Origin: Synechococcus sp. M44_DOE_062
GTDB taxonomy: Bacteria; Cyanobacteriota; Cyanobacteriia; Thermostichales; Thermostichaceae
Direction: 5' to 3'
Length of the DNA: 64,000 nt
NCBI GenBank assembly: GCA_015295985.1
Contig: DVDX01000073.1
Coordinates: forward strand, 1 to 64,000
In this document: positions 1 through 64,000 of the stretch, piece after piece
Numbering within the stretch: the stretch's first letter is position 1
Layout of the letters: every line of letters begins with the position of its first letter
The notes under the pieces: model-generated
What the model was told of the DNA's origin: nothing
Database searches by the model: none
What the model saw: the letters and a program-made list of their open reading frames with translations, nothing else
Program-made: the position numbers and the translations under genes

Positions 1-437
1 CAATCTCCTTGGATGATGAGGTAAGATAAGCGGGTCGGAAGCGAATGGTGTAGAATGTTAAGCCCTGTAGCTTGAGACTTGTAGATTATGCGGTTCCAGT
101 AACTGTCATAGCTTGCGGCTATTGCTGCAATGCCAGTCGCCAGCCCCAAAGCTACGCAGGACAGCAATCGCGTGAAGGCAAATGTGAAATGGCTTGTTCT
201 CATGCGCCGAACAACTCCTCAGTTAGCTATTGCTGTTCCTTTTGTGTTTTTCAGGACTTGCTTTTCCAGGAACTGCTAAAAGATTTTCCTTGATAGTAAT
301 TAGGATTTACTCTTCTTAAACTGGGATGCTACACCCATACTCAAAGTGTTGATCGCGCGTAGCCAGAAGGCCTTTTTTCAGTGGCCCAGACCTTCCACCC
401 TAACCTGAAGACCATAAACATCTTGGCATGCATGGTT
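1..437. other. Left-edge region without a recognisable gene
   Basis: Nothing convincing is seen in this stretch. The longest open frame (72-293, plus) has no recognisable domain, no good ribosome-binding site and a cysteine-rich composition unlike the neighbours. The stretch lies downstream of the minus-strand binding-protein gene that ends at 438. No clear terminator hairpin with a T-tract was found. Confidence 0.5.
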
Positions 438-2204
438 CTACTCTTGAATGTAGAGCTGATCCAAATTCCACAGTGGCCCCAGAATCGGTCGGGGATCCAC
501 TCCTTGAATGCGATTGCGCAGGGCTGAGAGAACCAGAGGGTTAAAAGTGCCGATTTGGGGCAGTTGCTCCTGGATGATGATTTGAAACCGGTCGTAGAGG
601 GCTTTGCGCTTCTCAAACTCCAGTTCCCGCACCCCTTCAATAAAGATGCGGTCGATCTCCCGTTCCCAATCGCTCACCTCAACCCCTTCTGCCGGGTTGC
701 CGGGCAAATCTCCCAGATTGAAGAGGTGCAAACGGCCATCGCTGCGCCAGATGTTAGAGCCGTTGTTGGGTTCGGTACCGCCGCCGCCAAAGCCCAGCAA
801 CAGGGTTTCCCAATCGCGCCTATCGGTGCGCTGCACCAGGGTGTTGAAGGCGATGGGGGTAAAATCGACGGTGATGCCGATCCGCCCCAGGTCAGCTTTG
901 ATCAACGCGCCGGTGGCCTCTCGCTGATTGTTGCCGGCGTTGGTCAGCAGGGTAAAACGAACACGGTTGCCTTCGGGATCCCGCAGGTGACCCTCCGCAT
1001 CATAAGTATATCCGGCATCGAGGAGCAGTTGCCGCGCTTTTTCGGGGTTGTAGTCGTAGGTGGGCAAGCCCTCTCCGGGGCTGAGGTAGAAGGGGCTGGC
1101 GGGGGAGAAAACCGAGTGCTGGATCTCGCCCAGCCCTTGAAGAACACTATCGACGTAAAACTGCCGGTTCATGGCATGAGCCACCGCCCTGCGGAAGTTC
1201 AAGTCGTTGAACCAGCGACTTTTGACGGGATCCACAAAGGGCCGCCCGGTCTGGGGATCGCGGGCTCGGCTGAGGTTGAAGGCAAAGAAATTGTTGTTCA
1301 AAGTCTGGCCGAGATTGTAGATGGTGAACTGATCTCGCTCTTCTTCTCGCTTTAAGAGCTGAAAATCCCTCCCCCGCACTGAAAGCACGTCGGTCTCGCC
1401 GGAGCGAAACTGCAGCAGCGCGGTGTCCTCTGAGTCCACAATGCGCAGGATCACCCGTTCAATGCGCGGGATCCCTTCCCCCTTCCAGTAGTAGGGATTG
1501 GGCCGGTACACCAGCCGTTGGCCAGGGGTGTATTCCTGCAAGACATAGGGGCCAGCCCCCACCAATTGCTGCACCGGCGTGTCGATGCCCCAGGTTTGCA
1601 AAAAAAGAGGGTTGCCCTGGCTGTCCACCTGGTCAACTGTGGGTTCCAGAATGTGCTTGGGCAAAATCGGGGATCCCGCCTGCAGCAGAAAGGGAGCGAA
1701 GGGCTCCGGCAAAACAAACTCAATCCGCCGCTCGTCTAGCGCGCGCACCTGGGGCAATGCTCCGGCTTCCCCAATTCGCTTCACATCGCGGGCGGAAGTG
1801 GGGATCCGCTCGTCGAAGATGATGCGGTTAAAGGTAAAGTCCACATCTGCTGCCGTCAGAGGCTCTCCATCCGACCAGCGCAGCCCTTCCCGCAAGGTAA
1901 AGACGTAGCGCAAGCCATCCTCGGACACTTCCCAGCCCTCCGCCAGCTCCGGTTTGGGCAAGAGGGTATCCTCATCCAAGGTGACCAACCCTGCCTCTAG
2001 ATAGGCGATGGCGTCACGGCTGGAGCTTTCGGCGGCCAGATAGGTGTTGAAGGTTTTGGGATCCGAAGTCACCGTGGCAATCAGATGGGGGGGGCGGGTG
2101 GGGGCGGCACAAGCGCTGAGCCAGAGCAGGAGGAGCCCCAAGAGTAGAGGCACAAACAGACTTCTCTTGAGCTGGTCTGTTGAGGTGTTGTTTCCGCCCA
2201 CCAT
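438..2204 (-). CDS. Family 5 ABC transporter substrate-binding lipoprotein (peptide/nickel type)
   Basis: Likely solute-binding subunit of a peptide-type ABC importer (DppA/OppA/NikA family, SBP_bac_5), tethered to the outer face of the cytoplasmic membrane. From the ATG at 2204 the product has 588 residues. It starts with a hydrophobic leucine-rich segment ending in a lipobox (LSAC), as expected for a lipoprotein. Features typical of the family follow: a DPKTFN-like N-terminal motif, an LAEGWEVSEDGLRYVFTLR block and WSDGEPLTAADV. The longer frame to 2258 adds 18 residues before the signal peptide and overlaps a dispersed C-rich repeat, so the internal ATG, preceded by GGAAAGG, is preferred. 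No permease or ATPase genes are adjacent, so its partners must be elsewhere. The substrate cannot be deduced. Confidence 0.85.
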   Translation of the reverse strand: MVGGNNTSTDQLKRSLFVPLLLGLLLLWLSACAAPTRPPHLIATVTSDPKTFNTYLAAESSSRDAIAYLEAGLVTLDEDTLLPKPELAEGWEVSEDGLRYVFTLREGLRWSDGEPLTAADVDFTFNRIIFDERIPTSARDVKRIGEAGALPQVRALDERRIEFVLPEPFAPFLLQAGSPILPKHILEPTVDQVDSQGNPLFLQTWGIDTPVQQLVGAGPYVLQEYTPGQRLVYRPNPYYWKGEGIPRIERVILRIVDSEDTALLQFRSGETDVLSVRGRDFQLLKREEERDQFTIYNLGQTLNNNFFAFNLSRARDPQTGRPFVDPVKSRWFNDLNFRRAVAHAMNRQFYVDSVLQGLGEIQHSVFSPASPFYLSPGEGLPTYDYNPEKARQLLLDAGYTYDAEGHLRDPEGNRVRFTLLTNAGNNQREATGALIKADLGRIGITVDFTPIAFNTLVQRTDRRDWETLLLGFGGGGTEPNNGSNIWRSDGRLHLFNLGDLPGNPAEGVEVSDWEREIDRIFIEGVRELEFEKRKALYDRFQIIIQEQLPQIGTFNPLVLSALRNRIQGVDPRPILGPLWNLDQLYIQE

Positions 2205-2268
2205 TTCCTTTCCCAAGTCGTCGTTCCAAGCAGGGTTGAGACGGCCCAAGCGCTCCACACCCCTGAGG

Positions 2269-2338
2269 CTCTCACCCCCAGCCCTTCTCCCAGAGGAATA
2301 GCCCTCACCGCCAGCCCCTTTCCCAGAGGGAGAGGGAG
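2269..2338. repeat. Dispersed C-rich repeat (CTCACCCCCAGCCC type), two tandem partial copies
   Basis: Two adjacent copies of a CTCACC-CCAGCCC-TCTCCC motif, each followed by a GAGGG complement that could form a short hairpin. Related copies occur near 14060, 14811, 38349 and 53952. The repeat sits immediately upstream of the ABC binding-protein gene. No coding function is apparent. Confidence 0.65.
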
Positions 2339-2484
2339 ATTAGGGATCCAGGCGACGGGTGGTTTCACGGCAATTTGGGCAGACTCTGCATTTTCGTGGA
2401 AGCAATCGCTTGCCAGTTTGGCAGCTCAGGCGGGGTGATGACCAGGTTCTTTTCAGCTTCTGACAGGCCAGAGGAAGCTTGTCC

Positions 2485-2958
2485 TCAGCATTCCAGCAAC
2501 AGGGCTACGGCGAAGGCAGCAATGGCCTCTCCTTGGCCGACGGGGCCCAGCTTTTCGTTGGTGGTGGCCTTTACCCCCACTTGCTTAGGGGAAATCTGCA
2601 TTGCCTCGGCTAGACGGGCCTGCATGGCGGGGATGTGAGGTTTAAGCTTCGGCTGCTCCGCCACCACCACACTGTCCACATTGGCAATTCGCCAGCCTTC
2701 TTGGCCCACCAGGTGCACCACTTGCTGTAGCAGAAGGATGCTATCGGCCCCTTTCCAGCGTTCTTCTTCTGGGGGAAAGTAAAAGCCAATATCCCGCAGG
2801 GCTGCTGCCCCCAGGAGAGCATCCATGATGGCGTGGGTAAGCACATCGGCGTCGCTATGGCCCAACAGCCCCTTCTCGTAAGGGATCCGGATCCCGCCCA
2901 GGATCAAGGGGCGCTCTGCCACCAGGCGATGAATGTCGTAGCCCTGACCAATCCGCAC
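2485..2958 (-). CDS. ispF: 2-C-methyl-D-erythritol 2,4-cyclodiphosphate synthase
   Basis: Fifth enzyme of the MEP isoprenoid pathway: it cyclises 4-CDP-2-C-methylerythritol 2-phosphate to MEcPP and releases CMP, in the cytoplasm as a trimer. The 157-residue product has the family's usual length. It shows the divalent-metal ligands Asp8 and His10 in GYDIHR and the third ligand His in [14 protein letters not shown]. It also has [14 protein letters not shown] and the C-terminal ATTNEKLG...GEAIAA signature. Isoprenoid precursors feed chlorophyll, carotenoid and quinone synthesis. It appears monocistronic; the gene upstream on the same strand is a small zinc-binding protein gene more than 130 bp away. 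Confidence 0.96.
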
Positions 2959-3091
2959 CGCCTTTCCGTCCTCGAGGAAACATAAAACCGATAGGGCACT
3001 GTTTTGAGCCTCATTTCCTGAAGAAACTGCTGGAGTTCTTCCGCTCAGAGGGTACAGTGGCCTTTGAGAGAGAGTTGCCGGTCAACCCCCC

Positions 3092-3253
3092 TTACTCAGT
3101 AGCCTCTAGAGGAGAGCAGCATATCGGGCAGGCAGAGCCGCTGTAGCAATCAAAACAGATGAGGTGGGATTTTCCGTAAGAATTGGTACAGCGCTTGGCC
3201 CACTGATAATCTCCGTAGCTGAGCTCCTTTCCACAAACGTCACATTTGGGCAT
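3092..3253 (-). CDS. Small CxxC zinc-binding protein (53 aa)
   Basis: A 53-residue protein rich in cysteine pairs: CDVCG near the N-terminus, a CTNSYGKSH segment, CFDC, and CPICC near the C-terminus. This pattern predicts one or two zinc-binding knuckles. The ATG at 3253 is chosen because AGGAG lies 8-9 bases upstream; the open frame continues to 3385 but the extension has no zinc motif and no ribosome-binding site. Function is unknown; it could bind nucleic acid or a protein partner. Confidence 0.7.
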   Translation of the reverse strand: MPKCDVCGKELSYGDYQWAKRCTNSYGKSHLICFDCYSGSACPICCSPLEATE

Positions 3254-3335
3254 GTAGCTTTCTCCTAACCTCTGGGTTTGCTGAAGTCTAGGATACGTTG
3301 CCGCCGCGATCTCTGGTGATGAAGCCAAGCTCTGG

Positions 3336-3620
3336 CTAAAGGGATCCCGTGGCTCCGCTATCCGCAGCGGCATCCTGGAGACCACGGGGGATCCAGCCTG
3401 CCTGCCAAAGAGCGCGGTTCTTCAGGGTAGCAGCATTCACCCAAAGGCGCACCTGCGGATCGCAAACGGCTCTTAGCTCGGCAAACACCAGCCCCCCTTC
3501 CCCTTGTTGGCGGGCAGTGACCTGAAAGTGTCGCCAGCCCAGAACAGGCTGAACAGAAGTCCATTTGGAGCCAAGAAGGTGGGGGAAAGGCTGTCTCCGA
3601 CGGGGTTTGCTACGGGCCAC
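3336..3620 (-). CDS. TIGR02450-like Trp-rich small conserved protein
   Basis: A 94-residue protein matching the TIGR02450/DUF2389 family from memory. It has SKWTSVQP, then HFQV, then a C-terminal LKNRALWQAGW block; the family runs SKWTAVQP...HF.V...L.D...W..GW. Biochemical function of the family is not known to me. The start appears to be GTG at 3620, with no strong ribosome-binding site. It lies upstream of the small zinc protein gene and could share its transcript. Confidence 0.72.
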   Translation of the reverse strand: MARSKPRRRQPFPHLLGSKWTSVQPVLGWRHFQVTARQQGEGGLVFAELRAVCDPQVRLWVNAATLKNRALWQAGWIPRGLQDAAADSGATGSL

Positions 3621-3694
3621 AGGACGGACGGGTGCTGGTTATCTGTTAACCGGTATGATCAGGGGGATCCCTTTCCACTCCAGCCTATCCAACC

Positions 3695-4093
3695 ATGGGG
3701 CAACACCGGCAACGGTTTCGGTTCTCTTTCCGTCAGGCAGTCTTGAAGGGGGGCCTTCTGTTTCTAATCCTGGCTGGCCTGATCTTGGGGACAGGACTGC
3801 CCTCAAGAGCGGCAACCGGCCCCACCTTGTCCGGCAAGCTCACGGGGCCAGAATGGCGCCAAGCAGATCCTGAGGCCAAGCAGGACTTTTGTCGCAGAGC
3901 CTTTCAAGCGTTTCGCACCTCTCCTGCCCAAAGCTATATCATCAGCTCCAATGTGCAGGCTTTGACCCCAGAAGGTTTGTGTCGGCGCTTGGATCAGTTT
4001 TATCAGTATGCCGTTAACGACGAGATCCCGATTAACCAGGCGGCCAATATTGCCCCATTGCTGTTCTCTGATTTACCTCTGGAGCAGCCTTGA
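3695..4093 (+). CDS. Exported hypothetical protein (132 aa)
   Basis: Not assigned to a family. The N-terminus is basic (HRQRFRFSFRQ) and is followed by a leucine-rich hydrophobic segment and a probable signal-peptidase site after SRA, so the mature protein is probably periplasmic or lumenal. The remaining ~90 residues are soluble, with Cys residues in DFCRRAF and GLCRRLDQFYQ that might pair. No good ribosome-binding site precedes the ATG, so the start is uncertain. Confidence 0.6.
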   Translation: MGQHRQRFRFSFRQAVLKGGLLFLILAGLILGTGLPSRAATGPTLSGKLTGPEWRQADPEAKQDFCRRAFQAFRTSPAQSYIISSNVQALTPEGLCRRLDQFYQYAVNDEIPINQAANIAPLLFSDLPLEQP

Positions 4094-4193
4094 TCCTATA
4101 CAGATCGCTATAGATCGCTTGTCCTGCCGAGGGCATAAGGACTTTCTCTTAACCAGTGAGGATCCCAGCCCGGCTGGGGCGGGCTGTCTGGAT

Positions 4194-5516
4194 TCAGACG
4201 GCTATGGGCAGCGATCCCAAGGGGGCGGGGAAGGGGAGCTGCTGCAGTTGCGGCTGTTGGGGGCGGATCCCCATTGCTTGGCGCATGAAGGCAGGCTTGA
4301 GCAGCGGCAAAACCTCCAGTCCCCACAGGCCCAGGCGACGCAAAACCAGCAACGGCCAGCTCTGGTTGGAAAAGAGGCGATTGGCAGCATCGGTTGCGAA
4401 AAGAACCAGCGCATTTTCTGGGCGGCGACAGCGCTCATAGGCTTGTAACAAAGCCGGATCGCCGGGATCCCGACCTGCCAGTTTGGCTTCGATTAACAGG
4501 GCAGCCAAAGCTGCCACATCCCGCATGCCCAGGTTTGCCCCCTGCCCCCCTAGCGGATGGGTGGTGTGAGCAGCATCCCCCACCAAGGCCAGCCGGGATC
4601 CGATGTAGGTTTGGGCATGGGCCCGCTGTGGCTCATAACAGGCTCTAGGGGAGGCGGCCAGCAAGGCTCCCAACTGGGATCCAAACCAGGGCCGGACAGC
4701 CTGCAAAAACTCAGCCTCGGACAAGGCCATCAGCCGATCTCGATCCGTTTGTAGAACTGTCCAGACAACACAACTGCGATGGGGATCGGAGGTGGGCAAA
4801 ATGGCGAAGGGGCCGCTGACCTGAAAGCGCTCGTAGGCCACCTGCCGGTGAGGATGCTCATGGGTGAGGGTGGAAACAATGCACACCTGCCCGTAGCCCC
4901 AGCAGGATAAGGGGATCCCAGCCTGTTCCCGCAGCCGCGAACGGGCCCCATCCGCAACCACCAGCAGAGCGGCCCGCAGGGTTTGCCGGGATCCCTCTTG
5001 AGCCAGCTCTACCCGAATGTGATCTGCGGCAGGGGAGAAACTTTGCACCTGGGCAGGGCTGAAAAGGGTTACCGAAGGGCACCCGCAAATGCGCTGCAAC
5101 AGAGCCTTTTGGGTGATTTGATTGTCCACGACGTAGCCCAGCGCCGACACTTGAACCGTTTCGCGGCACAACCAAACCAAGCAGGGGCTTTCCCCATCAG
5201 AGACCTGGATGGAGTGGATGGGAGAAACTCCCCAGGCTTCCATAAGGGGCCACACCCCAATCCGCTGCAAAATGCGGGCTGTCCCCAGGGCCAAAGCGCT
5301 GGCTCGGCCATCTGGCCCCACCCCCTGTGAGAGATCCCGTTTCTCGATCAGCGCGACGCGAATTCCCGCCTGCCCCAAGGCGGCTGCCAAGGTGGATCCC
5401 ACCATCCCCGCTCCGGCAATCACCACCTCAAAATCCAGTTGCCCTGGCAGGAAGGTGTCCTCGGCTACTGTTGGGGCAATGGCGAGGGGAGCAGTGGAAG
5501 TGGGCAAAGGTCTCAT
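4194..5516 (-). CDS. UbiH/Coq6-family FAD-dependent hydroxylase
   Basis: Class A flavoprotein monooxygenase of the UbiH/UbiF/VisC/Coq6 family, which hydroxylates aromatic rings of quinone precursors. The 440-residue product has the N-terminal FAD-binding VVIAGAGMVGSTLAAALG (near residues 30-50) and the second flavin motif LVGDAAHTTHPLGGQGANLG near residue 320. Cyanobacteria make plastoquinone rather than ubiquinone, so the substrate is probably a plastoquinone-type or related aromatic precursor; that is inference. It is divergent from the PmbA-like gene across about 340 bp in which I see no gene. Confidence 0.85.
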   Translation of the reverse strand: MRPLPTSTAPLAIAPTVAEDTFLPGQLDFEVVIAGAGMVGSTLAAALGQAGIRVALIEKRDLSQGVGPDGRASALALGTARILQRIGVWPLMEAWGVSPIHSIQVSDGESPCLVWLCRETVQVSALGYVVDNQITQKALLQRICGCPSVTLFSPAQVQSFSPAADHIRVELAQEGSRQTLRAALLVVADGARSRLREQAGIPLSCWGYGQVCIVSTLTHEHPHRQVAYERFQVSGPFAILPTSDPHRSCVVWTVLQTDRDRLMALSEAEFLQAVRPWFGSQLGALLAASPRACYEPQRAHAQTYIGSRLALVGDAAHTTHPLGGQGANLGMRDVAALAALLIEAKLAGRDPGDPALLQAYERCRRPENALVLFATDAANRLFSNQSWPLLVLRRLGLWGLEVLPLLKPAFMRQAMGIRPQQPQLQQLPFPAPLGSLPIAV

Positions 5517-5853
5517 GGGTACTCACAGCAAGTGGGCCTAACTTCCATTCTAAGGTTCCTGCACCCGGCAGGCCGCCAAGGACAAGCGGCAAATGGAGTC
5601 AAAGTGCTACGAGGGATCCCTGTCGGTTGCACCGTTTGATTTCAGCCCCTTTGTTTGCTGCCGCAGGGTGGAATGGGCCTTCAATCCCCTGTGGGTTACT
5701 GCCCAGGGGGAGCAGGCCGGAAGGGTGGGCGCTAGAGTGGCGTTGTTGGACGAAGGGGTTGGTGCTGGGATCCCATAGGCCGCAGGGGTCTGGGAAAAGC
5801 ATCCCTGAGCCATAGCCGATAATAGGACTGTCCTCTTGCCATCCCACTTTGCT
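5517..5853. other. Intergenic region between two divergent genes
   Basis: This ~340-bp spacer should hold promoters for the minus-strand hydroxylase gene and the plus-strand PmbA-like gene. It contains two GGGATCCC palindromes (5613 and 5767). No convincing small gene, terminator or RNA was recognised. Confidence 0.4.
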
Positions 5854-7206
5854 ATGCCCAGCTCCATCATTTCCCCGGAAAACCTGCTGGATCTTTGTGA
5901 ACAGGGTGTGTACAAGGCGTTGGCTGCTGGAGCCGACCAGGCAGAAGTGTTTGCCAACTCAGGCCGGGAAACGGAAGTCACGTTTGAAAAAAATGACCTG
6001 AACCTGGCCCGCAGCAGTAGCGAGACCCTGTTCGGCATTCGGGTTTTCTGCGGCGGCAGGCTGGGCTTTGCCACCTCCAACCGCCCGGAAGAGCTGGCTG
6101 AGACGGCTGCTGAGGCTGTAGCCATAGCCAAGGCTTCGCCAGCGGATCCCCTGAACGGGCTGCCGGAGCCACAACCTCTGCCCCAGGTGCCCTTTGCCCT
6201 TGATCCGGGGCTGCTGGAACTGGATGCCGCCGCCCTGACCCAGTTGGGATCCCAATTGCTGGAATGGGTGCGATCCAAAGACCCTCGCATCACCATCGAC
6301 AGCGGCTCCCTCAGTGTTGAGGAAGAGACCCTGGCCATCGCCTCCTCCACTGGCATCCGCGCCAGCCATCACAGCGTGGAAGCGGGGGGATCCCTTTTTG
6401 GCATGGCCATCGATGGCGACGAGGTGGGCAGCTTTGCCTACGACGGCGACAGTGTGCAGAAGCGGGCCGATCTCATCCCAGCGCTGGAGCGGGCTTTTGA
6501 TCGCTTTGTCCAGAAGTGTGTGGGGGCGTTGGGGGCTACCGAAGGGGAGAGCTTTCGCGGCCCTATCCTTCTCCCTCCCGATGTGGCAGGGGACTTCCTA
6601 GGGGATCTCATCTTTGTCTTGGGGGCAGATGCGGTGCGCAAAGGCAAAAGCCCCCTGGCGCAAAAAATGGGATCCCGGATTGCCAGCCCGTTGCTCACCG
6701 TGGTTTCTGAAGGTTTGGGCCTGCCCGGCTACCCCGTTGAGCCCTTCGACCGCGAAGGACTCCCCCGCCAAATCACCCCCCTGGTTCACGAAGGGATCCT
6801 CTGCAACTTCATGTACAACAGCTACGAAGCTCGTGCCGCCGGGATCCCGTCCAACGGCCATGCCACAGGGGGGGCGGGCAGCCTGCCGGGGGTGGGGCCA
6901 GCTTGTTTGAGAGTGGCGCCGGGGACAACCCCCCTGTCTGAGCTGTATGCCATGGAGCGGGGCATTATCGTCACCCGTCTTTCCGGCAGCAGCAACCCCA
7001 TCACCGGCGACTTTTCCGGGGTGGTGAAGGGAGGCTTCTTGGTCAAAGGCGGCGAAAAACGCCCCATCCTGGAAACCACCATTGCCGGCAATCTCTACGA
7101 TTGTTTGCGCAATATCTCCGCCATTTCACAAGAAGTGACCGTTTTCAACGGCAGCACGGCTTTGCCTGCGCTGCGGATTGAAGATGTATCGGTAACGGCT
7201 GGCTAG
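5854..7206 (+). CDS. TldD/PmbA (TldE) family protein
   Basis: Member of the TldD/PmbA superfamily. In bacteria TldD-TldE form a metalloprotease that processes small peptides such as microcin B17 and the CcdA antitoxin. The 450-residue product resembles PmbA/TldE: an N-terminal alpha/beta domain (AEVFANSGRETEVTFEKNDL), a central GIRVFCGGRLGFATSN segment, and the C-terminal barrel with GTTPLSELYAMERGIIVTRLSGSSNPITGDFSGVV spread over about 35 residues. The HExxxH metal motif belongs to TldD and is not expected in this partner. ATG at 5854 is preferred over TTG at 5836. No tldD gene is adjacent. Confidence 0.88.
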   Translation: MPSSIISPENLLDLCEQGVYKALAAGADQAEVFANSGRETEVTFEKNDLNLARSSSETLFGIRVFCGGRLGFATSNRPEELAETAAEAVAIAKASPADPLNGLPEPQPLPQVPFALDPGLLELDAAALTQLGSQLLEWVRSKDPRITIDSGSLSVEEETLAIASSTGIRASHHSVEAGGSLFGMAIDGDEVGSFAYDGDSVQKRADLIPALERAFDRFVQKCVGALGATEGESFRGPILLPPDVAGDFLGDLIFVLGADAVRKGKSPLAQKMGSRIASPLLTVVSEGLGLPGYPVEPFDREGLPRQITPLVHEGILCNFMYNSYEARAAGIPSNGHATGGAGSLPGVGPACLRVAPGTTPLSELYAMERGIIVTRLSGSSNPITGDFSGVVKGGFLVKGGEKRPILETTIAGNLYDCLRNISAISQEVTVFNGSTALPALRIEDVSVTAG

Positions 7207-7319
7207 TCACCCTGGCGGGACAGAGTCCCGGGTAAATGGGTATCGTGGGGGGCGGACAAGCCTCCTGACCAGAGGATGGAGAGTAGCCAGTCTGCAAACA
7301 GGCAGGAGACAAACAGAGG

Positions 7320-9299
7320 ATGGATCCTATGTGGCCAGTAGAGGGTCGGCAGCGCGTCATCATCGAGGCGGTGACACCAGAAATCGACGGCGGGCGCTAC
7401 GCCATCAAGCGGACGGTGGGGGAGTATGTAGTGGTGGAAGCGGACATCTTCGCCGATGGTCACGCTCAGCTCTCGGCAGTGCTCTGTTTTCGCGAGGCCG
7501 GTGCAGAGGATTGGCAGGAGATCTTCCTGGAGCCCATCGGTAACGACCGCTGGCGGGCCCAATTTCAGGTCACTCAAATTGGCCAAGCTTTTTACCGGAT
7601 CTTGGCTTGGGTGGATCCCTTCAAAACCTGGCAACAGGATCTGCACAAGCGGGTGGAAGCCCAGCAGGATGTTTCTGTGGAGCTGCGGATTGGGGCAGAG
7701 CTGATCGAGCGGGCTGCCCAACGGCAATGCGGCAATCACGGTAGCGGTGCAGAGCCCTTTCTGCAGGCAAAGCTGCGCAACTACGCCCAAACACTCCGCC
7801 AAGGGGGGGATGCCGCCATAGAAACAGCCCTATCCCCGACACTGGGATCCCTGATGCAGGTTTACGGCGAGCGCCCTTTTGTCAGCACCTACCCAGAGCG
7901 GCGGGTTTGGGTGGATCCGGTTAAGGCCCGCTTCAGCACCTGGTACGAGCTGTTTCCCCGCTCCTGTGGCCCTGACGAGCACACCCACGGCACCTTCCGA
8001 GATGTGGTCGCGCGGCTGCCGCTGATTGCGGAAATGGGCTTTGATGTGCTTTACCTACCCCCCATCCATCCCATTGGGCGCACCTTTCGCAAGGGCAAAA
8101 ACAATGCTATGACCGCCGAGCCAGAGGACGTGGGTTCTCCCTGGGCCATCGGCGGGCCGGAAGGCGGGCACAAAGCCATTCACCCCCAACTGGGATCCCT
8201 GGCCGACTTTCATCATCTGGTGGCGGAAGCCAAGCGATTCCACATCGACATCGCGTTGGATATCGCCTTTCAATGCTCTCCGGATCACCCCTATGTAAAA
8301 GAGCACCCGGAATGGTTTAAAAAGCGGCCCGACGGCAGCATTCAATATGCGGAGAACCCGCCCAAAAAGTATCAGGATATCTATCCCCTCAACTTTGAAA
8401 CGGAAAACTGGCAAGCCCTCTGGGAAGAATTGAAAAGTGTGATCGAATACTGGATTGAGCAGGGGGTCAAGATCTTCCGGGTGGATAACCCCCATACCAA
8501 GGCATTTGGCTTTTGGGAGTGGTGTATTGGGCAGATCAAAGCCAAGCACCCCGAGACGATCTTTTTGTCGGAAGCGTTCACCCGCCCAAAACTGATGAAG
8601 TCACTGGCCAAGTTGGGCTTTACCCAGTCCTACACCTATTTCACTTGGCGCAACGACAAGTGGGGCCTGACCGAGTATTTCACCGAGCTCACCCAAAGCT
8701 CGATGCGGGAGTACTATCGCCCCAACCTATGGCCCAATACGCCCGATATTTTGAACGAGTTTTTGCAAAAGGGGGGCCGCCCGGCTTTCATGCTGCGTTT
8801 GATCCTCGCGGCTACCCTCGGGGCCAGCTACGGCATCTATGGCCCGGCTTTTGAGCTCTGCGAAAACCGCCCCCTCCGCCCCGGCAGCGAAGAATATCTG
8901 GACTCAGAAAAATATCAGCTCCGCCACTGGGATCTGGATGCCCCAGATAACTTGCGGCCTTTGATCCAGCAGGTGAACCGGATCCGACGGCAAAACCCAG
9001 CCCTGCAGAGCGACTGGAGCCTGGTGTTTCATCCCACCGACAACGAGACCCTGATTTGCTATTCCAAGCGCACCTTCAGTGGCGATAACCGCATTTTGGT
9101 GGCGGTGAATTTGGATCCTTTCCACATCCAATCCGGCTGGGTCACCCTCAACTTGGGGGCTCTGGATTTGGAACATTGGCAAACCTTCAAGCTGACCGAT
9201 CTGTTGGACGGCCAGCAGTATTCCTGGCAGGGATCCACCAACTACATCAAGTTGGATCCCTGGACGATGCCTGCCCATATTTTTCTCCTGGAGAGCTGA
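7320..9299 (+). CDS. glgE: Alpha-1,4-glucan:maltose-1-phosphate maltosyltransferase (GlgE)
   Basis: GH13 subfamily 3 enzyme that transfers maltose from maltose-1-phosphate to alpha-1,4-glucan. The 659 residues show the N-terminal beta-sandwich (DUF3416) and then the catalytic barrel. Visible motifs are VLYLPPIHPIGRTFRKGKNN, FRVDNPHTK carrying the predicted nucleophile Asp, and IFLSEAFTRPKLM carrying the predicted acid/base Glu. A C-terminal beta domain completes the usual architecture. AGGAG lies 11 bases before the ATG at 7320; an alternative ATG is at 7329. The known pathway partners TreS/Pep2 or GlgC/GlgM are not in this window. A GCS2-type ligase gene follows 53 bp downstream. Confidence 0.93.
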   Translation: MDPMWPVEGRQRVIIEAVTPEIDGGRYAIKRTVGEYVVVEADIFADGHAQLSAVLCFREAGAEDWQEIFLEPIGNDRWRAQFQVTQIGQAFYRILAWVDPFKTWQQDLHKRVEAQQDVSVELRIGAELIERAAQRQCGNHGSGAEPFLQAKLRNYAQTLRQGGDAAIETALSPTLGSLMQVYGERPFVSTYPERRVWVDPVKARFSTWYELFPRSCGPDEHTHGTFRDVVARLPLIAEMGFDVLYLPPIHPIGRTFRKGKNNAMTAEPEDVGSPWAIGGPEGGHKAIHPQLGSLADFHHLVAEAKRFHIDIALDIAFQCSPDHPYVKEHPEWFKKRPDGSIQYAENPPKKYQDIYPLNFETENWQALWEELKSVIEYWIEQGVKIFRVDNPHTKAFGFWEWCIGQIKAKHPETIFLSEAFTRPKLMKSLAKLGFTQSYTYFTWRNDKWGLTEYFTELTQSSMREYYRPNLWPNTPDILNEFLQKGGRPAFMLRLILAATLGASYGIYGPAFELCENRPLRPGSEEYLDSEKYQLRHWDLDAPDNLRPLIQQVNRIRRQNPALQSDWSLVFHPTDNETLICYSKRTFSGDNRILVAVNLDPFHIQSGWVTLNLGALDLEHWQTFKLTDLLDGQQYSWQGSTNYIKLDPWTMPAHIFLLES

Positions 9300-9352
9300 A
9301 CACCCTGAGAACGACAGTACAGTGGTGTCATGCCCTCTGCGGAGTTCTCTCG

Positions 9353-10822
9353 ATGGGCCAGGAGATTGCCTGCCTCAGTTTTGGTGCCGAAGACTTTGCT
9401 AAGTTTGCCGCTCAACTCCAGCAAGAGACGGATTTGCTGGAGCGCTGGTTGGCCGGTGCGCCGGGGCTGGATCCGGCTTGTCAGCCCTTTGCCCAGGGAT
9501 CCCCGGTGGGCGGGTTTGAGCTGGAGGCATGGCTGGTGACCCCTCAGGGAGATCCGGCCCCGATAAACTCAGCCTACCTGGAAGCAGTGAACGATCCGCT
9601 GGTGGTGCCGGAACTGGCCCAGTTCAACGTGGAGATCAACAGCCGGCCCCAAGTTTTGACCGGCTCGGCTCTGCGGCAGTTTCAGCAAGAGCTGGGCCAA
9701 ACGTGGGATCACTGTTGCCGGGTGGCCGAACACTTGCAGGCGGGGTTAATGATGATCGGCATTTTGCCCACGGTGCAGCAAAAGCAACTGACCTTGGAGA
9801 TGATCTCCCCCCGCAAGCGTTACCTGGCCCTCAATGAGCAAATCCTGAACTTGCACCGGCGCGAGCAATCCCCAGGGATCCCGTCTCTGGGGCTGGAGAT
9901 CGAAGGGCCTGCCACCCTGTTGCGGGTGGCCCACCCCGACATCATGCTAGAAGCGGCGACCACCTCCTTCCAAATCCATCTGCAGGTGGCTCCCCACCAG
10001 GCAGCCCGCTACTTCAACGCTTCCCTCATCGCGTCGGCCCCTTTGGTGGCGCTGGCGGCCAATTCCCCCTACCTATTCGGGCACGATCTGTGGGCAGAAA
10101 CCCGCATCCCTTTGTTTGAGCAAGCTTTGGATGGGCCACCCCCGCCCTCCCCCACCCACCGCCCCCGCGTCACCTTTGGGCAAGGCTATGTACAGGGAGC
10201 CCTGATGGAGCTGTTTTGGGAAAATGTGCATCGCTACCCGGTGGTGCTGCCGCAAACCTTGGCCGCCTCTCCCTGGGAGCTGGCCCATCTGCGTCTCCAC
10301 AACGGCACCATCTGGCGCTGGAACCGCCCCCTCATCGGCTTGGATCCGGTTCCCCATCTGCGCATCGAACAGCGGGTGGCAGCGGCAGGCCCAACCCTAC
10401 CCGACATGATCGCCAATGCAGCCTTCTACTTTGGCCTGGTGCAAGCCTTGGGATCCCAACCCGTCCCCCCTGAGCAAGAGCTGAGCTTTGCCCAGTGCCG
10501 CACCAACTTCTACACGGCTGCCCGCTGGGGTCTGGAGGCCTCCATCACTTGGTTCAAGGGTTGGCAGGGATCCCTGCAGCAATTGCTTTTGCAAGAGCTG
10601 CTCCCCCTGGCCGAGGGAGGGTTGGCCCAACTGAACTTGGCCCAACAGGATATCCAAGTGTATCTGGGCATTCTCCGCGCCCGCGTCGAGTCGGGGCAGA
10701 ATGGGGCCACCTGGCAGCGCCGCTATGTCGCCCGGCATGGTAAAGATATGCAACAATTGACCTGTGCCTACTGGGAACGGCAGCGGCAAGGCCAACCGGT
10801 ACACACCTGGGATCTCAGCTAG
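9353..10822 (+). CDS. GCS2-family glutamate-cysteine-ligase-like protein
   Basis: A 489-residue protein of the glutamine-synthetase-fold carboxylate-amine ligase group (GCS2). It shows the substrate/metal region GFELEAWLV near residue 50, a VVPELAQFNVEINSRPQ block, and LGLEIEGPATLLRVAHP. It could be a gamma-glutamylcysteine ligase or another carboxylate-amine ligase (YbdK-like); the sequence alone does not decide. ATG at 9353 gives an N-terminus free of the antisense-like extension from 9176 that overlaps glgE. It lies 53 bp after glgE on the same strand, so they may be cotranscribed, though no shared pathway is obvious. Confidence 0.72.
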   Translation: MGQEIACLSFGAEDFAKFAAQLQQETDLLERWLAGAPGLDPACQPFAQGSPVGGFELEAWLVTPQGDPAPINSAYLEAVNDPLVVPELAQFNVEINSRPQVLTGSALRQFQQELGQTWDHCCRVAEHLQAGLMMIGILPTVQQKQLTLEMISPRKRYLALNEQILNLHRREQSPGIPSLGLEIEGPATLLRVAHPDIMLEAATTSFQIHLQVAPHQAARYFNASLIASAPLVALAANSPYLFGHDLWAETRIPLFEQALDGPPPPSPTHRPRVTFGQGYVQGALMELFWENVHRYPVVLPQTLAASPWELAHLRLHNGTIWRWNRPLIGLDPVPHLRIEQRVAAAGPTLPDMIANAAFYFGLVQALGSQPVPPEQELSFAQCRTNFYTAARWGLEASITWFKGWQGSLQQLLLQELLPLAEGGLAQLNLAQQDIQVYLGILRARVESGQNGATWQRRYVARHGKDMQQLTCAYWERQRQGQPVHTWDLS

Positions 10823-10969
10823 GGCTCTCCCCACAGCCGGTTGCACCAGTGGTAGGCCACCGCGGCAGCAAGACGGATCCCTGGCCCAGATTTCAAGTGG
10901 GCAGATTCTTTTTCCGATGGCCTTTTTGCGACCCGAGCTACCCCGCAGGGCAGCGAAACGGTTCAAAGG

Positions 10970-10992
10970 GGAACTCCGTCCTGCTGACGCGA
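10970..10992 (+). repeat. Copy of the dispersed GGACTCCGTCCC element (intergenic, diverged)
   Basis: Matches the element core with two substitutions (GGAACTCCGTCCTGCTGACG). It lies between the GCS2-like gene and the aspartoacylase-like gene and has no coding consequence. A second, more diverged copy lies about 90 bp downstream. Confidence 0.7.
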
Positions 10993-11008
10993 TATCTGGA
11001 TTTCTGCT

Positions 11009-11035
11009 CTCCCCGCCCCAGGGAGAGAGGCTGCA
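11009..11035. repeat. Degenerate C-rich repeat with short inverted arms
   Basis: CTCTCCCCGCCCCAGGGAGAG forms a short inverted repeat related to the dispersed CTCACCCCCAGCCC family. It lies in the spacer before the aspartoacylase-like gene. The similarity is partial. Confidence 0.35.
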
Positions 11036-11062
11036 AGCCAAAAGCTTGAGTTGAGCTTCCCG

Positions 11063-11086
11063 GACTCCGCCTCGCTGACGCAAACA
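11063..11086 (+). repeat. Diverged copy of the GGACTCCGTCCC element (intergenic)
   Basis: GGACTCCGCCTCGCTGACGC matches 18 of the 20 core positions. It lies just upstream of the gene starting at 11098, so it could overlap that gene's translation-initiation region. Confidence 0.6.
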
Positions 11087-11097
11087 GCCCAAACCGT

Positions 11098-12132
11098 ATG
11101 CTCACCGTTCTGGATCACTTACCGGATCAACTGCTGGATCTAGAGGCCCATCAGCTTTACGACCGATTGGGTGGGCCAACCCTCATCCATCTGCCGGGAC
11201 GGCGGGATCCCGCCCTGTTTGTGTCCGTCCTGCTGCACGGCAACGAAACCACCGGCTGGCAGGCGGTGCGACAGCTTCTCCGCCGCTACAGTCCTCTGCA
11301 CCGCTGCCGCGAACGGGAATTGCCCCGCTCCCTTTCCCTCTTCATCGGCAATGTTCAGGCAGCCCGTCAGGGACAGCGGCGGCTGGACGGCCAACCGGAC
11401 TACAACCGCATTTGGGGCCCTGGCTCCACCCCCGAACATGCCATGGCCCAGGCCGTCCTTCAGCAAATGCAGCAGCGGGGCGTTTTTGCCAGCGTTGATA
11501 TCCACAACAACACGGGTACTAACCCCCACTACGCTTGTGTCAATCACCTGGATGCTCCTACCCTGCACCTGGCCACCTTGTTTGGGCGCACCGTCCTCTA
11601 TTTCACCAAGCCAGAAGGGGTGCAGAGCATGGCCTTCGGGCGCTTCTGCCCGGGAGTGACCCTAGAATGCGGCAAGCCGGATCAGCCCCACGGCACCCAG
11701 CATGCCTACGAATTCTTGGAAGCCTGCCTTCACCTGTCGGCGATCCCGCAGCGCCCTGTTCTCAGCCAGGATATCGACCTGTTCCACAGCGTCGCCATCG
11801 TCAAAATCCCGGATCAGGTGAGCTTCAGCTTTGGGGAAAAGAATGGCGACCAAGAGGGATCCCACTCTCACATCCGCTTCCCACCGGATTTGGATCTCCT
11901 CAATTTTCGGGAGCTTCCCCCCCACACCCCTATTGGCTGGACGAACAACGGCTTCCACCTGGATGTGCAAGATGAGCAGGGCCAAAATGTGGCGGATCGC
12001 TTTTTCTATGCCTGCAACGGAGAAATTCGCACCAGCGTGCCCATCATGCCGGGCATGCTCACCCTCAATAGCCGCATCATCCGCCAAGACTGCCTCTGCT
12101 ACCTGATGGAGCGCTACCCCCTGGCCGGCTGA
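11098..12132 (+). CDS. Succinylglutamate desuccinylase/aspartoacylase-family metallohydrolase
   Basis: M14-like zinc deacylase (AstE/AspA superfamily), 344 residues. Metal and substrate motifs are visible: VLLHGNETTGWQ (first His and Glu ligands), a QPDYNRIWGPG block, and DIHNNTGTNPH carrying the second His ligand, followed by LECGKPD. Such enzymes remove acyl groups from amino-acid amides; the actual substrate is unknown here. The gene follows a spacer carrying two copies of the GGACTCCGTCCC element. No arginine-catabolic genes are adjacent, so an astE role is not supported. Confidence 0.82.
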   Translation: MLTVLDHLPDQLLDLEAHQLYDRLGGPTLIHLPGRRDPALFVSVLLHGNETTGWQAVRQLLRRYSPLHRCRERELPRSLSLFIGNVQAARQGQRRLDGQPDYNRIWGPGSTPEHAMAQAVLQQMQQRGVFASVDIHNNTGTNPHYACVNHLDAPTLHLATLFGRTVLYFTKPEGVQSMAFGRFCPGVTLECGKPDQPHGTQHAYEFLEACLHLSAIPQRPVLSQDIDLFHSVAIVKIPDQVSFSFGEKNGDQEGSHSHIRFPPDLDLLNFRELPPHTPIGWTNNGFHLDVQDEQGQNVADRFFYACNGEIRTSVPIMPGMLTLNSRIIRQDCLCYLMERYPLAG

Positions 12133-12320
12133 GCCGGGCTGCCAATTTCCGATCCCCAAACCAGAACCGGTGGTGCTCCGCACTGCTGCGATAACAGACT
12201 TCTCGAGGGCCGCCGTACCTATCCGTCGAGTGATGGTGGGTACGCTAACGTGGGACAGAGCGACCCCTGCAAGCCCTATCCTGAAAACTGCCAACGGCAC
12301 GCTGAGTCCACGGGATCCCT

Positions 12321-14051
12321 ATGTTGCGCCTGCTGCGGATCGAGAACTTTGCCCTGATCGAGCAATTGGAGATCCCCTTTCGAGCAGGGCTGAACGTGCT
12401 CACCGGAGAAACCGGGGCCGGCAAATCCATCATCCTCGATGCGCTGGATGCAGCTCTGGGAGGTACAGCAAGGACTCCGTCCCGCGGGCGCGACCGGGCT
12501 CTGCGAACTGGCAGCGAACGAGGTCTGGTGGAAGCAATCTTTAGTCCCAATCCTGAGCTGCAAGCCTGGCTAGAACAAGAGCACATCGACCCCCTGGAGG
12601 AGGGCCTGGTTTGTAGTCGCGAGCTGGTGTTGCGCAACGGCAAGCTCACCAGTCGCCTGCGGGTAAATGGGGTGCTGGTAAACAAAGCCCAAATGCTCAG
12701 CCTGCGGGCCAAATTGGTGGAGATCACCGCCCAGGGGCAAACCGTTCAAATCCAATCTCCGCAAACCCAGCGCCATTGGCTGGACGATTTTGGCGGCGAA
12801 GAGCTGTTGCGAACACGGGCAGAAGTGGCTGCCCTTTACCAAACCTGGAACCATCTGAAAACAGAGGTGGAATCCCGCCGGCAAAACCAACAACTGCGCC
12901 TGCAACGGCTAGACCTGCTGGAGTTTCAAGCGCAAGAGCTGGCCGCCCTGCGCCTGGAGGATCCCGACGAAATGGCCAAGCTGGAGCGGGAACGGGAGCG
13001 CCTGGCCCACCGCGTGGAACTGCAACAGCAAAGCTACGAAGCCCACCAATTGCTCTATCAAAACGACAGCGGCTCACCGGCCATCGCCGATCTGTTGGGC
13101 CAGGTAGAACGGTTGCTCCAGGCCATGACCCAGCGGGATCCCGGCCTCGCCCCTCTGGCGGAAATGGTCAGCAGCGCCCTGATTCAGGTGGAAGAGGTGG
13201 GGCGAGAGCTAATTCGCTACGGCGAGACCCTGGAGGCGGATCCCGGTCGGTTGAACAAAATTGAACGGCGCTTGGCGCAACTCAGGCAAGCCTGCCGCAA
13301 ATACGGCCCGACCCTAGCCGAGGTGATGGCCCATGCGGAGCGGGTGCAGACGGAGTTGGCCCAACTGCGAGGAGACAACACCGACCTAGAGGAATTGCAG
13401 GCGCGGCTGGACAAAGCTGCCCAAGACCTGGAGCGCCATTGCCAGGTGCTCTCTCAACTGCGGCAACAAGCGGCCTGTCAACTGGAAAAGGCCCTCATAG
13501 AAGAGCTCAGGCCACTGGGGATGAGCGCAGTGCAATTCCGGGTGCAGATCCAACCCGGCCCCCCGACAGCAGAGGGGGTGGATCAGGTGAGTTTTTGGAT
13601 TAGCCCCAACCCGGGTGAGCCTCTTCAACCTTTGGCCAGCATCGCCTCCGGCGGCGAGATGAGCCGTTTTCTACTGGCCTTGAAAGCCGTATTCAGCCGC
13701 ATCGATCCGGTGGCCACCATGGTTTTCGACGAGATCGATGCCGGCGTGTCGGGCAAAGTGGCGCAAGCCATCGCCACCAAGCTGCACAGCATTGCCCGAG
13801 ATCACCAGATCCTCTGCGTCACCCACCAGCCCCTGATTGCCGCTCTAGCGGATCACCACCTGCGGGTTCACAAGGTGGTGCACCCAAAACGAACTTCCGT
13901 GCGGGTGGAGCTTTTGGGAGAACGAGAACGCCGCGAAGAACTGGCCCAACTCACTGCCGGCCACTCTGCTCAAGAAGCGATGACGTTTGTGGAGGCTCTT
14001 CTCAACCAAGCAGCTCAACTGCGCAAGCAGCAAATGGCCAGTCCCGCTTGA
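12321..14051 (+). CDS. recN: DNA repair ATPase RecN
   Basis: SMC-like ATPase acting in recombinational repair of double-strand breaks. The 576-residue protein has the N-terminal Walker A GETGAGKS (residues ~30-37), long coiled-coil arms (about 165-400) and the C-terminal ABC signature ASGGEMSRFLLALK with Walker B VFDEIDAGVSG and an ITHQP-like CVTHQPLIAALAD. Shortly after Walker A, between ALGG and RTGSERGLVEA, it has roughly six more residues than I expect (TARTPSRGRDRAL). This coincides with a copy of the dispersed GGACTCCGTCCC element at 12472-12497. The frame is preserved and the rest looks intact. Confidence 0.95.
   Translation: MLRLLRIENFALIEQLEIPFRAGLNVLTGETGAGKSIILDALDAALGGTARTPSRGRDRALRTGSERGLVEAIFSPNPELQAWLEQEHIDPLEEGLVCSRELVLRNGKLTSRLRVNGVLVNKAQMLSLRAKLVEITAQGQTVQIQSPQTQRHWLDDFGGEELLRTRAEVAALYQTWNHLKTEVESRRQNQQLRLQRLDLLEFQAQELAALRLEDPDEMAKLERERERLAHRVELQQQSYEAHQLLYQNDSGSPAIADLLGQVERLLQAMTQRDPGLAPLAEMVSSALIQVEEVGRELIRYGETLEADPGRLNKIERRLAQLRQACRKYGPTLAEVMAHAERVQTELAQLRGDNTDLEELQARLDKAAQDLERHCQVLSQLRQQAACQLEKALIEELRPLGMSAVQFRVQIQPGPPTAEGVDQVSFWISPNPGEPLQPLASIASGGEMSRFLLALKAVFSRIDPVATMVFDEIDAGVSGKVAQAIATKLHSIARDHQILCVTHQPLIAALADHHLRVHKVVHPKRTSVRVELLGERERREELAQLTAGHSAQEAMTFVEALLNQAAQLRKQQMASPA
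12472..12497 (+). repeat. GGACTCCGTCCC element inside recN (diverged, in frame)
   Basis: The copy reads GGACTCCGTCCCGCGGGCGC and then CGACCGG. It encodes RTPSRGRD in RecN just downstream of Walker A, where family members are shorter. The open frame is preserved. Confidence 0.7.
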
Positions 14052-14059
14052 CTCTCCTT

Positions 14060-14085
14060 GTGGGAAAGGGAAGGGGGGTGAGGGC
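14060..14085 (-). repeat. C-rich dispersed repeat (minus orientation)
   Basis: GGGAAAGGGAAGGGGGGTGAGG is the reverse complement of the CTCACCCCCAGCCC-type repeat in shortened form. It fills most of the 35-bp spacer between the convergent recN and livF genes. Confidence 0.5.
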
Positions 14086-14086
14086 C

Positions 14087-14794
14087 TCAACCACCCAAGA
14101 ACAGCTCTAGCACCTCAGGATTGCTCAGCAGGTTGGGGCCGGTATCCTCAAAGCGGTTCTCTCCAGTGGACAAAACATAGCCCCAGTCCGCCATCTTCAG
14201 GGCCTGCTTGGCATTCTGCTCCACCATGAGGATGCTGATGCCGAGACGGTTGATCTCTCGCAGGAGGGCGAAGGTCTGTTCTATGTACAGCGGTGACAGG
14301 CCGGCGGTCGGCTCATCCAGCAACAACAACTGCGGCTCCACCATTAACGCTCGCCCTATGGCCAGCATCTGCCGTTGTCCACCCGATAGGGATCCCGCCG
14401 CTTGGTGTCGTTTCTCTTTCAGAGGGGGAAACAGCTCATAAACCCGCTCCAGTTGGGCGGCAGGGTTGTCGTGTCGGATGAAGGCCCCCATCTCCAGGTT
14501 CTCTTGCACGGTGAGGGAAGGAAAGACATTGTTGGTCTGGGGCACAAAACCAATTCCCCGCCGCACCAGTTGCTCGGCAGGCAAGTGGGTGATGTCGGAT
14601 CCCTGAAACAGCACTCGGCCTGAGCGGATGGTGGCCAAGCCAAATAAGGATTTCAGCACCGTCGATTTGCCGGCTCCATTGGGGCCGATGATCACCACCA
14701 TTTGCCCAGGGTTCACCTTCAGGTGGATCCCCTTAAGGATGTCCACCCCTCGGTAGCCGCTGTAGAGATCTTGGATGTCCAGCAAAGGAGTCAT
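14087..14794 (-). CDS. livF: Branched-chain/neutral amino-acid ABC transporter ATPase LivF-type
   Basis: Second ATPase of a hydrophobic amino-acid (HAAT) importer, acting on the cytoplasmic side. The 235 residues contain Walker A GPNGAGKST, signature LSGGQRQMLAIGRAL and Walker B LLLLDEPTAGLSP. It overlaps livG by 4 bp (ATGA), indicating translational coupling. In cyanobacteria the homologous N-I system (NatA-E) takes up neutral amino acids and its genes are scattered, which agrees with the absence of permease genes here. A urea transporter ATPase (UrtE) is the main alternative but is less likely given the neighbouring binding protein. Confidence 0.88.
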   Translation of the reverse strand: MTPLLDIQDLYSGYRGVDILKGIHLKVNPGQMVVIIGPNGAGKSTVLKSLFGLATIRSGRVLFQGSDITHLPAEQLVRRGIGFVPQTNNVFPSLTVQENLEMGAFIRHDNPAAQLERVYELFPPLKEKRHQAAGSLSGGQRQMLAIGRALMVEPQLLLLDEPTAGLSPLYIEQTFALLREINRLGISILMVEQNAKQALKMADWGYVLSTGENRFEDTGPNLLSNPEVLELFLGG

Positions 14795-15594
14795 GAGAGG
14801 GATCCCTCCGAAGGTAGAGGAGAAGGCTGGGGTGACAGCGCCACAGATCCCAGATAAGCCTCCCGCACGGCTGGGTTTTGTTTGATCTCCTCCATGGATC
14901 CCTGGGTGAGAACCTTGCCGGCAGCCATGACCACCACATGGTCGCAGAGACGGGTCACCAGATCCAGGTCATGCTCAATGATGCAGAAGGTGCAGCCGCG
15001 CTCGCGGTTGAGATACTCGATAAAACGCATCAAATCCGCCAGCAGAGTGCGGTTGACGCCGGCCCCCGGTTCATCCAGCAGGATCACCCGTGCATCGGTC
15101 ATCAAGGTACGTCCCAGTTCCAAGAGTTTTTTTTGCCCCCCGGAAAGGGTGACGGCCAGTTGATCCCGCAGATGGATTAGGTTCAGCCGTTCCAGAACCT
15201 CTTCCGCCCGAGCTCGCAGGTTGCGTTCTTGTCGTTGCACCCGCCGCCAACCGAACCAAGTGGCGAATAGGTTCTCCCCTATCTGGTTGGGGGGAACCAC
15301 CATCAAATTCTCCAGGACGGTCATGCGGCCAAACTCCCGCGGGATCTGAAAGGTGCGCACCAGCCCTCGACGGAACAGGTGGTGGGGGGGCAGGCCGGTG
15401 ATGTCTTCCCCATCCAGCCAGATGCGCCCGCTGCTGGGCCGAATAAACCCGGCGATGATGTTGAAAAGCGTGGTTTTCCCTGCCCCATTCGGGCCGATCA
15501 AGCCGGTAATCCGACCGGTTTCGATGCGGAAGGAACAGTGATCCACCGCGCTAATGCCGCCAAACCGCTTGGAGATGTCGTCGATAACAATCAC
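14791..15594 (-). CDS. livG: Branched-chain/neutral amino-acid ABC transporter ATPase LivG-type
   Basis: First ATPase of the HAAT-type importer. The 267 residues contain GLIGPNGAGKTTLFNIIAG (Walker A), the signature LSGGQKKLLELGRTL and Walker B VILLDEPGAGVN. LivG-type proteins normally end shortly after the AYLG motif; here about 15 extra residues (SVALSPQPSPLPSEGSLS) follow, encoded by a copy of the dispersed C-rich repeat at 14811-14836. The start appears to be GTG at 15594. It is divergent from the binding-protein gene at 15908. Confidence 0.88.
   Translation of the reverse strand: MIVIDDISKRFGGISAVDHCSFRIETGRITGLIGPNGAGKTTLFNIIAGFIRPSSGRIWLDGEDITGLPPHHLFRRGLVRTFQIPREFGRMTVLENLMVVPPNQIGENLFATWFGWRRVQRQERNLRARAEEVLERLNLIHLRDQLAVTLSGGQKKLLELGRTLMTDARVILLDEPGAGVNRTLLADLMRFIEYLNRERGCTFCIIEHDLDLVTRLCDHVVVMAAGKVLTQGSMEEIKQNPAVREAYLGSVALSPQPSPLPSEGSLS
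14811..14836 (-). repeat. C-rich dispersed repeat forming the 3' end of livG
   Basis: On the minus strand this reads TCACCCCAGCCTTCTCC and encodes the LSPQPSPLPSEG tail of LivG, placed after the usual family C-terminus. It appears to have replaced or extended the original stop region. Confidence 0.55.
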
Positions 15595-15907
15595 GCTGCT
15601 GCCTTGGGAAAACCCCGCCGACCGATGAGTTCAGTATTTCAAAATATAATGAGCCCAATTGCCGAGTTTGCCCATTATCCTTCCTGGATTCCTACAGGGG
15701 CAACTGCCTTTGGAGGTCGCAGCCAGCCCTACAGCAGCTAAGGAACGGGCGAGATCCTGAGCCCGGCCCGCCTGTTTCCCGGGGCCATCTTTTCTTGAGG
15801 GAGTGGGGAACGCTTTGAGGTGAGCCAACGTCTGACTGCTACGGTTCAACACTTAACTTTTGGGATCTGAGTTCTACTTTCTCTTCCCTCACAGGAGGTT
15901 GTTGGTT
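15595..15907. promoter_or_regulatory. Divergent regulatory region between livG and the amino-acid binding protein gene
   Basis: A 313-bp spacer between divergent transporter genes. It contains a conspicuously AT-rich segment near 15630-15650 (TATTTCAAAATATAATG), suitable as a promoter core for livG. An ideal Shine-Dalgarno AGGAGG is at 15893-15898, nine bases before the binding-protein ATG. I found no clear NtcA box (GTA-N8-TAC). No gene is seen. Confidence 0.45.
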
Positions 15908-17161
15908 ATGTCTCCCATGAACAAACTCACCCGACGGGCCTTTGCAGCGGCGGCTGCCCTGACGGCGGCTGCTCTTGCCACCACTCTGCTACCCAGCACG
16001 GCTCAGCAGGCAGCTCAAACGCCGGTCAAAATTGGGGCTTTGATGTCTCTCACCGGGGATCTGCAGGCTTTCGGGGAAAACTGCCTCAAAGGGATCAAGC
16101 TGGCAATTGACCAAATCAACGCCGCCGGTGGCATTTTGGGATCCCCTGCCCAAGTGGTCGAAGCGGATGATCAAACGGCAGCTCAGGCAGCCATTGACGC
16201 AGCTCAGCGGCTGGTCAACGTGGAGAAGGTGGCCGGCATCATCGGCGCCCTGGGCAGCGGCATCACCATCCCGGTGGCTACGACGGTCACGGTTCCCAAT
16301 CGGATCCCGCAAATTTCCCCGGCTTCCACTGCCCCCACCATTACCACTCTGGAAGACAACGATTTTCTGTTTCGCACAGTTCCTTCCGATGCCTACCAAG
16401 GGGTAGCCTTGGCCCAGATCACCCGTGAAGAGAAGCTGGAGCGCCTGGCTATTATCTACATCAACAACGACTACGGCCAGGGCCTGGCCGACAGCTTTAA
16501 GACGGCTTTTGAAAAGCGGGGCGGCACCATCACCAAGTCGGTTCCCTACGAGCCTGGCAAGGCTTCCTACCGCAGTGAGCTGACCCAACTGAAGGAAGGG
16601 GATCCCCAGGCGTTGGTGCTGATTGGCTACCCCGAAAACGGTGTGGTCATTTTGCGGCAGGCTTTGGAAGAGGGGCTGTTTGACCGCTTTGTCTTCACCG
16701 ATGGCATGCGCTCGCCCGACGTGGCAGCCCAGGTGGGAGCCGAAAAGCTAGAGGGATCCATCGGCGTTTCGCCCCAGGCCCTCACCGATAGCAAGGCTTA
16801 CCAAATCTTTGCCGAAGCCTACAAAGCCGCTTACGGGGAGCTGCCCCCTACTCCCTACATCGACACCGCCTACGATGCCGCCTTTGTCTTGGCTCTGGCC
16901 ATTCAGAAAGCCGGCAGCACCGATGGCACTGCTGTTCGGGATGCTTTGCGGGAAGTGGCCAATCCCCCTGGCACCGAGATCCTGCCTGGAGAGTGGGCTA
17001 AGGCGGTGGAGCTGATCGGCAAAGGGGAAGACATCTTCTACACTGGCGCCTCTGGATCCATCAACTTCGATGAGAATGGGGAGGTGGCCGGCACCTTTGC
17101 CCACTGGACTTTCCAAGGGGGGAAGGTGGTGGATCTGAAGGTGTTTGAGCCGGAGAGCTAG
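15908..17161 (+). CDS. Amino-acid ABC transporter substrate-binding protein (LivK/NatB type)
   Basis: Periplasmic ligand-binding protein of the HAAT family, 417 residues. A long Ala-rich signal peptide (TRRAFAAAAALTAAALATTLLP) ends near TAQQ. It is followed by the family pattern KIGALMSLTGDLQAFGE, INAAGGILG, VVEADDQT and YINNDYGQGLAD. ATG at 15908 is chosen because AGGAGG lies nine bases upstream. Its divergent neighbours livG and livF encode ATPases of the same transporter class, supporting one importer with permeases elsewhere. A factor-independent terminator follows at 17240-17271. Confidence 0.9.
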   Translation: MSPMNKLTRRAFAAAAALTAAALATTLLPSTAQQAAQTPVKIGALMSLTGDLQAFGENCLKGIKLAIDQINAAGGILGSPAQVVEADDQTAAQAAIDAAQRLVNVEKVAGIIGALGSGITIPVATTVTVPNRIPQISPASTAPTITTLEDNDFLFRTVPSDAYQGVALAQITREEKLERLAIIYINNDYGQGLADSFKTAFEKRGGTITKSVPYEPGKASYRSELTQLKEGDPQALVLIGYPENGVVILRQALEEGLFDRFVFTDGMRSPDVAAQVGAEKLEGSIGVSPQALTDSKAYQIFAEAYKAAYGELPPTPYIDTAYDAAFVLALAIQKAGSTDGTAVRDALREVANPPGTEILPGEWAKAVELIGKGEDIFYTGASGSINFDENGEVAGTFAHWTFQGGKVVDLKVFEPES

Positions 17162-17239
17162 TTTGCCCCTGCGGCTCCCTGGCGGGGGCCGGTTTCTCCT
17201 TCCGAGCTCAATGCAAGATAATCAAAGCAAGTAAGACGG

Positions 17240-17271
17240 GCCTGCACAGAGTACTCTCTGCAGGCTTTTTT
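17240..17271 (+). terminator. Factor-independent terminator after the binding-protein gene
   Basis: GCCTGCA (17240-17246) pairs with TGCAGGC (17259-17265), and the inner bases extend the stem with one mismatch. A run of six T follows at 17266-17271. It lies about 80 bp after the stop codon of the amino-acid binding-protein gene. Confidence 0.85.
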
Positions 17272-17404
17272 GTGGGCCTGGGCCGCGGGGCTGGACATCC
17301 CCAGCAGGGATCCTTCCCCATCCCGTAGCTTTTTTTGCGGCAACTCAGCGGAGGGCAAAGCAGGCTAGAGTGTCGGCATCCTGGCGTCTTGTGGAGAATC
17401 CTCG

Positions 17405-17734
17405 ATGTTACCCACCCAACTCCTCCTCCCCGGAGTGGCAGCTCTGCTCGGTCTAGGACTGGCTCCAGCCGCCCTGGCCCAGACTTCCCATACCCAGCAG
17501 ACGGCGCTCCTGAACCTGCAAAGCAACGTCCTGCAAAACACCGTCCTGATCCTGCCCAACGCTCCCACACAACAGTACGCCGGCAGTTGGGGCTGGAGGA
17601 GCAGCCGCTCCTTGTCCCCCACCCCTACCCCCATCACCGTCATCATCCTCAACTCTCAAGTCAACTTAGCCGCCGAGGAAGTTGAGCTGAGGTCTTGCGG
17701 ACAGCGCTGTAGGGGATCCCTGCGCCTGCCTTGA
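17405..17734 (+). CDS. Small exported hypothetical protein (109 aa)
   Basis: No family recognised. GGAG lies eight bases upstream of the ATG. The first 25 residues form a good signal peptide (PTQLLLPGVAALLGLGLAPAALA) with cleavage before QTSH. The mature part is rich in Ser, Thr, Gln and Asn and contains LNLQSNVLQNTVLILPN, a pattern seen in small secreted cyanobacterial proteins. The C-terminus becomes Cys/Arg-rich around a GGGATCCC palindrome, so the original stop may have shifted. Confidence 0.6.
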   Translation: MLPTQLLLPGVAALLGLGLAPAALAQTSHTQQTALLNLQSNVLQNTVLILPNAPTQQYAGSWGWRSSRSLSPTPTPITVIILNSQVNLAAEEVELRSCGQRCRGSLRLP

Positions 17735-17921
17735 GAGGGAGAGGCTACTTTCTGCACTTCAGACTGCCCAAGTCCGCAATCCGGTTCACGGCCATGCTCG
17801 GATCCGGATCAGTGGGGATTGATATAATCCAGGGCAATTGTCCACTGCTGGGCGGCAGAGGGTTTTAACGCAGGCTTGGCCCAGCTCTACAATCTTGCTT
17901 TTTGGTGTGCGAGGGATCCCC

Positions 17922-19853
17922 ATGAATCGTTCCAGGCAACTTTGCCCTTGGCTAGCTTCAGCTCTCACCTGCCGGATGGTGCTCTGCACCGCTTTTGCGT
18001 TTGCTGAAGCGTTGCGCAGCGATCTGCTGATGGGATCCCCGGCTTGGGCGCAATCCGTTCCTCAGCCCGGCACCCTTGACCTACGCACCGGTGGCGACAC
18101 CCCCGCCCAGCCCTCCCCCACCCCACCCCCCACTGCCGGCGAGCCAGAAGTGTTGGTAGCGGAGGTAGTGGTTGAGGGTACCGAAGATCCGGAGCTGGTC
18201 AACCGGGTCTACAGCGTCATCCGTACCCGCGCCGGCGAGGTTTCCACCCGCTCTCAGTTGCGGGAAGACATCAATGCCGTGTTTGCCACCGGCTTGTTTG
18301 CCGATGTGCGGGCGGTGCCTTCCGATACGCCTTTGGGAGTGCGGGTCACCTTTGAGGTCAAGCCCAACCCAATCCTGAAAGCCGTGCGCACGGAAGGGGC
18401 GAAGGTTTTGGATCCCGAAGTGCTGCGGGCCGCCTTTGCCGACCAGGAAGGGCGGGTGCTCAACTTCGGCGAGCTGCAACTGGCTGTGGCCGAGATCGAG
18501 CAGTGGTACGCCGACAATGGCTATGTGCTGGCCAAAGTGACGGATGTGCGCTCCTCCGAAGACGGCACCATCATCCTGGAAATTGCCGAGGGGGTGATTG
18601 AGGATATTCGCGTTCAGGGCAACACCAAAACCCGTGACTTCATCATCACCCGCGAGTTGAAGTCCAAGCCAGGGGATGTGTTTAACCGCAACCAAATCCA
18701 GGAAGACCTGCAGGCGGTTTTCAACCTCAACCTGTTTCAGGATGTGAATGTGGGGCTCAACCCCGGCCAGGATCCCAACAAGGTGGTGGTGGTGGTGAAC
18801 GTGGAAGAACGTCGCACCGGTACCTTGGGCGGCACCATCGGTGTTAGCTCCGCCACAGGGGTCTTCGCCGGCCTCAACGTCTCCGAGCAAAACTTGGGCG
18901 GCAACAACCAGAGTGCCAGCTTCAACGTGCAGGTGGGTACCAACGAAACCCTCTTCGACTTGAACTTCACCGACCCGCGGATTGCCACGCTGGACATTCC
19001 CACCTCCTACAACGTCAATATCTCTAACCAGCAGAGCTCTAGCTTTGTCTTTAACGAGGGATTCACCTTGCCCAACGGGGATCCCGTGCGCATCAACCGT
19101 CTTGGTGGCGGGGTGACTTTCTCTCGCCCGATTGGGGGCAACTGGCGGGCCAGCTTGGGCACCCGCATCCAATTTGTAGAAGCTCGCGATAGCAACGGGG
19201 AGCAGCAGCGCTTCGATGTGCTGGGCAACCCGATTACCTTCAGCGAGAGTGGCCAAGACAGCTACACCACCCTGCGCCTCGGCCTCATCAACGACACCCG
19301 TGACAACCCCAACAGCCCTAGCCAGGGCTCGGTCTTTCGCATCTCGACCGAACAGTCGGTACGTCTGTTTCAAAATGGCTTGAATGCCAACCGCCTCGAG
19401 GCCGGCTACAGCCAGTTCATTCCCGTCAACCTGTTTGAAACCCGCAGCGAGCGACCGCAGGTATTGGCCTTTGATGTGCGGGCGGGCACAACCATCGGCG
19501 ACTTGGCTCCCTACGATGCTTTTGCCATTGGTGGCGGCAGCTCGGTGCGGGGCTTTTTCGAGGGGGGTATCGGTTCCGGTCGCAGCTTTGCCACCGCAAC
19601 CGCCGAATTGCGCTTTCCCATTTTCGACCCGGTGGGGGCAGTGGTCTTTGCCGACTACGGCACCGATTTGGGCAGTGGAGCTGCGGTGGCCGGCAATCCT
19701 GCTCTGGTGCGCAACAAGCCGGGCAGTGGTTTGGGGCTGGGGGTCGGCATTCGCATCCAATCTCCCTTGGGGCCGTTGCGCATCGACTACGCGGTTGGGC
19801 AAGGTGGAGCCGGCCAAGGTCAACTGCATTTCGGCATTGGCGAGAAGTTCTAA
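17922..19853 (+). CDS. Omp85/BamA-family outer-membrane assembly protein (Toc75/IAP75-like)
   Basis: Central outer-membrane beta-barrel insertase, homologous to BamA and to chloroplast Toc75/OEP80. The 643-residue product starts with a signal region ending near PAWAQS and has a Pro/Thr-rich linker. Three POTRA-like repeats follow (starting near VLVAEVVVEGTEDPELV, PILKAVRTEGAKVLDPEV and IEDIRVQGNTKTRDFIITRE), the number typical of cyanobacterial Omp85. The C-terminal half is the barrel, with AIGGGSSVRGFFEGG (the conserved lid-lock VRGF motif) and a final LHFGIGEKF ending in aromatic Phe. The ATG at 17922 is favoured over the frame opening at 17838. A small lipoprotein gene follows 65 bp downstream. 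Confidence 0.95.
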   Translation: MNRSRQLCPWLASALTCRMVLCTAFAFAEALRSDLLMGSPAWAQSVPQPGTLDLRTGGDTPAQPSPTPPPTAGEPEVLVAEVVVEGTEDPELVNRVYSVIRTRAGEVSTRSQLREDINAVFATGLFADVRAVPSDTPLGVRVTFEVKPNPILKAVRTEGAKVLDPEVLRAAFADQEGRVLNFGELQLAVAEIEQWYADNGYVLAKVTDVRSSEDGTIILEIAEGVIEDIRVQGNTKTRDFIITRELKSKPGDVFNRNQIQEDLQAVFNLNLFQDVNVGLNPGQDPNKVVVVVNVEERRTGTLGGTIGVSSATGVFAGLNVSEQNLGGNNQSASFNVQVGTNETLFDLNFTDPRIATLDIPTSYNVNISNQQSSSFVFNEGFTLPNGDPVRINRLGGGVTFSRPIGGNWRASLGTRIQFVEARDSNGEQQRFDVLGNPITFSESGQDSYTTLRLGLINDTRDNPNSPSQGSVFRISTEQSVRLFQNGLNANRLEAGYSQFIPVNLFETRSERPQVLAFDVRAGTTIGDLAPYDAFAIGGGSSVRGFFEGGIGSGRSFATATAELRFPIFDPVGAVVFADYGTDLGSGAAVAGNPALVRNKPGSGLGLGVGIRIQSPLGPLRIDYAVGQGGAGQGQLHFGIGEKF

Positions 19854-19918
19854 CTTAGCCGTGGATTTCCCTGCTGGCTTGCTATCTTGGGAGCAGGTGC
19901 TCGTAATGGAAGCAACCC

Positions 19919-20275
19919 ATGAAACAGCGACTCCGCAAGGGATCCCTGGTGTTCTTGCTGTGTCTGAGCCTGGCCCTAGCCGGGTGTGGGCCACTGGCGC
20001 GTCTGGGCATCGGCACAACCCCCATCGCCACGATCCAGCAAAATCCCTCCCGCTACACCGATGTGTATGTCCGTGGTCGCGTGGTGAACCAGATAGGGGT
20101 GTTCGGCCAGGGTGTGTATGAGCTCCAAGACAACAGCGGCTCCCTTTGGGTCATCACCGACAAGGGACTGCCGGCCATGAACAGCACGGTAACCGTGCGC
20201 GGCAAAGCTCAAGAGGGAATTGTGGTGGGGGGACGCAGCTTTGGGGTCTCGTTGGTGGAAGCAGAGCGCTTCTAG
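19919..20275 (+). CDS. Small OB-fold-like lipoprotein
   Basis: 118-residue predicted lipoprotein: basic start, hydrophobic stretch and lipobox LAGC around residue 23. The mature domain (YTDVYVRGRVVNQIG...YELQDNSGSLWVITDKG...TVTVRGKAQEG) has the strand pattern of a small OB-fold domain of the YgiW/BOF or tRNA_anti type. It follows the Omp85 gene by 65 bp on the same strand with GGA at a suitable spacing before the ATG, so an envelope role is plausible. Its stop overlaps the stop region of the convergent mrp gene by four bases. Exact role unknown. Confidence 0.75.
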   Translation: MKQRLRKGSLVFLLCLSLALAGCGPLARLGIGTTPIATIQQNPSRYTDVYVRGRVVNQIGVFGQGVYELQDNSGSLWVITDKGLPAMNSTVTVRGKAQEGIVVGGRSFGVSLVEAERF

Positions 20276-21354
20276 CCTGCCCCCAAAGCCAACATGGAAA
20301 CGCGGCCCGCCAAGGTTTTGGCAATCTGCCTCAAAGCCTGGGCCGAAGCCGACTCAGGTTGGCTGATGACAATAGGCTTGCCCACATCTCCCCCTTGGCG
20401 CAGAGCAATTTCCAATGGGATCCGCCCCAGCAAAGGGATCCCTAACTCGCGGGCCGTGGTCTCTCCCCCTTCTGAGCCGAAAATATCGTACTGGCGATCC
20501 GGCAGGTCGGGCGGGATGAAGTAGCTCATGTTTTCCACAATGCCCAGGATGGGCACCCCCAACTGCCGAAACATGTTCAAGCCCTTGCGACTGTCCAGCA
20601 GGGCCACCGATTGGGGCGTGGTGACGATCACAGCTCCTGCCAGCGGTACCGCCTGAACCAGGGTCAATTGAGCATCGCCGGTGCCGGGAGGCATATCCAC
20701 AATTAAGTAGTCCAACTCTCCCCACTGCACCTGATAGAGGAATTGCCGGATCACGCCGTTCAACATCGGCCCCCGCCAGATTATCGGCTGATCCCGTCCC
20801 ACCAAAAGGCCCATCGACACCATCTTGACGCCGTAACTTTCCAGGGGGAAGATATCCTCGCCGCCGTCCTCCCGTTTTTGCACAACCAGAGACCGATCCT
20901 GCAGGCCCAACATCAGCGGCACATTGGGGCCGTAAATATCAGCATCCAGCAGCCCCACCCGGGCCCCGCTTTGGGCCAGCGCCACCGCCACATTCACCGA
21001 CACCGAGGTTTTGCCCACGCCCCCCTTGCCGCTGGAAATGGCGATGATGTTGCGCACACCGGGGATGGACTGGCGATCCGGCAGGGAAGGGGAACGGGGG
21101 GTTTCCGCCGTTACCGTGACCTCAATGGCTTCAATAGGGGCCAACTGGCGGATGGCAGCTTTGCATTCCTCCACAATGAATTCCCGCAAAGGGCAGGCTG
21201 GCGTGGTCAGCACCAGGGTAAAAGCCACTCGCCCAGGCTCGACGCGAATATCTCGGATCATGTTCAGGTCCACCAGGCTGCGGCGCAGCTCCGGATCTTG
21301 AACAGGGCGCAACGCCTCAAGGACGGCAGCAGCATCAAGGGTGGAGGTTGTCAT
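20272..21354 (-). CDS. mrp: Mrp/NBP35-family Fe-S cluster carrier ATPase
   Basis: P-loop ATPase that binds and delivers Fe-S clusters (ApbC/Mrp family). The 360 residues comprise an N-terminal MIP18/DUF59 domain (about 1-85, with PVQDPELRRSLVDLNMI) and the C-terminal MinD-like domain. The deviant Walker A is SSGKGGVGKTSVSVNVA, and VDMPPGTGDAQLT serves as the switch region. The ATG at 21354 is preferred over one three codons upstream. A 20-bp tandem repeat lies between it and the divergent GNAT gene. In a photosynthetic cell this protein probably supports photosystem I and other Fe-S proteins; that is inference. Confidence 0.93.
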   Translation of the reverse strand: MTTSTLDAAAVLEALRPVQDPELRRSLVDLNMIRDIRVEPGRVAFTLVLTTPACPLREFIVEECKAAIRQLAPIEAIEVTVTAETPRSPSLPDRQSIPGVRNIIAISSGKGGVGKTSVSVNVAVALAQSGARVGLLDADIYGPNVPLMLGLQDRSLVVQKREDGGEDIFPLESYGVKMVSMGLLVGRDQPIIWRGPMLNGVIRQFLYQVQWGELDYLIVDMPPGTGDAQLTLVQAVPLAGAVIVTTPQSVALLDSRKGLNMFRQLGVPILGIVENMSYFIPPDLPDRQYDIFGSEGGETTARELGIPLLGRIPLEIALRQGGDVGKPIVISQPESASAQALRQIAKTLAGRVSMLALGAG

Positions 21355-21377
21355 GGGATCCAAAGGCCCAGTGGGTC

Positions 21378-21417
21378 AGTCCATATTTCACTCTAATAGT
21401 CCATATTTCACTCTAAT
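21378..21417 (+). repeat. Perfect 20-bp tandem direct repeat
   Basis: AGTCCATATTTCACTCTAAT occurs twice in immediate succession (21378-21397 and 21398-21417). The unit is AT-rich compared with its surroundings and lies between the divergent mrp and GNAT genes, where the promoters must be. It could be a regulator-binding repeat or a recent slippage duplication. Confidence 0.95.
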
Positions 21418-21536
21418 CGGTTTTTCTGCTGGGTTCTCGCCGACTGAGCAGGACGGTTGCAGAACTGGCTGCCACGCTAGCTCTGCTGGAATAAACCGGC
21501 TTAAACTTGAGCTTGCTTGAACTTGTCGGGCAAGTT

Positions 21537-22031
21537 ATGGAAATTCGCCCTGCCACCGCCTTGGATGTGCCTGTTTTGTTTGATCTCATTTGCGCTTTGG
21601 CTGAATATGAGAAGCTGAGCCACTTGGTAACGGGATCCGCCGATCTGTTGCACCACTACTTGTTCGGCCCAGAAGCCTTGGCCTCGGCGTTGTTGGCAGA
21701 GGTGGAGGGGCAAGCGGTGGGGTTTGCCCTTTACTTCCGCAATTTTTCTACGTTCCTGACCCGACCGGGGATTTACCTTGAGGATCTGTTTGTGCTGCCG
21801 GAGTTTCGAGGCAGAGGCATTGGCAAAGCACTCTTGGCGCGGGTGGCTCAGGAGGCGGTGGCCAAAGGATACGGGCGGCTGGAGTGGATGGTTTTGGATT
21901 GGAACCAGCCGGCGATCGAGTTCTATCGACGCATGGGTGCCAAGCAACACCCCGAATGGATCCTCAACCGTGTGGTGGGTGCCGATTTGGAAGCTTTGGC
22001 TCGGCTGGCTGAGGATCCCTGTCGAGCTTGA
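21537..22031 (+). CDS. GNAT-family N-acetyltransferase (diamine acetyltransferase-like)
   Basis: 164-residue acetyltransferase using acetyl-CoA. It starts MEIRPATALDVPVLFDLI, typical of spermidine/diamine N-acetyltransferase-like GNATs, and shows YLEDLFVLPEFRGRGIGKAL with the acetyl-CoA-binding RGRGIG loop. WMVLDWNQPAIEFYRRMGA forms the C-terminal motif. ATG at 21537 fits the family N-terminus better than the frame opening at 21507. The substrate is likely a small polyamine or amino acid, but this is not shown by the sequence. Confidence 0.87.
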   Translation: MEIRPATALDVPVLFDLICALAEYEKLSHLVTGSADLLHHYLFGPEALASALLAEVEGQAVGFALYFRNFSTFLTRPGIYLEDLFVLPEFRGRGIGKALLARVAQEAVAKGYGRLEWMVLDWNQPAIEFYRRMGAKQHPEWILNRVVGADLEALARLAEDPCRA

Positions 22032-22203
22032 GTGTGCCTTCTGTGGGGTAGTCGGCGCGGAAATTTTCTCAGAGCGGGAGAGGGAAGTGAAAACCCGCCG
22101 GCTGTCTCACCGCAATTGGGAATGGCCGACGACCAGCCGGAAATCTGGGGGCCGAGACCTCTTGTATACTTTTCTTGCGGCTGAGCTGAGCTCGAGGCCA
22201 AGC

Positions 22204-23595
22204 ATGATCCCACCGCAAACCGCTATTCCCCAGGGAGCTGAGATCCTCTGCATTGGCACGGAATTGCTCTTGGGAGAGATCACCAATACCAACGCCCAGT
22301 ACTTGGCAGCCGAGCTGGCGCAACTGGGGATCCCGCACTATTACCAAACGGTGGTGGGGGACAACGAGACCCGCATTCACCACGCGCTGGAGGTGGCCTG
22401 TGGTCGTTCTAGCTTGATAGTGATCACCGGGGGCTTGGGGCCGACACCGGACGATCTTACCCATGAGGCGCTGGCTTCCTTTTTTGGGGCGGAGATGGTG
22501 GAGCACCCCCAAGTGTGGGAAGAGATCCTGCAAAAGTATGGGCAGCGGGGCATTGTGCCTTCGCCGAGCAACCGCAAGCAGGCTTTTCTGCCCCGAGGAG
22601 CGACGGTGTTGCCCAACCCACTCGGCAGCGCCTGTGGCCTCATTTGGCAGCCCAGGCCCCACCTGACGATCCTCACTTTTCCCGGGGTGCCGCGAGAGAT
22701 GCAACACATGTGGCGGGAGACCGCCGTGCCCTATCTGCGCTCCATCGGCTGGGGAAAGGAGGTGTTCTACAGCCGGGTATTGCGCTATTGGGGCATTCCC
22801 GAATCGACATTGGCGGAACGGCTGGGATCCCTGTTAGCGGGGGAAAACCCTACGGTGGCCCCCTACGCCAGCCAAGGGGAAGTGCGCCTGCGGGTCACCG
22901 GACGCGCTCCTACCCGTGAAGAGGCTCAAGCCCTAATCGCCCCGGTGGTGGAGCAGATTTTACAGATTTCTGGAGAAGACTACTTCGGCAGCGATGAGGC
23001 GACCTTGGCCGGTGTGGTGGGGGAGCTGCTGCTGCAGCGGGGGCAAACCCTGGCGGTGGCGGAGTCCTGCACCGGCGGGCTGCTGGGGCAGTTGTTGACC
23101 GGGATCCCGGGCAGCTCCCGCTACTTTGTGGGGGGGATCGTGGCCTACGACAACCGCATCAAGGAACAGCTTTTGGGGGTGAAGCCGGAAACCCTCCAGC
23201 AGCAGGGGGCTGTCAGCGAGCCGGTGGCCGCCCAAATGGCTCTTGGGGCCAAGCAAGTCCTTGGCTCTGACTGGGCTTTAAGCATCACCGGCATTGCCGG
23301 GCCAGACGGAGGGACACCCACCAAGCCAGTTGGCCTTGTGTATCTGGGTTTGGCGGATCCGGAGGGGAAAACGGAGGTTCACGAGTACCGGTTTGGCAGC
23401 CTGCGCGGCAGAGAGGGAGTGCGTTGGTGGAGCGCCCAAACAGCTCTGGATCGCTTGCGGCGGCGCTTGCTCCACCACCCCCTTCAGGGGGGATCCGGTC
23501 CTTTTGGGGTCGGATCCCTGAGTAAGCTGGGGGAGCAGGCAGATCCCACCGATCTCCAGAAGCAGATCCCTAGCAGGCAAGGAGCAAGCCGATGA
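22204..23595 (+). CDS. cinA: CinA-like protein (nicotinamide-nucleotide amidase / ADP-ribose pyrophosphatase)
   Basis: Two-domain CinA protein of 463 residues. The N-terminal MoCF-like COG1058 domain (GTELLLGEITNTNAQYLA, ITGGLGPTPDDLT) is known in the family to act on ADP-ribose. The C-terminal CinA/PncC domain (AESCTGGLLGQLLTGIPGSS, ITGIAGPDGGT) deamidates NMN. Together these recycle pyridine nucleotides. The ATG at 22204 matches the family start; the open frame to 21778 overlaps the GNAT gene and is rejected. The C-terminus has an unusual tail of roughly 40 residues carrying two GGATCC sites. Its stop overlaps the ATG of the next gene (ATGA), suggesting coupling. Confidence 0.92.
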   Translation: MIPPQTAIPQGAEILCIGTELLLGEITNTNAQYLAAELAQLGIPHYYQTVVGDNETRIHHALEVACGRSSLIVITGGLGPTPDDLTHEALASFFGAEMVEHPQVWEEILQKYGQRGIVPSPSNRKQAFLPRGATVLPNPLGSACGLIWQPRPHLTILTFPGVPREMQHMWRETAVPYLRSIGWGKEVFYSRVLRYWGIPESTLAERLGSLLAGENPTVAPYASQGEVRLRVTGRAPTREEAQALIAPVVEQILQISGEDYFGSDEATLAGVVGELLLQRGQTLAVAESCTGGLLGQLLTGIPGSSRYFVGGIVAYDNRIKEQLLGVKPETLQQQGAVSEPVAAQMALGAKQVLGSDWALSITGIAGPDGGTPTKPVGLVYLGLADPEGKTEVHEYRFGSLRGREGVRWWSAQTALDRLRRRLLHHPLQGGSGPFGVGSLSKLGEQADPTDLQKQIPSRQGASR

Positions 23596-25757
23596 TCCCC
23601 GATGCCGTCCAGGCAGGCAAGGAAGCCCTGCGGCAGGGCCGCCTGCAAGAGGCCATCCAACTTTTCGAAGGCTACTTGGCCCGATCCCATCAGCAGAGCC
23701 CAGCATTGGGGATCCCGGCAGACTCGTCCGACAGCGAAACCCTGGAAGCCCAGATGAACCTGGTGCGGGCCTACCACCAGTCGGGCCTGATGCAAAAAGC
23801 GCGGGCCCTCTGCCTAGAACTGCTGCACCACCCCAACCCCCAGGCGCAAGGCTGGGCCAAGAAAATCCTGCTTCGCCTGCCCCCCGCAGCAGAGTCTCCG
23901 GCGGCTCCGTCCGCCAAATCTGTCGAACCGCGTTCTGCTCCCCCAGATCCGGCTCCTGGGGCGGGATCCCTGTCCACCCGTCAGCGGGCCGCCCAACTGG
24001 GTATGAAGATCCCCTTGCCGGAGCGGGCCGGTTCTCTGCGCTGGGCCAAATGGGGATCCCTAGTGGTGGCGATCGCTCTGCTCTGGTGGCTGTGCTTTGT
24101 GCTGGTGGGCGGGCAGTTGGACTTTGGCCGTTTGAATGTTCCCCGGCAGCTTTGGTTTTTGCAGGGGCTGCTGCCCTGGCTACGCAATGGCTTGCGGTGG
24201 TTGGTGGCCGGCAGCTTGGCAATCAATGTCGGGGTGGGCCTCTTGTTTTTTGCCCCCTGGCTGATGGATCAGCTCCACCAACGGTTGCACAAGGTGCGTT
24301 GGGCCAGCCTTAGCGAAATTGAACGCCACAGCCCCGAAACGGCCCGCCTGCTGCAGCGCATCTGTGCCCAGAACCAACTGAAGCAGCCCCGACTGGGGGT
24401 GATCCCAGATGCCGGGCCGCTAGCTTTTGTTTACGGCACTTTCTCTGATGGCTGCCGCATTGTGGTCACCAAAGCCCTGTTGGAGCAGCTTGCTGAGGAT
24501 GAAATTGCCGCAGTCTACGCCCAGGCCCTGGGGCGAATTGTCAATGGAGATATCCTGGTCATGACCCTGCTGGGATCCCCCATTCAACTGGTTTACCTGG
24601 CCTTGGAGCAGGTGAGCAAGCTGGGGGAGGGGCGCGGCCAAAGCCGGCGGCGGGATCTGATTGGACATGTGGCACCTCTGCTTTACCTAATCTACACGGT
24701 GCTTTCCTATCCCCTGTTTTTCCTCTCGCGCCTGGGCACCTACCATGCTGACCATTTTGCCGTAGAGGCAACCGGCAACCCAAACGGGCTGATCGCTGCT
24801 CTGCTCAAATCGGCTGCCGGCTTGCAAGAGGCCCACAAAAATGACCGCCGACCTTCCTCGCTGTTGCACTGCACCCGCCTGTTCAGCCTTTTGGACTTCA
24901 AAACCACCGCAGCCACAAGCGCCGCCAGCCGCCTCAGGGATCCCTCCCAAGCCGGCCAAGTCTTTCTCTGGGATCAGTTCAACCCCTGGGCCCGCTGGAT
25001 GCAGGTCAATTCCAGCCATCCGTTGCCGGGGCACCGCTTCAAGGTCTTGGCGGGATATGGGGAGCGGCTGCGCCTCGTGCCGGAGTTGAATCTGGGATCC
25101 GGATCCAAGTTGGATGTGGCCCGTCTGCAAAGCCGGTTTTGGCTGGATCTGGCCATCTATGCTGCCGAAGTGGTCGGGATCCTCATTGGCTGGCTGGTGG
25201 GGCTGATCCTCTACCTGGTGTTGCAAGATCGCCTCGATCCCAAGGTGATTTGGGCAGCCGCAGTGGTGGGCTATGGGATGGGCCTGTGGGCCAAAGCGGG
25301 GTTGATGTACGGGGGATCCCTGCCGGCCCAGCCGACGGATGTGCTCAATTTGCTGGCGGATCCCGACGCGGATCCCTGCCGCGGACGATGGGTGGAGCTG
25401 GAGGGGGAATTGGTGGGACTGGGCCGCTCCGGCTATCAACTGGGGGCAGAGCTGAAGCTGCAAGATGCCACAGGGCTGATCCCGGTGCGCTTCACCTCCC
25501 CTCTGGGCCCGGTGGGCAATGTCTTTTCCGGCCTGAAGCAGATCCGCGCCCTGGTGGGCCGGCGGGTCAAAGTGGTGGGCTGGTTCCGCCGTGGCAATAC
25601 CGCTTGGGTGGATCTGGCCTACGTCCAGGTGAGATCCGACCGGCTACACAGCCGACCGCGCCTTTGGTTGGTTTTGTTTGGCTTGGGAGTTGTCCTGCTG
25701 GGGATCTGGGGGGCATTCCATTTCCCCAACTTGGCCTCTTACCTGCGGCGGTGGTAA
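23592..25757 (+). CDS. M48-like membrane protein with lost zinc ligands and an OB-like C-terminal domain
   Basis: 721-residue multidomain membrane protein. Order seen: N-terminal TPR-like helices (about 1-95), a Pro/Ala linker, two TM segments (about 152-175 and 205-230), then a domain aligning with M48 peptidases (about 240-480). A hydrophobic hairpin (about 517-578), an OB-fold-like domain (about 590-685) and a final TM helix follow. In M48 enzymes the motif is HExxH within AVYAHELGHI; here it is AVYAQALGRIVNGDI, so both His and the Glu are gone. The third ligand Glu before (Y/F)xAD is Thr (GTYHADHF). The protein therefore looks like a pseudopeptidase, perhaps a scaffold or regulator. Translational coupling to cinA is indicated by the ATGA overlap. 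Confidence 0.85.
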   Translation: MIPDAVQAGKEALRQGRLQEAIQLFEGYLARSHQQSPALGIPADSSDSETLEAQMNLVRAYHQSGLMQKARALCLELLHHPNPQAQGWAKKILLRLPPAAESPAAPSAKSVEPRSAPPDPAPGAGSLSTRQRAAQLGMKIPLPERAGSLRWAKWGSLVVAIALLWWLCFVLVGGQLDFGRLNVPRQLWFLQGLLPWLRNGLRWLVAGSLAINVGVGLLFFAPWLMDQLHQRLHKVRWASLSEIERHSPETARLLQRICAQNQLKQPRLGVIPDAGPLAFVYGTFSDGCRIVVTKALLEQLAEDEIAAVYAQALGRIVNGDILVMTLLGSPIQLVYLALEQVSKLGEGRGQSRRRDLIGHVAPLLYLIYTVLSYPLFFLSRLGTYHADHFAVEATGNPNGLIAALLKSAAGLQEAHKNDRRPSSLLHCTRLFSLLDFKTTAATSAASRLRDPSQAGQVFLWDQFNPWARWMQVNSSHPLPGHRFKVLAGYGERLRLVPELNLGSGSKLDVARLQSRFWLDLAIYAAEVVGILIGWLVGLILYLVLQDRLDPKVIWAAAVVGYGMGLWAKAGLMYGGSLPAQPTDVLNLLADPDADPCRGRWVELEGELVGLGRSGYQLGAELKLQDATGLIPVRFTSPLGPVGNVFSGLKQIRALVGRRVKVVGWFRRGNTAWVDLAYVQVRSDRLHSRPRLWLVLFGLGVVLLGIWGAFHFPNLASYLRRW

Positions 25758-25788
25758 GCCGAGCTCTCTTCCAGCTCGGCTAGGCAAG

Positions 25789-27606
25789 CTAGCGGCGAGA
25801 GGGCGTCAACTGCGCCTTGCGCAAGCGCACCGACTGGGGGGTGATCTCCACCAGCTCATCCTCGCCGATGTATTCCAAAGCCCGCTCCAGGTTCATCTCC
25901 ACCGGCGCTTGCAAATGCACCAGCTCTTCCCCGCCTGCGGCCCGGTGGTTGGTCAGTTGCTTGGTTTTGCAGACGTTCAACTCCAAGTCCTGGGGACGGT
26001 TGTGCTCGCCCACGATCATCCCCTTGTAAACACGGGTACCTGGGGTAATGAAAAACACACCTCGATCCTCGGCGTTTTTCAGGGCGTAGGTGGTGGCCAC
26101 CCCTTCTTCAAAAGCGATCAGCACCCCGTTGCGGCGCATTTCCATCTCAGAGGTCAGGGGACGGTATTCCAAAAAGCTGTGGCTCATGATCCCCTCGCCA
26201 CGGGTGATGCGGATAAACTCGCCGCGAAAGCCAATCAACCCCCGCGCCGGGATGACGAACTCCAACTGGGCACGACCATCCGCTCCCACCATCATGTTCT
26301 GCATTTCTCCCCGCCGTTGCCCCAGCCGCTCGATGCAGGCCCCCACCGTTGCTTCCGGCACATCCAGCACCAAACACTCGTAGGGCTCATAGGGCTGGCC
26401 GTTGACCTCCCGGAAAATCACCTTCGGCTGCCCCACCTGAAACTCATAGCCTTCCCGCCGCATGGTTTCCAGCAAAATGCCCAGGTGCAGCTCGCCCCGC
26501 CCCGACACCAAAAAGCGATCCGGCGAGTCGGTTTCTTCCACCCGCAGCGCCACGTTGGTTTCCAGCTCCCGCATCAGGCGCTCCCGCAGTTGCCGCGAAG
26601 TTACAAACGTGCCCTCTTGCCCAGCAAAGGGGGAGTCGTTGACGCAGATCATCACCTGCAATGTGGGCTCGTCCACTTTGATGAGGGGCAAAGCCTGGGG
26701 ATTCTCAGGAGAGGTGAGGGTGTGGCCAATGCTGGCCTCGGCAAACCCCGCCACAGCGACAATGTGGCCGGCAGTGGCTTCTGTCAGCTCAATGCGCTGT
26801 AGGCCCTGAAAGCCGAACAGCTTGGTTACTTTGCCCTTGGCGATGGATCCATCCTCTTTCACCACCGCCAATGGATCCCCCAGGCGGATGGTGCCGTTGT
26901 GGATCTTGCCGATCACAATCCGGCCCAGGTATTCCGAATACTCCAGCGTGGTGACCTGCAGTTGCAGGGGCTTACCGGGATCCCCGATGGGGGGTGGGAC
27001 GTGCTTGAGGATAGCCTCGAAAAGAGGTCTCATATCCAGGGATCCGCTGTACTTCCCTTCCAGAAAGGCTTTGAGATCGGCTTCTTCCAGGGCAAAGCCA
27101 CGCAATCCGGAGGCAAATAGGTAGGGGAAGTCACACTGGTCTTCGTCTGCCCCCAGCTCCAAGAACAAATCCAGCACCTTGTCAATGGCTTTGTAGGGTT
27201 CGGCGCGAGGCCGATCGATCTTGTTGACCACTACAATGGGGCGCAGGCCCTTCTCCAAAGCTTTGCGCAGCACAAAGCGGGTTTGCGGCATCGGGCCTTC
27301 GTTGGCATCCACGATCAACAGGCAGCCCTCCACCATCCCCAGCACCCGCTCCACCTCGCCCCCAAAGTCGGCGTGGCCAGGGGTATCGACGATGTTGATC
27401 AAGGTTTCGCCGTAGCGGACGGCTGTGTTTTTGGCCAGGATGGTGATGCCCCGCTCCCGCTCTAGCGTGTTGCAGTCCATGACACAGGTGGGAATGTCTT
27501 CCCCTTCCCGAAAGATGCCCGCCTGGCGCAACAGGGCATCCACAAGGGTGGTTTTGCCGTGGTCAACATGGGCAATGATGGCGACGTTGCGGATGGGGAG
27601 TGACAT
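25789..27606 (-). CDS. typA: Translational GTPase TypA/BipA
   Basis: Ribosome-associated GTPase involved in stress and low-temperature ribosome assembly. The 605 residues show the G1 motif [10 protein letters not shown]2 region RERGITI, G3 [16 protein letters not shown] and G4 NKIDRPRA. They are followed by EF-G-like domains II, III and V and the TypA-specific C-terminal domain ([36 protein letters not shown]). Length and start are normal. Downstream on the minus strand is the M48-like gene in convergent orientation. psb30 and hemA lie upstream on the same strand. Confidence 0.97.
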
Positions 27607-27781
27607 AGATCATCAGCCAGGAGAAAGTTGCCCTACAGGCAGGAGAGCCCTAGGGATCTCTTTCACAACTCTAGCGCAAAGAAGCGTTACATCGCTAAAC
27701 AGTTGAGCGCCCTTGGCTCTGGGCTTAGCCCCAGCACTCCCAAAGGGCTATCCCGGCTGTCTCGATATCCAAAGGGATCCC

Positions 27782-27889
27782 CTACATATCGGCGCCGCGC
27801 AGGTAAAGCACTAGGATGACCGCCGGGCCTGCCAAGACGATCAAGGCCAGCAGAGCCAACTGCACAAAAACTTCGTATTGTCCGAACAT
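27782..27889 (-). CDS. psb30: Photosystem II small subunit Psb30/Ycf12
   Basis: A 35-residue single-TM protein read on the minus strand from ATG at 27889 to TAG at 27782. The sequence begins MFGQYEVFVQ and continues through LALLALIVLAGPAVILVLYL to a short RGADM tail. It matches the Ycf12/Psb30 pattern EVxxQLxxLALIVxxGPxVI. The known protein is a one-helix peripheral subunit of photosystem II near cytochrome b559. GAGG precedes the ATG at suitable spacing. The gene is flanked by typA and hemA on the same strand. The call rests on pattern recognition, and the short length leaves some uncertainty against other one-helix subunits. Confidence 0.85.
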   Translation of the reverse strand: MFGQYEVFVQLALLALIVLAGPAVILVLYLRGADM

Positions 27890-27996
27890 AACCTCGAGTC
27901 CTGTGGCTTACGCTCTGTATCCTAAAGGCTGCCCTCCACCCCAGATGGGAGAGCTGTTACAATTCTTCAAGTCCTGCTCTCTTTGACAAGGGATCC

Positions 27997-29292
27997 CTAG
28001 CGCTCCTGCTGGGCGTGAAACACCACCGGATCCAGGTTGAACAGCTCCTGCAAGATCCGCATGGCTGCCCGCCGCGCCTCGATATCCCGTTTGGCCCGCA
28101 GTTGCACCATCGGGTCGTGCAGGATCTTGTTGACGATGCCGCGAGTGAGGGCGTCGATCACCTCCAGATGCTTTTCGGCGAAGTCTTTGCCCAGGCGGGA
28201 GAGGGCTTTTTCCATTTCCTGTTCGCGGATAGACTCCACCTTGTGGCGCAGGCTGGAAATGGTGGGCACCGTCTCCAGAGAACGCCACCACTCCATAAAT
28301 TGATCCACCTCTTCTTCCACCAGGGCTTCAGCAGCCAGAGCCAGCTTCTGCCGTTGGGCGCGGTTTTCTTCCACGACACGGGAGAGGTGATCCACATTGA
28401 ATACTTGCACCCCCTTCAGCTTTTCCACATCGGGATCGATGTTGCGGGGTACGGAGATATCCACCAACAACAGCGGCTGATCCGGCTGCAGCACCCCTGC
28501 CAGTTGCTGGTAGTTCAGGATTGGCTGGGTGGCACCGGTGCTGGTGAAGACCAAGTTAGACTCGGCCACACTACTCAGCAGAGACTCCCAAGGCAACACC
28601 TGGATGGGCTGCTCAAATTGCTTGGCCAGGGCTTCGGCTCGCTCTAGGGAGCGGTTCACCACCGTGATATCAACTGCCCCCTTGGCCAACAGGTGCTGCA
28701 CCAACAGACGGGCCATTCTCCCCGCCCCCACCACGGTAACCTTGCCCTGGGAGAGGGATCCCTGCTCCTGCAGAGCCAACTCCACCGCTGCCGAGCTAAT
28801 GGACATGGCGCCAGTGCCGATCTCCGTCTCAGTGCGGACGCGCTTGCCGGCGGTGATGGCCGCCTTGAAGAGGCGATTGAGGATGCGATCCATGCCGTTG
28901 CAGGCTTGGCCCAGTTGCTGGGCTTTCTTCACCTGCGAGAGGATCTGCCCTTCTCCCAGCACCAAGCTATCCAGACCGGCAGCCACCCGCATCAGGTGGG
29001 TTACGGCATCTTGGTAGAGAAGGGTAAACAGGTGCGGACGCAGTTGGGGCAAGGGGATCCCCTTCAGCTCAGCCAAGAACTGCATCGTCTGCCGTACACC
29101 ACTCTCCATTTCTGAGGTGACGATGTAGACCTCCAGCCGGTTACAGGTGCTGAGGATTGCAGCCTCCTCAATGTGGGGATGAGCGCGAAGCTGCTGGATC
29201 GTCTCTCCCACCTCCGCCTCCGCGATGCTGAGGCGCTCCCGAATCTCCACAGGAGCTGTGCGATGGCTAAGACCGACAACCGCGATAAACAT
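27997..29292 (-). CDS. hemA: Glutamyl-tRNA reductase
   Basis: First committed enzyme of the C5 pathway to tetrapyrroles: it reduces Glu-tRNA(Glu) to glutamate-1-semialdehyde using NADPH. The 431-residue protein begins [19 protein letters not shown]. It has the catalytic Cys in [13 protein letters not shown], the NADP-binding [15 protein letters not shown] segment, and the C-terminal dimerisation helices. The ATG at 29292 is preferred because it gives the canonical N-terminus; the frame opening at 29322 adds ten basic residues. A ~330-bp AT-rich leader with two inverted repeats lies upstream, which is where regulation of heme and chlorophyll synthesis would be expected. Confidence 0.96.
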
Positions 29293-29341
29293 GCCTCTCC
29301 GTCGTCTGTACAGCAACAGCAAAAGTTATTAAAAACAAAAA

Positions 29342-29371
29342 CTCTGAACAGAAGCAAATATTGTTTCAGAG
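29342..29371 (-). promoter_or_regulatory. Imperfect inverted repeat upstream of hemA
   Basis: CTCTGAACA (29342-29350) and TTGTTTCAGAG (29361-29371) form an imperfect dyad around an AT-rich centre, about 50-80 bp before the hemA ATG in its direction. It could be an operator or a leader hairpin. No T-tract follows, so a terminator is unlikely. Confidence 0.5.
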
Positions 29372-29427
29372 AGAAAGGAAAAGCTGTGACCGATACGGGG
29401 GGATCCCTTGACTCGGCTCCAGCAAGC

Positions 29428-29454
29428 TTAGGTAACTTTTCTCAGCCTACCTAA
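29428..29454. promoter_or_regulatory. Seven-base inverted repeat in the hemA leader region
   Basis: TTAGGTA (29428-29434) and TACCTAA (29448-29454) are exact inverted arms separated by 13 bases. The site lies roughly 140-160 bp upstream of the hemA ATG and about 165 bp after the glpX stop on the same strand. It may be an operator for hemA or a weak terminator for glpX. Confidence 0.4.
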
Positions 29455-29619
29455 ACCCTAAAACCAGTATCGAACCGCTTTTGCAGGATTTTGCTGAAGA
29501 GTTATTACGTTTTTACGGGTTGACGCTTGATAGATTTCGTAACTTTCCCAAAAAGGCAAGGGCGACCTTCACCAGGGGAAAGCCGCCCCGATCTCTGAAG
29601 ATGTTGGGTAGGGGATCCC

Positions 29620-30663
29620 TTAGCGCAGTTGCAGTCCGCGGGGCTGCTGGCCGTCTTTCATGTGGATGGTGTCCACAAAGCGCACCGTGCGGGATTGGCT
29701 GGAGATCACCAAGGTCTCGGTGCGGGCCCCACCCCCGAAGAAGCGCACCCCACGCATCAGGTCACCATCGGTGATCCCGGTGGCGGCAAAGAGCACTTCC
29801 TGGCCACTGGCCAGCTCCTCACACTCCCACACCTTGTCGGGATCCTCGATGCCCTTTTCTTTGAGTTCCCGTCGCGTTTCCTCCACCGGTGGCAAGTAGG
29901 TGCCTGCCTGAACCACCTCGGGATCGTAGATCAGCCGACCCTGGAAGTGGGCGCCCAAGCACCGCAGAGCGGCTGCCGAGATCACCCCCTCAGGAGCAGC
30001 TCCGATCCCCATCAGAGCATGAATGCCGGTGCCGTTGAAGCCCGCCGAGAGAGCCGCCGAGATGTCGCCATCGGTGATCAGCTTCACCCGTGCCCCCGCC
30101 TCTCGAATTTGGCGAATCAGATCGGCGTGGCGCTTGCGATCCATGACCACCACCGTCAGATCGGAGATCTCCCGATCCAGGCTTTCGGCGATAATCTTCA
30201 GGTTTTTCTCAGGGGGATAGTCAATGTGCACCTTGCCCTTGGCCTGGGGCGGAGCTGCCAGCTTCTGCATGTAGATGTCTGGGGCATGGAGAAGGCCACC
30301 TTTTTCGGAGATGGCCAGCACAGCCATAGAACCATTTTGGCCTTTGGCCACCAGGTTGGTGCCCTCGCAGGGATCCACAGCAATGTCGATCTCCACCAGC
30401 TCTTCCACGCGGCAGAACTGCTCAGCATCCGGGCGGGTACAGATGCCCACTTCTTCGCCGATGTAGAGCATGGGGGCCTCATCGCGGGTTCCTTCCCCAA
30501 TCACAATCCGACCCCGCATGGGGATCTGGTTTAGTTTTTCCCGCATGGCCTCTACAGCCACCTGGTCGGCAGTCTTGTTGTCCCCTTTGCCCATCCAGCG
30601 GGCAGCAGCAATGGCAGCCTGCTCCACGACTTCAATGATTTCTAGCCCCAACTTGTTGTCCAC
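29620..30663 (-). CDS. glpX: Class II fructose-1,6-/sedoheptulose-1,7-bisphosphatase
   Basis: Bifunctional Calvin-cycle phosphatase of cyanobacteria (GlpX fold, lithium-sensitive). The 347-residue product from GTG at 30663 begins [17 protein letters not shown], matching cyanobacterial homologues, and AAGGGGG lies just upstream. The frame opening at TTG 30702 is less likely. Motifs visible are [31 protein letters not shown], the metal-binding [13 protein letters not shown], and [10 protein letters not shown]. It regenerates ribulose-bisphosphate precursors in the cytoplasm. The known enzyme is redox- and AMP-regulated, but no regulatory element is identified here. Confidence 0.95.
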
Positions 30664-30921
30664 GGTGTGCCCCCTTACTGATCTCGGAATGGTGAAGGCC
30701 AACTTAAGGATATCTTCAGACTCTTCCTCTCAGTTTACCAGGGCAGGCTTCTCCTCGGGAGCCGATTCTCTCAGCCCCAATAAGCTGAGAGAACAAATTC
30801 CCCAAAGCTAGTCAGAAAGAGCGATCCCCGTCCTCCTGGCTTGCTATTGTCGCTTGGGGATCAGGGATGGTAGCCTATTTTAAAGGCAATAAGTTTTTCT
30901 TAACACCATTAAAAAAACGCA

Positions 30922-31197
30922 ATGAAAAGATACGCTTTCGTCAACCGTTCCGGACAGGTTCAGGTGATCCGAACGATCCCCGGCCACTGGGAGCGCACCC
31001 TCTTCCCCGGCCAGCAGGCGATTTTTGAGGCGGAGCCGGATGACTATCTGGAAGTCTACAGTTGCTGCTGCTCCACCGCCATCCTGGAAGAGCGCCGCCC
31101 CTGTCGCTACCTGGTGGATTCTTCCTCGCCTGAGGTTGACCTCTATCTATGGTCATCTTCGCAACAGGAACCCCTGGCGGATGCGTTGAATGCTTGA
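30922..31197 (+). CDS. DUF1830-like protein (91 aa)
   Basis: Small cyanobacterial protein that fits the DUF1830 pattern: IRTIPGHWERTLFPGQQAIFEA, then LEVYSCCCSTAILEERRPC. Function of the domain is unknown. It lies divergent from glpX across an AT-rich spacer ending in AATAAG...TTAAAAAAACGCA before the ATG. No clear ribosome-binding site is seen, as is common for some cyanobacterial genes. Confidence 0.72.
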   Translation: MKRYAFVNRSGQVQVIRTIPGHWERTLFPGQQAIFEAEPDDYLEVYSCCCSTAILEERRPCRYLVDSSSPEVDLYLWSSSQQEPLADALNA

Positions 31198-31270
31198 CAG
31201 GCTCTACCAGCTTGCTTGCACGCGGCGGTAGAAGGTGCCTCAGCAAGAGGACTTGGCTTGCCCAGGATAA

Positions 31271-31537
31271 CTAGATTGGGGATCGTTTCTCCTGAGGCCG
31301 ATCCCCGAGTTTCTCAGAGGGCGGACGCGGTTCTAAAGAGGGGGTATCGGGGGGACGGGTTAGGCAACTGCCCCGCGCAGCGTCGCGAAAGGTATCGATG
31401 CGCTCCACACGATTTTGATGGCCGCAATACGGGCAATACAGGCGATCCCCAGGCTGCAGCTCCACATCAGCCTGGCTCCACCACCGCCGACAGCGATCAC
31501 AACAAAAGTGGTAGAGAAACTCTAGCGCCACCCTCAT
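31271..31537 (-). CDS. Zinc-ribbon hypothetical protein (88 aa)
   Basis: 88 residues with two CxxC knuckles: CCDRC near residue 12 and CPYCG near residue 35, forming a zinc ribbon (FYHFCCDRCRRWW...LYCPYCGHQNRVERID). The C-terminal half is Pro/Arg-rich and probably unstructured; it overlaps an 8-bp inverted repeat GGGGATCG/CGATCCCC at 31278-31306. It is divergent from the peroxiredoxin gene. Function unknown. Confidence 0.6.
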   Translation of the reverse strand: MRVALEFLYHFCCDRCRRWWSQADVELQPGDRLYCPYCGHQNRVERIDTFRDAARGSCLTRPPDTPSLEPRPPSEKLGDRPQEKRSPI

Positions 31538-31640
31538 GACAACAGGATCCCTTGCAGAGCCGAACCGATCAGCATGGAAAAATGGGGATTATCCGGATCC
31601 CAGCCGTTGGGATCCCTCCTTAGTCCTCGGGTTAAGACAA

Positions 31641-31653
31641 ACTCATTATGAGT
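31641..31653. promoter_or_regulatory. Palindrome upstream of the peroxiredoxin gene
   Basis: ACTCATTATGAGT is a 13-base palindrome with a single central base. It lies 55 bp before the peroxiredoxin ATG and about 100 bp from the divergent zinc-ribbon gene, followed by AT-rich DNA suitable for a -10 element. It is a candidate operator, possibly redox responsive; this is inference. Confidence 0.5.
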
Positions 31654-31707
31654 ATGGTATGTTAGGTTTGGTTTACATTTGTACTCTACTGCAAGGAGCG
31701 TTGATTT

Positions 31708-32316
31708 ATGTCTCAGGAAGGATGTCTGCGGGTTGGCCAAGCTGCTCCCGATTTTTCGGCCACTGCCGTCTATGACATGGAATTCAAGACGGTGAAGCTC
31801 TCCGACTACAGGGGTAAGAAGTATGTGGTGCTGTTTTTCTACCCCTTGGACTTCACCTTCGTCTGCCCAACGGAGATCACGGCCTTCAGCGACCGCTATG
31901 ACGACTTTGCCAAGCTGGATACCGAGATCCTGGGCGTCTCAGTGGATAGCGAATACTCTCACCTGGCCTGGATCCAAACCGACCGCAAAGCCGGTGGGGT
32001 GGGCGAGCTGAGGTATCCTCTGGTCTCCGACCTGAAGAAGGAGATCAGCGCTGCCTACAACGTCCTGGATCCGGAAGCGGGTGTGGCGCTGCGCGGCCTG
32101 TTCATCATCGACAAAGAGGGGATCATCCAGCACGCCACCATTAACAACCTGGCCTTTGGTCGCAGTGTGGATGAAACCTTGCGCACCCTGCAAGCCATTC
32201 AATACGTGCAATCTCACCCCGACGAAGTCTGCCCGGCCAACTGGCAGCCCGGCCAGAAAACCATGAACCCCGACCCGGTGAAATCCAAGGAGTTCTTCGC
32301 GGCGATTGCCAAGTAG
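31708..32316 (+). CDS. Typical 2-Cys peroxiredoxin
   Basis: Thiol peroxidase that reduces H2O2 and alkyl hydroperoxides with electrons from thioredoxin; in cyanobacteria it protects photosynthetic metabolism. The 202 residues show the peroxidatic Cys in [15 protein letters not shown] (near residue 55) and the resolving Cys in [11 protein letters not shown] (near 175). [11 protein letters not shown] is also present. AAGGAGCG precedes the ATG. It is followed by a good terminator hairpin at 32370-32401. Confidence 0.95.
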
Positions 32317-32369
32317 GCTTGCCCCTGGGATCCCTGGCTACAGAAGAGATCCTCAGGGCTTCCGGGCGT

Positions 32370-32401
32370 AGCTTCAGCTCAAGGTGGGCTGGAGCTTTTT
32401 T
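32370..32401 (+). terminator. Factor-independent terminator after the peroxiredoxin gene
   Basis: AGCTTCAGC (32370-32378) pairs with GCTGGAGCT (32388-32396) with one G-T wobble and is followed by a T-run to 32401. It lies 54 bp beyond the stop codon. Confidence 0.85.
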
Positions 32402-32422
32402 GTCGAAAACAGGCAAGCAAGA

Positions 32423-32447
32423 GATCCCCTAACCTGGCTAGGGGATC
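32423..32447 (-). terminator. Inverted repeat downstream of psaD, possible terminator
   Basis: GATCCCCTA (32423-32431) and TAGGGGATC (32439-32447) are exact nine-base arms with a seven-base loop, 35 bp after the psaD stop in the direction of psaD transcription. There is no immediate T-run, only a TTTT further on, so termination efficiency is uncertain. The arms carry GGGGATC, part of the iterated palindrome of this genome. Confidence 0.5.
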
Positions 32448-32481
32448 CTAAAACCGAGAAGGGAGCGAAGCTGTGGGGAGT

Positions 32482-32916
32482 TCAATCCCAGGGTTTGCCG
32501 CCGGTGAACTTGTAGGTAATCGGCTCTTTGTTTTTGCCGATGTTGCGATCCACCTTGCCGACAGGCTCACGGCCTTCGTTGACCTTCTCAGGAAAAACGC
32601 CATCTTTGGGATGCACCAACACAGGCTCTCCACCCGCCGGAATGCGGAAGATCTGGTAGTCGTTGATCTTGTAGTCGGATCTCAACTGGGCACCCAGCGC
32701 CAAACATTGCTCTTTGCGGGCAAAGGTGAGAAAGTTTTTGCCTTCCACCATCTCAGCAGCGCCGCCGGTGGGCATTTCAAACACCTGCCCCGGTTTGCCC
32801 GTCCAGGTAATGACGTACTTTTCTTCGGTTTCGGCTGCGCTCAACAGCCCTCCGGTGGATCCCCCAAATAGAGGTAGCTTTGCTCCCTGACGAGGATCGC
32901 CTTCCATCACAGCCAT
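32482..32916 (-). CDS. psaD: Photosystem I subunit II (PsaD)
   Basis: Stromal/cytoplasmic extrinsic subunit of photosystem I that docks ferredoxin and stabilises PsaC. The 144 residues match the family length. Features are [20 protein letters not shown] near the N-terminus, [38 protein letters not shown], and the C-terminal PSI-binding clamp [18 protein letters not shown]. It is divergent from an arginase-fold gene across ~235 bp. Photosystem I genes are usually light-regulated; I could not identify a specific HLR1-type element here. Confidence 0.97.
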
Positions 32917-33150
32917 AGCCTACCTTTTTTAACTCGTTGTGGTTTGCAGTTGTTTGCGTTGTCTAAACCGCGTTTGCGGCGCGGAGCACTTTGAATCTAC
33001 CATCGACCCGATTTTTGACCCCAGCTCCACTTGGGAACTGTAATCTTTCGTAGCAGACCGGCTGGCCCTCGGACGGATCCCTGGGCACGCTGTAAGCCAC
33101 CATAGAGACAAGCCGGAGACTTACGGCTCTCTGGAAAAGGAACAGCGCCC

Positions 33151-34014
33151 ATGGCCCAGTGGTCACTCCATCCCAGCTCGCAATCCAGTGCCAGGGTCAT
33201 TCTCATCCCCACTGCCTTTGGCCACGATACTCAGGCTCCAATGGTCATTCTCAACGCCGGTTCGGAGCTGTGTGCCTTCGAGCCGAGGTTGGGGATCGAT
33301 GTGGATAAGCTGGCGGTGGCGCAGTTGCCGGGGCTGGTGGATGAACCTCCCTACAGCATGTGTGAGGCGGCGGTGACTCAAGCCTGGAGACGACAACAAT
33401 GGCCGGTGCTGTTGCCTTCGGTCTTGGCTGCCAGTTGGGGGGCCATTCGTGCCCTTTGGAAACACCACCCAAACCTGAGTGTGGTGCATTGCAGCGCCCA
33501 TGCCAATCTGATGCCACCCCCAGAGATGACCCAGCCGGATCAAGACACAAGCTACGGCAGTGCTGCCTGGGTGGAGTTGCTCTACCAGCACAAGCTGCCG
33601 GTGATCCATGTGGGGTTGCGCAGTGGCAGTGCGCGCGCCTACGCATGGCTGAAAGCCCACCACAGCCCAATATTTTGGGCCCAAGATGGCTGGGATCCCC
33701 AGCAGGTGGTGGCCTCTTTGCCGGATCAACCGGTGTTTTTGGTGGTGGACTGCAGTGTGTTGGATCCTTCCCTAGCGCCCGCGGTGCATCACCCAGAGCC
33801 AGGGGGGGTGAGTTGGCCACAACTGTTGCAGACCTGTGAGGCCATCTTTGCCGCTCGTCCTGTGGTTGGCCTTTCACTGGGAGGGGTGGCGGTGGGATCC
33901 GCAACGCGGCAAACCGCTCGTGTGGTGGCCCGCCTGCTCAATTGGTTGCTGGCCTGCTATGCCCTTCACTCCCTGAAGGTGACTGCTCAACCGCAACCTG
34001 CCCAGACTGTTTAA
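33151..34014 (+). CDS. Arginase/agmatinase-fold protein with degenerate metal site
   Basis: 287-residue protein with the ureohydrolase fold order. Where active enzymes have GGDH the sequence is LAASWG; DAHxD is replaced by CSAHANL; and the DxDxxDP motif is VVDCSVLDPSLAP, followed by the recognisable PEPGGVSW loop. So the first His is gone, the DAHxD aspartates are Ser and Asn, and the second Asp of DxD is Ser. Only one Asp, the His of SAHAN and the loop scaffold remain. It is therefore unlikely to bind the usual binuclear manganese or nickel centre. It may be a pseudoenzyme or partner of an active ureohydrolase. Divergent from psaD; a methyltransferase gene starts 31 bp downstream. Confidence 0.75.
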   Translation: MAQWSLHPSSQSSARVILIPTAFGHDTQAPMVILNAGSELCAFEPRLGIDVDKLAVAQLPGLVDEPPYSMCEAAVTQAWRRQQWPVLLPSVLAASWGAIRALWKHHPNLSVVHCSAHANLMPPPEMTQPDQDTSYGSAAWVELLYQHKLPVIHVGLRSGSARAYAWLKAHHSPIFWAQDGWDPQQVVASLPDQPVFLVVDCSVLDPSLAPAVHHPEPGGVSWPQLLQTCEAIFAARPVVGLSLGGVAVGSATRQTARVVARLLNWLLACYALHSLKVTAQPQPAQTV

Positions 34015-34045
34015 GCTGCTCAAACCTGACATTGGGGATGGTCGA

Positions 34046-34693
34046 ATGAACCTCTATCGCCGAGTAATCTTCCCGCGGCTGTTGGATTTGGCCCTCTCGG
34101 GGGAAGGGATGGAGCGCTATCGGCGGCAGCTTCTGGCTCATGTGCAGGGATCCGTTCTGGAGATTGGTTTTGGCACCGGCCTCAACCTATCCTGCTACCC
34201 AGAGCACATTCGAAAGATCACAGGGGTAGATCCCAATCCCGGCATGGGATCCCTGGCTCGTCGGCGCATTGCATCTTCTCCCATCGCCGTTGATTGGCAG
34301 GTGGCGGATGCCCAGAAACTGCCTTTTCCAAACCAGAGTTTTGATAGTGTGGTTAGCACCTGGACATTGTGCAGCATTCCCAATGTGGCCAAGGCTTTGA
34401 GAGAGATCCGGCGGGTGTTGCGAGCAGGGGGAAAGCTGTTTTTTCTCGAACACGGCCTCAGCAAGGATCCCCAGGTGCAAAGATGGCAAAATCGTCTCAA
34501 CCCCCTCCAAAAAGTGATTGCAGATGGCTGCAACCTCAACCGAGATATGGCCCGGTTGATCCGAGAAGCGGGGTTTCGGTTTGAGCAACTGGAGCGGTTT
34601 TATATGGCCGACCAGCCCAAGTTTATCGGCTACACCTATCAAGGCATAGCACTCCCTGACCCGGAAGGAAGCTGCGGATCCCAGGGGGCTTGA
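34046..34693 (+). CDS. Class I SAM-dependent methyltransferase
   Basis: 215-residue Rossmann-fold methyltransferase. SAM motif I is VLEIGFGTGLNLS; VDPNPGMGSLA (acidic loop), DAQKLPFPNQSFDSVVSTWTL and a GGKLFFLEHG post-motif follow. The arrangement resembles UbiE/METTL7-like enzymes that methylate small molecules or thiols. Substrate unknown. It follows the arginase-fold gene by 31 bp on the same strand, so the two are probably cotranscribed. Confidence 0.87.
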   Translation: MNLYRRVIFPRLLDLALSGEGMERYRRQLLAHVQGSVLEIGFGTGLNLSCYPEHIRKITGVDPNPGMGSLARRRIASSPIAVDWQVADAQKLPFPNQSFDSVVSTWTLCSIPNVAKALREIRRVLRAGGKLFFLEHGLSKDPQVQRWQNRLNPLQKVIADGCNLNRDMARLIREAGFRFEQLERFYMADQPKFIGYTYQGIALPDPEGSCGSQGA

Positions 34694-34735
34694 GCAGCCA
34701 CCGATTCTTCAATGGCTCTCTACCTGTTCGCCTTT

Positions 34736-35251
34736 CTAATCACACAGTTGCAGGCGGGATTGCGGTTGCCGCATGGCCGGGTCAATCTCGTAGGTCAGCT
34801 CAAAGTTGATCACTCGCCAGCGCTGAGGGGATCCATCCACACCCTCTGGGATTTGGGAGCTGAAGCTGACGGGCAAACCATAGAGGCGAGGTGGGCCGGG
34901 GCGACGGTGGGATCCCTGCTCCAGATAGGGGGTGAGCAACTGGCGGTAGCGTTCAGCCACGATCACCTGAGTGGCTCGCATCCCTTGCATGCGCAGCCGA
35001 TCCAATTCTTCATGAATCTCAAAACGGATCCCATCGGCGTGGGTGTGCTGACGGAACCAGCGACCTTCCCAAAAACGCCAGCGCCGTCCGGATTGTAGGT
35101 GTACCAGCTCTTCTTGTTCGGCATCCGCCTCAAATGCACCGTGGCGGGGGCAGAGGTAGGTGTCGGTTAGGGTGAGGGCTGCAATCGTTTGCCGACAGTG
35201 GGGGCACTGAATGCTGGGGCCGAAGATCGGGTAGGAGAAGGCAACGGTCAT
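34736..35251 (-). CDS. TIGR02652-like cyanobacterial conserved protein
   Basis: 171 residues with an N-terminal zinc knuckle (IQCPHCRQTI, then YLCPRHGAFEA). A conserved WRFWEGRWFRQHTHADGIRFEIHEELDRL block follows over about 30 residues, then a C-terminal IPEGVDGSPQRWRVINFEL segment. I recognise it as the TIGR02652 family, found in cyanobacteria, of unknown function. The ATG at 35251 gives MTVAFSYPIFG; an ATG four codons upstream is also possible. Confidence 0.8.
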   Translation of the reverse strand: MTVAFSYPIFGPSIQCPHCRQTIAALTLTDTYLCPRHGAFEADAEQEELVHLQSGRRWRFWEGRWFRQHTHADGIRFEIHEELDRLRMQGMRATQVIVAERYRQLLTPYLEQGSHRRPGPPRLYGLPVSFSSQIPEGVDGSPQRWRVINFELTYEIDPAMRQPQSRLQLCD

Positions 35252-35555
35252 AGGGAACCCCACAAAACGCGGCTGGATGTCTGGGCAAATCCGCAGTTGT
35301 CCACATTATAGATGTTGCCTTTTGGGGATCCCCATGACAAAACCGGGGGAAATCTTTTAGAGTAGTATTCAGGGAATGAAGTGCTGAGGGTCTGTACTGA
35401 CTCAAGGCAATTCCCAGACAATCTCCGCGATGGCAACGGGGAGTGGGTAAAGCCCACTTCTTTGCTTTTTGAGGGGGGCTTACTATCTCTGTTATCGGCT
35501 CCGCCTCAAAGGGGTTTGGATCTGGCTGCAACACCAGGTTAGTGACAGGTGGGTT

Positions 35556-36026
35556 ATGGTTCACCCTCTTATTCCACAGTTGGAGAGCTTGGCCCGTCCC
35601 TTGGCTGCTCAACTGGGATATCAGTTGGTGCAGATGGTTTTCCACACCAACCAGCATCCGCCAGTTCTGCGGGTGGATATTCGCCCACTGGATCCCGACC
35701 GAGAAACCAGCCATGCCGATTGCGAAGCCATGAGCCAAGCCTTGGAAGTCGAGCTGGATCGGGTGGATCTGATCCCAGGCCAGTACGTGTTAGAGGTGTC
35801 CAGCCCTGGCATCAGCAACCTTCTCACCAGCGATCGTGACTTTGTGGTTTTCAAAGGGTTTGCGGTGGAGGTGACCTTGGATCCGCCCTACAAGGGCAAA
35901 GCCGTTTGGTCAGGACACCTGCTGGGTCGGGATGAAGAGAGGGTTGCCTTATCCCTCAAGGGGCGGCGAGTCCAGTTGCCCCGCGCTGCGGTGCAGCGGG
36001 TTGCCCTCTCCTCGGAAACCGACTAG
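35556..36026 (+). CDS. rimP: Ribosome maturation factor RimP
   Basis: 30S subunit maturation factor of 156 residues from ATG 35556. It begins MVHPLIPQLESLARPLAAQLGYQLV and shows the RimP motifs LRVDIRPLD, DCEAMSQALEVELD and the GQYVLEVSSPGISNLLTSDRDF region. The C-terminal Sm-like domain follows. As in most bacteria it precedes nusA, about 150 bp downstream. The open frame to 35469 is upstream extension only. Confidence 0.93.
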   Translation: MVHPLIPQLESLARPLAAQLGYQLVQMVFHTNQHPPVLRVDIRPLDPDRETSHADCEAMSQALEVELDRVDLIPGQYVLEVSSPGISNLLTSDRDFVVFKGFAVEVTLDPPYKGKAVWSGHLLGRDEERVALSLKGRRVQLPRAAVQRVALSSETD

Positions 36027-36172
36027 GAGACAGGAGGTATAGAGAGCGTTTGACCGCCAATTGTGCGGCCCTCTCTTTGCATCCAAGATGCGGCTTGCGC
36101 AGCGATGCAGTTCGCGCTGGGGAGCAATAGCAGCAGTAAGTTTCATGAGGTTTATGCAGGAGGACAGTGGCT

Positions 36173-37546
36173 ATGGCAATGGTGCCTCTGCCGGGTTTGG
36201 CGGAAATGGTGGAGATGATCTCGCGGGAGCGCAACTTGCCCCGCCATGTGGTCACCGACGCCCTGCGAGAGGCCCTGCTCAAGGGCTACGAACGCTACCG
36301 CAAAACCATCCAGCGAGATGTGGTCTTTGCAGAAGACCACTTCCGAAACTTTGATGTGGAGTTGAATGTGGAGGCAGGAGGCTTTCGCGTTTTGGCCACC
36401 AAAGCCATCGTTGAGCAGGTACAGGATCCGGATCACGAGATCTCTCTATACGATGTGCAGCAGGATTACCCAGAAGCCGAAGTGGGCTGGGAAGTCACGG
36501 ATGATGTCACCCCACAACAGGCGGAATTTGGCCGCATGGCGGCCATCCAAACCAAGCAGGTGCTGGCGCAAAAGTTACGGGATCAGCAGCGCCGTCTGAT
36601 TCAGGAAGAGTTCCGCGATCTGGAAAAAACCGTACTGCAGGCACGGGTGCTGCGCACGGAGCGGCAGACGGTGATTATGTCGGTATCCAGCGGTTTCGGA
36701 CAGCCTGAGGTGGAGGCAGAACTGCCCAAGAAGGAGCAGTTGGCCAGCGATCGCTACACCCCCAACACGGTGATGAAGGTTTATCTCAAGGAAGTTCATG
36801 GGGGATCCCGGCGGGGGCCACAGCTTTTGGTTTCCCGGGCCGATGCCGGCTTGGTGGTGAACCTGTTCGCCAACGAGGTGCCGGAGATTGAAGAGGATAT
36901 CGTGCGGATTGTGGCGGTGGCGCGGGAGGCCAACCCCCCTTCTCGAAATGTGGGGCCACGTACCAAGATCGCGGTCGATACGGTGGAGCGGGATGTGGAT
37001 CCGGTGGGGGCTTGTATTGGCGCGAGGGGATCCCGGATTCAGGCGGTGGTAGCAGAGCTGCGCAATGAGAAAATCGATGTCATCCGCTGGTCACCAGACC
37101 CAGCCACTTACATTGCCAATGCCCTCAGCCCGGCCAAGGTGGTGGAGGTGCGGCTGGTGGATCCGGAAATCCAGCAGGCCCATGTGTTGGTCAACAGCGA
37201 CCAGCTCAGTTTGGCCATCGGCAAAGAGGGGCAAAATGTGCGCCTGGCAGCCCGCCTCACCGGTTGGAAAATCGACATCAAGGAAGTGGAGAGCTACCGC
37301 GCAGCGCTGGAGGAGGCCCAAGCGCAAGGATTGCCTTATCCCTTCATCACTCCAGCAGCACTGGAGCGCTTCCGACGGCGGGCCGAACGGGCTGCTTTGG
37401 GCCTAGAGGATGAAGAATACGAAGAAAAGCGCCGCTTGGAGGAAGAGGAGCTGGCGGGGGACGATAGGCTGGAGGAAGGCTGGGCTGAGGAAGACGAGGA
37501 CTTCGACTACGACGCTGAGTTCGACATTGCCCAACCCAAAGGGTGA
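36173..37546 (+). CDS. nusA: Transcription termination/antitermination factor NusA
   Basis: RNA polymerase-binding elongation factor, 457 residues. Domains: N-terminal polymerase-binding domain (about 1-130), S1 domain (about 140-210), KH1/KH2 (about 215-360, with [19 protein letters not shown] and [19 protein letters not shown]). A highly acidic C-terminal tail replaces the E. coli-type AR repeats. ATG 36173 is selected because AGGAGG lies nine bases upstream (36158-36163), better placed than GTG at 36167. Unlike the usual rimP-nusA-ylxR-infB order, ubiX follows instead. Confidence 0.95.
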
Positions 37547-37621
37547 GGCCCAGGATCCCCTGAGCAGGCGAGGGACAGCTCCCCTCGCTAGACTTGAGCA
37601 GAAGACGTTCCCCAACAGCCC

Positions 37622-38269
37622 TTGACATCCTCTCTGCCCATCATCCTTGGCGTATCAGGCGCTTCAGGGATGCTCTATGCTGTGCGTGCTCTGCATGTTC
37701 TGCTCAACCTGGGCTACCACGTCGAAGTGGTGGTCTCTAAAGCGGCCTATCAGGTGTGGCAGGGAGAACAAGGGGTGCTGCTGCCGACAGACCCCCGCGA
37801 GCAGGCCCACTTTTGGCGACAACAAGCCGAAAGCAGCGGTGGATCCCTGGTTTGTCATCGCTGGCAGGATGTGGGGGCAACCATTGCCAGTGGCTCCTAC
37901 CGCACCCAAGGGATGTTGGTGATCCCGTGCAGCATGGGTACAGTTGCCAAGTTGGCTGCCGGCTTGAGTTCGGATCTGCTGGAGCGGGCTGCCGATGTGC
38001 AGCTCAAGGAGGGACGACGCTTGGTGGTGGTGCCGCGGGAAACCCCCTTTAGCCTGATTCACCTGCGCAACTTGACCACCCTGGCAGAAGCAGGGGCGCG
38101 CATTGTTCCGGCCATTCCGGCTTGGTACCACCAGCCGCGCACCATCTTGGACTTGGTAGATTTTGTGGTGGTGAAGGCGTTGGATCAGTTCGGTATTGAT
38201 GGCGATCTCATTCGCCGCTGGCAGGGAATGCGCCAGCATCAGATCCTCAAGCTGCCCTCTGAACTTTAA
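37622..38269 (+). CDS. ubiX: Flavin prenyltransferase UbiX
   Basis: Makes prenylated FMN, the cofactor of UbiD-family decarboxylases. The 215 residues carry the N-terminal flavin-binding ILGVSGASGMLYAVRAL, the Ser-rich IASGSYRTQGMLVIPCSMGTVAKLAAGLS region and VVPRETPFSLIHLRNL, all characteristic. The start is TTG at 37622 with a weak ribosome-binding region; no ATG fits the conserved N-terminus. It lies 75 bp after nusA. The cognate UbiD is not in this window; in cyanobacteria it is expected to act in plastoquinone-precursor decarboxylation. Confidence 0.9.
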   Translation: MTSSLPIILGVSGASGMLYAVRALHVLLNLGYHVEVVVSKAAYQVWQGEQGVLLPTDPREQAHFWRQQAESSGGSLVCHRWQDVGATIASGSYRTQGMLVIPCSMGTVAKLAAGLSSDLLERAADVQLKEGRRLVVVPRETPFSLIHLRNLTTLAEAGARIVPAIPAWYHQPRTILDLVDFVVVKALDQFGIDGDLIRRWQGMRQHQILKLPSEL

Positions 38270-38348
38270 AGTGGGATCCCTTTTCCCGGCAGGAAGCTTG
38301 GATTTGACTTGGGGGTATTCCAACCTAGGGAGTGCCCCATGTTGATGC

Positions 38349-38386
38349 CCCTCACCCCCAGCCCCTCTCCCAAGGAAGAGGGGAGT
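38349..38386. repeat. C-rich dispersed repeat with short hairpin arms
   Basis: CCCTCACCCCCAGCCCCTCT is followed by CCCAAGGAAGAGGGGAG, whose GAGGGG arm can pair with CCCCTC. This is the best-preserved copy in the window. It lies in the spacer between ubiX and the convergent hydrolase gene. Confidence 0.75.
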
Positions 38387-38484
38387 TGGTTCTGGGTCAA
38401 TCAGGCAGTGCAATCAACAGTTTCGCTGCTGTTGGGAGGGACGTTGCTACATCTTGCCGGGAATAGCTCAAATAACTTGCTGAA

Positions 38485-39594
38485 CTATCTGGCCAGGGGA
38501 TCCCGCTGAAGGTGGGTGGGCAGGTCAGGGCAGGTCTCCAAACTGGCCGCCCATTCCCCGATGAGGGTGTTGACCCAGTGGGGCAGCTCGTCGTGGGCAC
38601 AGTGGCCTACTCCTGGCAACTTCACCAAGGTGAGGGCAGGTTGCCAGCGCTTAAATTGGTCTGCCAAAAAACTGGGCACAGCCGGATCTTCTTGGCCCCA
38701 GAGCAGCAAGATGGGCATTTTTAGGGTAGGCAGTAGGCGCTTGGGGCTGTCGAAGCGGCGGCAGAGAATGGCCCTCAGGCTATCCAAAAACACGTGGGCT
38801 GCCCCCGGCTCAAAGGCTGGCCTCTGGAAGATCTGCACCAGCTCGTCATCCACCTGCTCATCCCGTTTGTAGACATTTTTAATCCAAGCCCGCAGCACCT
38901 CGGTTTGCCGCAGCCAGTTGAACAGGTGGGGATAGGTGAGTGGGCAACCCAACACAGCCAGGATCCCATCGCAAAGGGCCTGCACCAAGACATCCCAGGG
39001 AGGGGGTAATTCTTCGGGGTGAGGCCCATCGGCACAACTGATCAAGCACAAGCCTTTCACCATTTGGGGATAGCGGGCGGCGGCAATTACCCCCACCAAG
39101 CCTCCAATGGAGTGACCCACCAGGATGCTGGGCTGCTGGATGTGAGTTTGCCAAAACTCGTACACCTGCTCTACCCACAGATCAACGCTGTAGGCGATCT
39201 CCGGCTTGGCACTCTTGCCAAATCCCAGCAAGTCAAGGGCATAGACGGAGCGCTGGGATCCCAGAGGGACAATGTTGTGACGCCAATGGCCCACCGAGGC
39301 CCCAAATCCATGGATCAAAAGGGCCGGAGCTGCCGTTAAGTTGACTACACCGGCAAGGGTTTGGGCGCGACTGGGGGTGTAGGTGAAATGGATGGGCCAG
39401 CCCCGCCAATGCCAGGTTTGGGAGTAGCCGTAGCGAGGCAAAGCTGACAAGGGATCCCTGTCGCTGCCCGTTGGGGGAGGGGAGGGCGCATCAACGGAGG
39501 AAAAACCGGGATCGCCAACGCGAGCAGAAGGGGAAGGATGGGAGTTGAGTCCGTGCAAGGGAGGAGTAGGTGAAAACAATGGGCTCATCTCCAA
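38485..39594 (-). CDS. Alpha/beta-hydrolase fold protein
   Basis: 369-residue alpha/beta hydrolase with an N-terminal Pro/Ser-rich extension of about 50 residues. The oxyanion region is LLIHGFGASVGHWRHN, the nucleophile elbow is GHSIGG with Ser as nucleophile, the acid is probably Asp in LLWGQEDPAVP, and the catalytic His is in GVGHCAHDE. Such proteins in cyanobacteria and plants include pheophytinase-like and haloalkane-dehalogenase-like esterases; the substrate cannot be named. No obvious operon partner. Confidence 0.85.
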   Translation of the reverse strand: MEMSPLFSPTPPLHGLNSHPSPSARVGDPGFSSVDAPSPPPTGSDRDPLSALPRYGYSQTWHWRGWPIHFTYTPSRAQTLAGVVNLTAAPALLIHGFGASVGHWRHNIVPLGSQRSVYALDLLGFGKSAKPEIAYSVDLWVEQVYEFWQTHIQQPSILVGHSIGGLVGVIAAARYPQMVKGLCLISCADGPHPEELPPPWDVLVQALCDGILAVLGCPLTYPHLFNWLRQTEVLRAWIKNVYKRDEQVDDELVQIFQRPAFEPGAAHVFLDSLRAILCRRFDSPKRLLPTLKMPILLLWGQEDPAVPSFLADQFKRWQPALTLVKLPGVGHCAHDELPHWVNTLIGEWAASLETCPDLPTHLQRDPLAR

Positions 39595-39682
39595 TGTAGG
39601 CTAGACCCATCTTAGTGGTTTCCTCAGATCGTCTAAGACGGACTTTGCCACCGGTTCTTCTACTCTTCTAAGACATGCCAGC

Positions 39683-40336
39683 ATGACTGTGTCCCCGACT
39701 CCAGACCCGATGGATAAAGCCTTCGGGATAGACCCGATTACCGCCGCCAGCTTTCGCCAGATCGATCAAGAGATCGGCCCCCACCCCTGGCAAGGGATCC
39801 CTTATGAGGTGGTGCGCCGCGCCATTCATGCCACTGCCGACTTTGAGCTGCGGGATCGCTTTTTCTTCAGCCCCAACGCCGTTGAGCAAGCCCTGGCAGC
39901 CCTGCGGCAAAAGCAGCCTGTCATTGTCGATGTCAGGATGGTGGCAGCCGGGATCCAGTCAGGTCTAAAAGTACAAGGGATCCCCCTCTATTGCGCTTTG
40001 GACTGGGTGGAGGAGCCCCGTTGGCCCGGTCAAACCCGTGCCGCCAATGGGATGGTGAACTTAGCACGCCGCCATCCGGAAGCCCTGTTTGTCGTCGGCA
40101 ATGCCCCCACTGCACTGCTGGCTTTGGTGGAGGAGATTCGGGCGCAGCGGGCCAAGCCGACCTTGGTGATTGGAGTACCGGTGGGATTTGTGGCGGTGGA
40201 AGAGGCCAAGCAGGCGTTGGCACAAACGGATGTTCCCCAGATTCGCGTAGAGGGCCGCAAAGGCGGATCCCCAGTTGCCGCTGCCGTTGTCAATGCCCTT
40301 CTCCTAGCAGCTCAGCGGGATCCCATCCCCGACTGA
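39683..40336 (+). CDS. cobH: Precorrin-8X methylmutase
   Basis: Corrin-ring enzyme (CobH/CbiC) that moves a methyl group from C11 to C12, giving hydrogenobyrinate or cobyrinate. The 217 residues include HPITAAS-like DPITAASFRQIDQEIG, the catalytic His in VRRAIHATADFE, VDVRMVAAGI, and the C-terminal VIGVPVGFVAVEEAKQAL. Thirty-seven bp downstream lies a coiled-coil gene that abuts cbiET, so the three are probably one transcription unit for cobalamin synthesis. Confidence 0.94.
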   Translation: MTVSPTPDPMDKAFGIDPITAASFRQIDQEIGPHPWQGIPYEVVRRAIHATADFELRDRFFFSPNAVEQALAALRQKQPVIVDVRMVAAGIQSGLKVQGIPLYCALDWVEEPRWPGQTRAANGMVNLARRHPEALFVVGNAPTALLALVEEIRAQRAKPTLVIGVPVGFVAVEEAKQALAQTDVPQIRVEGRKGGSPVAAAVVNALLLAAQRDPIPD

Positions 40337-40373
40337 CTAGAATTGGATTGGAAGGGTATCTTCAGACTTTCCC

Positions 40374-40958
40374 ATGACCCCAGAACAAGAGGAGTGGCTG
40401 ATCCGCAACCTTCAGCAACAACAAGAGCAAATCCAAGAAATGCGGGCCGCACAGCAGCGGTCTGCCGAGCGCTTTGAGGCGCAAATGGCCGAGATGCGGC
40501 AGGGATTTGCAGCCCAAATCTCCGAGATACGAGAGGGATTCGCAGCTCAGATAGCTGAGATACGGGCCGAGCAGCAGCGGTCTGCTGAGCGCTTTGAGGT
40601 GCAAATGGCCGAGATGAGGGCTGAACGCCAAGCCGCAGAGGCTCAATTTCAAATCGAGATCCAAGAAATCAGGGCGTTAATTCAACACAACCAGGAGCGA
40701 ATTCGACAGAACGAAGAGCGGGGAGATGAGCTGGAGGTGGCCATACAGGAGTGCCGCCGGGATATGCAGGCCGGGTTTGCAGAACTGAGGGAAGCGCAAG
40801 CCATGATGATGGAGCAATTTCGGGAGCGGGATGGCCGCCCAATCGAGGCTCAACTCAGCTTTATTCGCGAGATGCGAGAAATGCAACGGGAAGTGGCAGA
40901 GCTGCGACTGGATTTTCTCAATCCCATGCGCCAATACCACCCGCCTGTCGAACGTTAA
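40374..40958 (+). CDS. Coiled-coil hypothetical protein with internal repeats (194 aa)
   Basis: Almost entirely charged alpha-helical coiled coil with no Cys or recognisable domain. A 19-residue block, QQRSAERFEAQMAEMR with its neighbours, occurs twice (about residues 25-45 and 63-83). Between them are two 11-residue units (GFAAQISEIRE, GFAAQIAEIRA). The 11-residue period suggests a hendecad-type coiled coil. Repeats are also obvious at the DNA level (CAGCAGCGGTCTGC), so internal duplication is recent. It is 37 bp after cobH, and its TAA directly abuts the ATG of cbiET. No function can be inferred. Confidence 0.72.
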   Translation: MTPEQEEWLIRNLQQQQEQIQEMRAAQQRSAERFEAQMAEMRQGFAAQISEIREGFAAQIAEIRAEQQRSAERFEVQMAEMRAERQAAEAQFQIEIQEIRALIQHNQERIRQNEERGDELEVAIQECRRDMQAGFAELREAQAMMMEQFRERDGRPIEAQLSFIREMREMQREVAELRLDFLNPMRQYHPPVER

Positions 40959-42218
40959 ATGGCTACGGCAGCGCCCGGCTGGTCACCTCAGCTGGCAGTT
41001 GTAGGGGTAGCGGGGGATGGCTCTGTGGCTTCCTGGGGGATCCCCCCCCTTTCCCAAGCCAAGGTCTTGGCAGGAGCCCCTCATCTGCTCCGGCACTTTG
41101 CCGATCATCCAGCCCGCAAGATCCCCCTCACCGGGCCGGTGGAAAGCTGGATCCCACTTTTGCAGCAGGAGATGGCTCAGGGATCCCTAGTCTTGTTGGC
41201 CAGCGGGGATCCGCTTTTTTTCGGGATTGGGCGCCTGCTGACGGAATATTTCCCGGCGGAGCAACTGGCTTTTTACCCCCAAGTCAGCTCAGTGCAGTTG
41301 GCCCTGAACCGCTTGCAGATTCCCTGGCAGGAGGCAACCGTTGTCAGCCTGCATGGCCGAGGGGTGGAGCGGCTGCAGGACGCTCTCAAACAAGGATCCC
41401 CCCTCATCGTGGTTCTGACCGATCCGGAGCATACGCCGATGGCCTTGGCCCGCTTTATCTCCGACCTGCGGCTGCCGGTGCGCTACCAAGCCTGGGTCTG
41501 TAGCCAACTGGGATCCCCTCAAGAACAGATCGTGCCTCTCCTGGAAGGTCAGAATCCATCCTTCCCCAACCCCAACCTGGTGGTGCTGCGACGGGTGGAG
41601 CCGGAGCCAGATCCCCATCGCTGGCCTTTGGTAGGGATCCCGGACGACCAGTTCTACACCTTTCCCGATCAGCCCGGCTTGATGACCAAGCAGCCCACCC
41701 GCCTGCTCACCTTGGGATCCCTGCAGCTTCCCCAGGAGGGCGTGGTGTGGGATATTGGTGCCGGCACCGGCTCGGTGGCCGTCGAAATAGCCCGTCTTTC
41801 CTCCCAACTGCAGGTGTACGCTGTTGAGCGGAATGCCACCGGCATCTGTCTGATTCGGCGCAACCGGCAACGCTTTGGCCTGGAGAACCTGCAAGTCATC
41901 CCAGGAACAGCCCCCCAAGTGTTGGCCGACCTGCCGGATCCGGATCGGGTGGTGCTGGGTGGCGGCGGCAAAGGGATCTGCGATCTGCTGCCGGTGGTGG
42001 CAGCCCGCCTACGGCCTGAGGGGATCTTAGTGGCCAACTTCGCTACCCTGGAAACCTGCAGCGAAGCCCTGCAATGGCTGCGTTCGCGCGGCTGGCAAGT
42101 CCGAGTGGATCACGTTCAGATCTCCCGCTCCGCCCCCCTGGCCGAGGGCACCCGCTTTGCCCCCCTGAACCCGGTTTACTTGCTGCAGGGGATCCCTTCA
42201 AACTCGGAATCGCAGTGA
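40959..42218 (+). CDS. cobL: Precorrin-6Y C5,15-methyltransferase / decarboxylase (CbiE-CbiT fusion)
   Basis: Bifunctional cobalamin biosynthesis enzyme that methylates C5 and C15 and decarboxylates the acetate side chain. The N-terminal half is the CbiE tetrapyrrole methylase (VVGVAGDGSV, LLASGDPLFFGIGRLL, VSSVQLALNRLQIPW). The C-terminal half is the CbiT Rossmann methyltransferase (VVWDIGAGTGSVAVEIAR, VLGGGGKGICDLLPVV). At 419 residues it has the usual size of a fused protein. The ATG immediately follows the stop of the coiled-coil gene. Confidence 0.93.
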   Translation: MATAAPGWSPQLAVVGVAGDGSVASWGIPPLSQAKVLAGAPHLLRHFADHPARKIPLTGPVESWIPLLQQEMAQGSLVLLASGDPLFFGIGRLLTEYFPAEQLAFYPQVSSVQLALNRLQIPWQEATVVSLHGRGVERLQDALKQGSPLIVVLTDPEHTPMALARFISDLRLPVRYQAWVCSQLGSPQEQIVPLLEGQNPSFPNPNLVVLRRVEPEPDPHRWPLVGIPDDQFYTFPDQPGLMTKQPTRLLTLGSLQLPQEGVVWDIGAGTGSVAVEIARLSSQLQVYAVERNATGICLIRRNRQRFGLENLQVIPGTAPQVLADLPDPDRVVLGGGGKGICDLLPVVAARLRPEGILVANFATLETCSEALQWLRSRGWQVRVDHVQISRSAPLAEGTRFAPLNPVYLLQGIPSNSESQ

Positions 42219-42239
42219 ACTTCCTCGTTACTAAAAAAC

Positions 42240-42546
42240 TGGGTCTAAAGCCCTGCCCTTCTAGGGCGGCTTTGTGCTATGCCGCTCGCAGCGGCAGGGT
42301 AGTCAACCGCTCTAGAAACCCAACAGTCTCACGACTGGATGCAGCCTTGGCAGGTTTTGGAGTTGTTGTTCGCAACGGTACCTAAGGGCATTAGGGAACC
42401 GCTCCGTGCTTGCGCCAGCGGCGCGTAGCGCTTGGGGGAACGCCTGGGGAGATGAGCACCGCTGCTTTGGAAGGGCAACCGGACAGAGTAAGTGCTGTCG
42501 CAGAACCAGGAACTAGAATCCCCTGCCTTTAGGCAGGGGGGTATGT
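42240..42546 (+). mobile_element. Decayed IS200/IS605-type element (TnpB remnant)
   Basis: The right end has a perfect hairpin (CCCCTGCC-TTTA-GGCAGGGG, 42520-42539). It overlaps the last codons of a degraded frame ending EPGTRIPCL plus stop, a tail I associate with IS605-family TnpB proteins. Near the left is another hairpin (AAAGCC...GGCTTT, 42247-42273). Between them the reading frame is broken by stops and shifts and no transposase catalytic motif remains, so the element is inactive. It fills most of the otherwise gene-free 371 bp between cobL and the NYN gene. Confidence 0.65.
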
Positions 42547-42589
42547 CAACCTGCTTCCTGACTCCCCTCTCTTGGGGAGTAGGGAAAAG

Positions 42590-43189
42590 CTAGCCCTCGT
42601 CCTCCTCATCAGTGGTGAATCCTGGTCGGTACACGTAGGAGGGGGGACGGTTGGTCTTCTTGATTTGGTCTTTGATGGACTCCAGGTCGATGTAGCGATC
42701 CGCCAAGTTGATCAGTTGATCGCTGGTCATGGAACGCAAGCTGACCACCTCCACTCGCGCCCCTTGGTAGCTGACGGCATTGACCGCGTAGGCCAAGTCC
42801 CCATCGCCGCTCACCAGCACAGCCGTCTCATACCAGCGCACCAGCGACAGCATATCCACGGCAATTTCCACATCCAGGTTGGCTCTCTTGGATCCATCGG
42901 GCAACTGGGTTAGCTCTTTGGTAACCACGCGGTAGCCATTGCGGCGCATCCAGAGCAAAAACCCTTGCTGCTTTTCGTTGTTGCGATCGACGCCGGTGTA
43001 GAAAAAAGAGCGCAAAAGAGGTGACCGGCCACTCAGCGTCTTCAGCAGACGGGTGTAGTCGATCTCAATGCCCAGTTGCAGAGCGGCATAGAACAGATTG
43101 GATCCATCGATGAATATGGCCACACGCCCACGGTTGTCCTGCAAGGGATCCGCAGGCTGAAAGCCGGGATCAGGATCAAGACGCAGCAT
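42590..43189 (-). CDS. NYN-domain protein (LabA/DUF88 family)
   Basis: PIN-like NYN nuclease-fold protein, 199 residues. It shows AIFIDGSNLFYAALQLGIEIDY (first acidic cluster), NLDVEIAVDMLSL and VLVSGDGDLAYAV. These conserved Asp residues form the presumed metal site. LabA of Synechococcus elongatus, a homologue, functions in the circadian output pathway, but many family members have other roles. The ATG at 43189 starts close to the domain; the open frame to 43405 adds a Cys-rich stretch with no support. Confidence 0.85.
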   Translation of the reverse strand: MLRLDPDPGFQPADPLQDNRGRVAIFIDGSNLFYAALQLGIEIDYTRLLKTLSGRSPLLRSFFYTGVDRNNEKQQGFLLWMRRNGYRVVTKELTQLPDGSKRANLDVEIAVDMLSLVRWYETAVLVSGDGDLAYAVNAVSYQGARVEVVSLRSMTSDQLINLADRYIDLESIKDQIKKTNRPPSYVYRPGFTTDEEDEG

Positions 43190-43494
43190 TCGGGTTTTCT
43201 TCTCCAAGTTTTGACAAAAGGGCAGAAAAAAGGAGGTGTTAAATGGGTTTAATCGCCAATACAGCTTTTTCCGGCAGCACTGACTACAGCTAATGCAGAC
43301 GCCTCTTTTGGGCGATAGGGATCTTACTGCTTCCCGGAGTGATCTGCAGAATTCCCATGAAGTCGGAAAAAGCCGTGAGAGGGTGCCCCAAGCCCTGGGA
43401 CACATGATTTACCCTAGCGCAGGAGAGACGGTCCACAGAGAAGATTTCCAAAATCCTAAAGAAAAAATACTTACGATAAGGAGAGGCTTTGCGG
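43190..43494. promoter_or_regulatory. Divergent spacer with a possible mini-ORF
   Basis: About 305 bp between the divergent NYN gene and sfsA. It contains an excellent Shine-Dalgarno, AAGGAGGT (43231-43238), in front of ATG at 43244. That opens a 16-codon frame MGLIANTAFSGSTDYS ending at 43294. AAGGAGAG at 43478-43485 is the sfsA ribosome-binding site. Otherwise no gene is visible. Confidence 0.4.
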
Positions 43495-44214
43495 ATGGAG
43501 TGCAGGGATGGGCCGGTGCCTTACCGCTTTTCGCGCCCCTTGCACAGAGGGGTACTGCGCAGCCGCTACAAGCGGTTTTTGGCCGATGTGGAACTGGAAA
43601 ATGGGCAACAGATCATCGCCCATTGCCCCAACACAGGGCCGATGAGCGGGGTCTGTCAGGCCGGAGCGCCTGTGTACCTCTCCCATCACCCAGAGCCGAC
43701 ACGGAAACTGGCCTACACCTGGGAGATGATCCAGGTGGATGGGGTATGGGTGGGGATCAACACCAGCTTGCCCAATCGCCTGGTGGAATGGGGGCTGGAG
43801 CGAGGGTGGCTTCCCCAGTTGGCAGGGTTTTCTCGCTGGCAGCGGGAGGTGACCTGCGGCAAGAGCAAAATCGACTTTCTGCTGACAGGAGATGCCGGCT
43901 CCGCCTATCTGGAGGTGAAGAACACCACCTGGGCCAAGGGATCCCGTGCGCTGTTTCCCGATACGGTGACCACTCGTGGCCAAAAACACCTGGAAGATTT
44001 GATCGCGGTGCGCCAACAGGGTCAGCGTGCCCTGCTGATGTACTGGATCAATCGCGCCGATTGCACCGAGTTTGCCCCCGGCGAAGAACGGGATCCCCGC
44101 TATGCCCGTCTGTTTCGTGAGGCCCTGCAAGCCGGAGTGGAGATGTTGCCCTATCGGGTCGAGGTTTCGCCGACAGGGATCCGACCCTTGGGTTTGGCCA
44201 AAATCGTTGTCTAG
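43495..44214 (+). CDS. sfsA: SfsA family DNA/RNA-binding nuclease-like protein
   Basis: 239-residue SfsA-family protein with an N-terminal OB domain and a C-terminal nuclease-like fold. It shows RFLADVELENGQQIIAHCPN, the conserved CPNTGPMSG, WVGINTSLPN, SKIDFLL, AYLEVKNTTW and LFPDTVTTRGQKHLEDL. E. coli SfsA was found as a stimulator of maltose fermentation; the real role is uncertain. ATG at 43495 sits nine bases after AAGGAGAG, better than the TTG at 43489. Confidence 0.92.
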   Translation: MECRDGPVPYRFSRPLHRGVLRSRYKRFLADVELENGQQIIAHCPNTGPMSGVCQAGAPVYLSHHPEPTRKLAYTWEMIQVDGVWVGINTSLPNRLVEWGLERGWLPQLAGFSRWQREVTCGKSKIDFLLTGDAGSAYLEVKNTTWAKGSRALFPDTVTTRGQKHLEDLIAVRQQGQRALLMYWINRADCTEFAPGEERDPRYARLFREALQAGVEMLPYRVEVSPTGIRPLGLAKIVV

Positions 44215-44311
44215 GTACCCCAAAAGAAGGGGCAAGCTCTCTGGAAACGGCTGGGGATCGCCTATAATTCTGTTTTCTCCAGATTCTTAGTTTTCCAAGC
44301 ACTTGAGGACC

Positions 44312-45571
44312 ATGAGCGAATCTTCCTCCCGTCCTCATCACATTGTTCTCACCTCCCATCCCTCCCCCTATGGGACGCAAGCCCAGCCGATTCGCTGGGG
44401 ATCCTTGGATCCACTGCAGCGGGGGCCGGTGGTGGGTAGCCTGACCAATCTTGCCCATCGCAATGTCATCGGCACCCATGCGGGAGCCTACGCTGTTTAC
44501 CGGGCATTGGCTGTGGCCAGGGGCTCTTTGCAGGCGGATCACCGCGCCGATTTAACCAATACTGCCCCGGTGGTGTCGATTGGCCCTCACCCAAGCTGGG
44601 GAGATCCAGACCGGATTGTGTCTTTGGATCCCTGGGGAGCGGTTGTGGGAGAAGTCTTTGCCCCCCTCTATGCCCAGGGCTACGATATTCGCCCCACCAT
44701 TGCCATTACCCAGGCCCACATCCACATGCCCGAACTGCAGGAGGCGGTCAACAGAGGGCGGTTACGGGTGGATGGCCGGATCCTCAAAGACAACGGCAGC
44801 CTGGTGGTCACCAAAGCCGCAATCGAGCCGGTCTGGTACCTGCCGGGGATCGCCAAGCGATTGCAGGTCAGCGAAAGCCTGCTGCGCCGCACCCTTTTCG
44901 AGCAGACGGGAGGCATGTTTCCAGAATTGGTAACCCGCCCAGACCTATCGGTGTTTTTGCCGCCCATCGGTGGCCAGACGGTGTACATCATCGGGCAAGT
45001 GGCCGCCATCACTGACCCGGCTTTACCCCTGGCGGTGCGGGTTCACGACGAATGCAATGGTTCCGATGTGTTTGGCTCGGATATTTGCACCTGCCGCCCC
45101 TATCTGGTGCACGGTATTGAAGAATGTGTTAGGACAGCCCAAGCCGGTGGAGCTGGGGTGATTGTGTACCTGCGCAAAGAAGGCCGTGCCTTGGGAGAGG
45201 TGACCAAATTTTTGGTCTACAACGCCCGCAAGCGTCAGGAAGGGGGGGATCGAGCTGATGCTTACTTCACCCGTACCGAGTGTGTGGCAGGGGTGCAAGA
45301 CATCCGCTTCCAGGAGCTGATGCCGGATGTGCTCCATTGGCTGGGCATAACCCGAATCGATCGCCTGATTTCCATGAGTGACCTTAAGTATCGAGCCATC
45401 ACCAACGCCGGCATTGAGGTCGTACAGCGGGTGCCCATCCCGGAAGAGCTGATCCCGGCGGATGCCCGTGTGGAGATTGAGGCCAAAAAAGCTGCCGGTT
45501 ATTACACCGAGGGTGAGGTACTGGATGCAGAGCGGCTGGCCCAAATCCGAGGAAGGGCCTTGGTGGAGTGA
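44312..45571 (+). CDS. GTP cyclohydrolase II-like protein, URC1 type
   Basis: 419-residue protein. The C-terminal half is homologous to GTP cyclohydrolase II (HDECNGSDVFGSDICTC, with the two Cys of a zinc site in the CxC pair, and VIVYLRKEGRALGE). The N-terminal half (PIRWGSLDP, RGPVVGS, HRNVIGTHAGAYAVYRALAVA, VSLDPWGAVV) fits the URC1 family of the yeast and bacterial uracil-catabolism pathway rather than riboflavin RibA. Canonical RibA has CLTGDVF...CDCG, so the metal-site context differs. It is more likely a specialised pyrimidine- or flavin-related enzyme than RibA. No pyrimidine gene is adjacent. ATG at 44312 has GAGG just upstream. Confidence 0.78.
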   Translation: MSESSSRPHHIVLTSHPSPYGTQAQPIRWGSLDPLQRGPVVGSLTNLAHRNVIGTHAGAYAVYRALAVARGSLQADHRADLTNTAPVVSIGPHPSWGDPDRIVSLDPWGAVVGEVFAPLYAQGYDIRPTIAITQAHIHMPELQEAVNRGRLRVDGRILKDNGSLVVTKAAIEPVWYLPGIAKRLQVSESLLRRTLFEQTGGMFPELVTRPDLSVFLPPIGGQTVYIIGQVAAITDPALPLAVRVHDECNGSDVFGSDICTCRPYLVHGIEECVRTAQAGGAGVIVYLRKEGRALGEVTKFLVYNARKRQEGGDRADAYFTRTECVAGVQDIRFQELMPDVLHWLGITRIDRLISMSDLKYRAITNAGIEVVQRVPIPEELIPADARVEIEAKKAAGYYTEGEVLDAERLAQIRGRALVE

Positions 45572-45583
45572 GCGGGATCCCTC

Positions 45584-46369
45584 ATGCAAGTGGCCACCTG
45601 GAATGTCAACTCCATTCGCAGCCGGCTGCCTCAGGTTTTGGCTTGGCTGGACAGCCAGGGATCCCTGGATGTGCTCTGCCTGCAGGAGACCAAGGTGGTG
45701 GATGAGGACTTTCCCCGAGCGGCCTTTCAGGAGCGGGGCTTTCATGTGGAGGTCTACGGGCAAAAGTCCTACAACGGTGTGGCTCTGATCAGCCGGGATC
45801 CCCCGGAAAAAGTGGAACGGGGGTTTGGTGCGCTGTTGCCTGCGGCGGCAGATTTGGATGAGCAAAAGCGGCTGATGAGTGCTATCTACCGCGGGATCCG
45901 TATCCTCAACCTTTATGTGCCCAACGGTGCTGAGGTGGGATCGGAAAAATATGCCTATAAATTGCGCTGGCTGGCCACGCTGAAGGATTACCTGACCGTT
46001 GCCCTGAGCCAAGGGGATCCCATCTTGCTCTGCGGGGACTTTAACATTGCCTTGGAAGATCGGGATATTTACGATCCCCAAAAAGCAGGAGAAATTATGG
46101 CTTCCGAACCGGAGCGACAAGCCTTGCGGGAGATCTTGGCTTTAGGATTTGAGGATGCGTTTCGCAAGTTCACCCCCGATCCCGGCCATTTTAGCTGGTG
46201 GGACTATCGCTCAGGCGGGTTTCCAAGGAATCGCGGCTGGCGCATTGATCACCATTATCTATCTCGTGAGCTACAGGAGAAAGCCACCGCTTGTTGGATC
46301 GATGTTGAGCCACGGCGGGCGGAAAAACCCAGCGATCATGCCCCTGTCGTTGTCGAGCTTGCGGTCTAA
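45584..46369 (+). CDS. xth: Exodeoxyribonuclease III
   Basis: AP endonuclease / 3'-5' exonuclease of the EEP superfamily acting in base excision repair. The 261-residue product has TWNVNSIRSRL, VLCLQETKV with the metal-binding Glu, YNGVALISR, GDFNIALEDRDIY, the WRIDHHYLS region and the C-terminal SDHAPVV with the catalytic Asp-His. It lies 12 bp after the GTP cyclohydrolase II-like gene, probably as one transcript. Length and N-terminus are normal. Confidence 0.94.
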   Translation: MQVATWNVNSIRSRLPQVLAWLDSQGSLDVLCLQETKVVDEDFPRAAFQERGFHVEVYGQKSYNGVALISRDPPEKVERGFGALLPAAADLDEQKRLMSAIYRGIRILNLYVPNGAEVGSEKYAYKLRWLATLKDYLTVALSQGDPILLCGDFNIALEDRDIYDPQKAGEIMASEPERQALREILALGFEDAFRKFTPDPGHFSWWDYRSGGFPRNRGWRIDHHYLSRELQEKATACWIDVEPRRAEKPSDHAPVVVELAV

Positions 46370-46492
46370 GTCAGCTAAGAGGCTTTCTCCTCCCACGGTT
46401 TATGGCAACAGCAGCAATCCCTCAACTCCCATCCGTCAGGAGCAAAACGATCGCCACATAGAATTAATCAAATAGGATTAATCAAACAACCC

Positions 46493-46915
46493 TCAAAATG
46501 AAGTGGCCTCTTCGAGAATTTTCAGCAGGTGTTGCCGCTGTTCTGGGCTAAGGACTTGCCGCATTTCCAGAACTGCCTCAAAACGTTTGGCATTCACTTC
46601 TTGGGTTAGCTGTTGTACTCGCTGAAATTGAGCTGCCACTTCTGACTCAGGGGCATCGCTGACCAGCAACTCCCGCAATTGACGGCGGGCTGCCCTCCAC
46701 TCCAAAATGCGATCCAACAACTCTTCCTGTTTGCGGTGGCGGATCTGCTGCAATTGCCGCAACTGCTCGTCGGAGAGGTTCAGCTCCCGCAAATTGCGAG
46801 CAAAGGGGCGGCGCAAATCCATCATCCGCAGGGGGCGCGGCTGGCCCATTACCGGTTCACCCAGGGATCCCAGGTACAGGGGCAAGATGGGGATCCAGAT
46901 CCAAGCGTTTCTCAT
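46493..46915 (-). CDS. Spy/CpxP-like periplasmic protein
   Basis: 140-residue helical protein with an N-terminal signal-like hydrophobic segment (NAWIWIPILPLYLGSLGEP) and LNLSDEQLRQLQQIRHRKQEELLDRI, which resembles the LTxxQ region of Spy/CpxP/ZraP-type periplasmic proteins. VLSPEQRQHLLKIL lies near the C-terminus. Known relatives act as envelope chaperones or sensor feedback proteins. It is the last gene of a minus-strand cassette with an ECF sigma factor and a single-TM protein. Confidence 0.72.
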   Translation of the reverse strand: MRNAWIWIPILPLYLGSLGEPVMGQPRPLRMMDLRRPFARNLRELNLSDEQLRQLQQIRHRKQEELLDRILEWRAARRQLRELLVSDAPESEVAAQFQRVQQLTQEVNAKRFEAVLEMRQVLSPEQRQHLLKILEEATSF

Positions 46916-47020
46916 GGTTCTTGTCAGGCTTTTTCTAGGAATCCGGCCAAGGTCTCAGAAGTCTCAACGGTGCAAGGGTCAATTGACAGGGGCCTATTCG
47001 GGTTTGTGAGGTTGATGGAT

Positions 47021-47371
47021 TTAGGATCCCGCTGGATCGCGTTCTATCCACCAAGTTTCGGTTTCTGTTCCCTCTGGGCTCAGCAGGCTTCCCCAGGTGC
47101 TCACCAAAAAACTTTCTAGGGCTTCGGTCTCCTGGGCCACCACCTGTACCTGCCAACGCTGATAGCCAACCCAGCCGAGCAAAGCGCCCGCCAAGAGGGA
47201 GATGCCAACCCAACGCCAGGAGCGCTTGGTTCGGCCATGAAGTGGATGAGTCGCCACAGCCTGAAGGATCTGCTCCTCCAGCCCAGAGTCCGCAGGGGGA
47301 GAGAGGGGGCGATATTGACGCAAAAAGTGGCGCAGCCGCTCTTCTTCAAGGGGATTGAGGTGCTTGCTCAT
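47021..47371 (-). CDS. Single-TM protein, probable anti-sigma factor
   Basis: 116 residues with a soluble N-terminal ~50 residues (EEERLRHFLRQYRPLSPPADSGLEEQILQAV), one TM helix (WVGISLLAGALLGWVGY) and a short outer segment. No zinc-binding HxxxCxxC motif is seen, so it is not a classical ZAS anti-sigma. Its start codon overlaps the stop of the ECF sigma gene (ATGA), which strongly suggests a functional pair. The role is inferred from context. Confidence 0.68.
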   Translation of the reverse strand: MSKHLNPLEEERLRHFLRQYRPLSPPADSGLEEQILQAVATHPLHGRTKRSWRWVGISLLAGALLGWVGYQRWQVQVVAQETEALESFLVSTWGSLLSPEGTETETWWIERDPAGS

Positions 47372-47922
47372 GGGGTAATGCCCTCCTGAAGTAGGTGTTG
47401 ACGGATGGTGGCACGGGCGTGAGACAGCCGGGACTTCACCGTTCCCACCGGGATCCTTAAAATCTCGGCAATCTCTTTCTGGGGCAGGTCTTCTAAGTCG
47501 TGCAGAATCAGAACCATTCTGTGTTCGGGGCTGAGCTGGGCCATGCCTCGCTGTAGAGCCTGTTGGTAGTGCAAGTGCATCAGGTCGGGGCCAGGGTGAG
47601 CGACATCCGATCTAAGAGCCAGGTTTTGGGTTTGGGAGCGTTGCCGGGCGCAGCGTCGCCGCTGATCTGAGGCCACATTCCAACAGATGCGGTACAGCCA
47701 AGTGGAAAACTGGGCCGAGCCGCGAAACCGAGGCAACCCTTTCCAGGCGCGAATAAACACTTCCTGTACCAGGTCATCCAAAAGATCGGCTCCACACAAG
47801 GGATAAAGGATATTCCGTACCGACTGCTGGTATTTGCGGTAGAGTTGGCGAAAGCTCTGGCTGTTGCCGTTGAGGCAGCGCTGGATCAGCTCCCAATCCG
47901 ATGTATCCTTTGCCGCCTGCAC
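47368..47922 (-). CDS. ECF-type RNA polymerase sigma factor
   Basis: 184-residue sigma-70 factor with only regions 2 and 4. Region 2 reads DDLVQEVFIRAWKGLPRFRG and FSTWLYRICWNVASD. Region 4 reads LSPEHRMVLILHDLEDLPQKEIAEIL with the helix-turn-helix and GTVKSRLSHARATIRQ. It is the first gene of a three-gene cassette with a single-TM protein and a Spy/CpxP-like protein. That arrangement is typical of envelope-stress sigma systems. Its own target promoter could lie upstream at 47923-48214, but I did not recognise a matching consensus. Confidence 0.92.
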   Translation of the reverse strand: MQAAKDTSDWELIQRCLNGNSQSFRQLYRKYQQSVRNILYPLCGADLLDDLVQEVFIRAWKGLPRFRGSAQFSTWLYRICWNVASDQRRRCARQRSQTQNLALRSDVAHPGPDLMHLHYQQALQRGMAQLSPEHRMVLILHDLEDLPQKEIAEILRIPVGTVKSRLSHARATIRQHLLQEGITP

Positions 47923-48214
47923 GAGACTGGGCTCCCTTGTTCTCGACCTTGCCTTGTCTGACTCTCAATGTCCCCGAAAGGTTCAAAGGATCCCTGTCTA
48001 CGATGGCCCTCCACTTCCCGCCAAGATACCGGCATCTTCTGATTGCCGTTTTCCCTCGAAAGGTACCCGCCGGCAGGTGTAGACAAGCCAATCCCTCTTG
48101 CCTGTTCGCACTTTCTCAATCCCAATTCTGTTGGATTCTATCGGATCATCGATCTACAATTCCAATAACACCAAAAAGAGGGAATGAAAAGCTGATCTTC
48201 ATAGCTGCCTGGCC

Positions 48215-49147
48215 ATGATCAAAACAACTCAAATATCGGATCAAACCGATCTGTTTGGATTCCTCTATCGTCACCCGACGCTTACCCTTGCCATTCTGTT
48301 GGGGCCACCTCTCATTTGGTTGCTGATCTTTTACTTGGGGCCGCTGCTGGCGCTGCTGCTGCAAAGTTTTTATCATCTGGATCCCTTTACCGGCCTGATC
48401 CTGAGAAAATTGACTTTGGCCACCTATCGAGAGCTGCTCACTCCGGCCAATGTGGATATCTTTGTCCGCAGCTTGACCATGGCTTTGGCAGTCACTTTGG
48501 CTGACATTGTGTTGGCTTTTCCTCTGGCTTATACCATGGTCAGACTGGCCTCTCCTCGCTGGAAGGGCTTTTTGTATTTGTCGGTGCTCCTACCGCTCTG
48601 GTCTAGTTATTTGATTCGGGTTTACGCCTGGAAGTTGATCCTGGCCAAAGAAGGGATCCTCACCTACCTACTTGCCCATGTGGGCCTGCAGGGCTGGATG
48701 GAAAAGATTTTGCAGTTGCCCGGAATCGGTGGGCCATCACTGGCTGTATCTAACTTGGGTATTTTCTTGGTGTTTCTCTATGTTTGGCTGCCCTACATGA
48801 TTCTGCCGATTCAGGCGGCTTTGGAGCGAGTGCCCGATAGCTTAATTGAGGCTTCTGCAGATCTAGGGGCTCAGGGTTGGCAAACATTCCGCTATGTCAT
48901 TTTTCCCCTCGCGTTGCCAGGGATCCTGGCCGGGTCGGTCTTTACCTTTTCCTTAACGTTGGGAGATTTTGTGGTGCCCTATTCCCTGGGCAATTCCAGC
49001 TATTTCATTGGGCAGGCAGTTCTCGCCTTTCAGGGCACCTCTGGCAACATTCCCTTGGCGGCAGCCTTCACGGTTGTGCCGATGGGGATCATGATCGTTT
49101 ATCTGCTGGTGGCCAAGCGGCTGGGGGCTTTTGAGTCGGTGAGCTAG
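48215..49147 (+). CDS. potB: PotB-type polyamine ABC transporter permease
   Basis: 310-residue inner-membrane permease of the spermidine/putrescine class. Six hydrophobic segments are visible, with the EAA-like loop EASADLGAQGWQTFRYVIFPLALPG (25 residues, near positions 210-235) that contacts the ATPase. LTLGDFVVPYSLG follows. A PotC partner, ATPase and binding protein are expected but absent; msrA lies downstream. The substrate assignment is by family resemblance only. The start at 48215 agrees with the family N-terminal TM helix position. Confidence 0.85.
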   Translation: MIKTTQISDQTDLFGFLYRHPTLTLAILLGPPLIWLLIFYLGPLLALLLQSFYHLDPFTGLILRKLTLATYRELLTPANVDIFVRSLTMALAVTLADIVLAFPLAYTMVRLASPRWKGFLYLSVLLPLWSSYLIRVYAWKLILAKEGILTYLLAHVGLQGWMEKILQLPGIGGPSLAVSNLGIFLVFLYVWLPYMILPIQAALERVPDSLIEASADLGAQGWQTFRYVIFPLALPGILAGSVFTFSLTLGDFVVPYSLGNSSYFIGQAVLAFQGTSGNIPLAAAFTVVPMGIMIVYLLVAKRLGAFESVS

Positions 49148-49211
49148 TCTAATGTGAGGATTTTTCCGGGACATGAGGGATCAACTGAGCTAGGCTGATA
49201 AGTGTTAACGA

Positions 49212-49898
49212 ATGTATCGGGCTGTCCCTATGGTGCTCTTTGGCTTTGGCAAACTTGGCAAGAAACTGTCCCTGCCCAAACCGGAAGAAGCGTTGCCGGG
49301 CCGGGCCGAGCCGATGGTGATCGTGAATCGGCATTTTGTCAACGGCAACCCGCTGCAGCCGCCTTTTCCTGAGGGCATGGAGCTGGCCTTGTTTGGCATG
49401 GGCTGCTTCTGGGGGGCAGAGCGCAGGTTTTGGCAGGTGCCAGGGGTGTTCAGCACGGCGGTGGGCTATGCCGGCGGGTTTACCCCCAACCCCACCTATG
49501 AAGAGGTCTGCACCGGCCTGACCGGCCACAACGAGGTGGTGCGGGTGGTTTACGACCCGGCTCAAGTCAGCTATGCCCAACTGCTGAAGGTGTTTTGGGA
49601 AAATCACGACCCTACCCAGGGGATGCGCCAGGGCAATGACGTGGGCACCCAATACCGCTCCGGCATCTATGTGTATTCTCCGGCGCAGCGGGAGCTGGCG
49701 GAAAAAACCCGCGATCTCTATCAGCAGGCCCTAACTGCCCACGGCTATGGCCAGATCACCACCGAGATCCTGGATGCGCCTGAGTTCTACTACGCCGAAG
49801 ACTACCACCAGCAATACCTGGCCAAGAATCCGCGCGGCTACTGTGGCCTGGGGGGCACCAGGGTTTGTCTGCCGGAGATCCTCACCGAGCCTGCCTAG
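49212..49898 (+). CDS. msrA: Peptide methionine sulfoxide reductase MsrA
   Basis: Repairs methionine-S-sulfoxide in proteins. The 228 residues have an N-terminal extension (about 55 residues), the catalytic Cys in [31 protein letters not shown], the Glu/Asp-containing [26 protein letters not shown] and a C-terminal [12 protein letters not shown] tail with candidate recycling Cys residues. A later ATG at 49230 is possible. It lies 64 bp downstream of potB and converges on the sulfate transporter genes. Confidence 0.94.
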
Positions 49899-49912
49899 CC
49901 CCAACCCAACCG

Positions 49913-50752
49913 TCAAAAGACTCGGCGGGAATGGGATCCCCGCTCCATCACCTCTTTGGCCACCAAGGTCACCACCGCCAGCAAAGAGAGCACCACCGCA
50001 GCCGCGTAGGCTGAAGCAGTGGCGTAACTGCGGTAGGCATCTTCCACGAACAGGGGCAGGGTTTGGGTGCGCCCAATGATGTTACCGGAGACCACGGCCA
50101 CAGCGCCGAACTCCCCCATGGCGCGGGCATTGGTCAAGATGACGCCGTACAAAAGGCCCCAGCGGATGTTGGGCAAGGTAATTCTCCAAAAGATCTGCCA
50201 GGGGGTTGCCCCCAGCGTTTTGGCGGCCTCTTCCTGGTCGGTGCCTGCTTCCTCCAACACCGGCAACACTTCCCGTGCCACAAAAGGAAGGGTGATGAAA
50301 GCCGTTGCCAACACAATACCCGGAAACGCAAAGATAACCCGCAGGTTCCAGGATCCCAGCCAACCCTGACGCCCGAAGATGAGCACCAGCATTAGGCCGG
50401 CCACCACCGGGGAAATGGAAAAGGGCAGATCGATCAGGCTCAGCAGCAGCGCCCGCCCCGGAAACCGCCGGTGGGCAATGGCCAAGGCGGCACAGAGGCC
50501 GAAAAAGGTATTGAGGGGCACAACGACCAGCGCCGTCAGCACCGTCAATCGCAGGGCACTGAGCAACTCCCGCTCCGTCAGGCGATGGAGAAAGGCTGGG
50601 ATCCCTTCTCGAAACGCCTGATAGAAGATGTTCACCACCGGGATCCCCAGCAGCAGCGCGATGTAGAGCCCGACAATCCCGATCAATAGGCCCGACAGCC
50701 AAGGGTTTGTCAATGGCTCCGGTTTGACACCCGATACTCCGTCAGGTTTCAT
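49913..50752 (-). CDS. cysW: Sulfate ABC transporter permease CysW
   Basis: Second membrane subunit of the sulfate/thiosulfate importer, 279 residues with about six TM helices and the ATPase-contact EAA loop EEAAKTLGATPWQIFWRITLPN (22 residues, near 175-197). ARAMGEFGAVAVVSGNI is characteristic of CysW. It overlaps cysT by 11 bp, and the operon order on the minus strand is sbpA-cysA-cysT-cysW. Confidence 0.93.
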   Translation of the reverse strand: MKPDGVSGVKPEPLTNPWLSGLLIGIVGLYIALLLGIPVVNIFYQAFREGIPAFLHRLTERELLSALRLTVLTALVVVPLNTFFGLCAALAIAHRRFPGRALLLSLIDLPFSISPVVAGLMLVLIFGRQGWLGSWNLRVIFAFPGIVLATAFITLPFVAREVLPVLEEAGTDQEEAAKTLGATPWQIFWRITLPNIRWGLLYGVILTNARAMGEFGAVAVVSGNIIGRTQTLPLFVEDAYRSYATASAYAAAVVLSLLAVVTLVAKEVMERGSHSRRVF

Positions 50753-51554
50753 GGCGACTTCCCCAGGCTTGCAGAAGGTTAATGACCACCAGCGACAGGA
50801 AAGAGATCCCCAGCATCACCGTTCCGATCACCGTTGCCCCGGCATAGTCGTGTTGCTCCAGCCGCTGAATCACCAACACCGCCGCGATCAAATCCCGAAA
50901 GGGAATGCTGGAAGCAATGATCACCACAGAGCCGTATTCCCCAACGGCGCGGGAAAACCCCAGGGCCACCCCGGTGAGCACTGCCGGCAGGATCTGAGGC
51001 AGCACCACCCGCCGGAAGGTCTGAAAGCGGGAAGCCCCCAAACTCCAGGCTGCCTCTTCCACGTCTTTCTCCAGCTCCTGCAACACCGGCTGCACCGTCC
51101 GCACCACAAAGGGAAAAGAAATAAACAGCATCGCCACCCCCACCCCCAAGCGAGTAAAGGAGATGCGGATCCCAAAGGGGGCCAAAAGGGATCCCACCCA
51201 GCCATTGCTGCTGTAAACCGTCGCCAGGGTGAGGCCGGCTACTGCAGTCGGCAGAGCAAAGGGCAGATCGATCAACCCCTCTAGGAGCTTTTTGCCGGGG
51301 AAGGCGTAGCGCACCAACACCCAAGCGGTCAGGGTGCCCATCACGCCGTTAACCAGGGCTGCCAGCAACGCGGTTACAAAAGTAACTTCATAGGCGGAGA
51401 GGGCTACGGGATCCGTGGCAATCCGCCAAAACTCTGCCCAGCCCACAGTGCTGGACTTGGCGATCAAGGCAGCCAGCGGCAGAACCAACATCAACAAGAG
51501 ATAGCCCAAGGTCAGCCGCCACGGCCAAGACAGTTGAGACAAAGCTTGCAGCAA
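50742..51554 (-). CDS. cysT: Sulfate ABC transporter permease CysT (CysU)
   Basis: First membrane subunit of the sulfate importer, 270 residues. It has the LIDLPFALPTAVAGLTLATVY segment, an EAA loop (EEAAWSLGASRFQTFRRVVLP) and ALGFSRAVGEYGSVVIIASSIPF, typical of CysT. It overlaps cysW by 11 bp and is separated from cysA by 6 bp, consistent with one operon. Confidence 0.94.
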   Translation of the reverse strand: MLQALSQLSWPWRLTLGYLLLMLVLPLAALIAKSSTVGWAEFWRIATDPVALSAYEVTFVTALLAALVNGVMGTLTAWVLVRYAFPGKKLLEGLIDLPFALPTAVAGLTLATVYSSNGWVGSLLAPFGIRISFTRLGVGVAMLFISFPFVVRTVQPVLQELEKDVEEAAWSLGASRFQTFRRVVLPQILPAVLTGVALGFSRAVGEYGSVVIIASSIPFRDLIAAVLVIQRLEQHDYAGATVIGTVMLGISFLSLVVINLLQAWGSRHET

Positions 51555-51560
51555 CGTTCC

Positions 51561-52616
51561 TCAAGCTCCCACTGGCACTCGGGTCATTTCGGTTTTTTTG
51601 TCGTTTTTTTTGACGGGAAAGGCTTTCACCACCTTGGGGCGCACATAGACCTGCTGCCCTACCTGCAGGGGTTGGTTGGCATATTGCTCGCGGCTGAGAT
51701 GGGCCCATAGGGATCCGCCATCGCTCAGAACCAGCTCCGCTTGGATCTCCCGCCCCAGGTGGATGATCTCCTTAACACGGGCAGAAACACCACTGCTGCC
51801 GGGGTTCACCTCGATCTGCACATCGTGGGGGCGCAAGAAAAGCTGATGCGGGCCAGTCTGCACCTCAGGAAGCTGGCAGGAGAGTTGGGAACGGGGAGAA
51901 AGCTCGTTGACCGGGCCAATAAAGCTCATCACAAAAGGGGTGGCCGGATGGTCATAGATTTCCGCCGGGGATCCCACCTGTTCGATCCGCCCCTGGTTCA
52001 TCACCACGATCTGATCCGCCACCTCCATGGCTTCCTCTTGGTCGTGGGTTACAAAGACCGTTGTCACGTGCACCTCGTCGTGCAAGCGCCGCAGCCACTT
52101 GCGCAGCTCTTTGCGGACTTTGGCATCCAAGGCCCCAAAGGGCTCATCCAACAGCAACACCTGCGGCTCCACCGCCAAAGCGCGGGCCAGGGCCACCCGC
52201 TGCCGCTGCCCCCCCGAGAGTTGAGAGGGGTAGCGATCCCCGAACCCCGATAGCTGCACCAGCTCCAGCAGCTCATCCACCCGCGCCTGGATCTCGGCCC
52301 GCGAAGCCTTGCGGATCTCCAAGCCAAAGGCGATGTTCTGCCGCACCGTCATGTGCTTGAACAGAGCATAGTGCTGAAAGACAAAACCAATGTTGCGCTC
52401 TTGAACGCTGGCATGGGTAGCATCCCGCCCGGTGAGGAAAATCCGCCCCGTATCCGGCTTTTCTAGGCCGGCAATGAGACGCAGCAGGGTGGATTTGCCA
52501 GAACCCGACGGCCCCAACAAGGCCACCAGGGATCCCGTAGGAATGGTGAGATCGGTGGGGTGAAGGGCTTGAAACTCGCCAAAACGCTTCGATACCCCTT
52601 CGATGGTGATACCCAT
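51561..52616 (-). CDS. cysA: Sulfate ABC transporter ATPase CysA
   Basis: 351-residue ATPase of the sulfate importer. Walker A is [18 protein letters not shown], the signature [15 protein letters not shown], Walker [12 protein letters not shown], and the H-loop [17 protein letters not shown]-terminal TOBE-like regulatory domain follows ([22 protein letters not shown] region). It lies between sbpA (175 bp upstream) and cysT. Confidence 0.94.
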
Positions 52617-52791
52617 AGGTTCTGCCTAGCTAGTGGTTTGCCTGAGAAGTTGCTGGATCGGTTGCCGGCTGAGTCTTCTTGAGAGGGTGAGGGAAGTTAA
52701 GCCCACAGCTAATCTACGGTAAACCTGTCAACAAACCGTTGATACAGCTCCCAGGATAACCTGAACGGGGATGCAAAACAAGGGAGACTCC

Positions 52792-53871
52792 CTACAACTG
52801 GGCTTGGATGCGGTCAAACAAGGCCCCAAAGGACTCCGTCCCGCTGACGCGATCGGCAAAAAAGCGGTTTTGGACAACCTCCCAGCCTCCCAGGTCAGCA
52901 ACGGTAACCAGCTTCTCAACAGGAGGGTACCGCCAGGCAAACTCTTGGGCCACCGTCGGCTCCACCGGGCGAAAGCCCACCTCGGCAAAGGCCCGCTGCG
53001 CTTCTGGGGTGAACAGGTAGTCCACAAAGGCTTCGGCCACGGCACGGGTACCTTTGCGATCCACATTGGCATCCACCACGGCTACGGGGTTGTCAATGGA
53101 AATGTTGGGGCTGGGCACCACATAGGACAGGGATTGGCCGCGCAAGCCCGCCAGGATGACCTCATGTTCGTAGGTGATCAGGGCATCTCCTTGCCCTTTC
53201 TGGAAAAAAACATCGGTGGCCTCTCGCGAGTCCCGCGGCAAAATGCGGACATTTTTGTAGACCTGGGTGGTGAAGGCCAGAGCCTGGGGTTCAGGGACAG
53301 CGCTCCAGAGGGCTAAAAAGTTCCAGCGGGCGCCCCCTGAGGTTTTGGGGTTGGCGGTAACCACCTGCAAGCCGGGCCGAGCCAGATCCGACCAAGAGCG
53401 GATCCCCTGGGGGTTGCCCTCCCGCGTTACGATCACCGCCACCGAACGGGTGACGATCCCTTGGTTGGGGGTGCGGACTTCCCACCCCGGCTGAATAAGG
53501 CCAGCAGCCACGATGCGCTCCACATCCAGGGCCAGAGCCAAGGCCACCACATCGGCATCCAGCCCGTCAATAACTGCCCGCGATTGCGTCGCCGAGCCGC
53601 CATAGCTGCTTTCCACCCGCACCCGTTGCCCCGTTTTCGCCAGCCAATCGGCCTCAAAAGCAGGGATGATCTGCCGGTAAGCATCCCGAGTCACCGCAAA
53701 GGAGGCGAGGAGAATGGCCACTTCCCCTTTGGATCCCCCTGAGCCCATGTCGCCGGCACAGCCACCAAGGCCAAGAAGAAGGCCAAAAATTAGGGATCCC
53801 ATCCCCAGCCACCGTCCCCCGCTCGCCAGCAGCCTCTGGATCCCGGCCATGAGCCGAGACGACAGGATCAT
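52792..53871 (-). CDS. sbpA: Sulfate-binding lipoprotein SbpA
   Basis: Periplasmic sulfate-binding protein, 359 residues from ATG 53871, with a lipobox LLLGLGGC. Family features are ILLASFAVTRDAYRQIIPAF, VESSYGGSATQSRAVIDGL, ADVVALALALDVERI, and NPKTSGGARWNFLALW. The C-terminus reads FFADRVSGTESFGALFDRI; family members normally run FADGGxFDxI without the RVSGTESF segment. It coincides exactly with an in-frame 27-bp dispersed element at 52831-52857. Longer starts (53925 or 54006) are possible; the latter includes a C-rich repeat and is rejected. Confidence 0.92.
   Translation of the reverse strand: MILSSRLMAGIQRLLASGGRWLGMGSLIFGLLLGLGGCAGDMGSGGSKGEVAILLASFAVTRDAYRQIIPAFEADWLAKTGQRVRVESSYGGSATQSRAVIDGLDADVVALALALDVERIVAAGLIQPGWEVRTPNQGIVTRSVAVIVTREGNPQGIRSWSDLARPGLQVVTANPKTSGGARWNFLALWSAVPEPQALAFTTQVYKNVRILPRDSREATDVFFQKGQGDALITYEHEVILAGLRGQSLSYVVPSPNISIDNPVAVVDANVDRKGTRAVAEAFVDYLFTPEAQRAFAEVGFRPVEPTVAQEFAWRYPPVEKLVTVADLGGWEVVQNRFFADRVSGTESFGALFDRIQAQL
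52831..52857 (+). repeat. 27-bp GGACTCCGTCCC element inserted in sbpA
   Basis: A full-length copy with core GGACTCCGTCCCGCTGACGC followed by GATCGGC. On the sbpA strand it encodes DRVSGTES, nine codons in frame, within the last 25 residues of SbpA. Confidence 0.88.
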
Positions 53872-53951
53872 TTCCACCTGCCAGGGGATCCCCGACCGGA
53901 TCCCACCTGTTCTTCTGCCTCCCATGGTTATTCCCCAAACATTTGGCCTAT

Positions 53952-53990
53952 CCCCCTCACCCCCGGCCCCTCTCCCAAAAGGAGATTGAG
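53952..53990. repeat. C-rich dispersed repeat upstream of sbpA
   Basis: CCCCTCACCCCCGGCCCCTC followed by TCCCAAAAGGAGA, one base different from the copy at 38349. It is translated only in the rejected N-terminal extension of sbpA (PFGRGAGGEGD). Confidence 0.7.
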
Positions 53991-54083
53991 ATCCGCTGCG
54001 CGGCAAGGGGGAATGCCTAAACCCTTCCCGTCTTATTCTACGGTAAACCAGTCGGTAAACTGGTTTTTAGCGCTCTGGGGAAA

Positions 54084-54110
54084 GGACTCCGTCCCGCTGA
54101 CGCGAACGGC
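54084..54110 (+). repeat. 27-bp GGACTCCGTCCC element (intergenic)
   Basis: Full-length copy with exact core GGACTCCGTCCCGCTGACGC followed by GAACGGC. It lies just downstream of the acetyl-CoA synthetase stop codon and does not interrupt a gene. Confidence 0.88.
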
Positions 54111-54119
54111 AGGGGATCC

Positions 54120-56942
54120 CTAGGGGGAGCAGGCGGCGAGAATTGCCGGATCAGGGGTTAAAACCAGATCAGCCTTGAGGATCCCGGGATCCTCTGGAGA
54201 GGGGCGCAGCTGGAACCCCAGGCGCTGACACAGGCGGCGCATCGCCTCGTTTTCGCCGAGAACCTCGCCGGTGAGGCGCTGGATCCCTTCGCAGCGGGCC
54301 ACCTGGATGAGGCGGGTCAACAGCTCCGTGCCGATCCCTTGCCGTTGATAGGGATCCGCCACCAGCATGGCAAACTCCGCTTCTTCGGGAAGGCCGTGTT
54401 TCCTGGAGAGGCGGCTGATGCCGAGAATTGAGGACTCCGTCCCGCTGACGCAATTGGCTTCTGGCCCCTGTTTTTCGGCCACCAGGGCAATCTCGCGGTC
54501 GTAGTCGTTAAAGCAAATGCGGGTGAGGCGCTCATGGGCGATACGGGCGCTGTATTTGATCGGGTGGAAGTAGCGCAGGTAGACGCTGTAATCGGAGACG
54601 TGGCGGTGAAAATCGATCACCAGAGGCTCATCTTCGGGGCGGATGGGGCGAATGGTGATGCCGTCCCGGAAGCTCCAGATGTACTGGGTGGGGTAGGGGC
54701 GAATGGCCAAGGGCACCTGGGGATCCTGCTCCGTTCGCAAAATGATGCGGGCATCGAGGGCCACCAACCCCTTGGCAGAAGCCAGTAGCGGGTTGATGTC
54801 AATTTCCCGGATGTCTGGTTGTTCGGCCACCAGTTGGCTAAAACGCACCAAGAGCTGTTCCAAAGCCTCCAGATCGACGGCTGGGCGTCCCCGTACCCCC
54901 TTGAGGGCTTTGTAGATGAGAGTGTTTTCCATCAAGCGCCGCGCCAAGGTGGTGTTGAGGGGGGGAAGGCCGATGGAGTGATCTTGAAACACCTCCACCA
55001 GTTGTCCGCCGCTGCCAAACAGCAACACCGGCCCAAACTGGGGATCCTGACTGCTGCCCAAGATCAGCTCGTAGCCATCCGTGCCCACCAAAGGACTTTG
55101 CCCCGCTGCCACAAAGGGCTGCACCGTGACCCCCTGGAAGTGCTCAGGCCCCGCTTTTTCGGTAACGTTGCGGTAAATTTGCCCAAAAGCCCGCCGCACG
55201 GCTTCTGCATCGGGCAGGTTGAGCTGCACGCCGCCCACCTCGGTCTTGTGGGTAAGGGTGTGGGAGTAGAGCTTCACCACCACGGGGTAGCCGATGGCCT
55301 TGGCCGCCTCCACCGCCGCCTCGGGACTCTCTGCCACCCGCGTTGGCACCACCGGGATCCCGTAGGCGGCCAGGATCTCCTTGGACTCTGCCTCGGTTAG
55401 AAGCGTTTGGCCTTCCCGCCGGGCTTGGCTATTCGCGATAGCGGGACGGAGTCCTTGGGTTTGCTGCACCCTGTCGCGCTCTACTGCTGGTGAAGGGGGC
55501 AGGGTGGGGGTTTCGTAGAGGGCCTTGAGGTTGTAGCTAAATCGCCACAAATAGCTAAATACCCGCGCTGCTTGGTCTGGGTAGCGGTAGGTAGGGATCC
55601 CGGCCTGGTTGAGGATCTGCTCGCCGGCATCCACGCCAGCTCCCCCCATCCAACTGGCCAGAATGGGCTGCCGGGATCCGCTGCGCCGCCAGGTTTCCAC
55701 CACTTTCTCAGCCGTGCGGGTGGGATCCGTCATGGCTTGGGGGGTGAGGATGACCAGACAGCCCTGGCTGCCGGGATCTTGCAACACCACTTCCAAAACT
55801 TGGGCAAAGCGCTCCGGATCGGCATCCCCCAAAATATCAATGGGATTGCCGTGGCTCCAGTGGGGGGGCAAGATCCGGTCGAGCTGCTCCAGGGTTTGGG
55901 GGGAGAGCTCGGCCAGGGATCCCCCGGCGCGAATGAGGGCATCGGTGGCCAGCACCCCTGGCCCGCCAGCATTGGTGAGGATGGTGAGGTGGGGCCCCTG
56001 GGGGCGGGGCTGCTTGGCCAGTACCTCCGCCATGTCGAACAGATCTTCGATGTGGTCTACCCGCAGCACACCGCAACGGCGAAAGGCCGCGTCCAAAACG
56101 GCATCGCTGCCGGTAAGGGATCCCGTGTGGGAAGCCGCTGCTTGGGCCGCCGCTTGGGTGCGTCCAGCCTTGATGGCAATAATGGGCTTGCTCAAGGCCA
56201 CCTCGCGGGCCGCCGACAAAAAAGAGCGGGCATCCCCGATGGATTCCATGTACAGGACGATGCTGTGGGTGTGGGGATCCTGGCCCAAGTAGTCAATCAG
56301 ATCTCCCCAGCCCACATCCAGCATGGATCCCAGAGAGATAAAGGCACTGAAGCCCACATTTTCCTGCAGGCTCCAGTCCAAAATCGAGGTGCATAGGGCT
56401 CCACTCTGGCTGATGAAGCCCACATTGCCGGCGCGGGCCATTTGGCTGGCAAAGGTGGCATTTAAGCCGGTATGGGGGTTTTGGATCCCTAGGCAGTTGG
56501 GGCCAATCAAGCGCAGCTTCCCAGGGACTCCGTCCCGCTGACGCGACCGGATAGTCTGTTGAATTTGCTTCTCCAGCTCCCAGCCAGCAGGGCCCGTTTC
56601 CTTGAAACCCGCTGAAAGAACAATTGCGCCCTTGACCCCCACTTCCACACACTCTTGCACCACCTCGGGCACCCCCGCTGCCGGAATGGCAATAATAGCC
56701 AGATCCACTGCTTCCGGCAAAGCGGAAAGCCGCTCATAGGCCCGGATCCCCAACACCTGCTGCCGCTTGGGATTGACGGGGTAGACCGTGCCGCCAAAGG
56801 GGTAGCTGATGAGGTTCCACAACACCGTCCGCCCCACACTGCCCTCTCGCTCCGTGGCCCCCACCACCGCCACCGAACGGGGCAGAAAAATGGGATCCAA
56901 TGGGATCCAAAGGATGAGATCGAGCCTTCCAGATATCCACAC
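54120..56942 (-). CDS. ADP-forming acetyl-CoA synthetase (alpha-beta fusion) with C-terminal GNAT domain; 5' end frame-disrupted
   Basis: About 940 residues: CoA-binding Rossmann domain ([17 protein letters not shown]), succinyl-CoA-ligase-like domain with [10 protein letters not shown] and [12 protein letters not shown], the phospho-His candidate in [10 protein letters not shown], an ATP-grasp domain ([20 protein letters not shown]) and a GNAT domain ([17 protein letters not shown]). It would make acetate plus ATP from acetyl-CoA; Pat-type lysine acetylation is the alternative. The start is unclear: AGGAGGAGG plus ATG at 56964 lie in another frame, separated by a 10-bp duplication at 56891-56910. 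Removing one copy would join MWQWPDPS... to the conserved DPIFLPRS. Without that, GTG at 56942 or TTG at 56900 must be used. Three dispersed elements lie inside the gene. Confidence 0.85.
54432..54458 (+). repeat. 27-bp GGACTCCGTCCC element inside the GNAT domain of the acetyl-CoA synthetase gene
   Basis: Core GGACTCCGTCCCGCTGACGC followed by AATTGGC. On the gene strand it encodes ANCVSGTES in the segment between LVAEKQG and ILGISRLSR, where homologues are shorter. The frame is preserved. Confidence 0.86.
55432..55454 (-). repeat. GGACTCCGTCCC element in opposite orientation inside the acetyl-CoA synthetase gene
   Basis: Reverse-oriented copy (plus strand TTCGCGATAGCGGGACGGAG, then TCC). Because its orientation relative to the gene is opposite to the other copies it encodes GLRPAIAN, in the linker before the ATP-grasp domain. 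The frame stays open. Confidence 0.8.
56525..56550 (+). repeat. GGACTCCGTCCC element inside the CoA-binding domain, alternative frame
   Basis: Core GGACTCCGTCCCGCTGACGC followed by GACCGG. Here the same orientation is read in a different frame, giving [10 protein letters not shown] between the helix LEKQIQQTI and [11 protein letters not shown]. The frame remains open. Confidence 0.86.
56891..56910 (+). repeat. Exact 10-bp tandem duplication TGGGATCCAA at the 5' end of the acetyl-CoA synthetase gene
   Basis: Two adjacent copies of TGGGATCCAA. The unit is centred on GGATCC. Because ten is not a multiple of three, loss of one copy would bring the ATG at 56964 (with AGGAGGAGG upstream) into frame with the long coding region. 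Confidence 0.95.
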
Positions 56943-56980
56943 TGGGGTCTGGCCACTGCCACATACCCTCCTCCTTGCGC

Positions 56981-59625
56981 TCAGGTCAACGCTGGATCTG
57001 GCTGGTGGTAGAGAGCAGAATCCACCCGGCAGCCCTGATAGGCGAGGACATACAGCTCCTTCATATCCTGAATGAGGGGATAGCGGGGGTTGGCGCCGGT
57101 GCACTGGTCGTCGAAGGCTTGCTCCGCCATAGTCTCCAGACGGTCGTAGAACTCCCGCTCCTTCTCGCCCAGGGCCTCGCGAATGGTGGCCGGGATCTCC
57201 AGTTTCCGCTTGAGCTCTTCAATGGCCTCAATCAGGCGCATGACCTTTTCCTCGTCAGAGGACTCCGTCCCGCTAACGCGAACGGCCCCACCCAACTGCA
57301 GGTAATCGGCAATTTCCGCGTAGCGGTGTTTGGCGTTGGGATAGCGGTATTGGGGAAAGATGGCCTGCTTAAAGGGGGCGTCGGTGGCATTGTAGCGGAT
57401 AACGTGGGAAATCATCAGGGCATTGGCCAGGCCATGGGGCAGATGGAAGGTGGATCCCAGCTTGTGGGCCAGGGAGTGGCAAACCCCCAAAAAGGCATTG
57501 GCAAAGGCCATGCCGGCAATGGTGGCGGCGTAGTGAACTTTTTCTCGGGCCTCTGGATCTGCGGCGCCCTTTTCGTAGGCCCGCGGCAGGTAAGTCATCA
57601 ATAGCTTGATGGCCTGCAGGGCCAGCCCATCGGTAAAGTCGCTGGCCATTACCGACACATAGGCTTCCAGAGCGTGGGTGAGGGCATCGATACCCCCGTA
57701 AGCCGTTAGCTTCTTGGGCATCTTAAGGGTGAGATCCGGATCCACGATGGCCATGGTGGGGGTGAGGGCGTAGTCCGCCAGGGGGTACTTGATCCCCACC
57801 CGGTCATCGGTCACCACGGCAAAAGGCGTCACCTCGGATCCCGTGCCGGAAGTGGTGGGGATGCAGATGAGCTGAGCTTTTTGTCCCAGTGGGGGCAGCT
57901 CGTAAACTCGCTTGCGGATGTCCATAAAGCGCATCGCCAAGCCATCAAACTCCACCTGGGGCTGCTCGTACATCAGCCACATCACCTTGGCCGCATCCAT
58001 TGGGGATCCCCCGCCGACTGCAAGGATCACATCCGGTTGAAACTGGCGCAACTGCTCCAGACCGCGATTGACGTTGCTGAGGGTGGGATCCGGCTCTACA
58101 TCGTGGTACACATCCCAGCTCACGCGAATCTCATCCAAAACCTGGGTGATGGGATGCAACATGCCCAGCTCAAAGAGCGGCTTATCGGTCACCAAAAAGG
58201 CACGTTTTTTGCCAGCCAATTCCCGCAGGGCAACGGGTAGACATCCGGGCTTGAAGTAAATCTTGGGCGGGATCCGAAACCAGAGCATGTTTTCCCGACG
58301 TTGGGTCACGGTTTTGAGGTTGAGCAGGTGATGCGGCCCCACATTGTCAGAGACAGAGTTGCCCCCCCAAGTGCCACAGCCCAAGGTCAGAGAGGGATCC
58401 AGCTTGAAGTTGTAGAGATCCCCGATTGCCCCCTGGGAAGAGGGAGTATTGATCAACACTCGCGCCGTTTGTAGGGCATTCTCAAAGTAGGCAATACCAT
58501 CCCGATTGGCGGGATCTGTGTACAAAACAGAGGTGTGCCCCCTGCCCCCGAAATTGACCAGTTGAACGGCCACTTCCACAGCAGCGTGAAAATCCTTGGC
58601 TCGGTAGAGGGCTAAAATAGGGGCTAATTTTTCGTAGGAGAAGGGCTCCTCAGGCCCCACCTTCTCCACTTCCCCGATCAACAGCTTGGCGCCTTCGGGA
58701 ACCTGGATCCCAGCCAGGGCAGCGATGGTTTGCACCGATTGGCCCACAATGGCCGGATTTAGGCGACCGTCTTTGAGAAGGATGCGGCGCACTGCTTCGG
58801 TTTGTTCCAGATCCAAAAGGTAGGCCCCCCGATGGCGAAACTCGGCCTTGACCTGCTCGTAGATGGCATCCACCACCACCACTGCCTGTTCTGAGGCACA
58901 GATCATGCCGTTGTCAAAGGTCTTGCTCAAGAGAATCGAGCTGACGGCTGTGGGGATGTCGGCGCTGCTATCGATCACTGCCGGGGTGTTGCCCGCTCCC
59001 ACCCCCAAAGACGGGTGGCCCGAAGAGTAGGCTGCTTTGACCATGCCAGGCCCGCCGGTAGCCAAGATCAGCTTCACCTCAGGATGCTGCATCAAAGCCT
59101 GAGAAAGCTCGATGGTGGGTTCATCGATCCAGCCGATCAACCCCACGGGAGCGCCCGCTGCCTCGGCAGCTTCTCTAACCACTTTGGCTGCGGCAATGGT
59201 GCATTGTTTGACCCGCGGGTGGGGAGAAAAGATAATGCCGTTGCGGGTTTTTAGGGTGATCAGAGCCTTAAAAATGGTCGTTGACGTGGGGTTGGTCACC
59301 GGCACAATACCTGCCAAGAGCCCCACCGGCTCAGCAATTCTCTCGTAGCCAAAACTCTCATCCCGCTCGATGACCCCGCAGGTCTTCTCGTGTTTGTAAT
59401 GTATTCTGAGGCAAAGTGATTTTTGATCACCTTGTCTTCCACAATGCTCATGCCGGTTTCCTGTACAGCCAGCTTGGCCAACGGGATCCGTTCACTATTG
59501 GCAGCCAAAGCGGCCTTGTGAAAAATCCGGTCTACCTGTTCTTGGGTGAAAGTTGCATATTCAGCTTGGGCAGCCTTCACCTGTTGGATCAAGGTTTCCA
59601 GCTCGGCTAGATTGGTCACTGGCAT
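56981..59625 (-). pseudogene. adhE: Bifunctional aldehyde-alcohol dehydrogenase AdhE with a one-base frameshift
   Basis: AdhE reduces acetyl-CoA to acetaldehyde and then ethanol. From ATG 59625 (GGAGG upstream) the first ~76 residues read normally to NHFASEYI, then the frame breaks near 59398. Adding one A on the plus strand would restore ATT-TAC, YKHEKTCG and the rest, giving about 881 residues. Without it the first frame stops at 59296 and the second (to 59326) carries the remainder. Domains: CoA-dependent aldehyde dehydrogenase (GMICASEQAVVV with Cys) and C-terminal iron alcohol dehydrogenase (GGGSPMDAAK, HSLAHKLGSTFHLPHG). A dispersed element at 57260-57286 encodes RVSGTESS. Whether the shift is real, programmed or a sequence error is unresolved. 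Confidence 0.9.
57260..57286 (+). repeat. 27-bp GGACTCCGTCCC element inside adhE
   Basis: Copy with one change in the core (GGACTCCGTCCCGCTAACGC) followed by GAACGGC. On the adhE strand it encodes AVRVSGTES between LQLGG and [17 protein letters not shown], where relatives usually have only two or three residues. Confidence 0.88.
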
Positions 59626-59714
59626 CGGTGGATCCCTCCAAAACCTCAGCAAGACTTAGACAATGGGAATAATTGACAATCAGATATTTGGCTGAAATCG
59701 CTGCATAACCCGAT

Positions 59715-59736
59715 TGCGTCATCAGGACGGAGTCCT
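59715..59736 (-). repeat. Diverged GGACTCCGTCC element between adhE and the OsmC-like gene
   Basis: The minus strand reads AGGACTCCGTCCTGATGACG, sharing most positions with the core. It lies in the spacer between the OsmC-like gene and adhE. Confidence 0.55.
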
Positions 59737-59745
59737 CATAGCAAG

Positions 59746-60156
59746 CTAGATGCCAACAGGAGCAGGAACTTGGATTTCAGTGGTCAGGGTGGGGGGATGG
59801 GTGAGCGTATTGTGAATGATGCAGGCATCAACTGTTTTTTCCAGACCCTTTTGATGCCTTTCGTCCAGCGGGATCCCAGTTTTCACTTGAATGCGAATGT
59901 TGTCTAGGCGAGCCGGATGCTCAACTTTCTCCGCCTTGACCACCACAGCCAACCCCCTCGGATCCAATTGCCGTGCTTCCAGATATTTGACGGCATAAAA
60001 ACCAACACAGGCGCCCAGAGAAGCCAAAAACCATTCTGGTGGTGTCATTCCCTGATCTCGACCGTGGTTGTCCAAAGGCTGATCGCTGAGAATGCGGTGC
60101 CCTTGGCTTTCCGCTTGGAACTGAACACCATCGCGATAGGTGACGCAAACTTCCAT
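59746..60156 (-). CDS. OsmC/Ohr-family peroxiredoxin-like protein
   Basis: 136-residue OsmC-fold protein. The two redox cysteines expected for the family are visible: LGACVGFYAVKYLEA (first) and VDACIIHNTL (second). PPEWFLASLGACVG matches the OsmC subfamily more than Ohr. Such proteins reduce organic hydroperoxides. It lies between pflA and adhE on the same strand. It may protect oxygen-sensitive fermentation enzymes, but that is only inferred from position. Confidence 0.84.
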   Translation of the reverse strand: MEVCVTYRDGVQFQAESQGHRILSDQPLDNHGRDQGMTPPEWFLASLGACVGFYAVKYLEARQLDPRGLAVVVKAEKVEHPARLDNIRIQVKTGIPLDERHQKGLEKTVDACIIHNTLTHPPTLTTEIQVPAPVGI

Positions 60157-60346
60157 TGGGGATCCCTCCTCTTGGGGTATTCTTCAGTTGATTGGGAGTC
60201 GGCAAAGCTAACCTGGGGATAACTTGGATTCCAGTCAGCTCAGGGCCGATCTGGAGACGGTTCAGAGATTTTAGAGATCCACTGGGGATCCCTTCGGATC
60301 GGAACATGACCTGGCTATGCTGACCCAAGCTGAAACTGCAGAACTG

Positions 60347-61096
60347 TCAGACAGCTACCAGCCCTTGATCCCGAAACATCTGCAAGGCGTGATTCACCTG
60401 CTCGGGTGTGGGTGGATCGACATCGGCAAGAGTGTAAGGCAATCCCAATTGCTGCCATTTGTATTCCCCCATCTTGTGAAAGGGCAAAACTTCTACCCGC
60501 TCAACGTTAGAAAGCGTCGCTACAAACTGAGCCAAGCCCTTGATGTTTTCTTCGGGATCCGTCAGTCCCGGAACGAGTACAAAACGAATCCAGGTGGGCT
60601 TGTGGATCTGGTCTAAATAGCGGGCCAGATTAAGAGTGGGTTCTAGCGAAACACCGGTGATCTTTCGATACAGCTCCGGCAGATAAGACTTAATATCGAG
60701 CAACACCAAATCTGTGTGCTCCAGCACAGGCTTTGCCGCTTCCAGTTGCACATAGCCAGAAGTATCCAAAGCCGTGTGCAAGCCCAACTCATGACAGCGA
60801 CGGAAGATCTCGGCCACAAAGTCGGGTTGCAGCAAAGGCTCTCCCCCGGTAACCGTAACTCCCCCCGCTCGCAAGTAATTCCAGTAGCGTTGGATCTCGG
60901 CAATCAAAGATTCAACCGTAACAAGTTGTCCCGCCTCCGGATCCCGACAGTCGGGGTTGTGGCAATACAGACAGCGAAGTGGACAACCCTGCGTGAAAAT
61001 CACAAAGCGGATCCCTGGGCCATCGACAGTGCCGCAGGTTTCCACCGAGTGAATGCGCCCGGCAATTGGCGTCGGGGTGCTCATAACAGTATTCAT
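60347..61096 (-). CDS. pflA: Pyruvate formate-lyase activating enzyme (radical SAM)
   Basis: Uses a [4Fe-4S] cluster and SAM to form the glycyl radical on PFL. The 249 residues have the CxxxCxxC cluster motif in GCPLRCLYCHNPDCRD near residue 40, GGVTVTGGEPLLQ, ALDTSGYV, LLDIKSYLPE and VLVPGLTD. It lies downstream of pflB with a pentapeptide-repeat gene between them, all on the minus strand. An alternative ATG lies four codons downstream. Confidence 0.94.
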   Translation of the reverse strand: MNTVMSTPTPIAGRIHSVETCGTVDGPGIRFVIFTQGCPLRCLYCHNPDCRDPEAGQLVTVESLIAEIQRYWNYLRAGGVTVTGGEPLLQPDFVAEIFRRCHELGLHTALDTSGYVQLEAAKPVLEHTDLVLLDIKSYLPELYRKITGVSLEPTLNLARYLDQIHKPTWIRFVLVPGLTDPEENIKGLAQFVATLSNVERVEVLPFHKMGEYKWQQLGLPYTLADVDPPTPEQVNHALQMFRDQGLVAV

Positions 61097-61236
61097 GCTT
61101 TTATCCTGGATGACTTTTGCAAAATATCAACCAATCTTGAGGTTTTCTTCCAAATTGCTACCTTGGGTTAAATAGAACACAGTTTCCATTTCTCTTTAGA
61201 TGAGGTCGGGGCTAGATTTTTTAGATCCCGCGTAGC

Positions 61237-61647
61237 TCAAGCCGATGGGTTACGTGGGCCCTGCACAGAAGTATCCACCGCGATGCCGTGTAGGCGATGG
61301 GCCTTGAAATCAAAATCCTTCGGGAACTGGGTATAGGCATCGACATCTGCGTGATCCAACAGGGCGCTTTCTAAGAGGGCCTCTCGAAAATCGCTGCCAA
61401 AGAGGAGACATCCCCGCAGATCGGCTCCCGATAGGTTGGCTCCGCTGAAGTCGGCAAAACTGAGATCGCACCCCCGCAAATTGGCCCCCGCCAAGTTGGC
61501 TCCGCTGAAGTCACCATAGCTGAGATCGGCACCGGCCAACTGGATCCCCTGCAGGTCAGCTCCTTGCAAATCGATCTCCCGAAAATCGCGCCGTCCCGAG
61601 ACATACTGGCTGACCAGATCTGCAGCGCTACAAACAGTCATCGTCAT
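61237..61647 (-). CDS. Pentapeptide-repeat protein (136 aa)
   Basis: Contains about 13 tandem A(D/N)LXX-type units from about residue 24 to 100 (DLQGADLQGIQLAGADLSYG, GANLAGANLRGCDLS), which form a right-handed quadrilateral beta-helix. Residues 1-20 and the C-terminus (YTQFPKDFDFKAHRLHG) flank it. No TM helix or toxin domain is seen. It sits between pflA and pflB, and its function is unknown; a DNA-mimic or structural role is typical of the family. Confidence 0.88.
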   Translation of the reverse strand: MTMTVCSAADLVSQYVSGRRDFREIDLQGADLQGIQLAGADLSYGDFSGANLAGANLRGCDLSFADFSGANLSGADLRGCLLFGSDFREALLESALLDHADVDAYTQFPKDFDFKAHRLHGIAVDTSVQGPRNPSA

Positions 61648-61727
61648 CGGGCCTCCTCGGTTATCGATGGGGGATCCCTTCCCTCGACCCTGGTGTGGGC
61701 GGACTTCAGGGATCCCCGGGCTGGTTT

Positions 61728-64000
61728 TTAGCAGTGTTGATGGAACGTGCGGTTAATGACATCCAGTTGCTGCTCGCGGGTGAGCTTGATGAAGTTCACC
61801 GCATAGCCGAAAACCCGGATGGTGAGCTGGGGATAGAGCTCGGGATGCTCCATGGCATCCAGCAGTGTTTCGCGGTTAAAGACATTCACATTTAAGTGAA
61901 AGCCCCCATCCCGCACGTAGCCATCCAGCAGCCCCACCAAGTTGCTGATCCGCTCCTCTTGGGTGCGGCCTAGAGCAGTGGGCACAATAGAGAAGGTATT
62001 GGAGATCCCATCCAGAGCGTCGGCATAGGGCAGCTTGGCCACCGAGGCCAACGACGCCAAGGCCCCTTTGCTATCCCGGCCATGCATGGGGTTGGCCCCT
62101 GGGGCAAAGGGTTCGCCTGCTCGCCGCCCATCGGGGGTATTGCCGGTTTTCTTGCCGTAGACCACGTTGGAAGTGATGGTGAGGATGGACTGGGTGGGCA
62201 CCGCATTGCGATAGGTTTTGTGCTTGCGCAGCTCCGCCATGAAGGTCTGCACCAGTTGCACGGCAATGGAGTCAACCCGGTCGTCGTTGTTGCCGTATTT
62301 GGGGAAGTCCCCATCCACCACGTAGTCCACGGCCAAGCCCCGTTCATCCCGGATAACCCGCACCCGCGCGTATTTGATGGCAGACAGGGAGTCGGCGGTT
62401 ACCGACAGGCCGGCCAGCCCAAAGGCCATCGTGCGCAGAATGTCCCGGTCGTGCAGGGCCATCTCCAGGCGCTCGTAGCAGTACTTGTCGTGCATGTAGT
62501 GGATGATGTTCATGGTGTTGACGTAGGTCTTGGCTAGCCAGGCCATCATCTGCACCAGGCGCGGCCACACCTCGTCGTACTCCAGCACGTCAGCGGTGAT
62601 GGGGGCAAAGGCAGGAGCTACTTGCTCGCCGGAGATCTCGTCCCGACCGCCGTTGATGGCATAGAGCAGGCACTTGGCCAAGTTTACCCGCGCCCCAAAG
62701 AACTGCATTTGCTTGCCGATGCGCATGGCCGACACGCAACAGGCAATGCCGTAGTCATCTCCCCAGTAGGGGCGCATCAGGTCGTCGTTTTCGTACTGGA
62801 TGGAGCTGGTTTGGATGGAGACCTTGGCGCAGTAGCGCTTGAAGGCTTCTGGCAGCCGCTCTGACCAAAGCACGGTCAAGTTGGGCTCCGGCGCCGGCCC
62901 CAGGTTGTAAAGGGTGTGCAACATGCGGAAGCTGGTTTTGGTGACCAAAGGCCGCCCATCTAGGCCCATGCCGCCGATGCACTCGGTAACCCAGGTGGGA
63001 TCCCCGCTAAACAGCTCGTTGTATTCAGGAGTGCGCAAAAACCGCACCATGCGCAGCTTCATGACGAAGTGGTCAATGAGCTCCTGCGCTTCTTCTTCAG
63101 TGAGGATCCCGGCTTGCAGATCTCGCTCGATGTAGATGTCCAAGAAGGTGGACACCCGCCCCAAGGACATGGCCGCCCCGTTTTGCTCCTTGACTGCTGC
63201 CAAGTAGGCCAGGTACAGCCATTGGATGGCTTCGCGGGCGTTGGCTGCCGGACGGCCCAGGTCAAACCCATAGCGGGATCCCATCTCTTTCAGCTCTTGC
63301 AGGGCTTTGATCTGCTCGGAGAGCTCCTCCCGCAGGCGGATGGTCTCTTCGTCCATCGTGTCCAGGTCTAGGCTGGCTTTTTGGGCCTGCTTGTCTTCGA
63401 TGAGCCGATCCACCCCGTAGAGGGCCACCCGTCGATAGTCCCCGATGATGCGACCCCGACCGTAGGCATCCGGCAGGCCGGTGATGATCCCGGAGCGGCG
63501 GCAGCGGCGCATCTCTTCGGTATAGGCATCGAAAACGCCGTCGTTGTGGGTTTTGCGGTACTGGGTGAAGATTTCCTTGGTGCGCGGATCCAGCTCGTAG
63601 CCATAGGCTTTGAGGGAAGACTCCACCACGCGGATGCCGCCAAAGGGCAGAATGGCCCGCTTCAGGGGTTTGTCCGTCTGCAGCCCCACAATCTGTTCCA
63701 ACTCTGGGTCGATGTAGCCGGGGGCGTGGCTGGTAATGGTAGAGGGAACGGCGGTATCGGCGTCCAGGATCCCTCGCTCTCGCTCCAGAGCCATCCAATC
63801 CTTGACCTTGGCCCACAGCCGCTGGGTGCGCTCGGTGGCTGCAGCTAAAAAGGTTTCATCGCCGGTGTAGGGGGTGTAATTCCGTTGAATAAAGTCTCTG
63901 ACATCGATGCAGCGCTGCCAGGATCCCGGCGCAAAATCGCTCAAAATTCTTTGACCGCCTGCGTTGGATCCCGTCCTTGGTTGCGCCTTCAATTCTGTAG
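61728..64000 (-). CDS. pflB: Formate C-acetyltransferase (pyruvate formate-lyase), 5' end near or beyond the window edge
   Basis: Glycyl-radical enzyme converting pyruvate and CoA to acetyl-CoA and formate. At least 754 residues are visible. The active-site Cys pair is in [10 protein letters not shown], and the radical Gly is in RVFGYAVNF near the C-terminus. Most homologues have Ser before that Gly (RVSGYAV); here it is Phe. The frame is open to the edge: TTG at 63992 is the first in-window start candidate, but the true start probably lies just outside. The N-terminal [23 protein letters not shown] pattern lies near the start, so little is missing. It is the first gene of the fermentation group. 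Confidence 0.94.

Follow-up and report, generated by a model that had tools for sequence, protein, structure and literature searches.

A probable self-activating envelope-stress operon of an ECF sigma factor, a zinc-free membrane anti-sigma candidate and a Spy-like protein in cyanobacteria

A 64,000-nucleotide stretch of DNA from Synechococcus sp. M44_DOE_062 (contig DVDX01000073.1), which is termed the window here, carries a cassette of genes for an ECF sigma factor, a single-transmembrane (TM) protein and a Spy-like protein. This cassette probably acts as a self-activating envelope-stress switch, in which the sigma factor would drive the sigma/anti-sigma/Spy operon together with a regulon. 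The three-gene cassette is an old cyanobacterial module. Its gene order is not due to chance, because the order recurs across the phylum. An earlier note, made from the sequence alone, had described a sigma/single-TM/Spy-like cassette at positions 46493-47922, and the open reading frames and profile matches bear this description out. The features are as follows.

47922-47368, minus strand: ECF sigma factor gene, 184 aa, GTG start, match to NF009171 over cut-off
47371-47021, minus strand: TM protein gene (predicted anti-sigma factor), 116 aa, ATG start, single-TM and zinc-free
46915-46493, minus strand: gene for a secreted protein of the Spy/CpxP/CnrX fold, 140 aa, matches to PF13801 and PF07813
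46916-47020, minus strand: gap between the anti-sigma and Spy-like genes, without ECF motif and without terminator-like site
47957-47985, minus strand: ECF-type promoter of the operon, TGAACC (47985-47980), 17 nt, GTC (47962-47960), then AGA
47237-47371, minus strand: cytoplasmic end of the TM protein, residues 1-45, predicted from the model to be the sigma-binding part, helices 7-19 and 31-41
47165-47221, minus strand: predicted TM segment, residues 51-69, from hydropathy and helix 51-97 of the model
47093-47119, minus strand: periplasmic motif L-E-x-F followed by W93, residues 85-93, with W93 invariant in 29 orthologs

The ATG codon of the TM protein gene lies inside the stop codon of the sigma gene, giving an overlap of 4 nt. 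This overlap is exactly 4 nt in all 27 sigma/TM pairs measured (relatives and window).

The sigma factor matches NF009171/PRK12518 over cut-off in the profile search (E 6.7e-82). It also matches PF04542 and PF08281/PF04545 (sigma-70 regions 2 and 4), as well as TIGR02937 over cut-off. Region 3 is absent, as in ECF sigma factors, whose length (approximately 180-200 residues) it shares at 184 residues, and its closest solved structure is that of RpoE (1or7, E 1.6e-21). With E 1e-44 as the upper limit, orthologs of the window type are detected in 34 of the 59 genomes searched, the window's own included, and one of them (G004) is truncated. A second, SigG-like ECF sigma factor, which is 34-38% identical to the window sigma factor, is nearly universal in these genomes, even where the window type is missing. 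A plasmid search with the window sigma factor gives distant ECF sigma factors only, all below 60% identity. In genome G036, which we take to be that of Thermosynechococcus BP-1, the ortholog of the window sigma factor is located at 303.7 kb and the SigG-like gene at 2,195.7 kb, both on the plus strand. Table 1 of PMC2758279 lists Tlr0317 as SigH and Tlr2109 as SigG. Because the positions and strands of the two G036 genes fit Tlr0317 and Tlr2109, the window sigma factor is probably of the SigH type, the gene type of Synechocystis Sll0856 and Thermosynechococcus Tlr0317, and the near-universal relative fits SigG.

SigH-type sigma factors occur widely in cyanobacteria, but none of the genes under their control is known according to a 2009 review (PMC2758279, section 31). 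The review reports no partner protein, promoter rule or targets of SigH. Candidates for all three are given here: the TM protein, the promoter motif and, as predicted targets, genes for Spy-like chaperones and, in some species, for RND efflux. In Synechocystis, according to the papers cited, heat stress (PMC2758279, PMC3264485) and sulfur starvation (PMC2491639) induce sigH late, ethanol raises it mildly (1.6-1.9 in a table of PMC3564720), and high copper lowers it (0.30; PMC4182526). The decrease under copper argues against a copper response of the Cnr type.

The earlier note had made its proposal depend on conservation of the TM protein with the sigma factor elsewhere, and had suggested a search for the same three-gene order in other cyanobacteria. 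Both points are settled in its favor by a set of named genomes, consisting of the best 80 of 552 confirmed ECF loci, of which 23 have at least 40% identity to the window sigma factor and 57 are distant. Among these best 80 of 552 loci, the TM gene is located directly downstream of the sigma gene in 23/23 orthologs, and a Spy-like gene is also present in 22 of the 23, the sole exception being a Gloeomargaritales locus (L068). The pair of TM and Spy genes is found at none of the 57 distant loci of the same best 80, where matches to the TM profile are weak (E 1e-3 at best) and the Spy profile is matched once, also weakly. In the 59 genomes, open reading frames were read at 32 of the 34 sigma loci (G039 and G052 were left out of this reading), and all three genes are present in order at 27 of the 32. 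The exceptions are G004, in which the cassette is replaced, G006, in which it is split between contigs and the TM frame is broken, and G023, G041 and G054, members of one family, in which the Spy gene is not adjacent to the sigma gene. A single-sequence search detects the TM protein in 26 of the 59 genomes, the window's own included, mostly adjoining the sigma gene. The sigma factor and a strong Spy match occur together in 30 of the 59 genomes, the sigma factor alone in 4, Spy alone in 3 and neither in 22 (Fisher p 3e-9, a value that treats related genomes as independent, which they are not in this or any other comparison made here).

The named ortholog set reaches Gloeobacterales (L083 and L084) and one contig labelled Nitrospinota (L086). 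The latter, an 8-kb contig of a metagenome-assembled genome, carries the full sigma/anti-sigma/Spy cassette and its promoter, and its position outside Cyanobacteria reflects either horizontal transfer or a binning error. In G004, which belongs to the same genus as the window genome, positions 46527-47511 of the window have given way to DNA that carries a TnpB-like open reading frame (by eye; L060, 5644-6837), and the flanks are 94-95% identical to the window on both sides. The TM gene is lost together with almost the whole Spy gene and the 3' portion of the sigma gene, of which a truncated copy remains behind its promoter. This loss indicates that the switch is dispensable in nature, in line with the Synechocystis SigH mutant, which tolerated all conditions tried in the experiments described in the cited part of PMC3264485.

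The TM protein gives no Pfam match over cut-off. The HxxxCxxC zinc motif is absent from it and from all of its orthologs (0/29), and a zinc-type class I anti-sigma factor (ZAS) is thereby ruled out. Sixteen of the 29 orthologs score 17-23 bits with NF052375 ('anti-sigma factor'), whose cut-off is 100, and the TM protein has sub-threshold matches to two NCBI anti-sigma profiles. The earlier note saw no match of this protein to a known anti-sigma class by eye, and no curated family cut-off is reached. In the AlphaFold model, the protein consists of two short cytoplasmic helices (7-19 and 31-41) and one long helix (51-97). The hydrophobic stretch of the window protein is modest (Kyte-Doolittle mean 1.12 over residues 51-69) and is clearer in the orthologs (median 1.59, n=29), in which it begins at residue 46-81 (median 57). 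M1, F16, L17, P25 and W93 are invariant in the 29-row alignment, and F16, L17 and P25 are invariant or nearly so in both TM protein alignments. Excerpts of PMC7406223 give the size of the class I anti-sigma domain as 101 +/- 33 aa and describe very low similarity as usual between anti-sigma classes. The TM protein is closer in size to the CnrY class II domain than to the class I domain, because its cytoplasmic end is short (approximately 45 aa) and contains two helices. A short two-helix cytoplasmic part followed by a single TM helix, as seen in the model, is the layout of the CnrY type (class II). Sequence similarity between the TM protein and CnrY is not detectable (hhalign probability 0.3%). 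These results suggest that the TM protein is most likely an anti-sigma factor working like CnrY, without being filed as a proven member of that class, and that its cytoplasmic end, as modelled, would bind the sigma factor. A fold search with the model gives long-helix matches only (E above 1) and is uninformative, and the best solved relative of the anti-sigma profile, TFIIS (E 0.53), is judged to be a chance match.

An upstream scan of the sigma gene gives TGAACC, 17 nt and GTC in most orthologs. The fixed pattern TGAAC-N18-GTC, searched from -300 to +120 of the sigma ORF start, is found in 23/23 orthologs of the best 80 of 552 loci and in 23 of the 29 members of a second ortholog set. It is found at 3 of the 57 distant ECF loci among the best 80 of 552. 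Three of the six misses in the second set (L005, L006 and L015) are TAAACC versions. The aligned sites share bases beyond the pattern, T before it and TAAA after it. The window promoter ends in GTCAGA and therefore does not match the strict pattern TTGAACC-N17-GTCTAA. An ECF promoter thus precedes the sigma gene, as in a self-regulated operon, and its use by the window sigma factor is predicted. The idea that the Spy gene has an ECF promoter of its own is rejected, the motif being present in 0/26 gaps before this gene. Because the promoter before the sigma gene is conserved and none is found in the Spy gaps, the three genes are most likely organized as one self-activated operon; on this comparative ground, the sigma, anti-sigma and Spy-like proteins would probably be produced together under control of the sigma factor. 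In the portion of PMC2758279 that deals with sigH (section 31), an RpoE-like promoter is reported at one of the two start points of the Synechocystis gene, and this report agrees with the motif found here.

The strict pattern TTGAACC-N17-GTCTAA gives 26 sites in the 59 genomes. The genomes with the window-type sigma factor (n=34) contain 23 sites versus 3 for the reversed-pattern control, and those without it (n=25) contain 3 versus 5. Eight of the 26 sites precede the sigma gene, five precede tandem-LTXXQ Spy genes, one precedes a gene for an HlyD-type adaptor and one a gene for an AcrB-type permease. Three more precede open reading frames with envelope features (by eye), and most others are located inside or opposite open reading frames. 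A looser pattern, TGAACCNTT-N14-GTCWRA, gives 21 sites, 17 with the sigma factor (control 5) and 4 without it (control 3), a result that points in the same direction less sharply. The short motif is present just upstream of 11 of the 20 weaker Spy-like genes fetched (10/17 in genomes with the sigma factor and 1/3 in genomes without it). The strict-pattern sites exceed the control only in genomes that have the window-type sigma factor, and a regulon transcribed from them is predicted.

In the window's own genome, a site (G000:C7:158650-158625) is located 22 nt before an adaptor gene (PF16576, 3e-27), which is followed by an RND permease gene (PF00873, 1.3e-278). When the best adaptor orthologs of 43 genomes are compared, the motif is present at 8/24 in genomes with the sigma factor versus 0/19 in genomes without it (p 0.006, or 0.011 when the own genome is omitted); 16 of the 24 adaptors in sigma-bearing genomes are without the motif. 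Within the genus, the motif is present at the adaptor in all three genomes with an intact sigma factor, and G002, which is without the sigma factor, has the adaptor with the motif missing. G001 and G004, also of this genus, give no adaptor match. A short-core search of the own genome gives 19 sites versus 62 for the reversed control, most of them inside or opposite other open reading frames. Most single sites are therefore due to chance, because their number is below the control. Four of them look intergenic and precede the operon, the RND adaptor gene, a gene for a secreted Ser/Thr-rich protein and a gene for a ferredoxin-like protein. The secreted Ser/Thr-rich protein, which matches one site-bearing protein weakly (E 7e-4), is not claimed as a target. 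Secreted, repetitive Thr/Asn/Gly-rich proteins that are 47% identical to each other are encoded behind such promoters in G013 (L284) and G044 (L295). A protein of the window genome (L153, G000:C58) is vaguely similar to them and perhaps belongs to the same group.

The Spy-like protein matches PF13801 Metal_resist (2.6e-12, 47.4 bits) and PF07813 LTXXQ (1.3e-8, 35.9 bits), both over the gathering score. It has an N-terminal signal-like stretch (a signal peptide by eye), and AlphaFold models it as a hooked hairpin of four helices (36-45, 49-85, 90-121 and 124-139). These profile matches, fold and apparent secretion place it in the Spy/CpxP/CnrX superfamily. The top three structural matches are CnrX (Z 11.6), CpxP (10.0) and Spy (9.4), differences that do not choose among the three proteins in the case of helical bundles; in terms of sequence profiles, the solved structures that match best are those of Spy (3oeo, 1.2e-10). 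The metal ligands of CnrX/NccX are H42, H46, E63, H119 and M123, of which E63 and M123 appear in PDB titles among the structural matches. Only M123 is aligned with Met in the Spy-like protein, which contains two His in all, neither of them at a ligand position. A CnrX-type metal sensor is ruled out, four of the five ligands being missing. The Spy-like protein is probably an output of the switch, perhaps with feedback, because other Spy paralogues have the same promoter; its role as an effector, which had been suggested earlier as one of two possibilities, thus gains support. Spy and CpxP have the same fold and Pfam families, and the window protein, like them, is predicted to respond to an envelope-stress regulator. 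Spy and CpxP are controlled by the Cpx or Bae two-component systems, whereas the window protein would be controlled by the ECF sigma factor of its own operon.

The closest parallel is CnrYXH of Cupriavidus metallidurans (cobalt/nickel resistance), in which an ECF sigma factor, a short zinc-free single-TM anti-sigma factor and a CnrX-fold protein are likewise clustered. RND-pump genes are targets of CnrYXH and, by prediction, of the window-type system in some species. The two systems differ in gene order (sigma/anti-sigma/Spy versus Y-X-H), in the anti-sigma factor, which has no sequence similarity to CnrY, in the CnrX metal ligands, which are largely missing from the window protein, and in the RND genes, which are located elsewhere in the genome, unlike those of the cnr locus. 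It is unlikely that the Spy-like protein is a sensor that holds the anti-sigma tail in the periplasm, much as CnrX would act on CnrY, and lets go of it when misfolded protein or some other ligand binds. The presence of the same three kinds of protein, the closeness of the fold to CnrX by a small margin, the tight linkage of Spy to the window-type sigma factor and the RND-pump genes among the predicted targets, as in the cnr locus, would be expected of such a sensor. CnrX, however, is first made as a membrane-anchored protein, whereas the Spy-like gene is the last of the operon and its product looks secreted; most of the CnrX metal ligands are missing; and other Spy paralogues are preceded by the same promoter, as outputs would be. 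Moreover, the W motif of the anti-sigma tail is kept in L068 without an adjacent Spy gene, and is missing in L083-L085 and L222 despite an adjacent one. An output with feedback is rated well above a sensor for this protein. The broader idea of a phylum-wide counterpart of CnrYXH, with a non-metal Spy chaperone as sensor, whose titration by misfolded proteins frees SigH for the synthesis of Spy chaperones and some RND pumps, is quite improbable.

The off-operon TTGAACC-N17-GTCTAA sites may serve another ECF sigma factor, such as SigG, with the window sigma factor controlling its own operon only. An AAC core is common to ECF -35 elements, the short core is present at 3 of the 57 distant ECF loci (best 80 of 552), and G040 has a tandem-Spy site although its window-type sigma factor is missing. 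This explanation is nevertheless rather unlikely, since the excess over the control is found only with the window-type sigma factor, though a SigG-like ECF sigma factor is present nearly everywhere, and since sites at RND adaptors are distributed in the same manner (8/24 versus 0/19). It is very unlikely that the TM protein has no anti-sigma role and is a small membrane protein whose only tie to the sigma factor is joint translation. The missing zinc motif and the failure to reach the cut-off of any curated anti-sigma family are compatible with it. The linkage at 23/23 loci (best 80 of 552), the 4-nt overlap, invariant where measured, the invariant residues in the cytoplasmic end and the sub-threshold matches to two NCBI anti-sigma profiles argue against it.

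The self-activating switch would operate as follows. In the resting state, the sigma factor would be kept at the membrane by the TM protein, whose two short cytoplasmic helices would bind it in a zinc-free, CnrY-like way. The sigma factor would be set free, through proteolysis or a conformational change, when a periplasmic signal reaches the tail beyond the TM helix. RNA polymerase with the released sigma factor would then read the TTGAACC-N17-GTCTAA promoters located by comparative genomics. The operon of the sigma factor itself is a predicted target in nearly all species. Tandem-LTXXQ Spy paralogues are added in many species, and an HlyD-type adaptor with an AcrB-type RND pump in some, the window's own genome included. 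The Spy-like products may protect periplasmic proteins, and negative feedback would come from the anti-sigma factor made at the same time, perhaps with a contribution of the Spy-like protein. In this way, a Cnr-like set of genes may be used against general envelope stress rather than for metal resistance.

The window pair resembles E. coli RpoE-RseA, in which an envelope-stress ECF sigma factor is likewise combined with a zinc-free single-TM anti-sigma factor; RseA, however, has a larger class I domain, whereas the cytoplasmic end of the window protein is only approximately 45 aa. In cyanobacterial SigG-SapG, according to the pertinent part of PMC2758279, the ECF sigma gene is cotranscribed with that of an interacting downstream partner, as is proposed here, but SigG is a different ECF type with 34-38% identity to the window sigma factor. 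No Spy profile match is found beside the SigG-like gene of the window genome. In the openly licensed literature, as far as its text was covered, nothing is found on the cassette or on sll0857/sll0858, and the match for LTXXQ with cyanobacteria concerns ammonia oxidisers only, although such absence is no proof of novelty. The ECF promoter TTGAACC-N17-GTCTAA is new here; the conserved self-promoter, the probable SigH identity, the likeness to CnrYXH and the RND-pump genes go beyond the earlier note.

The Gloeobacterales-type anti-sigma tails (L083-L085 and L222), from which the L-E-x-F...W motif is absent, end in a shared (F/Y)A(I/V)DP.T.LY.(V/L), and the periplasmic input in this lineage may therefore be different. 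In L066, a second Spy-like gene (4004-4414) is located right behind that of the cassette, as a local duplication. Near the cassette, an open reading frame on the other strand (window positions 49212-49898) is MsrA-like (methionine sulfoxide reductase) by eye.

Follow-up and report, generated by a model that had tools for sequence, protein, structure and literature searches.

A probable recent pseudogene of adhE in the pyruvate formate-lyase cluster of a Thermostichus-type cyanobacterium

The window, i.e., the whole stretch of 64,000 nucleotides that was analysed, belongs to a Thermostichus-type (Synechococcus A/B clade) genome, here designated G000, and carries on its minus strand a cluster in which the intact genes for pyruvate formate-lyase (pflB) and its activating enzyme (pflA) are accompanied by adhE, representing the ethanol route of the cluster, and, directly downstream of the latter, by acs (Table 1). 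The position of this cluster in metabolism is of interest in that the Synechococcus of hot-spring mats are believed to draw on stored glycogen for fermentation during the night (PMC11788075). Reference is made throughout to the closest genome, the finished sister genome G004 (3,046,682 bp), and to G001 (2,932,766 bp).

Table 1. Coordinates, within the window, of the genes, lesions and repeats of the pfl-adhE-acs region
Feature	Coordinates	Strand	Remarks
acs, ADP-forming acetyl-CoA synthetase with GNAT domain	54120..56964	-	ATG 56964 with AAGGAGGAGGG upstream; Pfam; alignment with seven relatives
Perfect 10-bp tandem duplication in acs	56891..56910	-	TTGGATCCCA x2; shifts the acs frame
Rest of adhE, other frame	56981..59326	-	781 aa from GTG 59326; partial Aldedh and complete Fe-ADH
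In-frame 24-bp insertion, ADH part of adhE	57260..57283	-	copy of a dispersed 24-bp repeat; site empty in sister G004
N-terminal adhE fragment	59296..59637	-	ATG 59637, AdhE residues 1-76, ~37 out-of-frame residues, stop (113 aa); ORF list, two-frame translation
Deletion junction in adhE	59397..59399	-	relatives CATTTACAACAAATACAAAC, window CATTACAAAC; alignments with eight relatives and pairwise with G004
136-aa protein between adhE and pflA	59746..60156	-	intact; apparently an OsmC-like protein, with conservation in G004 and G001
pflA, pyruvate formate-lyase activating enzyme (radical SAM)	60347..61096	-	intact
pflB, pyruvate formate-lyase	61728..63998	-	intact; start beyond window end
Copies of the 24-bp element	57260-57283, 52831-52854, 54084-54107, 55431-55454, 56525-56548, 12472-12495		

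The reading frame of adhE is broken in the assembly. Starting from ATG 59637, which is preceded by a Shine-Dalgarno-like GGAGGG, it stops at 59296-59298 to give 113 aa, and the remaining AdhE coding sequence lies in another frame, running to 56981. Since two stretches of the G004 protein, residues 1-81 and 80-875, are matched in two different frames with 93% and 95% identity, respectively (tblastn), the frame break is not a product of chance. DNA alignment with eight relatives (G001, G003, G004, G005, G006, G023, G036 and L022) reveals a net deletion of 10 bp on the minus strand, the window reading CATTACAAAC where the relatives read CATTTACAACAAATACAAAC; the deletion, which can be written as [TTACAACAAA] or in an equivalent placement one base along, corresponds to codons Y77-N78-K79 plus one base. 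The relatives, be they members of the genus, of the family or more distant cyanobacteria, possess an uninterrupted adhE with CAT(T/C)TACAACAA(A/G)TA(C/T)AA at the junction, specifying the peptide EYIYNKYKHEK, and the missing residues belong to a motif that is nearly identical in the E. coli enzyme (EYIYNAYK in the alignment to 6TQH). A single T of microhomology is present at the junction and an imperfect TACAA repeat is seen close by. An earlier note on this DNA had placed the break near codon 76, essentially where it is found (codon 77), and had rested it on a minus-strand string, GAATACATTACAAACACGAG, that occurs only once in the window (59387-59406). On the other hand, the single-base deletion repairable by an extra T that it proposed is ruled out by the DNA alignment, in which ten bases are missing, and the homologue sequence that it gave, EYI-YKHEK, is three residues shorter than that of the relatives.

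The consequences for the domain structure are asymmetric. No Pfam domain was matched in the 113-aa N-terminal product, whereas the 781-aa frame, 95% identical to G004 AdhE, matches PF00171 from profile position 127 to 426, PF00465 over its entire length (1-168/168) and PF25137 almost completely (1-192/194), and retains within its partial Aldedh domain the FDNGMICASEQ catalytic Cys motif. Thus, the single uninterrupted frame of ~870 aa required for a functional bifunctional AdhE is not found in G000, being broken at 59397-59399, and the N-terminal acetylating aldehyde dehydrogenase domain is not complete in any one frame, PF00171 being covered only from position 127; the C-terminal iron-dependent alcohol dehydrogenase domain (PF00465, PF25137) is instead complete in the downstream frame. 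Beyond the junction there is neither a further stop nor a further frame break, so that the earlier claim of intact downstream domains holds. As the 10-bp deletion takes out codons 77-79 and one base, translation from the normal start comes to an end at 113 aa, so that neither the catalytic cysteine nor any part of the alcohol-dehydrogenase half is reached, and acetyl-CoA produced by pyruvate formate-lyase would presumably no longer be reduced to ethanol via AdhE.

The lesion is confined to the G000 lineage, a full-length open AdhE frame being present in 5/5 other genomes of the genus that were examined, as well as in 2/2 genomes of the same family. A second or replacement adhE was sought in the G000 genome and none was found; the gene is single copy, and the other Fe-ADH of G000 is a separate protein of ~384 aa common to the whole genus. 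In the class as a whole, loss or absence of adhE is common, since an AdhE match was obtained for only 87 of the 194 genomes sampled; AdhE being absent from about half of the sampled cyanobacterial genomes, its loss is an ordinary event.

Both the residual constraint and the paucity of lesions bear on the age of the break. Compared pairwise with G004, adhE has a dN/dS of 0.083, within the range of the neighbouring genes, indicating that it has been under constraint for nearly all its history. Furthermore, the pairwise alignment with G004 contains, besides the 10-base deletion, a single other indel, i.e., an in-frame insertion of 24 bases, so that further decay is absent, as is the case for recent pseudogenes. 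The lack of other lesions combined with the strong residual constraint indicates that the break is recent; the same data rule out an old adhE pseudogene.

The persistence of constraint downstream of the break could also be taken to mean that the split gene retains a residual function, reinitiation after the 59296 stop yielding an ADH-only protein that would interconvert acetaldehyde and ethanol. Translational coupling is possible because four candidate starts (GTG 59326, TTG 59317, GTG 59305 and GTG 59299) are found no more than 30 nt ahead of the upstream stop, and the Fe-ADH domain is complete. However, no clear Shine-Dalgarno-like sequence precedes these starts at the usual distance, the aldehyde-dehydrogenase half is devoid of its first ~104 residues and would therefore not turn acetyl-CoA into acetaldehyde, and the recency of the lesion explains the persisting constraint equally well; overall, we regard this alternative as improbable. 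Still further down the scale, and close to negligible in our judgement, is a programmed ribosomal frameshift yielding full-length AdhE, frameshifting as such having been contemplated in the earlier note. Two overlapping open frames, and nothing more, speak for it; but reading of the overlap yielded no slippery heptamer or other evidence of programming, the gene is uninterrupted in the relatives and even after a one-base shift of the ribosome the protein would lack Y77-N78-K79.

The 24-bp insertion in the ADH part of adhE is a copy of a dispersed element (~NTCGCGYYAGCGGGACGGAGTCCT), for which a search with a 17-mer core allowing up to 1 mismatch gave 101 matches in G000, 131 in G004 and 10-35 in other members of the genus (reversed control, 0). 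At five sites this element is present in G000 but missing from G004, the difference being in each case a single clean 24-bp gap; two further sites differ between the two genomes by 24 bp in total. Some copies sit within reading frames, where they add 8 codons and keep the frame. In size, the element resembles the very small mobile repeats described elsewhere among cyanobacteria (Elhai 2008, as cited in PMC4390886).

A second lesion, new here and missed in the earlier note, affects the adjoining acs. Compared with seven relatives, this gene contains ten extra bases, constituting a perfect TTGGATCCCATTGGATCCCA duplication, independent of the adhE deletion, that shifts the frame ~20 codons past the conserved ATG. 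The duplicated unit contains GGATCCC; among the octamers of the sister genomes, the strongest over-representation is that of GGGATCCC (PMC4390886). Since the catalytic frame is open and alternative in-frame starts are available (GTG 56942 and TTG 56900) by which the lesion may be bypassed, the function of acs may be reduced but not abolished.

The main rival to a genuine lesion is an artefact of sequencing, assembly or polishing, whereby adhE would be intact in the organism and ten bases would have been lost in the draft contig. Indeed, G000 is a draft of 90 contigs and adhE is otherwise strongly constrained. Furthermore, when 196 coding-like genes (212 kb) were surveyed by comparing 410 kb of G000 with 2.07 Mb of G004 through a codon-position filter that requires 120 nt on both sides and is blind to near-start breaks such as that of acs, three mid-gene breaks (adhE, a cyanophycin synthetase gene and a helicase-like gene) were found in G000 and none in the reciprocal control with G004; their occurrence in the draft alone is the pattern that errors would give. 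Taken by itself, this asymmetry fits gene decay and imperfect assembly alike.

As to the other two genes, that for cyanophycin synthetase (cphA; G000 C12:129543-132240, loci L165 and L272) has a 1-bp insertion causing a frameshift near codon 197 and is intact in G002-G005, G001 being without a full-length match of the family. The large helicase-like gene (C12:51590-56823, locus L161) has several frame breaks and corresponds to one frame of 1734 aa in G004.

Sequencing errors do not typically take the form of a 10-bp indel outside a homopolymer. The adhE lesion is of this kind, being 10 bp in unique, non-homopolymer sequence, and neither are the remaining surveyed breaks homopolymer errors; a second, different 10-bp indel occurs in the adjoining gene of the same pathway, and the window contains no Ns and has no contig edge nearby, the contig ending at 73074. 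The earlier note had left the choice between recent loss and sequencing error, as opposed to old decay: the recency stands, but a base-call error becomes less likely given that the deletion is of 10 bases. We therefore consider an artefact unlikely, while granting it a larger chance than any other alternative to a genuine pseudogene.

Some indication that selection may have changed at this end of the cluster comes from branch-assigned changes, obtained by parsimony with G001 as the single outgroup. On the G000 branch the N/S ratio is 0.34 for adhE and 0.30 for acs, the corresponding values for the G004 branch being 0.12 and 0.15. When the two genes are pooled, a contrast chosen post hoc, the ratio is 51/160 (0.32) on the G000 branch versus 17/125 (0.14) on the G004 branch (p = 0.006; parsimony, one outgroup), and within the G000 branch 51/160 for adhE and acs versus 52/265 for the other genes (p = 0.03; likewise post hoc and by parsimony). 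The N/S ratio of the other genes does not differ between the two branches (p = 0.64), and the difference between adhE plus acs and pflA plus pflB alone is not significant (p = 0.18). The raised amino-acid change in adhE and acs on the G000 branch, a modest post hoc sign, suggests that, in the pfl-adhE-acs cluster, constraint at the ethanol/acetate end has been relaxed.

On balance, the single adhE of this genome is probably a recent pseudogene, ordinary gene loss being the likeliest origin. No description of the lesion was found in the literature that was searched. A bolder proposal is that neither outlet of the pfl cluster, be it ethanol through adhE or ATP-yielding acetate through acs, is left to the strain, each having been lost by a separate 10-bp indel, while pflB and pflA were kept; we advance this tentatively and hold it to be rather unlikely. 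Acetate kinase and a gene of the LDH/MDH family are present and open in 6/6 genomes of the genus, and the former could still allow acetate formation. If both outlets were lost, night-time fermentation would be shifted to other products or the strain would depend on partners or light, relaxed selection at the strain's temperature or in culture being a possible cause. A strain in which adhE and the adjoining acs both carry natural lesions would, if real, provide a ready-made comparison for the contribution of the ethanol route. It is this double lesion in one cluster that is worth following up, the kind of biology being ordinary.

G004 and G001 have the same pflB-pflA-adhE-acs cluster as G000, with AdhE proteins 92-95% identical, but differ in that adhE and acs are uninterrupted in both. 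With E. coli AdhE (PDB 6TQH, 6AHC), to the former of which the intact sister AdhE aligns end to end, the enzyme shares the domain order, the N-terminal EYIYN.YK.EKTCGV motif, the catalytic Cys motif and the Fe-ADH domain; unlike the E. coli gene, adhE of G000 is divided into two frames by the 10-bp deletion and has acquired an 8-residue ADH insertion from the dispersed repeat. Finally, with the recent bacterial pseudogenes that originate by small indels it has in common a single, lineage-specific frame-breaking indel in an otherwise intact and constrained gene; from these G000 does not differ in kind, but in having two neighbouring genes of one pathway affected.
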